Shown here one piece after another: positions 1-64,000 of a DNA stretch of 64,000 nucleotides. Source of the DNA: Daphnia carinata (taxonomy: Eukaryota; Arthropoda; Branchiopoda; Diplostraca; Daphniidae); assembly GCF_022539665.2 (NCBI RefSeq), contig NC_081331.1, positions 12,742,638-12,806,637 of the forward strand. The letters are read 5' to 3'. The notes under the pieces are model-generated. The model saw only the letters and a list, made by a program, of their open reading frames with translations, made no database searches and was not told where the DNA came from. The position numbers were made by a program, and so were the translations under genes. Each line of letters opens with the position of its first letter. Position 1 is the first letter of the stretch.

Positions 1-1961
1 AGGTAAGCCGGCCTTACTTTCAATACCATGGTAACACATCGCACTCGAAATTTTCACTGATTTTCTAACCGTTGGGGCAGATGATATTATTCAGGAAACC
101 GGTAACAAAAATGTAGTCGTCCGCCACCTTGACTTGGCATCCCTCAAGTCTGTCCGCAAGTTTGCAGCTGAAATTCTTAAGAGTGAACCTCGTCTGGACA
201 TCCTCATCAACAACGCCGGCTGCGCTACAATTGAGAAGAAACTAACTGAAGATGGATTAGAGTACCAAATGCAAAGCAATCACTTTGGTCACTTCTTGCT
301 AACCAATCTACTGTTAGGTAAGACTTGTCCGGTAGAAATCGCAAGTTAGTAGGCAAATATTCGGTGAAAGTAGACTTAAACAGTTGGATCGTATACAATG
401 TGTACATTATTTGATACGTTAATTGAAACTGAAGGATTGATCATCAAAACCGGGACTGCTCGTATTATCAACGTTAGCTCTGAAGCCCATAGGATGCCCA
501 ATCGCTTGAATTTGGACGATCTGACCTTTGATCGTGACCCAGCTGACAGCAAAATTCTCAGAATTTATGGTGTCACGAAGCTTTGCAACATTCTGTTTAG
601 CAAAGAACTGGCAAGAAAGCTCGAACCTTGTGGTGAATGGTTTTCATTACTATTTACGGCTCGATGAAAGAGTGTGTGCGTTATTCAACGGTGGAATGGA
701 ATGCCAAAGGCAACTGGTTTTCGTATCGAATCAGCATAAAATTGGCGCTTGAGCATGTTACTGTCAGCACTTCTATTCTTCTTCCTTCTTTTTTCATGTG
801 CCTTGTCCTCCTAGGATTGCTGAAAAAATCAGCCCCTTCCCGCATCATTCACGTTTCTTCCATGGCGCACGCTTTTACCAAGACGTTGGACTTGAATAAC
901 TTGAATTCGGAACTATCCTATAATACCGGCACAGTGTAGGCTATTAAATTGCCATTTTGTTCTGCGTGTCGCGAGTTTCTTTTTAATATGCACTATCATT
1001 TTTTTGTTAGATATTACTATTCCAAGTTGAGCCAAGTTCTTTGTACTCGACATCTCACACGTCTCCTTTCCAATTCCGGTAACGGCCAACAGCCAAATTT
1101 GCTTAAATCATAGAACAAAGTCAGATTTTCTATCACCCTACTCTACGACATTATGTTCGAAAGGCGTGACCGTGAACTGTTTACATCCTGGTGCTGTCCA
1201 AACTGAAATATTCCGCAACGCTCCTTCATGTAACATCAGCTCATTTAAATTATTGGCGCACCAATTTCTATTCGACCTCACACTGTGTTATTCCTTAATT
1301 CATTAGGGTTCCAGATGATAGCCGCCATCACTTTTCCTCTTTTCTTCAAGGTTCTTTTCGTTTTTTTCTTAGTTCGCTTCCGCTTCTTATTTTCATTCCA
1401 CTGATTGAGTAATTGCGCTTACTTCATTATCATCAAGCAAATGTTTTTAATTTCTAAATTGATCGTACTAATTTACGCCTGTATCTCCAGGTAAGAATAT
1501 AACTGTCAATTCTCTTCATCCGGGAGTCGTACATACCGAATTCGGTCGGTTCCTTCCTTATGAGGTTTTCAAGAAAATAATGACAGCCATTTCCCCCCTC
1601 TTCTCGAAGGTTGAGAGCGACTTATCAAGACACGCTTTTTCATTCTATTTGATTTTCTTAATTGATTCAATCGGTTGGTAAAACATGTGATTGTAAATCT
1701 TATTTTTAGTCGGCTAAAGAAGGAGCGCAGACCACAATTTACTTGGCTGTGGCTGACGAAGTCGCCAACGTTTCAGGAAAATATTTCTGCGATTGCAAGG
1801 TAAATGTTTCTATCGCAATTTGTATTGAAGATCATAACCGATGACTTTCTCGTCAGATCGCTAAAACCAGCAAATTGGCAAAGGATGCGGGACTAGCCAA
1901 AAAATTGTGGGAAGTCAGTGAAACGCTTGTTAAATTGAAGCCAGAAGAGCGACACTACTAA
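1..1961 (+). CDS. Retinol dehydrogenase 11/12/13-like short-chain dehydrogenase, 5' end outside window
   Basis: NAD(P)(H)-dependent SDR oxidoreductase of the retinol dehydrogenase 11-14 type; such enzymes reduce or oxidise retinoid and lipid aldehydes, usually at membranes. An upstream exon ends at base 2 (AG then GTAAG), so the TGxxxGIG cofactor exon lies outside. Readable exons: 81-317 (contains NNAG), 435-632 (NVSS and the catalytic Y-G-V-T-K), 1491-1609 (VNSLHPGVV), 1710-1799 and 1857-1961, ending PEERHY and TAA. Phases fit: 435-632 ends in phase 1 and joins GKNITV at 1491. A second version of the core lies between exons 435-632 and 1491-1609 (see the cassette entry). Family assignment is firm; substrate is unknown. 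Confidence 0.85.
815..1350 (+). other. Nested alternative exon block of the SDR gene (second catalytic core)
   Basis: Four short exons, 815-935, 1011-1078, 1164-1229 and 1307-1350, encode a second copy of the SDR core. In order they give LLKKSAPSRIIHVSS, the catalytic YYYSK, VTVNCLHPGAVQTE and FQMIAAITFPLFFK. The block lies inside the intron between exons 435-632 and 1491-1609 of the same gene. It starts on a phase-1 acceptor, as exon 435 does, and ends in phase 0, as exon 1491-1609 does. It could therefore replace those two exons between the shared 5' part and the shared exon at 1710. It could also be a relic of a tandem gene. No stop interrupts it. Confidence 0.65.
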
Positions 1962-2680
1962 TGATGGGGAATTAGGCCAAATAATTTTCTGAAATTAATA
2001 GCCAATAATACATCAACTGAAACAAATGAAGTCTTTGAGAGTGGTGTATTCTATAGTATTATGTTTGGATTGCCTACGGAATCAGTCATAAAGCGCTGGT
2101 TTGTATGTGAATATCATTCCTCTCGCTCCATCCGGTAGGAGTGACTTGACAGTCTTCTTAACATAGACGTTCTTCGAGATACAGACGCTATACTCAAGTG
2201 CTAGAAGATAAGATGTGCAAGCCAAAGTCATGGCCACCGCTACAGCCGATAAACAGCATATTTGTGGTCGGCCTCTATGACCCCCAAGATTATTTATCTT
2301 AACCAAAAATTTTCATGTTAACTGTTAACCCACACATAGGGGGCTTAAATTTCTAAGCTTAAACTACAAATAAGGGCATGATAAAAAAAAATTACACGCA
2401 TCAACCAAACCACCACTTCGGGCTTATTATTATTATCGGGCTAAAGAAATAAGCCTCCTAAATACGACAAACTAAACATGATATCCACTCAAAACTAAAA
2501 GAAGCATGAACATCGCAATTGTTTTGGTAGGTCATCATACGACAACACAGTTTTCACCTATTTCAATTTCAAGCCATTTTTTGCTATTGGATCGACTGTA
2601 ACATCAATATGATAGAAATTTCTTGATAGCGAAGCATGAGACAAATTGTAAAACGCGGTCCAATGGACAATTGACACATA
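1962..2680. other. Intergenic stretch between the SDR gene and the Gly-rich array
   Basis: No supported gene. The small frame at 2082-2306 on the minus strand has no recognisable features. Bases 2336-2470 hold copies of an AAGCCC/GGGCTT-type motif that recurs near 12.4 kb and 51.7 kb. Confidence 0.6.
2336..2470. repeat. Dispersed AAATAAGCCC-type repeat, copy 1
   Basis: GGGCTTAAATTT, GGGCTTATTATTATTATCGGGC and AAATAAGCC occur close together. The same vocabulary recurs at 12355-12460 and 51674-51720. This looks like a degenerate dispersed element; no ends or coding capacity are visible. Confidence 0.4.
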
Positions 2681-2807
2681 TTTATTGATTCAAATCATTT
2701 TCAACGTGGAGCATACATCAATGGAAGCGTCGTACGAACATAAATTCCCGAATTAGAGTATTAAGCGAGCAACGAGTTTCAGGTTTCAAACAGAAATTAG
2801 TAGAAAG

Positions 2808-3790
2808 TTAACCGTGGTAGTGGCCGTGTCCACCACCGAATCCACCGTGTCCATATCCGCCGTGATGTCCACCTCCGTAACCGCCATGGTGTCCACCTCC
2901 ATAGCCTCCGTGGTGATGGTGCCCACCTCCATAGCCTCCGTGATGATGGTGTCCACCTCCATACCCACCATAATGGCCACCGCCATATCCATGGTGATGT
3001 TGTTCGGCGCCCTCCTGATCGGCAATTTCAACAACTGGCTGAACGACCGCTACGGCTGGCTGGATTGCTTCAACAGATCTGCGTTTGCGTCCCCATCCGC
3101 CGAATCCATGGCTGTGCCCTCCTCCGTATCCACCATGGTGTCCGCCTCCATATCCACCGTGGTGTCCGCCTCCATATCCACCGTGATGCCCACCTCCATA
3201 GCCCCCGTGGTGATGATGTCCACCTCCATACCCACCATGATGGCCACCACCATATCCATGGTAATGTTGTTCGGCGGCTTCCTGGTCGGTAATCTCAACA
3301 ACTGGTTGGACGACCTCTACTGCTGGCTGGACGACTTCTACTGCTGGCTGAATTGCTTCAAGAGATCTGCGTTTGCGTCCCCATCCGCCGAATCCATGGC
3401 CGTGTCCGCCTCCGTGTCCGCCTCCGTATCCACTGTGGTGGCCGCCATGGTGCCCGCCTCCGTATCCACTATGATGGCCGCCATAGTGCCCGCCTCCGCC
3501 GTGGTGCCCACCGCCGTATCCGCCGTGATGTCCACCACCGTACCCACCATAATGTTGCTCGGCAACGTCTTGATCAGCGACGACAGCAACTGGTTGGCTT
3601 CCCTCTACTAATGGCTGGTTTTCCTCAACGGCTACGGCTAGCGCCACTAAGCTCGCCAAGACAATCTATGTAGATCACGTACATTGAAACAAAAAAGAAT
3701 GCTCAGTGAATTAAACTAAACTCAATAATAAAAATCCTAATTGTTTGACACTACTTGTTTACACAGCTGACAACTTACCACGAGTTTCAT
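2808..3790 (-). CDS. Secreted Gly/His/Tyr-rich precursor 1 with three modules
   Basis: Two coding exons: 3779-3790 (MKLV only) and 2808-3665, about 289 residues. The N-terminus MKLVIVLASLVALAVAVEE is a clear signal peptide. Then come three modules. Each has a Val/Gln/Pro-rich acidic spacer ending in (D/E)xxAEQH, followed by GYGGGHH repeats. They are separated by two WGRKRRS sites; the protein ends in HYHG. The basic sites look like proprotein-convertase sites, and the Gly before them could allow C-terminal amidation (inference). The His-rich repeats could bind metal. Poly(A) signal AATAAA at 2681-2686 (minus strand). First and largest member of the array. It could equally be a cuticle or antimicrobial protein; function is not known. 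Confidence 0.85.
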
Positions 3791-3873
3791 GATTGTGCTG
3801 TTGTTTTCTTGTTTGTTGCTCTACAGATGATGGAACTTATGAAACTGCTGCTGCTGTGTGTGTTGGACCAAGT

Positions 3874-3989
3874 CTTTTATACCGAAAGAAAACCCGCCTT
3901 TCATGCGCGTACGTGGTTTCATTCACTGCAAGACAAGTGGGCAAGACCCGTTACGGGTATTCGTCCAGAAAGTTTAAAGAAAACCTTGG
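3874..3989 (-). promoter_or_regulatory. Promoter of precursor 1
   Basis: TATAAAAG on the minus strand at 3874-3881, 84 bp from the ATG. A CCAAGGTTT element lies at 3981-3989, matching the YCAAGGYY site found upstream of most members of the array. Confidence 0.7.
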
Positions 3990-5895
3990 GGCTACACCAA
4001 ACCTCCGAGTAGATGATCAGCAGAAAAAAAAAATGGGAGAGAAAAACTTCCCTTTATCCGGATTAAAGTGGATATTCAAGTACAGAACACACGTGTGTTT
4101 AGAGTTTTTCGTTGTAAAAAAAAAACGTGCGTGCTACAAGGAGTCATCGACATGACGCCTGAAGCGGCCTTCTTTGCCGCGTTCGCATCCTACTCGCTTT
4201 CACTTGGTTTTTCCGAACATGTCGTAAGATTGAAACATTCGAGGGACTCAGATGAGTGATAGGATTGGCAGCGAAAAGATACCAATAAACCAATTTGAGG
4301 AGAAATTTGCCTTGCATAAGTTTGGGTTTTAATTCGCTGAGCAGCACATTGCGAAAAGATGCAGGGTGGTGGTGCGAAGTGATGTGAATCACTTCAATTG
4401 ATTACAGCGTGAATATTCGAAATTGATGAAAGCTGATATAAAGAAGGGAAAATCCCCAAACTGGATTTTCAGGTCGTTGGGTCCAAGCGACCAACAACAA
4501 TGAGTTATATTTTGATTTCGCAACGTCATCGACACCTTGTGAAAACCCCAGACCGTACAAGTCACCGATTTTAGAGTGTTTCTTTTTGTTTTTGAAACTT
4601 GATAGTTGAAATTATGCAACCATTAGCATATTAAACTAAAAATATCTCCGTAAAGCTAATAGAACATTTATGATACGCGTAATTCACAGCTTTTGTGGAT
4701 TCTTCAACAACTAACCAAATCAGTTTAACGTTTTAGAATTTTCTAAAACAATTTCAACAACACTTTTCAGTCTATTCTCCCACCAGGTGAATAGATAAAT
4801 CGTGTTCCGCAATGCTGACGACGGTATTAAATCATCCTTTGAAGGCCATAAACCGCTTGTGAAGAGTGAGCCATTCGTTTTGCAAATCAAAAGTCAGGGT
4901 GAATATTGAAAATGCTGTTTTCAAGGGCAAGAAAGGACAATATTGTAACACTCGATGAGTTTAGCTAAAAATAAAATGCGCCGCATCACGGGCTCTGAAT
5001 GGTATTGCATGACACAACACGGAAGTCGTGCAGAAGCTCACGATAAAACGTTGACTCAGGTAGTAAGCTATTTGTCTTCATTTAAGGACCATTGGCGTTT
5101 TTATTTAACTCGTCAACCAGAAAAAAAGATAAGGCAAAAGAGCCAGGCAATAGAAAAAAAGAAAGGTAAAATGAAAAGCAGTTGTTTTTTGGCCTTGAAT
5201 CCCAAGCTTTTATTCCTGTGATTAATTACGTGCATCTTATAGATAACGAAACAATAGTCTCTTGTCTAGGCCAAGACACAGCACTTAGACAATACAACAC
5301 TTTTGCATTTAAATCTCCTTTTTTAATTTGCAGGCAAACAAAAGCCTTTCAATAAAAAATTTTGGCTAAGACAATTAATAATACTTGCCTCGAAGAATCT
5401 GCAGTTCAGCTCCATTTAAATCAACGGCTGTTCCTTGCCTTTTTATTTTATTCTTCATGGCAGCAATTGTGTTGATGTTTGAAAACAAATGAATTTTCTT
5501 TGGTTCACATCAATTCAAACTCAAATCATCAAGGTGGCAATCTCAAGGTTAATGGCATGTGAACGAATTCTTTATCGTCGTGAGAAATAAATTTAACGTT
5601 GGCTACACAAAAAAGATCAGATCGTCTATTTATGTGCCGAATGATTGCCGCAAACGCCGCCGTAAACCATTTTCAAAGTGGGTGTGATTTTTAGTGCTGG
5701 GCTGCGGTGAATCGATCGGGAAAATGCTGCAGGCGACAATAAAAACCTGAAGAAAGCTAATTGCTGGATGATTTTGAGACATATTATGCCAAGCCAAGTT
5801 TGCTGTTATTGCCTTCCGATATAAAAATAGAGCTTTTGAACCAACTGTTGTTAGATTTTGAACAGCACAACGACGTCGTTGATACAACCCAATAC
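3990..5895. other. Intergenic stretch between precursors 1 and 2
   Basis: No supported gene. Several frames of 60-120 codons occur on both strands but lack family features, splice context or a promoter. An AATAAA for precursor 2 is at 5897-5902 (minus strand). Confidence 0.6.
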
Positions 5896-6050
5896 TTTAT
5901 TAAATCAAAATAATTCGTGATAACGATAACAACATGGTTTTACAGCCAACCTAAGATAACGCGCCATTTCGAAATACCTTCAAATGCTTGATAATAGCAG
6001 TTTAGAATAACAAGAACAATAAACATAAATTCGCATGAAGAAGGATTGCC

Positions 6051-6504
6051 TCAGCCATGATGGCCGAAACTACCATAACCACCATGTCCGCTATGCCCAC
6101 CATGCCCGCCATGATGTCCACCGTAGTGTCCGCGGCCTCCGTATCCTCCACGTCGATGTTCCGCAGTTTCTAAGTCAGCGACAACGGCATCGTCTTCAAC
6201 GGAGCGACGCTTACGACCCCAACCATAGTGTCCATGATATCCGCCCCGATATCCTCCATATCCGCCACGGTAGCCTCCATAACCGTGTCTGCGATGTTCG
6301 GCCACATCAAGATCAGCGGCCTCGACGACAACGTCTGCTTCTTCAACTGCTGCTGCGGCTAGCGCCATTAAACATACTAATGCGATCTGATGGAAATAAC
6401 ATGCAAACATAATACAAGTCAACGTCAGATAAACAATTCGCAGATTTAATTCTAATTTCTTGAATTTGAATGTAGGAAAAATGGAGTCTTACCACGACTT
6501 TCAT
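6051..6504 (-). CDS. Secreted Gly-rich precursor 2 (two modules)
   Basis: Exons 6493-6504 (MKVV) and 6051-6386 encode about 115 residues. The signal peptide is MKVVIALVCLMALAAAA. The first module is an acidic EEADVVVEAADLDVAEHRR stretch followed by GYGGYRGG repeats; it ends YGWGRKRRSVED. The second module repeats the acidic linker (ADLETAEHRR) and continues with Gly/His repeats to GSFGHHG. One tribasic site would release two Gly-rich peptides, the first ending in WG before RKRR, a typical amidation signal (inference). It is the shortest two-module member and the simplest form of the family. Confidence 0.87.
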
Positions 6505-6576
6505 GTTTGCTAATTTTCAAGTGTTGTTCTCAATTGCTGGGGTGGTGATGTATTTTACCACTGTGTTCATCAATCC

Positions 6577-6636
6577 CTTTTATACCGACCCATCGTCACG
6601 GATGCGTGCCCATCTGTACCTGTTTGGGAACCTTGA
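6577..6636 (-). promoter_or_regulatory. Promoter of precursor 2
   Basis: TATAAAAG at 6577-6584 (minus). CCGTGACGATG lies just upstream at 6591-6601, and TCAAGGTTC at 6628-6636. Confidence 0.7.
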
Positions 6637-6639
6637 GTA

Positions 6640-7430
6640 ATTGATATCGTCATTGGAATCGATAGAATCTCAGAACCACTTGTACAGGGGAAATTTAAAA
6701 CAAAAATCCCCTTGCCCCCTGAAAAGAAACTTGTTTTCTGCGTCGTAGGAAAAACACAATCCCTGAAAGGCATCAAAACTAAAGGTATTTAAAAAAACAG
6801 GCCAAAAAACAACAAACAAGTTTTCCTACGCCTCGTTACGAAAAACAAGTTTTTCTACGATTCATCTATAAAACAGAGATGTCATCAACGACCTCAAGTT
6901 AGCCAAACTGTTGCAATCACTTGCCTAAAGCGAAACTTATTCTCTCTCTCTGTTTCTTAATTTTGCTTATTTCTCATTACGAATAACACCGCTGTTCTGT
7001 TTGCTGCGAGGCTGTTGAGGTGGTGGTATGCAACTAATACTGAAATTACAGCCGTACTCCATTAAAACATTGCGCATATTTTTTCTGTTAAATTATGGAA
7101 TCCACATTTGTTGTCAATAGCAGGACGACAAGTAATTCTATTGTCCGTCGATTGTAAATGGATGTTTCATTCTGTGCCTTTCTTCCTTCTTATTTATTGT
7201 CTTTACAGTATAATGTGGAAGCGTACAGCACGCCTAGTGTGTAGTTTAAGAATTTATGAAAGCACTCCTAGTTTATACAGTTACAACTGTGATTTCAACA
7301 ATTCAATTATCTTTTGTCCACTGCTATAGAATATTGGCATTATAATATAGCCATTAGGAATTTTGCTGACGCTGCTATTGTTAAAATGAATGAAGAAACA
7401 AGGTAATGTTCAAAGCACCGAAACGACATG
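6640..7430. other. Intergenic stretch between precursors 2 and 3
   Basis: No gene seen. Contains two near-copies of an AAACAAGTTTT(C/T)CTACG phrase at about 6818-6860 and a short CT run near 6940. The AATAAA of precursor 3 is at about 7432-7437 (minus strand). Confidence 0.55.
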
Positions 7431-7622
7431 TTTATTGAATAAAAAAAACGCATTTTGTAATCGACCCATTTCACCTTACGTGTTGGTATAAAAAATGTTA
7501 GTTTTACTTTTGCCTTTAGATTGGATAACATGTAACAGCTCAGCAATATTAAAGGAAAGAGTATCCTTATTACGGAACGTAGTTACGTACTAAACTTAAC
7601 AACAATTTTAATTTTTCACATT

Positions 7623-8367
7623 TTAGCGTCCCCAACCATAACCTCCATAACCTCCATAACCTCCATAGCCACCGTAAGTAATGGGCCTATACCCATTGTA
7701 GCTACCATAACCATCGTAGTTACCGTAACCTCTATTGATACCATAGCCACCGTAACCACCGTAGGCTACATTATGATGCTCAGCGGTTTCTTGATCTACA
7801 ACGACGTCGTCTTCAACAGAGCGGCCTTTACGACTGTGTCCATTGTATCCGCTGTATCCTCCACGGCCACCATATCCAGCGTATCTTCGGCTTTCGGCTG
7901 CGTTAAGATCAGAGACATCCCGGACGATTGGTTCTGCATCCTCTACGATTGGCTGGTCTTCTCCAATTGAACGGCGTTTTCGGCCCCATCCACCATGTTG
8001 GCCGTATCCACTGTGTCCCCCATATCCGCCGTATCCACTATGTCCCCCATGTCCGCCGTATCCATTAGGACGTCCTCCGTATCCACCATATCCACTAGGA
8101 CGTCCACCGTATCCTCTGCTGTGGTGTTCTGCAGCATCCAGGTCTGTTACCTCACCGACTTCAGGTTTAGCCTTGTCCTCGGCTACGCATAGCGCCAGCA
8201 AGCAGGTCAGTACGATCTATAGTTGGATAGTGCAGCACGGAAATGAAATTTAGATTTGTTTAAGTAGGATATAGGCAAAAATACGTACACTTTGATTCGA
8301 AATGAGGTCTAACAGTAATCTTTTTGATATAAGTAAAGTGAGAATTAGATTTTACCACAAGTTTCAT
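7623..8367 (-). CDS. Secreted Gly-rich precursor 3 (three modules, one altered site)
   Basis: Exons 8356-8367 (MKLV) and 7623-8216 encode about 201 residues. Signal peptide MKLVIVLTCLLALCVAE, then an acidic linker (DLDAAEHH). GYGGRPSGYGG repeats follow, then the site GGWGRKRRSIGED. The second module begins VRDVSDLNAAESRR and ends at SRKGRSVED, where the tribasic core RKRR has become RKGR. The third module is GYGGYGI and GYGG repeats ending GGYGWGR and TAA. That end, Trp-Gly-Arg, again resembles a trimmed amidation signal. Module 2 is most like module 2 of precursor 7. Function unknown. Confidence 0.85.
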
Positions 8368-8436
8368 GGCTGTGAAGTCTTCTAGTGTTGTTCGCTGAGT
8401 GAGGGAAGAATTGTTGTGAATGGAACCCTGCCAGCG

Positions 8437-8461
8437 CTTTTATACGAATCCACCGTCACGG
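8437..8461 (-). promoter_or_regulatory. Promoter of precursor 3
   Basis: TATAAAAG at 8437-8444 and CCGTGACGGTG at 8451-8461 on the minus strand. A good YCAAGGYY site is not seen; only a weak TTCGAGGAC-like stretch lies near 8515. Confidence 0.65.
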
Positions 8462-8469
8462 CAAATGCA

Positions 8470-9360
8470 CCATCCGCTGTTGTTCGTATAAGTTTAGCAA
8501 AACAAATAACTAAGTCCTCGAACCAAAAACATGCTAAGGACAAATGCGGTATTCTTCTTTGGCCCGCCGGATCTCAATGACTCACCACTACCGCAATATC
8601 ACCCGTAAGTCAATATTGCTGAAGTGTACAAGTAAACGTTAGACGCAAGAAAACCCAATCTATTATAAAGCGATCACTCAGACACAGCTCGTCCTGTCAT
8701 AAAGTTGAAGTGGCTCCATTTTACAGCTGGATAACATTAAAATGTTGTGTTTTTTTATTAGACTAATGCCGCGTTTCAGAAAGTTCTTTTGGCAAACTGC
8801 GAAATGCGTTGCTATGCACTAAACGCAAAAAAGCACCCAGTACACGAAATAAATGCGTTGAATGAACATTCAACAAAGGTAAATGACCGCAAGTAATTGT
8901 ACGTCCGATGACCAAACGGGAATCCCGCGTTCAAAATTTTTCGTGGGATGAAAGTAACTTTTCTGAAGCGTTCAACCATGTGCACGAAAAAATAAAAAAT
9001 AAATAAAATAACGTTTAGCTTTCTGTCCGGATTGCTCCGGTTCTTACAATGCAGTCATCGGCCGTGAGTTGACTTCCGTGTAAGACATACGTTAAACCTT
9101 GAAATGTTTGTCTCTTGATCCGACCAATGGCAACAGACGAGGTTATTCAAGACGTAATTTCTGTTTTTAATTCGAAGAGAATCAAGATCGATGCTAGCCA
9201 TTACACTCACGAATCACAGATTTTCAGACTCTTCTTTCGTATCAAGTTTATAGAATGTAAATGTACGTGATTAATGAATGATTGACATAATTTTTTGAAT
9301 TTTCCCGAGTTCCAGTGTTCATATTCTATTATTCACTAAGAAAAACATGTGATAATAATG
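8470..9360. other. Intergenic stretch between precursors 3 and 4
   Basis: No supported gene or RNA. AT-rich toward 9300. Confidence 0.55.
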
Positions 9361-9529
9361 CTGTAATAAATTTATTAATCATTTCATACAGATTTCTCTT
9401 TTTTAAATTGTTATTAGAAGGGTGGAATCTTTGGCTTTTCTATGACGAAAAGCTTTATCCTAGTTGGAACAAAAATACCATCCACCGACAAAAAATGAAC
9501 ATCACTAATAAAACTTCAAATCATAGTTC

Positions 9530-10291
9530 TTATTTTCGACCATAATAATATCCACCATATCCACCTCTGCGCCCAAATACGTCACGATCAGGACCAGTGT
9601 AACTATGTCCTCCACGAAACCCAAATCTTCCACGACTAAAGCTACCGTCAAAATCTTTGAGGTAATACACGCGGACAACGCCAATACTATCAGAATCATT
9701 TGAATCGTCAGCATTGCTTTCGTAGGTTCCACGAAAATCTGGATCAGTTTCGGATCTGGTCGGGGTCCATTAGACGAAATGAATTTCCTTCTATATACTG
9801 GAGCTCCAGGCCAAGCCCTGTTGCTGCCACTGCCTATGTCTTAAACCATTCTGTTGAACTAACAAAATTCAATATTGATTTAGCAATCTTAAAATTACCA
9901 TTATTGGCTTCGTTACTGGCAGCAGGGGCGTCTTTATCGGCGATTTGGTAGACGTTATTGTCGACCGTGTTGACATCCGCATCAGTCTTTTGAACGATGG
10001 GATTAGGTCCGGTACGTTCTACTGGTTTCCACATAAAACAACATCGGTTTTATATTTTGTGTTAGTTTGCCGGTAAAGGGTTCCCGCATAATATAAATAA
10101 AATAAACTCTTATAGTTACCCAATTCGCGAGAAACTTTTGGTTTAATTCCGCCAATACTAGCAGCTCCCGCCAGTGCCAACAAGCACGCTAGGGCAATCT
10201 GGTCAATGATTACACATGGAGCAACAAAATGAATCAGAAATTGTTTAAATCGCTGAGAAAAATTCGAATGAAATATTACCAAAACTCTCAT
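9530..10291 (-). CDS. Divergent secreted member of the Gly-rich array (precursor 4)
   Basis: Four exons with consistent phases: 10280-10291 (MRVL), 10120-10198, 9899-10021 and 9530-9738, about 140 residues. The signal peptide is MRVLIALACLLALAGAAS. It keeps the family hallmark of an intron after codon 4. The middle is Asn/Asp/Ala-rich (TDADVNTVDNN, SNADDSNDSDS), unlike its neighbours. The Gly-rich part is short: SRGRFGFRGGHS, then DVFGRR and GGYGGYYYGRK before TAA. FGRR and a terminal GRK are classic dibasic amidation signals. The extra introns and loss of RKRRSVED mark it as the most diverged copy. Confidence 0.75.
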
Positions 10292-10379
10292 TGTAGTTCA
10301 GTCTGTGGTGGACCGTTGCTTATCGCAGAGAAAAGGCTTTTGAAACGTCTGTGCTTATCAACGGCAGTACTAGCGTGTA

Positions 10380-10386
10380 TTTTATA
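10380..10386 (-). promoter_or_regulatory. TATA box of precursor 4
   Basis: TATAAAA on the minus strand, 89 bp upstream of the ATG at 10291. The other shared elements are not evident here. Confidence 0.6.
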
Positions 10387-10389
10387 CAC

Positions 10390-11125
10390 AACTCGGAGCG
10401 CTACATAGCGCAGTTTGCTACGTGTTAGTTTTCCAAAAAGTATGACTAATTTACCACCTGTGGGTCAAGTACCTTGCTGACCTATATACAATAACCCTTT
10501 TCATTTGAAATATACCCCATTTTTCTGATATAATCTCTCGCTGTCTCTGCTAACCTTCTGATCGTACACACGCAATTTCTAGTTGGACGTGGCTCTATTG
10601 CCAACGTGAAACAAACAGGATGTTGGCACGGTGTACGTGACCTGCCCGACATGCAAATGAAATGGGGCACTATGTATATGTGTCGCAAGTGTGAACGAGA
10701 TCCGTGTCTCTGGCTACTGCGTCAGCATGCTATCCGTTGACACGTATGCTGTTCGAGATATTTCTAAAAAATGGAAACAGTAAAACATATGGTGAAACGT
10801 TCCTGTTACCCCGTCATTACTCCATGATCGTGACATTTCATTTGCGTGTCGGAGAGGTCCTTTACAACAAATGAAAATCCTGTTCGTTTCGCGTTGATAG
10901 AGTCACATGCAACTAGAAATGTCACGATGATTACCAGACGGCTACCACGACTACCCCATTAGCAGCCAGAAGTTGATGCAGCTGATGCCCGAGAATACGG
11001 TGCTGAATGTGGTATCCCCATGTCATACGAAGGATTGAGCATTTCGAGTGAAAGATGATATTTCTGGATCATACTGAAGCCGCTACAAGCATACAAGAAA
11101 AACTCAATGTTTAACGCGCTAATAT
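10390..11125. other. Intergenic stretch between precursors 4 and 5
   Basis: No gene recognised. Ends at the AATAAA (11127-11132, minus) of precursor 5. Confidence 0.55.
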
Positions 11126-11278
11126 TTTTATTGAACCAAAACAGTTGTTCAGGAAGTTGACATTAGCTTTTGGGATTTACGAAAACGCCTCGCAATATAA
11201 CGAATTAAACCACCATACCATAAAACACGGTTAACAATAACAGCAACAATTTGATGGAAGTCAAAGAAAAATTTTGCT

Positions 11279-11827
11279 TTAGCCGCGGTGGCCGCCGTAT
11301 CCACTATAACCTCCGTGTCCGCCATAACTTCCGTATCCACCATAACCTCCGTGTCCACCATAACTTCCGTGTCCGCCGTAGCTTCCACGTCCTCCATAGC
11401 CCCAACCTCCACGACGATGTTCAGCGGCTTCTAAGTCAGTAGCAAGGGCGTCGTCTTCAACCGAACGACGTTTACGGCCCCATCCGTGTCCACCATATCC
11501 TCCGTAACCACCTCGATGTCCTCCGCCATACCCTCCGTATCCCCCTCGATATCCTCCGCCATAACCTCCGTATCCACTAGGCCGGCCTCCGTAGTATCCG
11601 CTTCTGTGGTGTTCGGCAGCGTCTAGATCAGCTACCTGGACGACTACATCAGCCTCATCAACGGCGGCGGCTAGTGCCATTAGGCACGCTAATGCGATCT
11701 AATTTAATTGGTTCACACAATAGCTTTATTAAATTGAAAGTCCTTTCACTATCTTCAGAAAATTATCTTAAACTACATATAATCACTATTCAAATGAAAA
11801 GAAATTATTTCTTACCACGACTTTCAT
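11279..11827 (-). CDS. Secreted Gly-rich precursor 5 (two modules)
   Basis: Exons 11816-11827 (MKVV) and 11279-11698 encode about 143 residues. Signal peptide MKVVIALACLMALAAAV, then the acidic stretch DEADVVVQVADLDAAEHH. GYGG and GGYRGGYGG repeats follow, then HGWGRKRRSVEDD. The second acidic linker is ATDLEAAEHRRG, followed by GSYGGHG repeats ending GGHRG. It is closely paired with precursor 6 in sequence and promoter, and more loosely with precursor 2. Expected to be secreted and cut at RKRR; biological role unknown. Confidence 0.87.
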
Positions 11828-11897
11828 GGCTTTGGGGAGTGTGAAACTGTTGCTCTCGATGGCTGAAGACTGATATCTATCCAGCCTGTTCGTGTCC

Positions 11898-11996
11898 CTT
11901 TTATACTGATTCACAGTCACGGTTGTTGCTTCTACTCTACCTGTAAGTTTGGCCGCATCCACTTAATCTGTAGTTATATAAGTTTCAAGACCTTGA
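11898..11996 (-). promoter_or_regulatory. Promoter of precursor 5
   Basis: TATAAAAG at 11898-11905. CCGTGACTGTG at 11912-11922. TCAAGGTCT at 11988-11996, which sits in the near-palindrome GTTTCAAGACCTTGAAAC. An AGAGGACAAAC motif follows just beyond, at about 12005. Confidence 0.7.
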
Positions 11997-12354
11997 AACT
12001 AAACTTAGAGGACAAACACGAAAACCCCCTTTTCCCTTGAAAACATCGCTGCCTATCTTACCTTTTAATTGTTTTCCGATGAAGCAAAACCATGCCGACC
12101 ACGAACAATATTTAAAATAGAGGCAATTCTATTGTGGAATATTCTTGTATTGTAAAACACTTCATAGCCCAATTAGGATAAGGGAATAAAATACAGAACC
12201 CACACCAGTTTGATTTGGTGTGAGTTAACGCTGATATCGTGAGCTGGTAGGCAGCATCCTGCCTCTCATTTCCTTTGACACCCAAGTGATTTTCCAGGTT
12301 CACAGTCGTTTTTTCTTCATGGGAGGCTTTTAAGCTCACTTTTTAAGCATTAAA

Positions 12355-12460
12355 AGAATTGACCTGACAAAATAAGCCCGAGAAAATAAGCCCGATTATT
12401 TTTTGATAGGAAAAAATTTTAAGCCCGACAAAATAAGCCCAACAAAATAAGCCCGATTTT
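12355..12460. repeat. Dispersed AAATAAGCCCGA repeat, copy 2
   Basis: Five clear copies of an AAGCCCGA/AAGCCCAA unit, mostly as ACAAAATAAGCCCGA, in a low-complexity AT-rich setting with no open frame of note. The same words recur at 2336-2470 and 51674-51720. Confidence 0.6.
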
Positions 12461-13082
12461 TTGTTTTTTACGATTAATTCAAAAAGTAGAAGCCTAATAT
12501 AAAAATATACCCCTTTTTCGTGATCAGCGATCAATTTCGAATCGAAATAGTGTATTTTTAACGAAATCTAGAATTTGACGAAAATTGAAAAAATGAGAAG
12601 GCCTTCTTATTTCTACGAAAATCATCAAAAAGCGATATCTCTCGGAATTCGAAAAAAATACACACGTAAGACTCAAAATTGAACGCCAATTCTAACTAGC
12701 ACGTTAGTTTTTCCGTAATCTATAAGGTTATTGAATTGTGCGCAATCAAAATAGTTGAATAATGGAATTTGTTTTTACGTAGAGTTTATAGTTTTTGAGA
12801 ATTAAGGATCAGTAAATATAGCAGAAATTAGTCTGAAGTTGCAACAGAAAGAGGACGATTCTCTCAGGATCAAAACAACGTTTATCAAGACCCTGGAAAT
12901 CAGGCAAAGTTCACTACAACTGAAAAATCCTGAATACGATAACAGTTTATTGAATCAAAGAAAAGAGTCTAAATACCAGTACATCACTCGGAAAAGCTCA
13001 TGAAAAACAACGGGTGAAACGAGACAGTAATCATGTGGGAAACAGCAATAACAACAGGATAAACGAGCTTAGAAACGATTAT

Positions 13083-13605
13083 TTAGCCATGATAACCACC
13101 ATATCCGCCATACCGTCTATATCCACCATAACCTCCGTATCCACCATAACTTCCGTATCCGCCGTAGCCTCCGTATCCGCCGTAGCCTCCACGACCTCCA
13201 TAACCCCAACCTCCACGGTAATGTTCAGCGGTGTCCAAGTCGGCCGCCAGCACTTCGTCTTCAACCGAGCGACGTTTACGGCCCCATCCGTATCCTCTGT
13301 GTCCACCGTACCCACCGTATCCTCCGTGATATCCGCCACCGTATCCTCCGTATCCTCCGTACCGTCCGGGACGTCCTCCGTAGTATCCACCACGGTGTGC
13401 GGCAACATCGAGGTCAGCTACTTCGACTGCTACGTCCGTCTCATCAACGGCAGCGGCTAGTGCCATTAGGCAGGCAAATGCGATCTAGTTTGGTTGATTG
13501 AAAATGAAGATTCAAATTCGATTCAGAATGTACTATAGCAATGAATTGATATCATTTAACGTCACTATTTAAATGAGGAAAGTAATATCTTACCACAACT
13601 TTCAT
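13083..13605 (-). CDS. Secreted Gly-rich precursor 6 (two modules)
   Basis: Exons 13594-13605 (MKVV) and 13083-13484 encode about 137 residues. Signal peptide MKVVIAFACLMALAAAV, then the acidic DETDVAVEVADLDVAAHR. GGYYGGRPGRYGGYGG repeats follow, then YGWGRKRRSVEDE. The linker AADLDTAEHYRG leads into GGYGGYGSYGG repeats ending GGYHG. It is the closest relative of precursor 5. AATAAA at 12946-12951 (minus) marks the likely 3' end. Confidence 0.87.
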
Positions 13606-13675
13606 GGTTGCAAAGTTTTCAAGTGGTGCTGTCGCTTGCTGAAAAACTTCTGTTGAAGGGGACCTGTTCTTTCTC

Positions 13676-13700
13676 TTTTTATAGGGGCCCACCGTTACGG
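13676..13700 (-). promoter_or_regulatory. Promoter of precursor 6
   Basis: TATAAAAA at 13676-13683 and CCGTAACGGTG at 13690-13700 on the minus strand. An AGAGGACGAACAA motif lies near 13788-13801. The YCAAGGYY site is degenerate here. Confidence 0.65.
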
Positions 13701-14244
13701 TTGAATTCGTTGTTGCTTGTAAACTTGTTTGCGTCCAGTTGGGCTTGTTATGTAAGTTGTCGAAACCGCGATCTTGTAAGTCATATTAGAGGACGAACAA
13801 GAGAAAATTCCCCTTTCCCCTTGGAGGGCGTTGTCTTCCATCTTCTGCTTTAAATTGTTTTTCCATTAAATGTTTATGCATTATTTCCTATGCATTAGTT
13901 CTTTTTCTCAAATGACGCAGCAGTTTTTATCATCCATCGAAACCTGTTCGTTGAGTGCCTCGTCATTGCCCTAATCAAAGGATCGATCATACTTGACAAA
14001 ATGCGCATTAATGTGGAGGTATCAATTCCTTCTTTTGCCATAAAAGAACTGCGAATGAGCATCGACAAAGGCTTTGCTATTATAGTTAATTGCGTCCAGT
14101 GAAATTCAGATTGTATCGTATTTACCAAGCTACGTAAGATTTACGGCTACGTGATTCATGCGCCGTGTATTGCGTGCTGCTGGCTATTAAGTGGTGCAAT
14201 CGAGCGCTAGAACAAGGATGTCCATGAAGCACCTTTCCATGTCC

Positions 14245-14400
14245 TTTTGTGTTGATCGTTCACCGTCACGGATTATTCTGTCTTATCTATAAGCTTGGAC
14301 GTATTCAATTGGTTTTGATAAATAAAGGACAAAACCTTGGAATCCAAACCAGAAGACAAATGAAGAAATAACGTTTTTCCTTGAAGAAATTATGCTTGAT
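14245..14400 (-). pseudogene. Orphan promoter of a lost array member
   Basis: CCGTGACGGTG at 14261-14271 (minus) is followed upstream by CCAAGGTTTT near 14331-14339 and an AGAAGACAAAT phrase. This is the same order and spacing as in live members. The TATA position reads CCTTTTGTG instead of CTTTTATA on the plus strand. No MK(V/L)V exon or Gly-rich exon lies downstream between 13.86 and 14.24 kb. It looks like the surviving 5' flank of a deleted gene between precursors 6 and 7. Confidence 0.55.
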
Positions 14401-15038
14401 TTATACGATGCATAACGAAATACAGAGATATGCATTATCACAAGAAAAGTAACAAGAAGCACAAGACCTCCGGCTCTTTAAGCCAGTCCCCACACCTCAG
14501 CATAGTTTAAACCAGACATAATTTTATAAGCAAATCGACAGTAAGTTGCTTTCACCGTCTTTTGTTAATAGAACAAATCGCCTTCATTGGCATTGGGAGT
14601 CAACAACCAGTGCTCACTATGCATTGTTTAATGAGTTTTCTTTTGAGACGGACAGTTTGAGGCAAAGGCGGAAATGTCTCACAAAGACTCGGAGATAGCA
14701 CAAAGCCCACTGATGAGGTGAATTTACGTTCCACCACTCGAAACGAGTTGTCTAATTTAATGCGGATTATGAGTTTAGTCATTTGCCTTCTGAATTTCCA
14801 AATGGAACTTTTATGGACATTCTACTACATGAGGAATAAATAAAAATGACAGCCACATAGTTACCAATGTCGAAATTTTGTATTGAATCAAAACGAGTAT
14901 TCTGTTACGAAACCAATTCCTTACGTTACGCCTTACACCGGATACTTTAACACGTTAAGTTTGATGGTGAAGGAAACAACATTATCATTAATTAAAAGCG
15001 ATCAACATAACCATAGTAGCCAAACCACATTGTGTAGC

Positions 15039-15922
15039 TTAACGTCCCCATTGATTATGTCCTCCATATGAGCCATAATTGTTGGATGATTGCCCACCAT
15101 AGCCAGGATAGCTGTTATAGCCACCACCATAGCCGCCATTATTTCCATAGCCATTATTTCCATAGCCATTATTTCCATAGCCATTATTTCCATAGCCATT
15201 ATTTCCATAGCCATTATTTCCATAGCCACCTGAATTTCCATAGCCACCATAGCTTCCGTAACCTTGAGCGTGATGCTCAGCAGCTTCCAAGTCAATGACG
15301 TCGTCGTCTTCGAGGGATCGGCGTTTGCGGCCAAATGCATGTCCACCGTGGCCACCACTGTGTCCACCGCGATGTCCTCCTGCGTTTCCATGCCGATGTC
15401 CTCCTCCTTGTCCAGCGTAATGACCACCGGTTCTTCTGCTCTCGGCAACATCAATGTCGACGACATCCTGAACAAACGGCTGAACGCTCAGAACATTAGG
15501 CAGATTTTCCTTAACCGATCGGTGGCCTCGTCCGCCGGAGTATGCAGGTCCGTTAGAGTATGGACGTTGGGCGTTAAGGTGTGCACTGTGTCCACCCCGA
15601 TTTCCACCATAATTGCCAGCCTGTTGTCCACCATAACCGGGATTTCTAGACGCATGATGTTCGGCGACATCCAAATCAGCAATGTGTTCAACTTGTTCGA
15701 TCCCTTGAGCTGTTGCGAATAGCGCCAGCAAACAAGTTAATGCGATCTAATCAGATCATATTAAAACGAATATGTAGGAATATGTTATTTCTTTGGACAA
15801 CATAATAAAACTGATGAACTCCATATCCAACATGGGAAACGATTCACGCTTAAGAATTTGCCATGTCAGAGGTTTGTTTTAAACTGATAGTTAGATAGTT
15901 TCGATCTTACGGCAATTTTCAT
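15039..15922 (-). CDS. Secreted Gly-rich precursor 7 (three modules, GYGNN expansion)
   Basis: Exons 15911-15922 (MKIA) and 15039-15746 encode about 239 residues. Signal peptide MKIAIALTCLLALFATAQG, then the acidic EQVEHIADLDVAEHH. A Gly/Asn/Ser module follows and ends GRGHRSVKEN, a degraded form of GRKRRSVED. Module two is VQDVVDIDVAESRR then HRHG/GGHRGGH, ending HAFGRKRRSLED. Module three is DLEAAEHHAQGYGSYGG followed by six GYGNN units and an end HNQWGR and TAA. The last WGR resembles precursor 3. The GYGNN run is a 15-bp DNA repeat and so probably length-variable. Confidence 0.85.
15134..15225 (-). repeat. 15-bp coding minisatellite (GYGNN)
   Basis: About six near-perfect head-to-tail copies of a 15-bp unit (plus strand CCATAGCCATTATTT) inside precursor 7, keeping the reading frame. 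Confidence 0.85.
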
Positions 15923-15989
15923 GGTGTGAAGTCTTCAAGTGTTGTTTGCAGAATGGTGAAGTATGTGTTAATGCATCCATTACTAGGCC

Positions 15990-16074
15990 TTTTTATACTT
16001 GTTCCGCGGTCAGGGCGAATTCGCCCTTTCCTGCACGAGCGTGTATAACTTCTACAAGAAACGCAAGACCTTGA
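15990..16074 (-). promoter_or_regulatory. Promoter of precursor 7
   Basis: TATAAAAA at 15990-15997. A weak CCTGACCGCGG element lies directly upstream. TCAAGGTCT is at 16066-16074 on the minus strand. Confidence 0.65.
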
Positions 16075-16079
16075 AACAC

Positions 16080-16740
16080 ATGTTAAGGGTAAACAACTGG
16101 AAGATCCGCATGCGCCGGCGGTCATCCCGCGGGATTCTTATGTTGAAATGTCTAAATTTTTATTGTTAGTAAGTAAGACCATGTACGAATAACATATATC
16201 ATAAAACCGCATTGCTTCGCAAAGCTGTTCAAAGGACATGTGATTTTTGGCCAAGCCCTTTTGATTGTAGATAATCAAATTAACTGAAATGGAAAGACAT
16301 CAAAGGCAAAGACAAGATCAAGTTTGTGATGTTCCATACGTATGATTCCAATCTGCGGTGAAGCTATGCGTCACAGTGTATTTCAAATGTATTACTCAGG
16401 AGCCAATGGACCATTAATTTTCATATTTTCTTTAAGGAAGAGTCCCAAGGCTAGAGTGCTTAAAACTGGGTTTTTCCTTGGTTTTTGCTGGGTTTTTCCC
16501 TGCTGCTCAAAGGACGTTCATTTTGGAAAGTAAACTGACAGCCACTAATTCGAAACAACTCGCCATTGTCGTGGTAAACACCTCTGGTCATGTAAAAGAA
16601 TGAAAAACATAATGAATCTGTGCCGCAATCCCGTAACATGCGGTAAAAAAGATGACATCTGTGAAATTAATAAAACCCTGAGCTCAAACCGAACGCTTTA
16701 AATTTTGCCAACTTGTGTGACCATTTTGATACGTTGTATT
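16080..16740. other. Intergenic stretch between precursor 7 and the duplicated blocks
   Basis: No supported gene. The 63-codon frame at 16342-16533 has no recognisable feature. Confidence 0.5.
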
Positions 16741-16872
16741 ATACCACAGAGATTAAGATTCTGATCGTCAATGGATAATCACAGATGCTTATGAGTTACA
16801 CGTACAGTATATGTCATATTGTTCGCATTTACGGTCCATTGCTTCAATATTTGCTTATAGAAATATTTATCC

Positions 16873-16945
16873 TGCATCTGCCCATGGTCGAACTGAGGAC
16901 CCATTGCGGGTGAAACAACCATGATAACAATTACACTGCAGAGGC
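16873..16945 (-). tRNA. tRNA-Val(CAC)-like pseudogene, copy 1
   Basis: A 73-nt cloverleaf-like sequence with discriminator A. The acceptor GCCTCTG/CAGATGC has one mismatch, the anticodon loop is TTCACCC (anticodon CAC) and the T-loop is TTCGACC. The first T-stem pair next to the loop is broken. Two relatives lie at 18276 and 21986. Probably inactive. Confidence 0.55.
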
Positions 16946-17228
16946 TTAGAAACACCACTTATGTTTACAATTATTTCTTTGGCAAGTAATGCAAAACGAA
17001 GCCATTGCAATCTCCAGTTTAACAGACTGTTATACGAAATCGAAACCAATTCGCTGCGCCTTAGACATGCCAAGTCCGTACAAAGAAGCAACAAGAAAAT
17101 CGAATCTTAAAAACTCAAACCCTTTATTGGATTTTAAAACGAAGCGTTACAGCGTACCAATTTTACACAAAGAGTAAAAATCATGCAGATATTGACAGAT
17201 ATTTCGAGAAATCGATTTTTTCTTTCTT

Positions 17229-17780
17229 TTAACCGGAGTACCCAAAGACACGGTGGCCTCCATTACTACCATAGCCCCAACCTCCGTATCCGCTGCGATA
17301 GTCACCATAGCCATAGCTTTTGGTATTTCCGTAGCCATTGCTTTTGGTACTTCCATAGCTTCCATATCCTCCGGTACTTCCATAGCTTCCATAGCCTCCG
17401 GTACTTCCATAGCCTCCCCAACCTCCAGTGCTTCCATAGCCTCCATAGCTTCGACGCTGATGTTCCGCAGCCTCCAAATCAGAGGCAAGCGCTCCGTCTT
17501 CGACTGAACGGCGTTGACGGCCCCATCCGTATGTTCCACGATATGCGCTACCATATGGTCTATATCCACTGGGGTATCCTCCATGGTGCCAAACTCGCCT
17601 GGATTCGGCAACATCCAAATCAGATGCCTCTACTACTGCGTCCGTCTCAACGGCGGCGGCAAGCGCCATAAGGCATGCAAGTACGATCTGGTTTAATCAA
17701 TCGAATTATAGTAAGCATATAAGTAAACTTATGAGAGCTAAAATAATTATTTTAAATTAAAAGCTTACCACGACTTTCAT
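17229..17780 (-). CDS. Secreted Gly-rich precursor 8 (GRQRR type)
   Basis: Exons 17769-17780 (MKVV) and 17229-17687 encode about 156 residues. Signal peptide MKVVIVLACLMALAAAV, then ETDAVVEASDLDVAESRR. A Tyr/Gly/Pro segment ends TYGWGRQRRSVED, so the site is RQRR instead of RKRR but still a furin-type RxRR. The linker ASDLEAAEHQRRSYGG leads to GYGSTGG repeats, then NGYGNTKSYGYG units and an end VFGYSG. It belongs to a younger subfamily with 9, 10 and 11 and differs from them by a YPSGYRPYGSAYRG first module. Confidence 0.87.
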
Positions 17781-17850
17781 TGTTGCAACGATTTGTAGAG
17801 TTAACTCGAGAGCTGAAGAACTTATGTCGATGTAGCCCAAATCCATGCCA

Positions 17851-17945
17851 TTTTATACTAAATAATCATCATGGCTTTTGCTTCTGTCCTCTTTTTGAAT
17901 ATATACACCCATCGATGGTTGCTGTAAAAAGCCACAAAACCTTGA
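17851..17945 (-). promoter_or_regulatory. Promoter of precursor 8
   Basis: TATAAAA at 17851-17857 and TCAAGGTTT at 17937-17945 (minus), about 80 bp apart as in 9, 10 and 11. A GGAGGACGAACAA phrase lies just upstream. Confidence 0.7.
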
Positions 17946-18275
17946 ACGACGATCTGGAGGACGAACAAAAAAAGACACCACCCCTAACCTTCCCCGTTTA
18001 ATTTCTGGATCAGACCTTACTTTAGTAAATGAAATAAAAGAATTGTTTTTTTCTGTGACGACAAAATGATGATGATGATGAAGAATAAGGGTATATCCCT
18101 TATATGGTTGGCACTTTCTTATCAAATATGTTATTTGAAACGCGTAGTGATCCACATTGCACACGCAAAACAGAGAACGGATGCCGTTTCAAACCTATCC
18201 GTATTAGCCTTATTTGTCACACTGGACGCATTTAAGGTCCTTTGCTACAATATTTGTTTATGGAAATATTTATCC

Positions 18276-18348
18276 TGCAACTGCCCAGGATCGAACTGAG
18301 AACCTGTTGCGTGGGAAACAACCGTGAAAACCATTATACTACAGAAGC
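18276..18348 (-). tRNA. tRNA-Val-derived pseudogene with CCC anticodon, copy 2
   Basis: Same 73-nt element as at 16873. The acceptor has two mismatches (GCTTCTG/CAGTTGC). The T-loop TTCGATC is intact. The anticodon loop reads TTCCCAC, so the anticodon is CCC (Gly) rather than CAC. Mutated acceptor pairs argue for a pseudogene. Confidence 0.5.
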
Positions 18349-18903
18349 TTATAAACAGATTTGAACTCTATCAACTATATCCTACTTCTACACTTTAATT
18401 ACCTAAATTAAAAGCAAACTGCGGTGGCACATAAAAGAAAAACACATTATCAAAATGAAAACACCTAAGCGACGCATATGTGTTGATATTCCAAATGTAC
18501 CATAAAAACGATTCGTCGAATGCTCTATGAAAGATGCGCATGAATTTCCTATTGGATGTGATCGATGCACTTTTGTTACAAGAATTTCTTTGGTATATCA
18601 TGCAAAACGAAGCCATCGCAATCTCCAGTTCAACAGACTGTTATGCGAAACCGAGACCAATTCGCTTCTTCTTAGACATGCCACGTCGGTACACATATGA
18701 AACAAGAAAACCGAATCTTCAAATGCAAACGATTTATTGAATTTTAAAACGAAAGGTTACAGCGTACCAATTTTCATGGTCATTGGAATGATTTTGAAAC
18801 AGACCATTTAAACAAAAGTGACGTGGAATGAAAAGATTAAAACAAACGGTAACAATCATGCAGACGTGCACAGGTATTTCGAGAAATCGATTTTGTCTTT
18901 CTT

Positions 18904-19490
18904 TTAACCGGAGTACCCAAAGCCACGGTGACCTCCATAACTACCATAGCCCCAACTTCCGTATCCGCTGGGGTAGCCACCATAGCCATAGCTTTTGGTA
19001 TTTCCATAGCCATAGCTTTTGGTATTTCCATAGCCATATCTTTGGGTACTTCCATAGCCTCCATATCCTCCGGTACTTCCATAGCCTCCATATACTCCGG
19101 TCCTTCCATAGCCTCCATAGCTTCGACGTTGATGTTCCGCAGCCTCCAAATCAGAGGCAAGCGCTCCGTCTTCAACTGAACGACGTTGGCGGCCCCATCC
19201 GTATGTTCCGCGATATCCGCCACCATATGGGTTATATCCACTGCGGTATCCTCCATAGTACCAACCGCGCCTGGATTCGGCAGCATCCAAATCAGATACC
19301 TCTGCTACCGCGTCCGTTTCAACGGCGGCGGCAAGCGCCATTAGGCATGCAAGTACGATCTGGTTTAATCAATCGAATTATAGTAAGCATATACTGTAAG
19401 TAAATTTATGAGAGCTAAAATAATTATTTTAAATGAAAAGCGCTACTTTTATCTTAGAAAAGAAATCAAAAATCTTACCACGACTTTCAT
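18904..19490 (-). CDS. Secreted Gly-rich precursor 9 (GRQRR type)
   Basis: Exons 19479-19490 (MKVV) and 18904-19359 encode about 155 residues. Signal peptide as in precursor 8. ETDAVAEVSDLDAAESRRG is followed by GYNPYGGGYRG, then TYGWGRQRRSVED, ASDLEAAEHQRR and GYGSTGG units. YGYGNTKS repeats follow, ending GGHRGFGYSG. Intron 1 carries an extra GCGCTACTTTTATCTTAG stretch shared only with precursor 11, its duplicate. AATAAA at 18733-18738 (minus). Confidence 0.87.
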
Positions 19491-19560
19491 TGTTGCAACG
19501 TTTTGAAGAGACAACTCGAGAGCTGAAGAACTGATGTCGATGGAGCCCAAATCCATGCCA

Positions 19561-19656
19561 TTTTATACTAAATCATCATCACGGCTTTTGTTTCTGTTCT
19601 CTTTCTGAACATCTACACCGATCGAGATGGTTGCTGTAAAAGCCACAAAACCTTGA
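19561..19656 (-). promoter_or_regulatory. Promoter of precursor 9
   Basis: TATAAAA at 19561-19567, CCGTGATGATG at 19574-19584 and TCAAGGTTT at 19648-19656 on the minus strand. Confidence 0.7.
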
Positions 19657-20355
19657 ACGGCGATCTGGAGGACGAACAACCAAAGACACCACCCCTAACC
19701 TTGCCCTTTTAATTTCTGCACCATACCTTACTTTAGTAAACGAATAAAAAAATTGCTTTTTCTTTGACGACTTTGGCAAAATAATGATGATGATGAAGAA
19801 TAAGGGTATATCCCTTATATGGTTGGCACTTTCTTATCAAACATGTTTATTTCATACGCGTAGTGCTCCACGGTGACACGCAAAACAGAGAACGGATTGC
19901 TCATTAAACTTTCCCCGTTACCGACTCACCGTCACACCCACGCGAAGAATCTCTTATCTTATAGAGAGCTGTTTAAACAGTACGAGTATCCAAAACCTTG
20001 AAGCATAAATGAAGAAAAACGGGGAAGCCCCTCTGCTTCCACGGTCGTTCCCCAATCCTCTTTAGTGACACACTTGAATATGAAGGTGATCGTGAAGGAA
20101 AGACTGCCAATGAATAAAACAAGTTGTTCTTCTCGCTCCTCTTCAAAAACGTGTGTTCCCATGAAATCATGCATGTTAAAGGCTAAAATACAACGCCTCA
20201 AAATTTCCCAACAGTTTGATATGCTGCAAGAATCCAACAGGAAAAGGATATGTGATTGATGAAATCTAGAAAATGTTCTTCCAACTTTATTCGTGCTCGA
20301 AGGTTAAATTCATTGCAGCTTATAAGTACTCTGGGAAACGTTCATAAGCAAGTGG

Positions 20356-20389
20356 TTAATATTGCGCCGGAATTGGCCAATTTGCCCAC
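20356..20389 (-). pseudogene. Fossil copy of the carbonyl reductase C-terminus
   Basis: Read on the minus strand this gives WANWPIPAQY then TAA, matching the true CBR1-like end WVNGLLPAQY and TAA at 24105-24134. About 560 bp to its left (19796-20355) match the 3' flank of the live gene (23540-24104). Coding similarity stops at about 20390, where a Gly-rich 3' flank begins. It marks the duplication junction. Confidence 0.75.
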
Positions 20390-20886
20390 TATACATGTTG
20401 AGAGACTTATTCCAACTCTGCCCACCATATCCTACTTCAACAGTTTAACTACATAGATCAAAAGCAAGCTGCGGTGGCACATAAGAAAAACACGTTATCA
20501 TAAAAAAAAATGCCTAAACGACGCATTTGTGCTTATGTTCCAAATATACCATAGAAACGAGTCGTCGAATGCTCTATGAAAGATGCGCATGAATTTCCAA
20601 TTGGAGGTGTTCGATGCACTTATGTTTACAAGCATTTCATTGGCAAATCATGCAAAACGAAGCCACCGCAATTTCCAGTTTAACAGACGGTTATACGAAA
20701 TCGAGACCAATTCGCTGCGTCTTAGATATGCCACGTCCGTACACATAAGCAAAAAGAAAATCGAATCTTAAAAATGCAAACCCTTTATTGAATTTTAAAA
20801 CGAAGGGTTACAGCGTGCCAATTTTACCAAACAGTAACAATCATGCAGACATGCACAGATATTTCGAGAAACAATTTTTTTTTCTT

Positions 20887-21486
20887 TTAACCGGAGTACC
20901 CAAATCCACGGTGGCCTCCATAACTACCATAGCCCCAACCTCCGTATCCGCTGCGATAGCCATCATAGCCATAGCTTTTGGTATTTCCATAGTCATAGCT
21001 TTTGGTATTTCCATAGCCATAGCTTTTGGTATTTCCGTAGCCATTGCTTTTGGTACTTCCATAGCCTCCATATCCTCCGGTACTTCCATAGCCTCCATAT
21101 ACTCCGGTCCTTCCATAGCCTCCATAACCTCCGGTACTTCCATAGCCTCCATATGTTCGACGCTGATGTTCCGCAGCTTCCAAATCAGCAGCAAGCGCTC
21201 CATCTTCAACTGAACGACGTTGGCGGCCCCATCCGTATGTTCCACGATATCCGCCACCATATGGGTTATATCCACTGCGGTATCCTCCATAGTACCCACC
21301 GCGCCTGTATTCGGCAACATCCAAATCAGAGGCCTCTACTACTGCGTCCGTCTCAACGGCGGCGGCAAACGCCATTAGGCATGCAAGTACGATCTGATTT
21401 AATCAATCGAATTATAGTAAACATAAAAGTAAACTTATGAGAGCTAAAATAATTATTTTAAATTAAAAGCTTACCACGACTTTCAT
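20887..21486 (-). CDS. Secreted Gly-rich precursor 10 (GRQRR type)
   Basis: Exons 21475-21486 (MKVV) and 20887-21393 encode about 172 residues. The signal peptide reads MKVVIVLACLMAFAAAV. ETDAVVEASDLDVAEYRRG is followed by GYYGGYRSGYNPYGG and TYGWGRQRRSVED. Then come AADLEAAEHQRR, four GYGSTGG-type units and four NGYGNTKS/YGYGNTKS units, ending GGHRGFGYSG. It is the duplicate of precursor 8 and longer through repeat gain. AATAAA at 20784-20789 (minus). Confidence 0.87.
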
Positions 21487-21556
21487 TGTTACAACGATTT
21501 GAAGAGTTAACTCGAGAGCTGAAGAACTGATGTCGATGGAGCACAATTCCATGCCA

Positions 21557-21651
21557 TTTTATACTAAATCATCATCAGGGCTTTTGTTTCTGTCCTCCTT
21601 CTGAATATCTACACCCGCCGATGATTGCTGTAAAAAGCCACAAAACCTTGA
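21557..21651 (-). promoter_or_regulatory. Promoter of precursor 10
   Basis: TATAAAA at 21557-21563 and TCAAGGTTT at 21643-21651 (minus), followed by a GGAGGACAAAC phrase. Confidence 0.7.
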
Positions 21652-21985
21652 ACGACGATATGGAGGACAAACAAAAAAAGACACCTACCCTAACCTTCCC
21701 CGTTTAATATCAGGATCAGAGCTTACTTTAGTACATGAAATAAAAGTATTGTTTTTTTCTGTGACGACTTTGACAAAATGATGATGATGAAGAATAAGGG
21801 TGTATCCCTTATATGGTTGGCACTTTCTTATCAGACATGTTATTTCAAACGCGTAGTGATCCACGTTGCACACGCAAAACAGAGAACGGATTCCTTTGCA
21901 AACCTTATTCGTATTAACCGTATCTGTCACACTGGCCGCATTTACGGTCCTTTAGTTCAATATTTACTTATGGAACTACCTTTCC

Positions 21986-22058
21986 TGCATCTGCCCAGGA
22001 TCGTACTGAGAACCTGTTGCGTGTGAAACAACCGTGAAAACCATTATACTACAGATGC
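21986..22058 (-). tRNA. tRNA-Val(CAC)-like pseudogene, copy 3
   Basis: A 73-nt element with a perfect 7-bp acceptor (GCATCTG/CAGATGC), anticodon loop TTCACAC (CAC) and a 5-bp anticodon stem GTTGT/GCAAC. The T-loop has changed from TTCGATC to TACGATC, which damages the B box and T54-U55 pair. The A box is also weak (TAGTATAATGG). Best fold of the three but probably silent. Confidence 0.55.
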
Positions 22059-22614
22059 TTATAAAATGATTTGAACTCTACCAACCATATCCTACTTCTA
22101 CACTTTAACTACCTTCATGAAAAGCAAACTGTGGTGGCCCATAAAGAAAAACACATTATCATGATGAAAACACCTAAACGACGCATATGTGTTTATGTTC
22201 CAAATTTACCATAAAAACGAGTCGTCAAATGCTCTGTGAAAGATGCGCATGAATTTCCAATTGGAGGTGATGGATGCACTTATGTTTACAAGCATTTCTT
22301 TGGCAAGTCATGCAAAACGAAGCCTTTGTAATCTCCAGTTCAACAGACTGTTGTGCGAAACCGAGACCAATTCGCTTCGTCTTAGGCATGCCACTTCCGT
22401 ACACATAAGCAACAAGAAAACCGAATCTTAAAAATGCAAACGTTTTATTGAATTTTAAAACGAAAGGTTACAGCGTACCAATTTTCATGGTCATTGGGAT
22501 AATTTTGAAACATACCACTTAAACAAAAGTAATGTGGAAAGAAAAGACTAAAACAAACAGTAACAGTCATGCAGACATGGACAGATATTTCGAAAAATTG
22601 ATTTTTTCTTTCCT

Positions 22615-23252
22615 TTAAACGGAGTACCCAAAGGCACGGTGACCTCCATAACTACCATAGCCCCAACTTCCGTATCCGCTGGGATAGCCACCATAGCCAT
22701 AGCTTTTGGTATTTCCATAGCCATAGCTTTTGGTATTTCCATAGCCATAGCTTTTGGTACTTCCATAGCCTCCATATCCTCCGGTACTTCCATAGCCTCC
22801 ATATCCTCCGGTCCTTCCATAGCCTCCATAGCCTCTGGTGTTTCCATAGCCTCCATAACCTCCGGTACTTCCATAGCCTCCATAGCTTCGACTCTGATGT
22901 TCCGCAGCCTCCAAATCAGAGGCAAGCGCTCCGTCTTCAACTGAACGACGGTGGCGGCCCCATCTGTATGTTCCGCGATATTCGCCACCATATGGTCCAT
23001 ATCCCTTGCGGTATGTTCCATAGTACCCACTGCGCCTGTTGTATTCGGCAACATCCAAATCAGATGCCTCTACTACTGCGTCCGTCTCAACGGCGGCGGC
23101 AAGCGCCATTAGGCATGCAAGTACGATCTGGTTCAATCAATCGAATTATAGTAAGCATATAAGTAAACTTATGAGTGCTAAAATAATTATTTAAATTAAA
23201 AGCGCTACTTTTGTCTTAGAAAAGGAATAAAAAGTCTTACCACGACTTTCAT
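22615..23252 (-). CDS. Secreted Gly-rich precursor 11 (GRQRR-like, longest of its subfamily)
   Basis: Exons 23241-23252 (MKVV) and 22615-23127 encode about 174 residues. Signal peptide MKVVIVLACLMALAAAV, then ETDAVVEASDLDVAEYNRR. GYYGTYRKGYGPYGG follows, then TYRWGRHRRSVED; the site has become RHRR and the Trp context YGWG has become YRWG. ASDLEAAEHQSRSYGG leads to GYGSTGG/GYGNTRG units and three YGYGNTKS units. The end is AFGYSV, where the others have GYSG. Duplicate of precursor 9 and last gene of the array. Confidence 0.87.
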
Positions 23253-23322
23253 TGTTGCAACGATCTGAAGAGTTAACTCGAGAGCTGAAGAACTGATGTC
23301 GATGGAGCCCAAATCCATGTCA

Positions 23323-23419
23323 TTTTATACTAAATCATCATCACGGTTTTTGTTTTTGTCCTGTTTCTGAACATCTACACCGACCGAGGTGGTTGCTGTA
23401 AAAAGCCACAAAACCTTGA
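23323..23419 (-). promoter_or_regulatory. Promoter of precursor 11
   Basis: TATAAAA at 23323-23329, CCGTGATGATG at 23336-23346 and TCAAGGTTT at 23411-23419 on the minus strand. Confidence 0.7.
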
Positions 23420-24104
23420 ACGACGATCTGGAGGACGAACAAAAAAAAACACCACCCCTAACCTTCCTCGTTTAATTCCTGTTTCAGATACTTTAGTAAA
23501 CGAAATAAAAGAATTATTTATTCTTTGACGACTTTGATATAAAAGAATAAGGGTATATCCCTTATATGGGTGGCACTTTCTTATCAAACATGTTATTTCA
23601 GACGCGTAGTGATCTACGGTGCACACGCAAAACAGAGAACGGATTCCTTATTAAACCTTTCTCGTTACCGACTCACCATAAATCCGGCACGCGAAAGATC
23701 TCTTGTCTCATAAAGGCCTGTTTAAGCAGTACGAGTATCCAAAACCTTGAAGCATAAATGAAGAAAAACGGGGAAGCCCCTCTGCTTCCACGGTCGTTCC
23801 CCAATCCTCTTTTGTAACACACTTGAATGTGAAGGTGATCGTGAAGGAAAAACTGCCAATGGATAAAACAAGATGCTCTTCTCGCTCCTCGTTAAAAACG
23901 TGTGTTCCCATGGAACCATGTATGTTAAAGACTAAAATAGAACGCTTCAAAATTTCCCAACAGTTTGATGTGCTGCAAGAATCCAAAAGGAAGAGGATAT
24001 GTGATTGATTAAGTATAGAAAATGTTCTTTCAAATTTATTATTGCTTGAAGGTAAAATACGGTGTAGCTTATAAGTATTCTGGGAAACATTCATAAGAAA
24101 TTGA

Positions 24105-25208
24105 TTAATATTGCGCCGGAAGTAGCCCATTTACCCAATCGACGATGGTCTTATCGTGCCAAACGTAAGCTCCTTTCGGATTTGTGGCGTCGTTGGGTGG
24201 CAACATGGCCAACCACGACGGAGCAGCAGCACCTAGTCAATCAATAATTAACGTTAATCAAGTGGTATGAAGCAATGAATTCTACATGTAGCTACCTTGT
24301 TCAATTGTTAACACCCCTTTAAAGGACGCCATTTTCGTATTGACGTAGCCAGGATGGACGTGATTAACGATTATGTCTTCACGTGGATCAACATTGAAAT
24401 CACGTTGTTGGATTCGTGTCATCGCACTTACAGCGATTTTAGACGCAATGTAAGAGACCCAGTTTTTCTGTGGCCAGCCATAATCCGAATGATCTCCTCG
24501 CTTCACAGCACTATAAAAATGTCAAAACAAGTTTAAATTTTGAAATTTAGGAATCAACGGTCTTTAAAAGTTACTCCAGAAAATCGTTCATGAGTTTCAA
24601 CAGCTCGTCGTACGAGAGATCCGGAGAAGAAAATTTGGCTCTTAATGTGGTGGCTGCCTCACTCTGACCCTCGATCTGGGAAATGTGACCCATGCTGCTA
24701 GATAAATTGACTACTCTTGCGTGAGGCCTCAGAAGGGGGAAAAGGATATTGCACACACGAAGCGTATTGAAAAAATTAGTTTGCACTACGGAGCGCGTGT
24801 TTTCTGTAAACAATTCTCGTGAATCTTCATTTTTCGCCAAAATTAACATCGCAGCATTGTTAACCAAGATATCTAGACCGCTATAGGTTGCTTTCAGGTA
24901 GTCTCTCAGCCGCAGAACACTGGATTCGTCATCGATATCAAGTTGGTGGTATTTGGGATGCAAGCCAAGCTTCCCAAGTTCTTCGACTGCGGCCCTACCC
25001 AAATTCTCATTTCGAGAAGTTAGATAAACTGAGCCGCTAAACGTTTTACATAGTTCTTTAACAGTTGCATAGCCAATGCCTTGGTTTGCTCCAGTAACCT
25101 TTTTGAATCCAGGTAATGAAGTTAATGTTAAATGAGTTGCATGGAACATACATATAAGTTGGGGAAGATGAATTCAAAACGTACCACTGCAACACGGGAT
25201 CCGACCAT
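24105..25208 (-). CDS. CBR1: Carbonyl reductase 1-like SDR
   Basis: NADPH-dependent cytosolic reductase of ketones, quinones and xenobiotic carbonyls. Four exons: 25185-25208 (MVGSRVAV), 24575-25098, 24296-24510 and 24105-24232. The phases agree and give 296 residues, close to CBR1 proteins (about 277). Motifs: VTGANQGIGYATVKEL (cofactor loop), DILVNNAA, NLSSSMG (catalytic Ser) and WVSYIASK (catalytic YxxxK). HPGYVNTKM is typical of the family, and LPPNDATNPKGAYVW is the CBR C-terminal region. It ends GLLPAQY. Its 3' end lies 0.7 kb from the Gly-rich array and was copied into it (20356-20389). Confidence 0.93.
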
Positions 25209-25525
25209 GTTTCTTCTGTCCGAGATTGCAACAACAAAATAAATCACTGTATGTTGTACGCCTAGCTATCGTGACGACTATCAGTGAAGGATGAACGGTC
25301 AAAGCTGTAAACCTAAGATAAGCAGCAAAAAAGCAAAGTCATGCACCAGATGACTATCAAAACACACAAATAGAAACCATTTTAAAAAGGACAACCATTA
25401 AAACATGTATTAATAATACATTTTAACATTCCAGAAAAATGTAGGCATGATGAAAATAACACACTGTGTTATGCGCATATCCCTTTCCAGAGAGTAATGC
25501 AAAACGCAAATGAAACCATTTCCTT
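25209..25525. other. Short intergenic stretch between CBR1-like gene and SLC33A1
   Basis: Head of the CBR1-like gene and tail of the SLC33A1 gene, both on the minus strand. No further gene seen. Confidence 0.6.
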
Positions 25526-27809
25526 TTACAAATTGTTGCGCACTTTCCATGCACTTTCGTCCTTTGACTGCAACTGCTGAATAACACGGCGACCCCAACG
25601 GAGCCATAGAAATCCGAAAACAATGCATATAAGCGATTCAACGTAAAAACCATCCAAGTCGACGACGCATTGACCTCCAGCTTCAGTACATAACTATGCC
25701 CAAATGAAACAAGTTTTACGCTTATGTTTATGGCTGACGTTAAACATCGAGAAAATGATAACTTACCAGTGTTTCGGCGGAATTGCGGCACTTGTTAGTT
25801 TCACCGACGATAGAATTTCCTGTGTGGCAGCTTTTCCAAGTCAAAGCATCAACGGACCAAAGAGCTAACGTAGAGGGCCAGTTGCCCCCAAGATTGCACA
25901 CTGCAAAATAATATTTGAAAAACAAAGAAGACAATAAAGTACTCAAAAGGTAACAATATATATTTTTGTTAATCACGGCACCTGTGTTTAGTAGCGTCAT
26001 ATAGGTTCCGCCAACCTGAGGATCACTAACCTATAAACAAAGAACGATCATAAAAGGATAAGTTGTTGAGGAAATAAATGTTGAACACGCAACGTCTTAC
26101 TTTGGCAAAGAATGCCATCACGGCAACAAACATACTGTACACTGTGACCTAGGAAAACTGATAATTACATGGTGGCAATTAATGAATGAATGCGTATGGT
26201 GGTACCTGATGTATAGCGTAAATGATAACAACGATTAAATAGTAATAAAAAGGAAACTGGCCGTCGCTGCTTTGAAACCAGGGAGTTATCCATACCAGAC
26301 CAGCATAAACAAATCCGAACATTAACCTGCAGGTTGGTGAGGTGAATGTATTAAAGAATTAACGGTGGTTCTTTTTGTTTAAGAACGATCTTGTTTACCT
26401 ATAAGGAATGGCTTTTATAAAAACTTGCATGGGCCGAGGCCCGGCAGTGTATCGGCTTATGAAAAGTGGCAGGACAATTTGAAGTGGGACTAAAGGGACC
26501 GCTAACAAGGCTAATTGCGCTTTGGGAACTCCCTAAAAGATTTAATAACACCGAGATCAATCGAAAGTCACAATAATCAAGCAGGGAGGGAAAATTCTCA
26601 TTGTTACCATTTCAACTAATTTAAGACCGGAAACTGCATCGGACGCTGAAAATCCTATCTAAATGATAAGACGGAGAAAATAATACCAGCAAATGAAATT
26701 CTGAAATGCTTAAAGTTACCTTGCAGGTTAAGAGAACTACTACAGTCCACCTGATGACAGGAAGTTTAAATATTTTGAGCAATAGCTTGTAAGTCTCCAT
26801 AATGCTTAAATCCTGCTCATCGCCTTCATGGCCGTCTCTTTCGTTATTTTCTTGTGCTTGTGTTTTCTCTCTTTTGAAAAACCACACAAGCGTCGTGGTG
26901 ATAAAGAAAATGATTCCCCAAAAATAAAGGAACCCTAGAATCCATATATGGAATCGAATTAGAAACTTGACCACACGCAACGCGTGAATTCTAGTACTTT
27001 ACCTGATAATGTTAGAAGACCATTTGGTTCAGGATGATTCCTTAGATATTTGTTGCAGAAATCTGCAGATTCAAAAGCTACAAAAACAACATAGCCTAAA
27101 AAATAACCAGCAGTTTGACCAACACTGTTGCAAGTAGAAGCATAACCCACATTTTTCCTGTGTATAACAGAGAATGTATGTGTTAGTGTTTTATAAAATA
27201 ATTTGCAAATGGACAATTAAAAGAAAACCTGTGCAACATTGTTAATGCCCATCCATCAACAGCAATGTCTTGAGTTGCAGCTAAAAAGTTTAGAATAAAG
27301 AATGCTGCAGTTAACAGTTGGATATTAGGGGACCCTTCTGAATCCAGATATTGGTCCACCCTAGTTGACAAAAACAGCATAGCCACTCCAATCAGGTACT
27401 GTACAGGAACAAGCTGTGCAACAACAACAGATATTAATGCCTATTGCGAAGAAGCAATAAATGATTTTAGTACCCAAGTTTTTCTTCTCCCCATCTTAGA
27501 TGAATACAAGGAGTCCACTATTGGAGCCCATAGGAGTTTCAGGCTAAATGGCCAAAACACAAGACTGAATTCTGCTTGTTCTTTGTAGCTAACATGCCGG
27601 TTCTGTAGCATGAGGGGAATGCTGGCAGTCAATCCTAAAGGAATTCCTTGCAGCAAATACAAAAAGAAGAGCAGGGCAATATTTTTGCCTTCACCTTTCC
27701 AACTCCAAATAAGCGGTGCGTCCTTCATTTCTTTGATTTGGTAACTACTTCCTTTTTCACTCAATGAAGAACGTCCATTTTCTGCTTGTAATTCTCCTCG
27801 CTTCCTCAT
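25526..27809 (-). CDS. SLC33A1: Acetyl-coenzyme A transporter 1 (SLC33A1/AT-1)
   Basis: ER membrane carrier that brings acetyl-CoA into the lumen for lysine acetylation of nascent proteins. Eleven exons, all in phase: 27474-27809, 27229-27413, 27003-27157, 26720-26934, 26608-26658, 26399-26532, 26206-26326, 26101-26148, 25982-26030, 25767-25900, 25526-25693. Together 531 residues (human about 549). Signatures: LLFFLYLLQGIPLGL, FSLVFWPFSLKLLWAP, ATQDIAVDGWALTML, NVGYASTCNSVGQTAGY, SDPQVGGTYMTLLNT and NLGGNWPSTLALW. It ends DGFYVESLICIVFGF and a short hydrophilic tail. The 12-TM MFS-like architecture is preserved. Start MRKRGEL at 27809 fits the family's hydrophilic N-terminus. Confidence 0.96.
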
Positions 27810-28498
27810 TGTACAATCTGAAATTTGTTGTAAATTTAATGATTTCTTTCTTTTAAAATGTCTACTTTTAACACCTGTGGTTGTTGGATTGGTTAAATGA
27901 ACAGGTAGTTGTACATTGAGATGATTTGCCTGGTCCTGTGTGATGACGTTGCCTGCTGCCGATAGTTCTCAGTCCAAAAACAAAAACCTTTTTCGTCTGC
28001 TAGTATCTGACAGATAAAAGGGTTGACACTTGACAGCATGCGATTTTCTCATTTTGTTATTAAACTAAAATTTTGCTTTTGACAATACTAGTTTTCCGAC
28101 ACAATAAAAACGATATCATAGAATATGAACACTAAATGGGCTAACGTGCTGCGTAGATGAAAAATCAAGCGCAGCAAAGTAAATGATACTGAACTGGGGC
28201 TGCTGGGGTTCTATTCAATTTTATTCAGTTTTTGATGAGGATTTTGCATCTAACATACAGCACATAACAGCACTTGATGGTGAGAGGAAGAAAACCGGCG
28301 ACGGGTACTTCATTTAACAGGTCGATGAATGAATTTTCAACACGGTTGAATTTGAACTTTTGCTGTGTCAAACGGTGGAGTTCTGTCTGTTACTGCCACC
28401 ACGCCACCAGAGCAATAAAGGTAGGGGAGGAAGAGAACAGGTAAGATTCATCACTGGCACAGCGGACGTAGCTAGGGTCAGCTATGCAGCATGCGGGA
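27810..28498. other. Intergenic stretch between SLC33A1 and E2F4/5
   Basis: 5' flank of SLC33A1 and 3' flank of E2F, both minus. No TATA box, gene or RNA recognised. Confidence 0.55.
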
Positions 28499-29758
28499 TC
28501 AGAAAGACGAGATGGGCATGTCAAATAGATCGGTAAGACCCTCATTTTCATCAAGGTGGAAGTAATAGTCCCTCTCACTGGGAGGAGGACTTAATCGGAG
28601 GAACGAATCAGACACAAGTTCCTCCATTTCGGTGTCATCTGCATCGGCTCCAGATGACTGCATCGGCTTTAAAGCCGGTTCTTGCTGATCTTGAGATTGA
28701 GACTTGCGTGGCGAACGCCGCGTTTCCTGCTTAGGCATACATACACACAAAAGACATATCAGCAATTTTGCAATAGAACATGATGAAGATGTACTACCGT
28801 TAAGAACCGTTTCGGGGGAGGTACAGGTACAGCAATCGGACTAGTGCCTTCATTATCCTTATTCACCAGCAGAACGTGAATGGGAACTGTTTGTGATTTC
28901 AGATGGATCTGATACTGACGTTTCTGTAAGGGAATCTAAGTTAATTTGGTCATTAATGCTCAAATGAGTGTCTTGTTTAGATTTTCACCTGGTCTTCTTC
29001 TGGAATGGGAACTTCTAGGTGAGTATGTGGTGGTGCTCTGATGGCTAATAAGGTATCACCTTCAAAGCTTGAGCAAAGATCGTCATGAGTGATGTATGCT
29101 AATCGACTGTTGACACTATCTTCACTTGTGTTACGAAAGCTTTGCTGTATCCACTGTAGGGTAAAAGTCCAAGGGGTATATATGAGTCAACTGTTTGAAT
29201 TAAATTGTTTTAAGAAGCAGAACTTCCATATTTGTTTTATTGATATCTTGAACTATTAGGCCATATTGCTGGCTAAATCATGTTCCACTGAAAGGAAAAT
29301 ACCTGCTTGTGCTGGTCTAGGTTTTTTTCTAATGTATCTAATGATGCTACTTCATTCCTCAACTGAGCAAGTTTTTCTCCGATCTCTTGAGTATTGCATC
29401 CAGGGCCTGCCCCTCTATAAAATTAAAACTGTCATCAATAACATAAAATTAAACATAAATGCATAAAAACAAACCTCCATTGTATACTGTTTTTACTCTT
29501 CTTTTCTATTAGTCCTATTCCTTCTAGAACATTTGTGATATCATAAATACGCCGTTTCTGTCTGACGGCCAAGGTATCCGCGGCCTAGGCAAACACAACC
29601 GTTACGTTATCCATACGTACGATAATTTATCGATCAGTGATGCTCACCACTTTCAGATCCAACACCCCATCGCGAGCTTCTTGCAAAAGATTTACGAAAC
29701 GTGTTGTCAACAAACCTAACGATTTTTCAAATCGGCTGGCCGCGTTTAAGTCCGCCAT
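28499..29758 (-). CDS. E2F4/5: E2F4/5-class transcription factor
   Basis: DNA-binding partner of DP and of pocket proteins, typically repressing cell-cycle genes. Six exons: 29648-29758, 29475-29584, 29303-29414, 28989-29153, 28798-28923, 28499-28726 (the last may start at 28729). Together 283 residues. Residues about 8-75 form the winged helix: [20 protein letters not shown], then [20 protein letters not shown] heptad dimerisation region follows ([20 protein letters not shown]), then a marked box ([27 protein letters not shown]). The C-terminal [14 protein letters not shown] is the pocket-protein binding motif. No cyclin-A binding N-terminus, as expected for E2F4/5. The in-frame Met at 29830 gives a non-conserved extension; I prefer MADLN at 29758. 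Confidence 0.95.
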
Positions 29759-30876
29759 GTTGAAAACCCAAACGTATATTGAAAACGAAAACGACGCGCC
29801 ACTGGTCCTACTGATCTTGAAATCCTCCAAACTGTCATCTAACGGCCGATTGGCAAACCTATCATGTGAAAAGCAGTTTTGTCTGCATCAAGGTACACAA
29901 AAAGATAGATGATGAAACGAATAGTGACTAGCCAATTGGACTTTTTATTCTGCATGCAGGTTTGAATTTGAATAAATTTTTTGTTGGCTTTTCATTTTCA
30001 AGATCAGCCATAAAGGCATACATTGATTTAGAAAACTTGAAGTGGTAATATAGCAATTCTGCGCCATCCAATATCTACGTAGGTACGTACCTATTTAAAG
30101 ATATTTTAGTTGTGAATTCAACTTAAAACCTTGAAATTTCCTTTTTTGAAATTTACGATAATCTTGTAGTTTCTAGTATTGCAACTTTATCCTTCGAAGC
30201 CTAATGCCACCTTTGTTCCGTGAGTTGAATGACGTCTCGCATTTTTTTATTTTAAAATTATCTTACCAATGTTAGATCGATTTGTTTCTATTAGTTAATA
30301 TTAGTTTCTGATTGCGGACAATGTGGAACAGGTAAATCAATTTAAAATTATCAATATTCTTAATTCGACATCCACTAGATGTCTCCAATGCAATTTTGTT
30401 AAGCGTAACTCGACCTAGTTCCTCTTTTGTCATTCCCTTTATGGTGTCCTTCTCTTTTTATGCCATAGATATCTGTTGAACCTTTTTGCTCCTCATCCCC
30501 AACCCCTCTGCTTTTTCTAACCCCACTTCCTTATATGACAGGGTCTTTTATTGTAAAATTCTCACAAAAGACACGGCTACACTTGGAGACCAGCGGAATG
30601 CGAAGAGCTGATGTTGTTAGGGCGGTGTTAGTTCCGGCCGCTCGGAATTGGAAGTGCCTCTAACTTTCCTTACCCTTCCCTACCCCAACTATTTCACTAT
30701 GTCGTGGTTCGTTCCTTCGATGCAGGGAGTTATCTAGTGAGCCAAGCGTGCAGACTACTCTCCGCAGTTCGTTACCAACTGCAGTCCCGCATAGGTGTGC
30801 ATCTTGGCCACTCCTCGTTTGTTTTCCTTTTTCATGTTTTGAAATTGAAACGAATACAGAGCCACAGAAATTTGAA
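29759..30876. other. Intergenic region between divergent E2F4/5 and SLC22-like genes
   Basis: Both genes are transcribed away from this 1.1-kb stretch, so it should hold both promoters. No clear TATA box. AT-rich toward 30.0-30.4 kb and pyrimidine-rich near 30.5 kb. No coding exon found. Confidence 0.55.
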
Positions 30877-33800
30877 ATGTCCATAGATTTTGATTTAATT
30901 CTGCCCGATGTGGGTGAGTACGGAAACTACCAAAAACTGATGGTGTGGTTTGTTTTTCTACCCGGCATGATACCCTGTGGGTTCCATGCGTACAATCAGC
31001 TGTTTATGGCAACTCAACCCAAATTTCGATGTCTCGTACCCGATCTCGATTTCACGGCACGCAATCTCACGGATGATTTTATTCGCAACATAAGGTATTT
31101 CTAAAATATTCACTTTCGTTTTTGCATGTAAAGAAAATTGACCGCATTGTAAGATTTGAAACAAATCAATGTTAGTATTCCGTTCGTGATGAACAAAGAC
31201 AGGAGATGGAACTTTAGCTCATGTTCGATGTACTCGCGGAATTACTCCGTCGCGGAAGACCTTACTGTGCTACTTCAAGCTAGCGGAAATTTGTCATCAT
31301 CGGATATTCCAACAGTGCCATGCCAAGTGGGTTGGAAGTTCCAGAACAATGATCAAGAGACAACCACGGTAGTGAGTGAAGTAAGTTTTTAAGTTACGCT
31401 TGGCAAACATTGTTTTGTTTCGTTTCCCTCTCCCCATGTTCGTTTCGTTTCGGTTTGCTTGCTTTTTAACCCATGGAAAACCACCTAAGCCAGACAGGAA
31501 ACTGGCCTTCCAATAACTGTCAATCACTGCCGCTTTGAATATGTCCGGTCTTGTTTCAAAAAGGGTAATTATATTCAAATGAATCCGAACGGTTTGTCTC
31601 TCCCCAACACTGCGTTTCCTCTTTTCATTTAGTCAAATGACAACTGATTTCCGTTTATCAATTAATTTTTCTTCAAAATCAATTGACTCTCAATAGTGGG
31701 AACTGGTGTGCGATAAAGATTTCTATCCGACGATGGCTCTAGTTCTTTTTGGCATTAGCGGGCTTATTGGTAACTGGATTTTCGGGTACATACAAGACAG
31801 GTAAGTGTTTAAAATTAAGCTTATTTTGCTATAAAATTGTCCATAATTTCAATCTTTCATTGATGTATCAGCATGGGGAGACGGCCAGCATTTTTTATTT
31901 ACCTGTTGATTGAAAGCATATTCGCTATCGCAACAGCATTTGCTCCCAATTTCGGCATTTGGTTAGCATGTAGGATTGGCGGTAATAACTTAACTATTCT
32001 AAATCTCAATCATCTACACACTATACACTTCTTTTTTTATATATTGTTTTTATAGTTGGGTTTACCGTACCGGCTATCATGGGAACTCCTTTTGTCATGG
32101 GTACTATATAGAACCCTCTTTTTCGGAATTTTTTAAATTTTTATTAGGGTTTCTTTCATTCTTCCCTAATTGTATTGTGTGATTGTGTTTTGGTTTCGAT
32201 AGCCATTGAACTGGTAGGCCCATCCTGGCGAACTCACGTCGCCTTGTTGGCCAACGTGGTTTATTCATGCACACTGTGTCTGTTGGGTGTGGTGGTGTGG
32301 CTGGTTCGTGATTGGCGACAAATGTCATTGGCCACCTCTCTTCCATTTTTAGCCTTCTTCGTCTATTGGTGGTACTTTCTAAAGACATGAAAATCACGTT
32401 ATCTACGAACCCGTGAAGTCTTTTCAACAAACGTTTCAAAATGATATAGGGTCTTACCGGAATCTCCCAGATGGCTGTTGTCACAGAATCGATTAGCAGA
32501 AGCCGAAGTCGAAATCCGGAAGATGGCCCGCATCAACAAACGATCCCTGCCAGCTGGATATTTCAATCAGCTCAAAGTATTTGAACACCTTTCCCAATAC
32601 ATAACAGTTATCATTGCAAAGCTCTTACATTTAAAAAAATTATTAATAATTTATTTAAGAGCAACGCTGAAGCGGCAGGCGAAAACGTGGATTCCAATCG
32701 TTCCCAACCGACTTATGGAGCGCTTGATTTAGTGAAGACACCCAATATGGCCCGAAAAACCGCAATCGTTACATTCATCTGGTATTTTCCTTTCGTCGAT
32801 TGTTCTACTGTTAATTCGATTGGCGCAGATAATGAATCTTTGCTTAGGTTCACAGTTACTTCAGTATACGTTGGCCTTTCCTATTATGCGCCGGCATTAG
32901 GCGGCAATGAATATCTGAATTTCCTACTGGCAGGCGTGGCGGAACTGCCAACCTATTTCTTTCTTTGGCCAACAATGGATCGATGGGGTCGACGATGGAC
33001 GCTCTGCTTCTCCATGATTTTGGGCGGGGTCGCTTGTCTAGCGACCCTATCCTTCCAAGATGGTAAGCCAGCAAATTCTAATCCGTCGATATAATATTAA
33101 CTATACCTATTATCTAATCTTGTTGTTTATGTCATGTAGATTACATCGTTATGCTTGTGCTCTACTGCGTCGGCAAATTCGGAATATCCTCCGCCTTTGT
33201 GGTAATGAAATTTTGCATGTCAAATGGAAGAGCGATAGTGCAGGAAATCATTCCATTTTTATACCCAATTTTACATCTCGTTAGGTCCTTCCCTTAATGG
33301 CGTCTGAATTATATCCAACTGTTGTACGCGGTATCGGTATCAGCATTAGTGGCGTCGCAGGAATGCTTGGCCCAATCTTCATTCCGCTCATCAATTATCT
33401 GGTCAGTTTTTTTAATGGCACCGTGTTCCAGAAAAATGAATAATAAACTCTTTTCCTCTTTTTTCGCCAAAGGGAACTGAAAGCTTGATGGTTTTGCCTC
33501 TGATGATCATGGGCGGTCTGATGGTGGCCGGTGGCCTGTGTGCGTTGACCTTACCTGAAACTCTGCACCAGCACTTGCCACAGACCCTAGAAGAGGGTGA
33601 ACTATTCGGTTCGTAAAGCACTATCATTTGTTCTTGTCATTGTTCTGATTTTAAAGTTAAATTATTCCCTTCTTCTAACACTAACCGAAAAAGGTAAAGA
33701 CTTTGGATACAAACAATGGCTTACATGTTGTCCACCACGTCCGAATCGACGAGAGCATGGAAAAGACGTTGCTCAAAGGTAAATTCTGATTGATTCGAAC

Positions 33801-33970
33801 GCTACCTAAGTTATGCCTGAGTTTAAGGAATCAGGTTGTACGGAAGGGGTTTGCATAGTAAGAAGACGAATTTCCTATTGACCGTGTGTTACAGGTTAGC
33901 GGAGAATTCTGATATGGCCAAGCCGCTTGTATCCCCAATGATGCCTTCATCAGTTACTTCAAGCATTTGA
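30877..33970 (+). CDS. SLC22-like organic cation/carnitine transporter
   Basis: Plasma-membrane MFS carrier for organic ions. Fourteen exons with matching phases: 30877-31094, 31176-31380, 31697-31800, 31872-31981, 32056-32100, 32203-32371, 32450-32576, 32660-32781, 32848-33062, 33140-33201, 33285-33401, 33473-33608, 33694-33778, 33895-33970. Together 596 residues. Family marks: [12 protein letters not shown] at the N-terminus, a large extracellular loop with Cys residues, WELVCDK and [15 protein letters not shown] (MFS loop 2-3). [12 protein letters not shown] is an SLC22 signature, with MDRWGRRW in the second half and [13 protein letters not shown]. The C-terminus after PETL is a cytosolic tail. 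Substrate cannot be told from sequence. Confidence 0.92.
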
Positions 33971-34783
33971 AGAAAAATTGGATCAAACGTTGAAGTGTAT
34001 TCGGTGTTCACGCACGTTAGAAAGAAGTCTTCCAAAGACATCTGTGCATCTCATTTTATTGTTTTTAAGTATTGGAGAAATTATTGCTTTCAATGTTTGT
34101 CTCGTGATGTTTACATTTTATAGATTTTATTTTAGACCAATACATGCTGGTAAAACCACTGAAAGGCAAATGCCCTCACGTTCCTTTTGATTTGGTCTTG
34201 TTGCTGAATCAAAGATGACCATACGTTATTGGCACGTAACTGGTTTTATATGGAAAGCGTGACAAGTCAGTTACCTTTGCATTGCGCAACTGCGTTTTCC
34301 ACTATCCAACATCGTTTTGCTATTTCAATACGCGAGCTCATGGCAAGTAGGATATGTAAAAGTAGATTAGCTCCAAAAAAAACACATGATTTCGTAGTAA
34401 GAGCTCTGCGTCTTTCCGAGTTGTCATAGTAACATCCAGTTTTTAGATTTTAGTTTTTTTTTATCACTGTTCCTTGTGCATAAAAATTGAAGCGTGTTCA
34501 GTTTTGACGTCGCTCACCTTGAGATAGGATATATTGTAAAGATGCTACGCCCACCTTTTTGGGCGTATGCATACCGGGTTTATTTTTTCATAGATGGTTT
34601 GACCTTCAGTTGACAATATCACGTCATTTTTCTACAGCAACCTTGAACATGCAGGTACTTTAAAGTCGTAATACGTTTAAAATGTATTTAGCAAATCGGA
34701 AAAAAATGCGTAATTATAACACGGCAACAGGGATAAAAATTCTGATTATTGCAGTTCCAGTAGGCATAATTTTCGAATCTCAT
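33971..34783. other. Intergenic stretch, tail-to-tail between SLC22-like and cofilin-like genes
   Basis: 3' flanks of two convergent genes. Short frames here show no family features. Confidence 0.55.
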
Positions 34784-35586
34784 TTAACAAGCGGTCACTG
34801 TTCTTGTGAGCTTATCTTGAACCGACGCCATGGAAGCTTGCTCATCATCGCTGGCCTGATTTTCAAAATTTATGCAACAAAATGAGCCAAATGAAAAATC
34901 CCGCTAGCTGATTCATTTACAAAGTACTCACCTGAACAAAAGCGGATATTCCTGGAACAGCTTTCTTCATACCTTCTACGGAGGCGGCGTGAATAAACTT
35001 GGATCGCACTTTGACTTCATCAGGGCACCAAGACATCAAAACAAGTTTGTCTCTCTTCTTATCCTTTTCACCCAAAAAAATTAAAAAGCCACATAAGTTT
35101 TTTGTGTCACAATTTTACAAAGTAATTTAAATATTTACAGGAGATGATTTGCACTGAAATTCGGCATCAAGAACGCCATAACGGCATTCTTTTCCTGTTG
35201 GTTTGACAATCTTCAAATGTTTCAAATATTCATCGTAACTCGCAGTGCGGCTTCCTATTCAGAACAGAAAACTCAACTAAGGCAAAACCTTATTTTATAT
35301 CACAACTTAAAGCCATCATACCCGTCGATTCAACATCAATGAGCGTCTCGTTTTGAACGAAGAATACACCGTAGCGAAAATCCTTGCCGGCCTTGATTTT
35401 GTCGATCACCGCCTTGGCGGCGTCAGTGACTCTGACTCCCGATTCCTGGATGCAATAATTGAAATACACATCACCAACAGGAAAAAGTTATAAGGGGATA
35501 AGACTTACCAAAACTGCCGCGGACTGGACATCGTACACAGACACTAGCAGACAAATGGACAAACAAATCAACGTAAGTCTTGTCAT
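34784..35586 (-). CDS. ADF/cofilin with an N-terminal signal peptide
   Basis: Five exons: 35509-35586, 35322-35445, 35139-35254, 34932-35063, 34784-34855; phases agree, 173 residues. Residues 27-173 form a full ADF/cofilin of ordinary size (about 148): ESGVRVTDAAKAVIDKIKAG, RYGVFFVQNE, TASYDEYLKHLKI, GKECRYGVLDAEF, DKLVLMSWCPDEVKVRSKF and ASVEGMKKAVPGISAFVQAS. Known cofilins act on actin in cytosol and nucleus and begin with Met from a one-codon exon. Here the first exon instead encodes MTRLTLICLSICLLVSV and YDVQSAAVL, a typical secretory signal with likely cleavage after QSA. A strong TATA box precedes it. The regulatory Ser near the N-terminus is kept (ESG). Cofilin identity is firm; secretion is inferred. 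Confidence 0.88.
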
Positions 35587-35672
35587 CCTTGGAAGAGTGC
35601 TGAGTCCACAGCGTTGCTTTATCGTCTGGTACAGTTCGAACCCACAGCGAAGGTGCATTCGAACGTTGTGGG

Positions 35673-35680
35673 TTTTTATA
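35673..35680 (-). promoter_or_regulatory. TATA box of the cofilin-like gene
   Basis: TATAAAAA on the minus strand, 86 bp upstream of the ATG at 35586. It supports transcription starting just before the signal-peptide exon. Confidence 0.7.
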
Positions 35681-35689
35681 CTTACAGGC

Positions 35690-36574
35690 CAGGTAGAGGA
35701 AGATGGCGGCAGGGCACTCGTGATAACGTAGTCGCCTTGTAAGGGGAAAAGAAAGAAAGCAAAAAATAAATTAGAAAAGCTGCACAGAAAAACCAATGCC
35801 CGGAGCAAACAACTTTCCTTCTTTCGAGAGTACAAGAGCTTTTAAAACAATGTACGATAGAAAAGAATGATAAATGTGGACATCTCACCCTGCGTGTATG
35901 AGTCGTGACTGGGTGGGACGTGCCAAAAATTGATAATGATATAAGGTACTTCTTGTTGCAATCCTACCAGCATACATGTAAAGCTTTTTTTTGTGAGCGA
36001 CGTATGAACATACAGATTGGTTGTCAAGAGACCCAATCACCCCTGCTTGCCCTTGAGAAACAGCATGGAACACGTTCCAGGAAATCCTATTTTAACCTGC
36101 AGGGACAACAACCAATGCGCCAGTGGGGTTCTACGAAAAAAAAGTGCGTAAGCAAAAATGGAAAATCCCCACTCCTAAAATATACAAATGCTCCATTGGC
36201 CTTCAGGTAACTAATTTAGACATTAAACAACAAAAGATAAACAGTATGCATGTATCTATTATGTTTTGTTTTGAACGTTGTTTCGTGCTCTGTTTTCAAC
36301 GATATTTAGAAACCTCGTTTTGTTATGCTAAGCACAAGGAATGCAGTCCCCGAGCAGGCATTGAAAAATAGGACGGAATATGTGCTAGACTTTTACCTTG
36401 TTTCTGGTAAGTAACAGACTTTCGTGATCTTGAACTTATTTTTAGCCATCGCTTAAACTGTTTGTTCGTCGTTTCTTTTCTAGCGACCATCCGCAGTCGT
36501 TTTGAATCACTAGTCGTCCAACTTTTCCCCTGGCAAGTAAGAATGAAAATATAGGATTTCACTTGCAGAATAAA
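35690..36574. other. Intergenic region between divergent cofilin-like and dipeptidase genes
   Basis: No coding exon recognised. A possible 5' non-coding exon of the dipeptidase may end near 36568 (TTGCAG just before the ATG). Confidence 0.5.
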
Positions 36575-38490
36575 ATGGCACAATTAAGCGTTATCCTGTG
36601 GATGATTGTGTTGGCGTTTATCTCTGCTGAAGTGTCTGCCTTCGCGAAGCTGATTGATAGACCTCTTGGTGAAAAGGTGGGAATTACGTTGAACAAAATA
36701 TCTGAATCGTTGCTCGACAGCGAAGCAAAAACTAACACAAACGAGGTTTCGGAAACGAGAGCCATTTCAGTGAACGATGAACTGGCCATAGTTTTACAAC
36801 TCCTTGAACGTGTTCCTCTTATTGATGGGTACGCTGTACTTTTCGATTCATTCGGCAATTCGTGTTAATTTACCACTTTCCTTTTCATTTTTCACAGACA
36901 CAATGATTTACCGCACGTTATTCGATTACTAACTGAAAGTCAGTTGGCTAGCTTTAATTTGACAGATCTTTCGGATAAAAATCCGTGGAGTTCTGACCCC
37001 ATGTCACATACGGACATTGTCCGTCTGCGTAAAGGGAAGGTTGGCGCTCAGGTATTGAACGATGTCTCGCCATTTTTATATCGCAATAATTAATATTTTC
37101 GGCATAGTTCTGGGTGGCCTATACTAACTGCAATGCTCAGTACAATGACTCCCCTCAAAAGGCGTTCGAACAAATTGATCTCATCTATCGTTTAATCGAC
37201 CTTTATTCAGATACGTTCCAACTCGCCACCACGGCGCAAGGTATGATTTAATCGACTGGAAATTAAGCACGTAATGCACTTTTTTTTTCATTCAACGCAG
37301 AGATTGAGGACGTATTTGGTACTGGCAAAATCGCCAGCCTAATTGGTGTTGAAGGTGGTCATGCTATTGGCAATTCGCTCAGTCTTTTGCGCATCTTTTA
37401 TCGACTCGGAGTGCGATATATGACCCTCACTCATTCTTGCCCTACGCCATGGTACTGGCGAAAGCCATTGGTTAAGAAATTCAACATAACAGTGAAACAT
37501 TTAAAATTCAGTTTCTTTGATTATATAGGGCCGATAATTCCCAGCTAGACAATCCAGGTCAGCAACCTATTCACGACGGACTTAGTGGCTTTGGAGAAGT
37601 GAGTCCATATTTTAGATTACCCATCGACTACGTTTGAATCGTTGTTTATCTTTTTACGTTTTTCAGGCGATCGTGCAAGAAATGAATCGTTTGGGAATGA
37701 TGGTGGACATTTCGCATGTGTCAGTTGCAACGATGGAAGATGTGTTGAACGTGTCACAAGCGCCCGTGATTTTTAGCCATTCGGGTGCCTTTTCTGTTTG
37801 CAATCATACTCGAAACGTTCCCGACCATGTCCTTCGTCGTCTAGTTGGTTTCAATGCTAATGCCTTTTGGTCTGATTAAAATCAAATAAAATTCTACATT
37901 TTTATCAGGCGAAAAACGGTGGCATAATCATGGTGGTTTTTTACAATGAATTCCTCTCGTGTGAGCAGTCGGCCAATATCAACGATGTCGTTCGCCACAT
38001 AGAACACATTCGTAACCTCATCGGCGTGGATCATATTGGACTAGGAGGCGATTTTAACGGAGTTGACAGGTTTGATATTTACGGTTATCTAGAACATTTT
38101 GTTTTATGATTACACCAAAAGAAGTATTTTCATATAATGCCGCTAACGTATTTAAAGGGTTCCCACTGACCTGGAGGATGTATCAAAATATCCCAACATC
38201 TTCGTCGAATTATTACGCCTTGGGTGGAGTGAAACGGATGTAGAAAAACTGGCGGGTACGAACATGCTACGTGTTATGCGTCGTGTTGAACAGGTTTGGT
38301 ATTTTTTCCTATTTCCTGTTTCTTGTGGCAAATGTATATTATTTTATTTTTATTTTATTTACGTTTTTTTTTGCCGTTTTACTCTGTCAAGGTTAAGCAA
38401 GAACTATCTTTCATGGAGCCCATTGAAGAATGGATACCGACAGAAGACCTCCGACCTGAGCATAAATTATGTCTGACGAATTACATTTAG
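36575..38490 (+). CDS. Membrane (renal) dipeptidase-like zinc peptidase
   Basis: Zinc metallodipeptidase (family M19) that hydrolyses dipeptides including products of glutathione and leukotriene breakdown. Nine exons: 36575-36828, 36898-37051, 37108-37240, 37301-37451, 37529-37598, 37667-37843, 37909-38069, 38158-38293, 38392-38490. Together 444 residues. N-terminal signal peptide [20 protein letters not shown]. Catalytic marks: [11 protein letters not shown] (His and Asp zinc ligands), [22 protein letters not shown] (bridging Glu), [26 protein letters not shown] and NHTRNVPD (His ligands), IGLGGDFNG. It ends HKLCLTNYI, with no hydrophobic GPI-attachment tail, so it may be secreted rather than anchored. 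An 80-residue spacer precedes the catalytic domain. Confidence 0.94.
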
Positions 38491-38807
38491 GCGAGGAAGC
38501 TTATCAGTTGAAAAATAAGTTTACTATTTATACTAGAGGTTTTGCCCTATGATTTATAACCGCTTTTGAGGATATAATGTTCCAAAAATGTATTATTGAG
38601 CGAGGTTCGAATTCCTGCATTCAATGTCAAGCTTACTATTTTAAAAAGAAACAATTTCCTCTTCTGAATTCTCGTTTAAATACAACTTCCGTACGAATGT
38701 ATGTTTCAACGAAAATTCGTACGTCAGGTGGCGTTGATATCGCTTCTGTTGACATGCGTTCGTCGTGTGTACTAGGTTGTTAGTGTTCGCCTGCTCTTCT
38801 CTTGAAA
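38491..38807. other. Short intergenic spacer before SHQ1
   Basis: Contains a B-box-like GGTTCGAATTCC at 38604 but no matching tRNA fold. No gene. Confidence 0.5.
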
Positions 38808-40340
38808 ATGATTACGCCACGTTTCAAACTCAGCCAGGATGATACCTACCTTTTTGTCACGATTCATGCTCCGTTCTCTCGAGTATCAGACGCAGAAATT
38901 TATATGGACGGTACTGATTTTCGCTTTCATTCAAACCCTTATTATGTCCGCCTCAACTTGCCTGGAGAAATAATCGAAAACGATGAAGCGAAAGCACACT
39001 TTGATGCTGACACTAATGAGTTCAAAATTACGTGCCCCAAAGTAACGAAGGGAAACTACTTCCAAGGATTAGATATGCTCTCTAGTCTTCTCAAACCCAA
39101 GGGAAAGAGAGGAGTTGAAAGCAAAGATATAGAAGTCCTTGGTGAAACCTGCACAGAAGATGACTCGGAATCAGATTTTGATTGGTTTGTGGAACAAAAA
39201 ATTGAAACAGAAACAGATCTAACTTCAAGTAGTTCAAGATATGGCTTTGGTGTCAAACACTCTGGGTTGTTTGCCACACTTGCTGAGGAACTACATGAAG
39301 TTGTAGATGTGAAAAATCCTGACAACCAATCAGCAGCAGAAAGGAGAACAGAAAGATTAGAACAAGAAAAAATAGAATTTAACCCAGAACATTACTTGGC
39401 TGATTTCTTCCAGACAGATATGATTGATCCACTGATTCATTACCAATTGCCAAGTAGAGTTAGTGAAGAATGGACAGAAACAGAGACCAATCTCTTAAAA
39501 AATTTTCCCAATAAAGACTTCTTATTGGATCATGACCAGTTGCAATCAACATATCTTGGTTTGGTTGATATTTTACTAGCATACTCTTATGATACAAGAA
39601 CTACTATGTCTGATCCAACCGTCGAATCAGCTTGGGCCATCGCCAAGATAAGTGGAACTCTATCTTGGCTAGAGGTATAATCCGTTTTCTGCATTATTCT
39701 TCGAAAGTGATCCTTATGTGATCTTTACTAATTTTTTTTTTTTTTTTAGAATTTCACGTCGATTCGTCAAGTTGTCGAATGTTTCTTGCGTAGAAGCCTT
39801 TGCTTTCCACTATTTCGCAATTTCAAATTGTCATTGAAAGCCATCGAAGATGCTCGCTGTATTCTTAAAGAAGGGCGGATGTCTGTTTTGAGATGCTTTC
39901 TACAAATCTATCAGTTATTCAATAAAAGTGATCCCCGGTACCTTCTTAACCAACTATACATTCACGACTACTGCATCTGGATTCAGAAATCGAATGATGA
40001 AACACTGGTTTCCTTAAGTGAAAGTCTGAAATCGGTATTTATTCCACTTCTTAATGTAACATTCAAGCTAGCTAACAGGATTTTTTGTTAGATGGAATTA
40101 ACCAAAGAAGATGTTGGTTTAAATCTCGTAGACTTGGAACGGGCTGCAATCAACCTTATGTGCAATAGTGATGACTCATCAGAAGAATCTGATCTTGAAG
40201 AACAAATGGCACAGTTATCACTGAAAAAGAAACCCGTGTCAAGCGCTCTCCCGACTGATTTACAAGTGGCAGCAGAAGCTGCTCGAGTGATGTCGGAATC
40301 GGATTCAGATGATGTTTCTTCATCTGAAGAAAGTGACTAA
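38808..40340 (+). CDS. SHQ1: SHQ1, H/ACA snoRNP assembly factor
   Basis: Chaperone that holds dyskerin before H/ACA RNP assembly (rRNA pseudouridylation, telomerase). Three exons: 38808-39674, 39750-40034, 40092-40340; 466 residues. The N-terminal CS domain starts MITPRFKLSQDDTYLFVTIH and contains YYVRLNLPGEI and FKITCPKVTKGNYFQGLDML. The SHQ1-specific helical domain follows: FGVKHSGLFATL, VVDVKNPD, RTERLEQEKIEFNPEHYLAD, LVDILLAYSYDTRTT, ESAWAIAKISGTLSWLE and FLRRSLCFPLFRNFKLS. The C-terminus is acidic and Ser-rich (SDSDDVSSSEESD), as in other SHQ1 proteins. Slightly shorter than human (577), mainly in the tail. Confidence 0.95.
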
Positions 40341-41010
40341 TTAAGCATCGTGCCTCCCCTCTTGGACATCCAATTGTTTATATATTGTGTGAATAAATAG
40401 TGGAACTCCACAAAAAATAATGCACGTTAAATTTTGCTACACCCTGCTCTTAAGCCATAGCTTCGTTTTTGTTCGTAGTAAATGCGTATACGGAACGTTG
40501 GGAAGAATATGTTATCGCCAGCGGCGTGGCAGAGGAATGGAAGCCGGAACTATAAGCCACTAAAATGCTTTCTTATTCGTGTCAATTCCGCCTTCTTCTA
40601 AAGCCTACTTAGTCGTCTACTGCCTGCAGATATTGATAGTAAATGTCATCTCTATTCTTATTTAAAAATTTTATTGGAAAAGCGTATACTGAACATAGGC
40701 ATCGCAATGCTTATACCTCAAAGCTGCCGGTACAATTTATCAAGAAAACCAAAAGAATCAAAACAAATTTTGCAACATTTTTGAACTTACTTTTTAAAGA
40801 ATCGATTTATAGTAGAAAAATAGCATGAGGAGGGGAACACGTCGTCTGTTGACGGTTTTCAGACCAGACCAGAGTGGTGTTCCGTCCCATACGGATCAAA
40901 AGAGCTTTATTGACGTTCTGTATAAAAAGCAGCTGTTCAAAAGAGTTCTGTGTTCATAGTGATGTAGGAAAACTTATGTAATTGCGCGCTATTATTTTTA
41001 GAAACGAAAG
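40341..41010. other. Intergenic stretch between SHQ1 and BLTP3
   Basis: AATAAA near 40392 is a likely SHQ1 poly(A) signal. No other gene recognised. Confidence 0.55.
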
Positions 41011-44000
41011 ATGACGTCTTTATTGAAGAATCAAATTATTAAACATCTGTCTAAGTAAGATTCTATTTTTGACATAAAGTGATGTAAACATTACCCTCTG
41101 TTTTTATGAGATTAGATTTGTCAAGAATCTGTCACCAGATAAAATCAACCTTAGCACACTTAGAGGAGAAGGTGACCTTACTAATCTTGAGCTTGATGAG
41201 AAAGTGTTGACCAGTTTGTTGGAGTTGCCAAACTGGTTAACTCTTGACAGAGCTTGGTGCAATCGAGTTTCTATAAGAATTCCTTGGACAAAGCTCAAAA
41301 GTGTTCCAATATGCCTGGTAATTTCATGAAATCAACAGAGGTCCATTTCCTGCAAATGTATACATCTACATTTTTTTAGAGCTTGGATGAGGTCCATGTA
41401 TCTATGGGAACCTGCTCGGAATTACGTCAGCCCTCAACTAACCTCAAGCCTCCAACTTATGCAACTGGTGGTAAATATGGCTTTTCTGACAAGGTAGTTG
41501 ATGGAGTAACAGTTAGTGTAAACTCATTAATCATCAACTTTAAAAGCCCTGCATTTGAAGCCTCCTTACAAGTGTGCATTCTTGTTAAGTATCTTGTATT
41601 TCAGATGTGGTTAGTGTAATTTTTCTGGATTATAGTTTTCGCGCATTCTACTCGAGTCAGCATCTCCTACTTGGCAGCATGGTGATTTACGATTTTCCCG
41701 GTTAAAGGATCCAGACTCAGGATTGATATTACTATTTAAGGCATAAGTCAACAATCCCATACCAAAAATGTGAGATTGCTTTATTGTGATAATTTTCCGT
41801 GATTTCAGGAGTTACAGTGGCAAACTCTTCGTCTGGAAGCACGGTCTACCGCCGGGGACTTGTCTTTACCGCCACTTCGCCTAATAACTAATCAGTCCAA
41901 ATGTCGTATTACGATAAAAAAGCGCCTTATGGGTAAGGTCCAATAATGCCTATAAATGCGTTCAAACTCGCTAGGAATTAACTGTATGTGTTTGCTAGAC
42001 TGCGCTGTTATTGGCTGTCGCCTCGTCCTGATCATGGATGAACTGCTTTGGGTTCTGACAGATGCACAGCTTAGCGCTGCTGTTCTTTTTCTTCAATCAC
42101 TCTCGACTTTGATTGAACAGGACACTTTGGTTAATCAAAGGTTTAAGGTATTTGTTAAATCTGTCCCTATTCCATGTCTATTTGAAACAGACGGCAATCA
42201 AATGTTTACAGGCTGCGCGAAAGTTGGAGACGCTCCCCGAGTATCACGCACAGCAGCAGCAGCAGCAACAGCAACATCGTTCTGGTGTTCCTGGTTGTAC
42301 ACAGAAATCTCCGAGCCCAATTTCTCGAGTGTTTGCTCGTCATGACGTTCTAGAAACCTCGTATCATTTCTTCTCGGAGAAGATCGATTTTCATTTTTGT
42401 GACGACCCTGGAGAGGGTAGAAGCAGTCATCCGGAGCTAAAAGATGGTGGAGCCCTTCAGGTTACATTGACTCAGCTTCAGCTCGATTTCTATCCGTATC
42501 ACTGGGCAGCAGCTGAGGCTGGAAGCCACCGTAAACATTGGGTAGGCTACGAAGAAGGACCTCTTTCTCGATGGGTACGTTTCGTGATTCATGGAAGTAA
42601 AGCATTGAAAGCACTGAGAGAAATTTTCTTCCATAGGTCGAACAAGGAATCTCTCAGTTCACGAAGCAACTCCTTCACATGGATTCGCCTACTCACAATA
42701 AGTTGACGCGTAGTCTAGCCAACGATGGACCTTCAGCTCCACATGCTAGTCCAAAGATTACACCCAACATGTCCATGCTACAGGAATCCATCCTCCATCG
42801 TCTAAGACAACTCATGAGCACATGCTTAATTCTTAGGCTTGGTGATTTCCTTGTCTACCGAGTGACGACAGCCAAGAGCCGTCAATCGCCAAAAGAATTT
42901 ATAGTTGGTAAGTGATGATTCAGATCTCTTGTTGCTTTGGCTATGGGTTTTTTTTTTCTTTGTGCTTTTGCCACTTGGCATATCGCCCGAGCCTGTCATA
43001 GCCTAACTGAACGTAATGATGTGCTCGTAATTTGCTAGCTTACCATTTAGTTCAGGAAAAGAAACGAAGGAAATTGACAGGTATGTTTTCTTGATTTTTC
43101 TCGTCAGCATCCTATTGTTCAAGTTTTTCTCTCGGGAATCCTACATAATTTATTTATCTTTATCTAATCAGTGTTTTCCTTTAGGTGATCGAGGCCGGTT
43201 TCCTCTTCCGGATACTATGCCAATTATTCATATGGAACTTACCCAGTTCTATTATCCTGGCGACGTGGAATTTCCTCGTAAGTTTTAACAACATAAGATT
43301 ATACCTTTGGAATATTACAAATCATCATAATAGGTAGTTTTAATTTATGTGTATTAAAACAATTTCGCTCCGTTTGCAGTTCCTCAACCCAAGTGTTTCA
43401 TCCAGCTCAATCCGCTACAGCTTAATTTCGACGGATTGACCATACTGTGGTTACACGTATTTATCCGCGGGTTAGAAAAGACTTTGACTTCACGTACGCC
43501 TTCATCAGGTGTCCCTGATTCGTTAAACAAATCTGCACCAGTGCCAGAACCGCAACTTGAAATACGTTTGGAAGCTTTGATGCCAAGAGTAACGAACTCT
43601 AAGACATATACTTGTATTGGTTTTTAATGCCACATTGTCCGACCGCAGATGATTTTTGAGCTACCAGGATGGGAACGTCCACGGTCCCTACAGCTACAAG
43701 TGTCAAGACTAGTGTGTTCCAACTTCCGATCGATAGATAGTGGCTCGCAGGCAGATCTGGCAGCCTGTCTAGAGAAAATACAAGGCGGTTCGTCAGAGTG
43801 CCCTGGAGGTCTTTGCTTCGCCTCCGCTTTCCCGGCGAAGGATAACGACCTATCACCAATTAGCGAGACACTGCTGAAGCATGCCACTCAAACACAGTCT
43901 AGTCAGACATCAGGCGGATGGAAAAGAGATCTCTTCTGGTCGAAAGAAACGGAGCAAGTCTGGTTCATACACCTTGATCCTTTCTGGGCGGATTTTTTTG

Positions 44001-46182
44001 CCGTCAGCGGCCAGATATCCAAAACAAAACCTTTACCTTTCATCGGGACGGTTCCCATCACTGCTTGGATTCAACCGGATCAAGGTTTATTTTTACTGTA
44101 GTTTTGCCTCTCCTCGAATACGAGGGTATTTACGTATTAATTGAACACAGAAAGGATTTCTGGACTTGTGAATATCAGTAGTCTTTTGAGTGTTCAGCTT
44201 GATCGCGCTGAGTACGTGTTCCTCCTGCGCGTCATGGAAAACTTGAAGGAAACAACATCATTTTTGGATCACCAAGAAAAAAAATTCAGTACAGGGGATA
44301 CATCGCAATCGGTGGTTCTCGGAGCAGTCGTTCCACAGGTTGACATATCCATCTTATTTCCACCTCAGGCTGCTTCAGCCCTGCAAGTATAGTCGTTATA
44401 GCTCGTTGCTTGAAAGAATTTGTCCGTTATATTGCATATGTGTTACAGGCCTTAGATGATGGCGATTCTCCTTTAGGGGACACAGAATCAATATATCCTG
44501 ACACGTCCAGCATGACAGACATAGCCAGCCTTGGTCGTACCATGAATGGATTAAAGCTCCGTAACTCACATTCAGAGTACGTTGTTTCGCCGCCGACCAA
44601 CATTGGAAATACCAATTATTTAACAGATGCCGTTACAATCGTCAAATCACAAAGTGATAGGTTTGTACTCGCGAGGATGATTACTATCGTGTCCGTCTTT
44701 GATTATACTCATTTCACCTACACAGTATGATTGAAATATCTGGAAGTAACGATGCAATCAGAGGCCCTGAAGACTGCAAAGTAGGTGGACACACCCCAGT
44801 TGTCTCACAAAGATCAGTGACATTTGCCGATCGCAAGCAACCGCCGCAGCAGTCTGGATTCAGTTCGATTTCGAGGGGCCTCCACAGTTTCATGTCAAGC
44901 ATGGATGCAGCCCTCAGGCATCCTACTCACATACCAGGTATGATTTTGTAGTACCCTTTAAAAACAATTGCATTTTTGAAGGACATATTGTTTTAATTGA
45001 TCGTTGTTTTCTCGTTCTGTCAGACGATGCGAGCGACTGCTATTCTATCCGAAGTGAAGGTAGTTCAGATAGCAGCGATAATTTCACGGTATTGCAAGCC
45101 GAATACACCGAAAATCATCAGGACATTCTTGGCGTGTTCAAACCGAAAAATTCGCAAGGAGCCTCATCCGAAATTGAAGTTTCTGCCGATCCGCTTAGTG
45201 ACGCCGCGACAGAAGAGCTCGATGAAGTGGCTGTCGAAGTGTGCGAAGATACCCCAACCACTAGTGATCAATCTTCGGCCGCACCAACAATGGCTTCATT
45301 TGCATCACTTCGTAGTCGTGATGTTGCCATTGTGACAATCCACATAAACGATCTTGAGTTCATTCAACAGTCAATTGGGTCGACTGCATCTCTACGCTTG
45401 CAAGCTGGTCATGTGTCTTGCGACGAATGCACGGCCATGTCCCAAGAGGAATTCCAAGTATGAAAAATTTATTTCCCTTTTGATACATCATATCGAATTT
45501 CTCGGTCCTTTCTTTCTACGTAACAGGCAAAGTTCGCATCGAGAAGTCGAGGTTGGCGAGAAGTCCAAGTTGATACAGAAAGACAATCCGGTACAAATGT
45601 GCATCCACTCCGAGTCCGAATGGAACAGAAAATGGATTTCTCTCCAGAACGCGTAGATCTGAGTGGATCACTTAGGGAGGCCGTAGCGGCGGCAACCGAA
45701 GCTTGGATTGAAGCCAGTTTGACTCATTTGAGTTTGTCCCTGCAACTTAGTTCTGTCACTGGATTAACAGCCTTCGTCGAAGACGAGCTCGAGGCACCAG
45801 TCATTCCTCTCTTTATAAACTTGCGTGATGTCGAGTGTTCACTGATTGAAGATCGGCCTCCCATACGCGTCGGGGGACCGCCACCAGTTCCTCCCCCTCC
45901 AATGGTCGTCCGCATCAAACATTTGCTCGTCCAGAGGAATCATTGTGGTGTCATTTCTGTCGGCGTCAACGAACCTAATCCCAACAGCCTTATTTCCCGC
46001 GGTAATTCTCTACTTCGTATAGTCGATTTTGTAAAAATGATAATTGACGGATCTCGTTCCATTCGGCGACAGGTGATTCTGCCAACCGGGACTTGAGAGA
46101 AGCTGCGCTCCGATCAAGAATCGAGGAACTGGAACGGGAAAACGCCTCGTTACATCAACGGCTCAGCAATAAAATAAATTGA
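41011..46182 (+). CDS. BLTP3: BLTP3 (UHRF1BP1/UHRF1BP1L-like) bridge-like lipid transfer protein
   Basis: VPS13-like tube protein that moves lipids at endosome/lysosome contact sites. Eighteen exons: 41011-41054, 41116-41317, 41380-41571, 41636-41740, 41809-41932, 41999-42147, 42212-42574, 42637-42907, 43051-43080, 43185-43277, 43380-43588, 43649-44084, 44151-44386, 44449-44660, 44726-44937, 45024-45457, 45527-46001, 46073-46182. About 1298 residues. N-terminal chorein region: NQIIKHLSKFVKNLSPDKIN, LRGEGDLTNLELDEKVL, VSIRIPWTKLKSVPICLSLD. Then RLITNQSKCRITIKKRLM and MDELLWVLTDAQL, conserved in the family. Exon 7 has an eight-Gln run. The C-terminus is a short coiled coil (RSRIEELERENASLHQRL). 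The intron after 41740 appears to use a GC donor. Confidence 0.94.
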
Positions 46183-48844
46183 AATCTAGTCAATCCGTTA
46201 TTACCTTGCCTTTTTATATTATAATTTTTTTTTCTACCTGTCACCTTCCATGGTTCTTTGCGCTATTCGTTAAGTTACATCGATTAACGCATGCTAATCG
46301 TAAACGAAACGAGTCTTTCTTCGTCGTGCGGTGATGCCTGTGTGAATTTTTTACTGTCAGTTCGCGAGGAATGTTCTTTGTTCTCCAAAAATCTTTGCCC
46401 TTTAATGGCGTACATGGTTGTTACACGTTTGCGCGGTGTGTTCTGGTCCATCAGCTATCTGTTAGATTCGATGTTCATAATAGTTTCCCTTGTCACGTTT
46501 GGGATATGTTTGTGGTTCGTTCTCCATTTTCATTTTTTTTTTTGTCTTCTTCCTATTGTTTCGTTATCCTTTTTGGCTAGTCCCTACGAACGCCGATCGG
46601 CCTTAAAAATCATTCGCATGAACCGTCCGTGTTGATTATGACATTCCCGCTGTCGGACGCTTTGGCGAGTGTTACCGATCGATAGAAGGACTCTAAAGGG
46701 AGTTTTATGAAATCAATAAATATTATTCGACTCACGCTCACGTTCGTTTCTCCCGCACACATTTAATTAAAAACTTGGGAAATGTTTATAACGATAGGGT
46801 GCGATAGTAACGGCAATCCGCGTTGAAGTTTTCTATTTATTCCGGCACAAGTTTACAATATGCATAAGACAGAGTTGACGTTCAACTCTACGGAGGCACT
46901 TTGCGCCCCATGTGCAGTGGCGAGTGCTTCAATAAAAGTGTCACTAGTGACTTCACAGTCATCAATCACGTCTTTTTTTTTGTTTTTTCCTCAAGCTACT
47001 TGGAATTCTCTATTTGGATTGGCATGGGTTTTGCATTCTGACTAGCGGCAAAAAGTTTTGGTACGTTGCGTTCGGCAATTTTCCTAGTCCTATCTTCTCA
47101 TCATTCGTCCATGTCGCCTTTCTGATATTAGCATCGCAAAGTGTCACAACGATTGGCGTTCAACAATCATAATGCGCCATTTCCGAAATAACGCAGCACC
47201 CGCGGCTGGATATTTCGAGTAAACAAAATCCCCTCTTTTCACGGTCTTATTTTTTGTGACGTGATAATAGCAATGCTCTGATTGTTTGTTCAAAAAGCGT
47301 GGGGCGTACTCTATGCAATACGCGTTGATCAATGCTAGTTGAGATAGAAAAAAAATTGCTCATTACTTAGAGATGATTCCAGTGAAATCAGCCATTAGTC
47401 GTGGAAAAGGGTGTGGTACGAGTAGCAACGAATTTGCGGACACTGCACTTTTGGATCGAAAATAACGAGATTTGTTGTACGCCAACGATGATGTTGTAGG
47501 CCGGGGGGCGACGTCAGTGCGCGTGACCTGATATTGTTTGCCGTCGGTGAAAACACGTGCCGCACGCTTCGTTTTCGTACTTTCTGTATCCCTTTGTTTA
47601 TCATCTTTTTCAATGTTTGCTTTACTTTTATTTTTTTCCTTTCGGTATTTTTTTTTATAGAAAATCTATGTAGGTACTCTATTGCCATACAGCGCCATTC
47701 CATCGGGAAATTGAATTGTTTATTTATACACATCCCGCCGGAAAGTATTGTTTTATTTGACGAGCTTTGAGTGTGGTTTGATTCCCACGGTTCATCTTTC
47801 AGGCCAACGCGACGTCCAGCTAGCTGGAAGCTATATTCGAATAGACGAACCATGTCCACCGGTCGCGAGATATAAAGGAATAGTCTTTTGAAGTTTCAAA
47901 ACCGAGGAAACCTGCCGACTCGTCAACGCACCCGCACGATCGACTTTGCTACTCATCATATTTTCCATTTGAAACACGCCTGGAAATCCCTCGACGCTGT
48001 CGCAAAGACCAACATTTTTTTTTTTATTGTTGTGTGTTACTTTTATGCCACTAGTGGATGTTTACTTCGCTTGCAGCCTGAAACTCAATCTCGTGCGATA
48101 TGCATCAAGGTTGTTGCTGTCTACGGCACGCGCACTGCATGATTCCCTACCCGTGCTTCTACAGAATTATCTATTTTACACATCCGTGTTCTTGTGATTG
48201 ATCTCATTATATCTTGTATAGCACCATTTCATCATGTTAGCCACGTTCAACAAGGTCGATAGAAGCCATCAAGCTAAATGCCATCGTTTTGATCGATGCA
48301 CGTTCATTTGGATTAAGCATCGACCTATTTCTTTTGTTGGATTCAGTCGCAATCACGGGAGATGAACAAAAGACTTAGCTTACAAGAATGAGAAAAGAGG
48401 CCATATAACAATAAGGAAAATCGCTGCTTTTCAAATACACAAATAAATTAAGAGGCAGGAATAAAAGACTAGTAGTATACAGATGTGCGGATGGAGTTTT
48501 GCGGGAAGTTGGTTAGGTCCCAACGGCGCTATGATCTCTCTAGGGGAGGTAGGGACGGAACGAAAAGGAAAGTGGGAGAAGTGGGATGATGGGCCCAGAG
48601 CCGTCCGTCTCCCTTTCCACTTGTTCTCCTTCCACCAACACAGCGACAGTGTCCGACTGTTTTCAGTTGCCTACCAGACTCGTTCGGGAAAGGTCGTGAG
48701 TTTTTCGCACTAGAACGGCGCTTCTCCTTTTTCTCTTCGGTCCGACCCTATTCATCGCTTTCCTTTCAAACTTTTTTACGGCCTACTCGCCCTACAATAG
48801 AACATCCCCCATGCCTCCTTAATTCTTCTGGAGCGGTCGGCATT
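46183..48844. other. Intergenic region between BLTP3 and the dpr-like gene
   Basis: AATAAA words at about 46173 and 46714 could end BLTP3. Small frames on both strands show no family features. The last part should hold the promoter of the dpr-like gene; no TATA box is obvious. Confidence 0.55.
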
Positions 48845-51800
48845 ATGAGGAGCGGACTGTTTCTTGGCAGCCAACTCGTCGTCTACTCTCTGCTGATTGT
48901 CGCCAACGAGAGTAAAAGAATCGAAATACAAGAAACAAATCAAGACGACCGTCTCCGTCTCCGCAAACATAGTTGTGTCTCATCTCGTGCAGGTCATCTG
49001 GGAGCTCTGCCTGGACTGTTCGTCGACCAGGACGGCATTGACGGCTGTAATCATGACCATGGACCGGCACCTTCGTTCAGTGCTCCGGAGAATGGATCGA
49101 CCGTGAAAGGCCATCACGGTGCCCCTGCCAAACTACAATGCACCGTTCAAGAGCTCCATCACCGAGCTGTGAGTTTTCTTTGTCTTTTTTTTTTTTTTGT
49201 ATTTCTTGTTGCTGTTGTCCAATTTTTTTGTTTCTAAGTACAATCTCTCCGGCCTGCTATGGTTGCATCGCGCATCGTGATTGGGCGAGTCATCCTCTGT
49301 CAAGGGACCGGCGGTTACGTTTACTACCACAGAGTTGCACTGCAGACAGAGGGCAAACAATCGATTAAAGCGGCCATCAAAGCATGAAGAGTTAAATGTG
49401 TGCGACGACGATCCGCTCTATGAAACCACTCCAAAGTCGAATGCCGGTTGCGAAATGAAGCAGAAATGGAATAACAGCGAATGCGAGGCAGAAGAGAAGT
49501 TGCAGCTGCCAATCGAAGCAATCGATTTAGTTATGTAGTGCGCCCGTCAAGCTATTTTTTGAAATTGAAAGACACCAGTCGACAATTCAATTGAATGAGG
49601 AACGTAACTGTCGACATGCTCCGCTGTTCTTTGATCCAAGTTCCACTCACTACCGTGCAAGAGTGACAGAACAAAGGCGCTTTGGCCTATGCACAAAAGC
49701 GCAAAGCTAAGCATAAAAATCTATAACAAATGTTTTCGTAGAAAAAAAAAAATAAGGCAGTTACCATCTTTGCGAGAAAATTGTTTAATTAATTATTTAT
49801 TTGTTTTCCACTGCGCAGAAGATTAGTAAAATCCACGGGTGGCTTAAGATCTACACGATCGCAAGCTGAATCATAGAATTACTTTTAGGCCCACAATGCC
49901 AGTTGATAGAATAGTTTAAAAAAAAAAGTCACATTAATGAACGCAACGTTCGTTTTGTTTTCTCTGTCAGGAGAGTTTTCATTTGGTGAGCATCAATACA
50001 GAGCCAGACATAAAGACAAAACGCTATCTCTCTCGCGATTCACTTGTGCTAATGTAGCTCCTTTGTTTATCGAAAAGGCACGAGTCTGTTTTTTCAAAAA
50101 GAGAAACAGAGAATCAACCCTGTACAGGCCTATGTTGAAAAATAGTTACATTATTCAGCACATTTTTATTTCGTCAATTGAAGATGAATTGAATAAGCTC
50201 GTGATAAAGGCCCGAGAGGCGAACTTAAAAGAAGGCCTTTGTTGCCGCACGATCTGTTTGAGCTTCTGTTGGACGAAAGAGGATGAAGCGGCAATCAAAC
50301 ACATTCTACGTTTCCTATTTTTCTTTTACTTTTTCTTATTCCTACCCTTACGCTGTTCTTTTTTTTCCATCTACTTCTACAAGCTGGCCAAATATTTATG
50401 AGCTATGTTATCGACGGAAACGGGCACACAACGACCAGTGCTTCGTTTTGCTGCAACGCATTGGAGCACTAAGCTGCAGCGTTTAGGGCATTCCCTTCGG
50501 CTATCAGACGAATTAAAGAAGACTAAAGACTAAATATACACTATACATTCATATAAAGGGAGGATAAAGATGTTGTTTTACCCGTCCGTGTTACGGCTCG
50601 CATCGCGCAGGAATGAGTACTCGACCAAAAATATATAAACAAGCCGCCCCAAGAAACCAAAAAAAGGGAAATGACGATTGAGGTAGTGGAGTAGAAGAGT
50701 GCCCATATAGCCACAGCCTTTTGGCGTATACGAGCAAGGCCGCATAAATGCTTTCGGCTGCCCAGCAACTGGCGACAATGCTCCTTTATGAAGATGCATG
50801 ATGACCGTTTTTTTTGTCTTCTTCTTTTGTGGCTGCTCACGCTTCTTTTCCTCGCTGCTTTAGCCCGTTCATTCTTCTTCAGGACATTATGGTTTCGTCT
50901 CGAGCCCGGGCTTGAATCTCGGAGACCTCACTACTTGAAGCAGCCCCAGTATGATGTATGTAATGTAGCGGCCGTAGAGCTTCGGATCACGCCCTCCACT
51001 GAATTCAATCACTTTGGTGATATATTGCACATTATATACTTTGGCCTCTTTTCCTTTTAATCAAAGGCAAAGCTCAGCTCTTAAGGCATTGCGCTGCTGT
51101 GTGCCGTTAATTCCTGTGTCTTACAGCCTTTTTAACATCTTTTCTCTGAAAGAGATTATTCGAAAAACTCGTCGAGTATTAGATTCCAGGATTTGAAAGA
51201 GACACGGTTATTCACGCTTGTAACGCGTGAACGCGAACGCGTGTGTTCTCGGATCAGACTAGGTTTTACCGAAAATATATAACCTTTCAATTGGTGTGTC
51301 CTTTTTTTTTAATGGCAGGTGTCTTGGATCAGAAAGACAGTGGATGACTTGCAGCTGTTGACGGTGGGCGAATCCAGTCACACGGCCGACCCGCGGATTA
51401 GCCCCGATTTTACCTAGTACAGAAAGCATCTTTTCCCAATTTATTTATAATAAATGTTCGTGACTGTTTAATAATAAAACGAAATTGTTATAGTCCACAT
51501 TTATGGCAGCTCAAGTTCAATCCAGCGATGATCAACGACTCAGGCACATACCTCTGTCACATCTCTACCGACCCACCACTCATTCGCTACATCCGCCTTG
51601 AGATTTCAGGTAATATTTGTTTCATGCCCAACCTACCTTTAAGTTTCTCGTAGTTCCTTTGCAAAGTACGGACTTTTTTGGGCTTATTTCTTAAGGCTTA
51701 AATTTTTAAAGTTGAAATTTGATTTAAACTAACAAGTCATGACCAAATTTTAAACACTGAATAAAATATTAGTTTTCCCGTTAATCATGTAGTTTGTTAA

Positions 51801-53316
51801 TAAAGCGCAATCCTTTCGTCATCGTCAAAGTCTTGATTGGAGTATATTTCCAAGCAGGTTTTCTCACCAGTGGCAAAATACTCCACGATAAGACATAACA
51901 CAATAAAGACCCCTAGACCTCCAGTAGGAAAGAATAAAATTGATTTAAAGATCGTTACACAGATACTATCAATTTAGAGGAAGAAGTGGGATGACCTTTG
52001 AAATCCGACTAGTCCCGCGAACCGGATGTAAAGTGAGCTTCGTCATTTATCACGGTCACTCTTGGTCGCTTATCGACGGCCGATGCGATCCGCAAACGGA
52101 CACGGTTTTTTTTTTTTTTTGATACCCCATACGTCTCGGTCGTAGCGTTGGCCGTGATCGATCGTCTTCCAGTTCGGAAGAGCGGCCACGATGACTTAAG
52201 ACGACGCATCGGTTTTTACGGGTGTTCCACCATTTGTCACGTTCTAAGGCATAAAATAAATAGCGGATACGCACCAACCGCTTCCTTGCTCTGTGCACAA
52301 AGCAGGAGAGTCGAAGCCGTATGGGTTACGTGGGAACTAGCCATAGATCCGGCAGTAGGTCTTCCCCCATCCATTTAGAATATGAATGATGTACCGTAAC
52401 TCTGTAAAAGACCGATATGAACAGTGGGCACACCGCCCTTATCCTCTACTACATCCGAATATTCATACTTTAGGCTCCCATTCATTCGGTTAGCTCATGT
52501 TTATGTGCGTTGGTTGTATCACGAACATGTTTTCTCACTTGTCACTGTGACGGCCTGATCCGAGGAAATCATGTTTATTGAATAACATGGACGGACGTGT
52601 GTGTCAGTCAGTTCCAGAACCAATCGTCGAGCTGGTCGACAGCTTGACGGACGCTGCGCTATCCTCGGACCGGGTCCTCTACTATCGAATCGGCTCTAGC
52701 CTCGAACTGCGCTGCCGTGTCAAACGCTATTGGATCAAACCGACGCGTTTCCATTGGCTCAAGTCAGGCAATCCAGTGTCCGATGAGCTGTGGCGCGGCG
52801 GAATTAGGTCAGAATTTTTGTATACATCATTCTACGTGTTTTCTGGCAGGTCAGATCCGGACCAAAGCCGATGATGATGATTTATCTAACATTCAAAATG
52901 TCTGTTTGTTTTTTTTTCAAATTTATGGCCTCATAGCATCTACACGGAAATCACCAAACCTGGCCAGCTGGAAAATAAGCTTAGCATTGCCAACGCAACG
53001 ATCAACGACGGCGGGAATTACACTTGCAGTCTAGATTCATTTTCTGTCAGTATCGTTGTTCATTTTCTTAAAGGTAATTTAGCCGATCTTATTTTAATAG
53101 GCGTTGGCTTCAAATGTCTACATTAAAAACTTCTTTGTTTTAATGGGTTGGGATACAGAAGAGAAACAAGCTGCTTCGCAGCACGCATCAAATGGTGTCC
53201 ATTCATCAGTAATGGAACACGCCTTCCATCGAGGAATGGCTTGTCATTTAATCCTCTCGTTTCTACTCCAAGTCGGCATCTCTCATCGCCATTTATTCCG
53301 TGCCATTGAGCCATGA
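48845..53316 (+). CDS. Dpr-like two-Ig-domain neuronal surface protein
   Basis: Arthropod Dpr proteins are neuronal recognition molecules that bind DIPs. Exons: 48845-49168, 51319-51416, 51494-51609, 52612-52807, 52937-53073, 53159-53316; 342 residues. MRSGLFLGSQLVVYSLLIVA is a possible signal peptide. Ig1: GAPAKLQCTVQELHHRAVSW, then DLQLLTVGE, then INDSGTYLCHISTDPP. Ig2: SSLELRCRVKRYWIKPTRFHW, then LSIANATINDGGNYTCSLDS. After Ig2 comes HFLKEEKQAASQHASNG, matching the GExPAAMQH stretch typical of Dpr. A short hydrophobic tail follows (MACHLILSFLLQVG). Ig1 is split by a 2.15-kb intron. The 5' end is least certain: an acceptor near 48989 could mean an upstream first exon. Confidence 0.82.
51674..51720. 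repeat. Dispersed AAATAAGCCC-type repeat, copy 3
   Basis: GGGCTTATTTCTTAAGGCTTAAATTT inside the dpr-like intron 51610-52611, sharing vocabulary with copies at 2.4 and 12.4 kb. Confidence 0.35.
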
Positions 53317-56300
53317 ATCGTGCGATTGAATATATACTGCCATTGATTCCTACCTTCTCTTTCCCACTCTACAAATCAAACGTCTGCAGGATGTCGGCAT
53401 TCAGATCTCACGGAAGATCCATTTCATACGTCGAACTTCGAATCCACTAGAGAATCTAATATTTTTTAATCAATTTCCAAAGTCGATTTTATGTTCCATA
53501 CTTGTGCTTACCACGACAAACGAATTTAAGAAACAAAAAACAAAAAACAAAAAAAAACGAAATGATAAATTATTTTGTAACTCTATAACGTTTTCCATAG
53601 TTTTCACCATCGGCCACTGCTGATGTAAACATTATTGGATTGTAGTTTCATTTTTATAAACATCTATCCAGGGTCAAACACGTTGGATACACCGAGTTGC
53701 TTTGTCTCATTTTTTATCACATCGCTTTTCTTGTAACGTGTAAGCCTCGGCCAATAAACCATCGCATCGCGTAACCGCTTCGACAACATATAGAATTTGA
53801 GGGGCGATAAGAAAATTCTGTATTAGAGACACAATCCACCGAGTATGCGATGATGGTGCGTCTGAGCAGCACATTACATTCGGGAAAATGTTCAGCAATT
53901 CAGATTTAGAAATTCGATACACGTTGTCTGTACGGATCTTATTTTAGGCTTTTGATGCCCCATACATCAGAGACGTGTTGAGTTGAAAATAGTTGCCCTG
54001 TCGCTGTTTCCACTTTCCCTTCTCTCGGCGTTGAAAAATCGCATACTAACATCATCTCCTATAGCGATCGATTTTTCCAGAAACTTGTTCTTTTTCCCCC
54101 TTCCAATCCATCACCAAAGGAAATCAGCCCTAGAATAGCGCAAAATATGACAAGACATCAATGTTAACTCACGATTCAGTGAGATGCCCTCCTGTATTCG
54201 TTGTTCGCTTATCCGTGATCATCTGGACCAATAAGCGATCCGGTCAAGGAATTGTGAAGATGCTTTCAAAGGAAGTCGTTGAGACGTAAGCAAAATATAC
54301 GTCTAACTTGTAAGCGCTCTTCGGAATGCAGACAGCACTTCTAACACATAATATACTCTCGATGGGAAGAGACAGTTGGACAACGAGGCCGGTAAGGAAG
54401 AAAAAGAAAGGAAGAATTTGCTCTGATCTGCTCGGCAAAGAATCGTACCGCCATGCAAGAGGAATTCGCAATAGATTTACTCGGTTCAGCCAGTTCTATC
54501 CAATTACTTGCACGGAATCGATTTGCTGTTCTCCCTTCGATTTTTTTCTTGAGAAATATGCAACGCTTATTTTTCAATTTTGATTTTGCACCGAGCTATC
54601 AAGTCAATCGACTACTGAGGCGTCGCAATAAAACAAAAAACTCTTCTTTTGTTCGTGATTGCACCGAACGGTTGTACCGTGTTCTTTCTTGCGTGTTAAC
54701 AAATGGCCGCGATCACGCAGGAGCTTGGCAGCTGCAAGAGCGACTAGAGTGACGATACCAAATGTTTGTTTTCTCAACCACGTAATGAGTCAAACGAAAA
54801 GAGTAGAAATAAAACAGAAAAAAAGTCATTAGCGACAAAGACACGTACGTCTGTGCTTCATCATTTTGCACCACTTGGTTTCAAGGTGTTTACCTCTATG
54901 CATCTACTGCTCCCCTGTTCGCGAGTTCCTCTCGTGTCTTTGATGAGAATCAGAGCTTCATCGAAAGCCGAGAAATGTCAAACATCCGTACAAGCACATA
55001 CATAGTGATTTCCGGTTATGAAAGATATACGTACTCACCCGTCAAATTAAAACTTCCAAGATCGTTACTCGAGAACTGCTGAGGACAACATGAAGTGCTT
55101 ACGTAACACGTTCGTTACCTGATAAAAGATGCTAGTACTCGTAATTAGATTCCTGTTTTCCGTCGCATTGGACACCCTTTCTAATTGTGCACAACGATAA
55201 AAGAAACTCCGTGTTGATTATTTAAGATTATATTTAGGGAAGAACATCAGGGCAAGTCGTCTGTGAAGACGGGAACGTTTTCGTTTATTTTACGCTTACT
55301 AGTCCTGGAACATGCGCAGTTTTAAACTGGATTTTTTTGCGATTCATCCGTATATCAAAATGCGAAAGCGATGGCGAAAAAGTGCCACGTCAATTGCTAA
55401 GAACAAAGTCAACGTGAAACGATTAAGTCGACTGAGACTTCCAATGAAAACCATTCGGCGATAGACTGGAAAAGGCTGTGCTGCCAGCAGGCGCGCAATA
55501 TCCGAAAAGAGACTGCGTTATATTTACATTTGCGTATGTAAACGTTTATTTGCACGATACCGAGAAAAATGCGCTCATGTGACACAAGCGTTTTGCATCT
55601 GTCTCCAAGTCGTTTAGTAAACAGATCGCAAACCGACCGTCTTCAACTTGTATTCAGCGCCAAAACTGGTGATTCACGAAGATTCCACATCCAGCTGACA
55701 CGACGCTGCGCTGAACGACGACACAAGTCAAGGCTCAAGCGTTTCGTTTGCGAAGTCTATTGTCCCGAACGATTGTTATGGCGGTTAATCAACACCGTTC
55801 CAGTTAGCCCTAGTCAATTAGCCGATTTAAATTTTAATTGAAATTTGTACACAGAATTTATTGTTTTTTGGTTATAGAACTTAAGGGATTAGCTGTTCAG
55901 TGCATGTAAAGCATATAAGAGGCAAGACGACTCTTTAATTAGATGGACGTGACCTGTGCCTAGCGGTTTCTGTAGCAAAAAAAACATCACAGCCGCTAAA
56001 TTGTATTTATGGACCTGTAGTTCTTTGAATCGCATGGCCAATCGATTCAGCGTGAGGCATACATTGCAGGTCTCGCCTCTGCAATATTTGAGGTTCGTTG
56101 AACCACCTTGCCGAAACATGAAAGAAAACTTTTCCTTGCTCCCTCCGTAAATATTTAATAACAAAAAATATAATCATATGATTAAATTAGATAACGGGAA
56201 GCGTTGGCGTAACCACGTTACTTGCAGGTTGCTTTTATCGCTAGTCTTCTGCAGATGGTAAAAGTATTTCACGCAACTAAAAGGAATTTGATTAGATCGC

Positions 56301-57620
56301 CATTTGAACAAAACAACCAATTAAGCTATAGTTGCCCAACACTCATGATCAATTAGACCATGCAGTACAGTTAACTATTTTGTTTCGAAAAATGGCGATA
56401 AAAACATAAATTAGTCATAAAGGGCTTGTCCCGTATGATAAGCGTATTTGGGGCCAACATAAAACTCGTTCGCCAAACTTTAGTAAAAATTGATTTCGAC
56501 TGCGTACCACCAAAAGTAAGAGATTAGTGACTTTTTGTTGATAATAAAACCCGCTGTGACATAGAACGAATGACTTTGGATCCCACTCCATAAGCTGACA
56601 AGAGTTGTTGCCATTTTTCTTTAATTGCCTACTTCCAGCAAATACATTTTTAAAAATTTAGTATGATATGAGGTGCTACTACTTCCCGTTGAGACTTTAT
56701 TATTTGTGTTTACCTGGACACATACAGAAACTTGTGAACTTCAGACACTTAAATGGGGTATACATTCAAGCCTCTTTCAATCAGGTGCGACTTCGTACTC
56801 AAGGAGTCGGACGTAACTCTCGGAAGCCTCGTTGAATTGCGTTGAGACGGTCGGAACTTTCGGGAGTTCTTTCAATTTCTCGTTCGGCTATCCATAGACC
56901 CAGACCCATCTAGCGCTGGTTACACCGGTGTCGATGCTTGGAGTCGCAAAAAATTTGACCAAGTTGACAGCAAGCGCAACTGTCGCTATAGTCTGCCCAA
57001 ATAACTTAATATACAGAAGATGTACTCGATCGATTAACATTTCCAACTCCGTCACCCAGAACAATGGAGTGGGATAAGTAGGAACTCATTTCGAGTAATA
57101 AAAGTCAATACAAAATGGTAGTATGTTTAAGAAAGAATTTTATTGATCGAAAGCAAGAAAATGTATGGGGAATTTTGGGCAGCAGAAAAATGTTAAAGAA
57201 AAAATGGAAAATTTAGTATAGCAAAGAACAACGAAACCTTGATTAACTCTCTCCACGTACACGCACATCCAGAACCGGTCCGACTCATTTAAGGATAAAA
57301 TCCCCCGTCAACGTAGCTGATCACTGACGTGGAGGTGAAAACTACCTCCAACACTCTGCCATCACTACGAGACATTCAACTCTCGTAGTGGTCCCCTTGC
57401 GGCGAGTGCACGCAGGTAGGGAGATGGCAATATTGCTCACCATCCCGCCACTCGCGCGCAAACTTGTACCGCGAAGAAGACAATTGGAACAGAAGTGCTA
57501 CATGATTGGTAGGTCCCACGCACGGCAGCAAAAACAACTCCGTTACGGGTTCGTCGGCCAGTTCCTTCAGATTGTGGGTGGAAGACAGCGTCATCAAGGT
57601 TAAATGAATACAAAAATCAA
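53317..57620. other. Long intergenic region between the dpr-like gene and the repeat protein
   Basis: About 4.3 kb with only scattered frames of 60-100 codons on both strands (for example 54453-54752, 55569-55841, 57376-57597). None shows a signal peptide, domain, repeat or splice context that I can support. No tRNA or rRNA recognised. It may hold dpr 3' UTR and regulatory DNA. Confidence 0.5.
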
Positions 57621-57920
57621 GCCGAAATACAATATGTACAAGAATTTTGGTTCGCTGTCTTTGCTATTTTTTAAAAAGGGGGAATTTAAACGATTGTTCT
57701 GAGGACACAATTAAAACCGGAATAGAATGTACAAAAATTTTGACTTACTGTTTTCTGCTACGTTTAAATCAAAGGAAAAGGGAAAGAAAACAAATGCTCA
57801 ATGAAGCGGACTGTGAAAGACAGAATGAAACCGAAAAAACAAATGTACAAAAATTTTGATTTTCAGTTTTTTTTAGGGAAAAAAAAACGAAAAGAAAAAA
57901 AAACGCTCAATGAGCGGGTT
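57620..57920 (-). repeat. Degenerate triplicated 3' flank element
   Basis: Three copies of ATGTACAA(G/A)AATTTTG(G/A) followed by a T-rich stretch occur at about 57632, 57728 and 57844. The phrase (C/T)GCTCAATGA(A)GCGG occurs at 57794 and 57904. They lie just beyond the repeat protein and look like repeated copies of its 3' end. Confidence 0.5.
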
Positions 57921-58229
57921 GTTCTGGGGAAGTGAATTTCCATCCATTGACTGTTCGCCTACTGCGAGTGAAAACTTCAAAGGCACACTCGTGTCGGACG
58001 GGAACAGGAGAATGTTCCTCTGCGGGCTCAACAATCGGTGTAGGTAAGTCACAAATCTCGATGGAAGATGAATGTTTGGGTCTCAGGATCCGGATCGTAC
58101 TATTCGTTGGTTTGGTACAAGGGACTTGGAAATTGCGTCTACTACACAAGGATCTTGTGTAGCGGCCAACAGCAGTGCACCGGCTCGGCTCAACGTCCAC
58201 TTTGCCGTCCGTAGTTCACGTGCTTTAAC
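57907..58229 (-). pseudogene. Decayed extra repeat or second exon of the repeat protein
   Basis: Minus-strand sequence after the stop at 58230 still matches the upstream repeat, but in two frames. First comes AATQDPCVVDAISKSLV (compare AVPEPCAVDAISEPLV). Then, in another frame, SIEICDLPTPIVEPAEEHSP (compare SIEVCDLPTTAAEPASEEAS). The second frame continues to a stop after PEQPAH at 57907. Either the stop and a frameshift removed a fourth repeat, or the AAG/GTAGAA at the end of exon 1 is a splice donor into this part. Confidence 0.5.
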
Positions 58230-59357
58230 CTATTCTACCTTGTCAGTTTGTTCTCCGGCCTGTTGCAGAGCTCTCTCTGCCCGCTCCTGCGCTCTCTTAG
58301 CCAAACGTCGTTGGTAACTTTTGTTCCACAGGGCTTTATTGGGACGTTTAACTCGAACAGGCCGAACGGGAGCGTCAGCGACCACCACATCTGCGGCAAC
58401 AGCGACCACTTCCTCGACAGCTACCTCCACCAACTGTTCGCTTTCAGCGGGAGCAGCAACACTTCCGTGCTGGATGGGAACAGGAGAAGCTTCTTCACTA
58501 GCGGGCTCAGCAGCCGTGGTAGGTAAGTCGCAAACCTCGATGGAAGAAGGTTGGACCTCAGCGTTCGGAGTATCCTCTTCAACGGTGTGAACAAGAGGTT
58601 CAGAAATTGCGTCCACTGCACAAGGTTCTGGAACAGCGGCCAACGGTACCGACGCCTGGGATGGATCTTCACAAGTTACAAGTTGTTGGGCAGCTCTCTC
58701 TGCCCGCTCCTGCGCTCTCTTAGCCAAACGTCGTTGGTAACTTTTGTTCCACAGGGCTTTATTGGGACGTTTAACTCGAACAGGCCGAACGGGAGCGTCA
58801 GCGACCACCACATCTGCGGCAACAGCGACCACTTCCTCGACAGCTACCTCCACCAACTGTTCGCTTTCAGCGGGAGCAGCAACACTTCCGTGCTGGATGG
58901 GAACAGGAGAAGCTTCCTCGCTAACGGGCTCTACAGTCGGCACGGGAACGGATGCATCTTCGTCATCGGCTGGTACAGCGGCCAAAGGCAGCTTGCAGCA
59001 CGATTCACCTGATGCGTTTCCACAGGTTGCTTGTTGAAGAACCAATCTTTCCGCCCTCTCCTGCGCTCTCTTTGCTAAGCGCCGTTGGTAACTCTTATTC
59101 CATAGGGCCTTGTGCGGCCTCTGGGCCTTTCGAGCTTTCGCTGCTGGAACTTCCGGGACTGCGTCGGGTTCCTCGACATCTTGCGATGGAACGATGTTAT
59201 CGCCAATTGAAAGAGCTTCATCGGAATCGTCAATTGGTAGAGCGGGGGCTCTTGCCTTGACGTACGCCTTCCAACCGAGCCAACCGACCGCAGCAACTCC
59301 AGCTCCAACTGCCACTACGCCAATCACTCTTGCAGGAAACTTCACGAAAGAAGACAT
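58230..59357 (-). CDS. Unrecognised single-pass protein with three KALWNKSYQRRLAKR repeats
   Basis: 375 residues from MSSFVKF at 59357 to TAG at 58230-58232. Residues about 10-32 are one hydrophobic segment (VIGVVAVGAGVAAVGWLGW) followed by KAYVKAR, so a signal anchor or single membrane span is likely. The rest alternates acidic Pro/Ala/Val/Glu-rich stretches with a basic helix-like motif, KALWNKSYQRRLAKRAQER, present three times (near residues 86, 205 and 346). The spacer SPVPIQHGSVAAPAESEQLV occurs twice, identically. The two C-terminal units are 423 bp apart in DNA, so they arose by recent in-frame duplication. I recognise no family and propose no function. It may continue in 57907-58229. 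Confidence 0.7.
   Translation of the reverse strand: MSSFVKFPARVIGVVAVGAGVAAVGWLGWKAYVKARAPALPIDDSDEALSIGDNIVPSQDVEEPDAVPEVPAAKARKAQRPHKALWNKSYQRRLAKRAQERAERLVLQQATCGNASGESCCKLPLAAVPADDEDASVPVPTVEPVSEEASPVPIQHGSVAAPAESEQLVEVAVEEVVAVAADVVVADAPVRPVRVKRPNKALWNKSYQRRLAKRAQERAERAAQQLVTCEDPSQASVPLAAVPEPCAVDAISEPLVHTVEEDTPNAEVQPSSIEVCDLPTTAAEPASEEASPVPIQHGSVAAPAESEQLVEVAVEEVVAVAADVVVADAPVRPVRVKRPNKALWNKSYQRRLAKRAQERAERALQQAGEQTDKVE
58269..58915 (-). repeat. 423-bp in-frame tandem duplication inside the repeat protein
   Basis: About 225 bp are near-identical between 58269-58492 and 58692-58915, a spacing of 423 bp, exactly 141 codons. A third, diverged copy of the KALWNKSYQRR part lies at about 59050-59130. 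Confidence 0.85.
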
Positions 59358-59369
59358 TTTCGAAATCAA

Positions 59370-59951
59370 TTCAGGCGTTCTCGATCACTATTAAGGATTC
59401 GGATCACTGTTCAACGGTTTTGAATCACTATTCGATCGTATAGATTGCTATAGTGCACAAAAAGTAGATACAAATTTCATTTTTTTAACGTTGCTTTATC
59501 CTTCGGGCGTCCACTAGCCAACTCGTAAATTGAATTTCGCTCTTTGAAATGAATTTTAAATTGTTTCTTCACATCGTAAAATAGAAGGAAGTGCTGATTT
59601 ACAATTCCATAATTTAATCAAACATTGTTCAATAATTTTACTGACTTTTTTCTAAATCGGTATAATTCCTTTATTTAACAGAAACCCATTTCAAAAAATA
59701 CTTTCCCACCTTGTACACTAGCACATTTTTTTTCTGCGCCATGTATTTTATACTAATATTTCCAAGCTGTATTCCGCATATTTTATTTTTGAAAATGTTG
59801 ATATTTCATATTTAAGTGATCGTATCCAATAGATGTGACCAAATCAATGCTTGTCGTCGTCTGCTCGACAATCTACAAAGCTTGTGTTTTGAATTTCTAA
59901 GAGCGTTACGCGAGCCCCCACGAATCTCAGATTTCTACACAGATCGGAATA
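59370..59951. other. Divergent promoter region between the repeat protein and PIGL
   Basis: AT-rich. Bases 59385-59445 hold three spaced GATCACT/AATCACTATT(A/C) phrases. No TATA box or coding exon clearly recognised. Confidence 0.45.
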
Positions 59952-61229
59952 ATGTGTTGGTATTTACTGCTTATATTTGGGATTTGGATCTTCGTCTCCT
60001 TCTTGACATACAGATTTTTGATACAAAAGAAGAATTTATTTCTAAAAGAAGTTTTCTTTAAGAAGCCCAGCAATGTCTTGTTTGTCATTGCGCATCCGGA
60101 TGACGAGTATGTTTTTTCGTAGAAATAAAATTTAAATAACTTTTTTATATACTTACATTATGCTCTTATATCTGTGTTACATACATATGCTATAGATGCA
60201 TGTTCTTTGGACCATCCATCAGAGCAATGGTCCAACCAGCATTAAGTAATTCATCAACTAGAAGAAAGCAAGCAAAGGATATTTACATTCTTTGCCTAAG
60301 TGATGGTAACTACTGTACAAAGTGTAGTAACCTGACTGGTTTTATCAGCATTCTTGACAAACATCATCTAAAGAAAACTCAGTTTTCTTGTTAAAATATC
60401 CTGATGTAGCCATGTTTTTCTTTCTCAAGGCAATTCCAATGGCTTGGGCGAAGCCAGGAGAGAGGAGTTTAAAAAAAGTTGCAAAATTCTGGGACTTGCA
60501 GACTCAAATGTATTAATTCATAAGTATTACCATTGCTCCAACAAATTAACTCATTTGTATTCATAATGTTCTACAATTGCTATGAACAGTGGCCCGATGT
60601 TCTTTGAAGATAATCCTGACTCTGTTTGGGATTCCAAAGCAATAGCTGACACTCTAAATCTTTACATTAAACAACTGAACATTGACAGTGTGAGTGCATG
60701 GGAAACTTTTGTAATACTAGTTTTTGCATTTTAACACCCCATTTCTTCTCAAGATCATTACCTTTGATGAGGATGGAATAAGTGGGCATCTTAACCATAA
60801 ATCAATATACCATGGAGTGCTACAACTGATGAAAAATAGCAAAAGAAGAGGTATTATTTTATACCCTGATTATGATAAGTTTTTCAGGCACTAATCGTTT
60901 TGAACCAATTTTGGTAATGCTAATAGTCGCTGTTCGTGTTTTCATTTTGGAAACGGTAAACGTCTTCCGAAAATATTTGGGGTTTATCGACTCCGTCTTT
61001 ATTAAACCGAATGCGTTGATTTGCACGAGTGACTGGACTAATAGAACAAAAATTCAGGTATTCCGATTTTTTAAATAACATGAACACTAATTCAAATATG
61101 ACGGTATGAATCGTTTTGTAGAATGCGATGGCAGCTCATAAAAGTCAATATGTTTGGTTTCGACGATCGTACATCATATTTTCAAGATATTTAGTTTTTA
61201 ATACGTTCGTTCCTCTGGAAATTTATTAG
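59952..61229 (+). CDS. PIGL: N-acetylglucosaminyl-phosphatidylinositol de-N-acetylase (PIGL)
   Basis: ER enzyme for the second step of GPI-anchor synthesis, removing acetate from GlcNAc-PI. Seven exons: 59952-60106, 60196-60305, 60430-60523, 60590-60689, 60754-60850, 60888-61057, 61122-61229. Together 277 residues (human 252). An N-terminal membrane anchor (MCWYLLLIFGIWIFVSFLTY) is followed by the zinc-binding AHPDDE split across exons 1 and 2. Then LSDGNSNGLGEARREEF, ITFDEDGISGHLNHKSIYHG (metal-binding HxxH), LETVNVFRKY and the family end QYVWFRRSYIIFSRYLVFNT. All key motifs are intact. Exon 6 has a hydrophobic stretch (LVMLIVAVRVFI) of uncertain meaning. Confidence 0.94.
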
Positions 61230-62065
61230 CTTATGATATTGTTGCAAATATTTATCATTGGGCTACTGTCATTTAAAGCTTCATGTTATACCAATTTGCG
61301 GCACAGTTCGACATGGTGAAATTCGTCTACCCAGACTCTTTGTATCCGTTATTTTCATAATCTTGTACCCCTTAACAAAATTCCCCTTAACTTAATACCT
61401 AGTTATTTTCACTGAAATAATATTCATGTAACACACAATAAGAATAGCTGTGTCTAGAAATTTATGTTGAATCTCATACTCAAATAGCAGTATACAAATT
61501 ATTCTTTAATGTTAACATTCATGTCTGAGTGAATTTCCTTTATCTCCTGTATGTTCGCCTAGCTTAAAAAAAGTTTTTCCTGGCAGAAAACGCTAAAAAC
61601 ATTGTTACTTAATTTCCAAAGCAGTGGTAAACAGTGCAATGAACATTTCCGTCTAATAGTGCGATGGCAATGTCAGACAGTCATACAATTGCTGGGTTCA
61701 ACAAGTAAAGAGGGCGCCATCGAAGATTCTTTGAAAACAATTGCCAAGGAAACGAATATGGAATTTACTGCGTGATGCATGTTGAAAGAAAGAAGCAAAT
61801 GGAAAATAATTATTTTGTTTCGTGCTTTAGTTTCTTTCAATCTCACTAGGGATGTTTTAGATCGAAAAAAGAAAAAACTGCGTCGTCTGCAGTCAAGCCT
61901 GTTTTGCTTCATTTTCCGTTGTTTTGTACCCATTGAAACCTGGAGGAAATTTGTCATACCATGCTTATTCAGTAAATGGAGTGAACCAAAATGAAGTTGT
62001 TTTCTGAACAAAATAATTGTTAGATTTGAAACCTTTTCAACAAGTTTAAGTCGTGGCGTGTTAAA
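61230..62065. other. Intergenic stretch between PIGL and Merlin
   Basis: AT-rich; no supported gene. Small frames at 61673-62086 (minus) and 61779-61994 (plus) lack features. Confidence 0.55.
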
Positions 62066-64000
62066 ATGAATTTTCGCCGAAAGCACAAATCTTCAAAATG
62101 TTTTCCCGTCAAAATCCTTACCCTAGACGCACAACTTGAATTCAACTTAGAGGTTTTTCAAAAATGTAATTATATATACTTCTTTTGAATCAAACTATCA
62201 AAATCATTCTTCTAGTGTAAAGCAAATGGAAGAGATTTGTTTGATCTTGTGTGCCGAACTATTGGATTGAGGGAGACCTGGTACTTTGGTTTGCAGTATG
62301 AAGACTGCAAAGGATTCCTGGCATGGTTGAAAATGGACAGAAAAGGTATGTAAAAACTACAGAACTATCAAAAGCAACTGAATAATTAATGCTTATTAAT
62401 GTAATATCTAGTTCAAGACCAAGATGTGCCAAAAACAACTCCTGTGCCTTTTGTATTTTTGGCAAAGTTCTATCCAGAGAATGTTGCTGAAGAACTTGTT
62501 CAAGAAATAACACAACATTTATTTTTCCTTCAAGTAAAGCAAAGTATACTCAACATGGATATATATTGCCCACCTGAAATTTCAGTACTACTTGCTTCCT
62601 ATGCCTTGCAAGCAAAGGTACATTCTTCTTTATGTATATTGCTATTATGGACTACATTTATCCCTCTCATTAGTATGGGGATTATGATGAGGCAGCTATG
62701 AAACCTGGTCTTCTTGGCACAGAGGATTTATTGCCTAAAAGAGTTCTTGATCAATATCAAATGACTGCTGAAATGTGGGAAGAAAGAATCAAAATTTGGT
62801 AATAAGTTGGGTTTTCCATTAAACTTGTTCTCTTTCTGAGCTTGATTTCAATTAAAGGTACGCAGATCACAAAGGTCTAAGTCGCGATGAGGCTGAAATG
62901 GAGTATTTGAGAATCGTTCAGGATTTAGAAATGTATGGCGTCAACTACTTCCCTATTAAAGTGAGTCTACAAAATATCTGTGATAAAAGGATAGTCTTAT
63001 TCTTAATTTTTACGCAACAGAATAAAAGGGATTCCGAATTATGGCTGGGTGTAACGGCTCTTGGTCTCAATATTTACGAGCAAGATAACAAATCCGTACC
63101 GCGCATTAACTTTCCCTGGTCCGAGATACAAAACATAAGCTATGACGACAAAAAATTTGCCATCAAACCAGTTGACAAGACGGCTCCGCCTTTTATCTTT
63201 TACTCTGATAAGCACCGAGTGAATAAACTGGTAATCCCAGCTTTAAGAAAAAAAAATTTGTAGAATGGTAACAGTTTCCGATGGTTCTACTATTCACTAG
63301 ATCTTAGATTTATGCATTGGAAATCATGATCTTTTCATGCGTCGGAGGAAACCGGATTCTATTGAAGTGCAACAGATGAAGGCCCAGGCTAAAGAAGAAA
63401 AACTTAGGTAAAAATTCTTTAAATTTTTACGTTATTATCAGCCCATATTTAGGGTCATCTTTTTCCTATTAGACGGCAAGGTGAAAGAAACAAACTTGCA
63501 CGAGAAAAGCAGCTTCGCGAGACGGCGGAACGTGAAAAAGCAGCTTTGGAACAGCAGTTGATTCACTTTCAAGAAGAATTCCGCTTAGCCAACGAACAAT
63601 TGGTATGACTACTTGATAAATATATCAAACAATTGGGTAAAAAATTCTTCTTCTAGAGACGATCCGAAGAGTCGGCTGAATTGCTTGCCGAAAAGGCCCG
63701 AGTTGCAGAAGAAGAATCGATGTTGTTAACCCAAAAAGCATCAGACGCCGAGCAAGAGTTGCAGAGGATTCGCCTTTCTGCCATGAAAGTAATTAAATTA
63801 GAATTTTTCCTCATTTGGTATGACGATTCCTTTATTCTTTTTGTATGATATTTTATAGACCGAAGAGGAGAAGCGTTTGTCTCAGCGGCAGTTGCATGAA
63901 GCGAAACAAATCGCCTCGAGACTACTAGAAAACTCAGAGCGTTGTGCAGCTGAGGCAGAACAGCTAAAGGGAGATCTTTTACAAGCCCGTTATGCTGAAA
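62066..64000 (+). CDS. Mer/NF2: Merlin (NF2) FERM-domain tumour suppressor, 3' end outside window
   Basis: Membrane-cytoskeleton scaffold upstream of Hippo signalling. Exons so far: 62066-62152, 62216-62345, 62412-62617, 62674-62798, 62858-62960, 63021-63230, 63301-63407, 63473-63602, 63657-63788, 63859 to the edge. The FERM domain begins [18 protein letters not shown]. Merlin rather than ezrin/radixin/moesin is indicated by [52 protein letters not shown] and [17 protein letters not shown] long alpha-helical region follows ([35 protein letters not shown]). The C-terminal tail is not in the window. The first exon is short ([11 protein letters not shown]), with an N-terminus different from vertebrates. 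Confidence 0.95.

Follow-up and report, generated by a model that had tools for sequence, protein, structure and literature searches.

ADF/cofilins are, to our knowledge, cytosolic and nuclear proteins, and no description of a secreted or extracellular cofilin paralogue of the kind considered here was found in searches of an open-licence library. Among the closest described systems is one from another protein family: plasma gelsolin is secreted, clears actin from vertebrate plasma and has an N-terminal peptide that sets it apart from the cytoplasmic form, according to the available part of its description (PMC8704698). A second precedent is the protein subcellular relocalization of duplicate genes, in which a gene copy acquires a different location and is retained, as outlined in the accessible sections of PMC3879971 and PMC2397506. 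In flies, injected actin triggers a response (PMC5138034, available part), and insect actin has been reported to be secreted upon immune challenge (PMC4450071, available part); in the accessible text of these two papers on extracellular actin in flies and mosquitoes, cofilin and gelsolin have 0 occurrences each. A 144-aa ADF-H domain protein is included in a nematode excretory-secretory proteome (PMC10531923, in the section available).

The locus described here lies in a 64,000-nucleotide stretch of the Daphnia carinata genome, referred to as the window, and encodes a complete cofilin behind a leader of the signal-peptide type. The paralogue itself, a conserved cofilin behind a leader of the secretion type, is real; its function we infer, and on balance we lean towards a secreted, neofunctionalised cofilin duplicate with a replaced first exon which acts on extracellular actin. 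Like plasma gelsolin, it would be an intracellular actin regulator that is exported by means of an extra N-terminal peptide, and like the relocalized duplicates it would have been kept in a new location. It differs from gelsolin, of which three isoforms come from one gene, in being a separate duplicate gene, and nothing comparable to the calcium regulation of gelsolin was seen in it (compared with the available part of PMC8704698). If the paralogue is secreted, the ADF-H fold would be able to work outside cells and extracellular actin handling would become testable in an invertebrate model, and the gene would be a clean case of a protein reaching a new compartment through replacement of its first exon. 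Plain cofilin homologue or ADF-H labels are used in the named database records and mask the difference.

Structure of the gene

The spliced product of five minus-strand exons (35586-34784), all with GT-AG borders, is a 522-nt coding sequence for 173 aa plus a stop, which confirms the coordinates and anatomy of the preliminary description, namely five exons in phase encoding a leader and then a full cofilin domain. Exon 1 (35509..35586, 78 nt, ending in phase 0) holds the ATG and the hydrophobic signal-type leader MTRLTLICLSICLLVSVYDVQSAAVL. Intron 1 (35446..35508, 63 bases, gtaagt...cag) contains an in-frame TAA and therefore needs to be spliced out. The ADF/cofilin domain begins in exon 2 (35322..35445, 124 nt), which runs from ESGVRV to ST and the first base of the next codon, and continues through exon 3 (35139..35254, 116 nt) into exon 4 (34932..35063, 132 nt), which encodes the long helix with the paralogue-specific replacements Met to Phe (Phe129) and Tyr to His (His131). 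Exon 5 (34784..34855, 72 nt) contributes the C-terminal helix, Cys173 at the C-terminus and the stop codon. The TATA-type element previously placed 86 bp before the ATG is present on the same strand as TATAAAAA (35673..35680, with TATAAAA from 35680), a candidate core promoter 86 bases 5' of the ATG. An upstream in-frame ATG (35656..35658, minus strand) lies only 22 bases past the start of the TATA element and is therefore probably absent from the transcript, the start of which is itself putative.

If the transcripts began elsewhere, at an upstream exon or at an ATG-only exon, the leader would be an artefact of the gene model and the product would be cytosolic, which we consider very unlikely. 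The RefSeq record of Daphnia magna, isoform X1 with 276 aa, does carry 103 extra N-terminal residues, so that the leader is internal in it. The leader is nevertheless still present in X1, its extension can be aligned to the window only by passing a stop codon and a shift of frame, with the part from GDYVIT onward well kept, and the proteins of D. pulicaria, D. galeata and the more distant P0004 start at most two residues from the ATG of the window. An ATG-only first exon had been named in advance as the finding that would overturn the proposed structure, but no ATG|GTR site is found across 35446-38500. This stretch extends beyond 36575, where the divergent neighbour starts, and the presence of that opposite-strand gene limits the likely distance of any other upstream first exon. 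The drift of the leader's letters under constant hydrophobicity, described below, also speaks against an artefact, and the start codon is taken from these comparisons to be at 35586.

The chance of finding such an exon was estimated from all phase-0 exons of the form ATG...GTRAG, 45-240 nt long, on both strands of the whole window, with hydropathy calculated over 11 residues. Two of 45 such exons reach a hydropathy of at least 2.2, the leader exon being the higher of the two (2.93); that other records carry the leader too weighs far more than this count. A genome search with the 78-base leader exon returned only itself and a protein search with the E limit set at 10 gave no other leader matches; origin de novo and capture from elsewhere are both compatible with these searches, which cannot tell them apart.

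Relationship to ordinary cofilin

The only Pfam family in the product is PF00241 (Cofilin_ADF), matched with 79.3 bits against a curated cut-off of 22.4 bits and covering positions 2-125 of the 125 in the profile. The nearest solved relatives by sequence are Drosophila twinstar (2mv2) and Anopheles ADF (9fp8), and the protein agrees with the three-dimensional ADF-H fold, its fold being nearest to the actin-binding ADF/cofilins. The Daphnia protein is set apart from these relatives and from the PF00241 family at large by its signal-type leader; it is a member of the ADF/cofilins by descent and fold, altered in the long helix.

A search of the genome (108 Mb, 106 contigs) with the PF00241 profile gave eight exon-level matches, among them the ordinary paralogue that had been expected elsewhere in the genome. 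This gene, on contig C7, encodes a leaderless protein of 149 aa; its first coding exon is the ATG alone (ATG|gtgagc), the next three measure 124, 125 and 129 bases, and a last exon follows. The second exon thus has the same length, 124 nt, as exon 2 of the leadered gene. With the ordinary protein as query at an E of 0.001, only the C7 gene and the window gene were found (seven matches in two places), and the other PF00241 places in the genome look, by eye, like other ADF-H proteins. All four introns of the two genes correspond in place and in phase. In the alignment, introns 1, 2 and 4 coincide exactly and intron 3 is at most one codon off, in a loop of uneven length. Because the four introns correspond, the window gene is a duplicate made at the DNA level with a new first exon, and an origin as a retrogene is ruled out. 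Together with the ATG-only exon of the ordinary gene, these introns support the replacement of the start exon that the preliminary description had proposed. In the scenario that we favour, the ordinary cofilin gene would have been duplicated with its introns included, after which the duplicate would have lost the ATG-only first coding exon and gained a new promoter and a signal-peptide exon.

The leadered proteins form one group with a support of 100/100 in a free tree, and its stem measures 1.02 changes per column against 0.02 for the end branch of the genome's ordinary cofilin. The neighbours of this clade in the tree are four ordinary cofilins, namely P0007, P0008, P0009 and that of the genome itself, and Artemia falls outside (98/98). 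This placement is suggested rather than secured, because the AU test rejects none of three rival arrangements: the four ordinary cofilins and Artemia held together (p 0.264), the four ordinary cofilins held together (p 0.373), or the leadered clade joined with a divergent Artemia copy (p 0.252). Artemia franciscana has a divergent, leaderless second cofilin, P0025, on a very long branch. Fast divergence along the stem would also be seen in a decaying duplicate which had picked up its leader by chance, but this reading is hardly credible in view of the open frame, the 83-96% identity to the Daphnia records, a mature part that is 58-61% identical to P0004 and the invariance of the paralogue-specific residues.

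Conservation of the leader and secretion

A protein search with the window protein gave six matches. The preliminary description had called for leadered orthologues in other Daphnia genomes, and these are predicted in Daphnia magna (P0001, 276 aa, 96% identity), D. pulicaria (P0002, 173 aa, 85%) and D. galeata (P0003, 172 aa, 83%). P0004 (169 aa, 54%) occupies one uninterrupted frame on a 943-base contig and is therefore probably derived from a spliced transcript, while P0005 and P0006 are fragments that resemble unspliced genomic frames. The leader and the junction AAVLESG are present in all four longer orthologues (P0001-P0004). A search with P0004 alone recovered only P0004 among 123 candidates; as the known relatives were missed too, this has no bearing on the range of P0004.

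With the first 22 residues counted as leader and the remainder as mature part, the window protein is 64% identical to D. pulicaria in the leader and 88% in the mature part, 48% and 87% to D. galeata, 95% and 96% to D. magna, and 24% and 61% to P0004; D. pulicaria and D. galeata share 67% and 93%. The mature part thus keeps 87-96% identity within Daphnia and 58-61% to P0004. The hydrophobic core of the leader stays at 2.59-3.05 while its letters drift, and such drift under constant hydrophobicity is the way in which a signal peptide evolves.

Among the best 100 of 7996 matches in a wider search, five have a hydropathy of at least 2.2 within the first 35 residues; among the matches listed, these are P0002, P0003, P0004, P0005 and P0081, of which P0005 is a genomic read-through with its leader out of register. 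The remaining listed matches are fragments or have the ordinary start MASGV or MSSGV or one near it, preceded in some cases by a short extension that is not hydrophobic. In P0081 the frame leads from the leader across a short, intron-like stretch free of stops and on into ESGVRATPGAQ; the TPGAQ mark is common to P0077 and P0081, both on genomic contigs, and the leader is found in P0081 only. A second, related and putatively leadered type of cofilin hence exists in some Daphnia-like genome, and no TPGAQ-type copy was found in the D. carinata genome at the sensitivity of the searches with the ordinary-cofilin and leader proteins.

All five leadered proteins have a positively charged residue at the N-terminus and a hydrophobic core after it. 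By the simple (-3,-1) rule the window and D. magna proteins have the cleavage sites VQS|AAV and SAA|VLE, and P0004 has several allowed sites, including SQS|AAV and SAA|VLE; candidate mature N-termini are AAVLESG, VLESG or VYDVQSAAVLESG. In D. pulicaria and D. galeata, Pro removes those sites and leaves LVS|WYP, LVS|LYP and the implausible LES|GVR, and therefore cleavage may vary or fail there. This weak site and the positive residue close to the N-terminus would suit a leader that acts as an uncleaved signal anchor or as an ER/Golgi holding device, making the product a membrane-tethered or luminal ADF-H protein instead of a soluble one. We regard this as rather unlikely, given the permitted sites in the window, D. 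magna and P0004 proteins. Furthermore, the hydrophobic core is short, as is typical of signal peptides, and the C-terminus, TVTAC or TTSGC, does not fit the KDEL-type motif that serves as an ER retention signal. The favoured reading, a soluble secreted protein, would instead take the product into the ER and on to the haemolymph or another body fluid, with probable glycosylation at Asn58, which lies in the turn that joins the first two long strands.

Changes in the putative actin-binding region

Five leadered proteins were compared with 45 ordinary cofilins. Phe129 and His131 are fixed in all five, where Met and Tyr are found in 45/45 ordinary cofilins, so that the Lys-Met-x-Tyr pattern of the long helix is lacking from the leadered proteins and only its lysine, Lys128, is kept. 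The C-terminal Cys (residue 173 in the window protein) is likewise found in 5/5 leadered proteins and is absent from the 45 ordinary ones. By contrast, Lys112, Lys128 and Ser28-Gly29 are kept in every leadered protein, while Arg110 corresponds to Lys in 38 of the 45 ordinary cofilins. The four Daphnia leadered proteins also differ from ordinary ADF/cofilins in that the turn of their first hairpin carries a sequon, NET at residue 58; P0004 lacks NET and has its own sequon, NVT, at 33, and sequons are not rare among ordinary cofilins, at least one occurring somewhere in 14/45.

The long helix of cofilin presumably faces actin, and with its invariant Met and Tyr changed, actin binding could be lost. 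The main rival to the actin reading is a secreted protein whose actin binding is gone and whose ADF-H fold has been co-opted for a new ligand at the cell surface, on microbes, in the matrix or in gut content. The fixed Phe129 and His131 and the long stem of the leadered clade next to the short end branch of the ordinary paralogue argue for it; the kept Lys112, Lys128 and Ser28-Gly29 and a fold nearest to the actin-binding ADF/cofilins argue against it, and we consider it doubtful, if deserving of attention. In the actin reading, the exported cofilin would bind the actin that damaged cells release, in the manner of vertebrate plasma gelsolin, and by analogy a secreted cofilin would suit extracellular actin clearance. 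The filament-side residues Arg110 and Lys112 are kept or conservatively changed and the long helix is remodelled, and therefore actin may be bound or sequestered rather than severed as by ordinary cofilin. The altered helix and the extra N-terminal residues that would remain after cleavage point to a changed, perhaps weaker or non-severing, binding. Glycosylation, actin as the ligand and the place of action are, like export from the cell, proposals.

A broader proposal, which we put forward tentatively as a possibility, is that a dedicated extracellular actin handling by means of the secreted cofilin duplicate arose in a water-flea lineage, independently of vertebrate plasma gelsolin and tuned by the glycosylation site, the remodelled helix and a C-terminal Cys that possibly pins the tail. 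In the same genome, the gelsolin profile PF00626 gave 23 exon-level matches, and in five stretches near such matches on contigs C4, C7 and C9 no leader exon could be tied by eye to a gelsolin gene, a result to which we give no weight.

Genomic neighbourhood

About ten short ORFs lie in tandem at 2811-23136 on the minus strand of the window, and many of them have a hydrophobic leader. The array is characterised by Gly/Tyr/His-rich repeats and by RKRRS- or RQRRS-like basic sites, and the two ORFs tested from it belong to no Pfam family. The divergent neighbour of the leadered cofilin, from 36575 onward on the plus strand, has a first exon that also codes for a signal-like leader; it is dipeptidase-like by eye, and its first ORF tested gave no Pfam match. 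Pfam matches in the window identify a short-chain dehydrogenase (24574-25173) and an acetyl-CoA transporter (Acatn, 27444-27968) on the minus strand, and on the plus strand an MFS transporter (32585-33091, below the cut-off) and SHQ1 (38784-39677).
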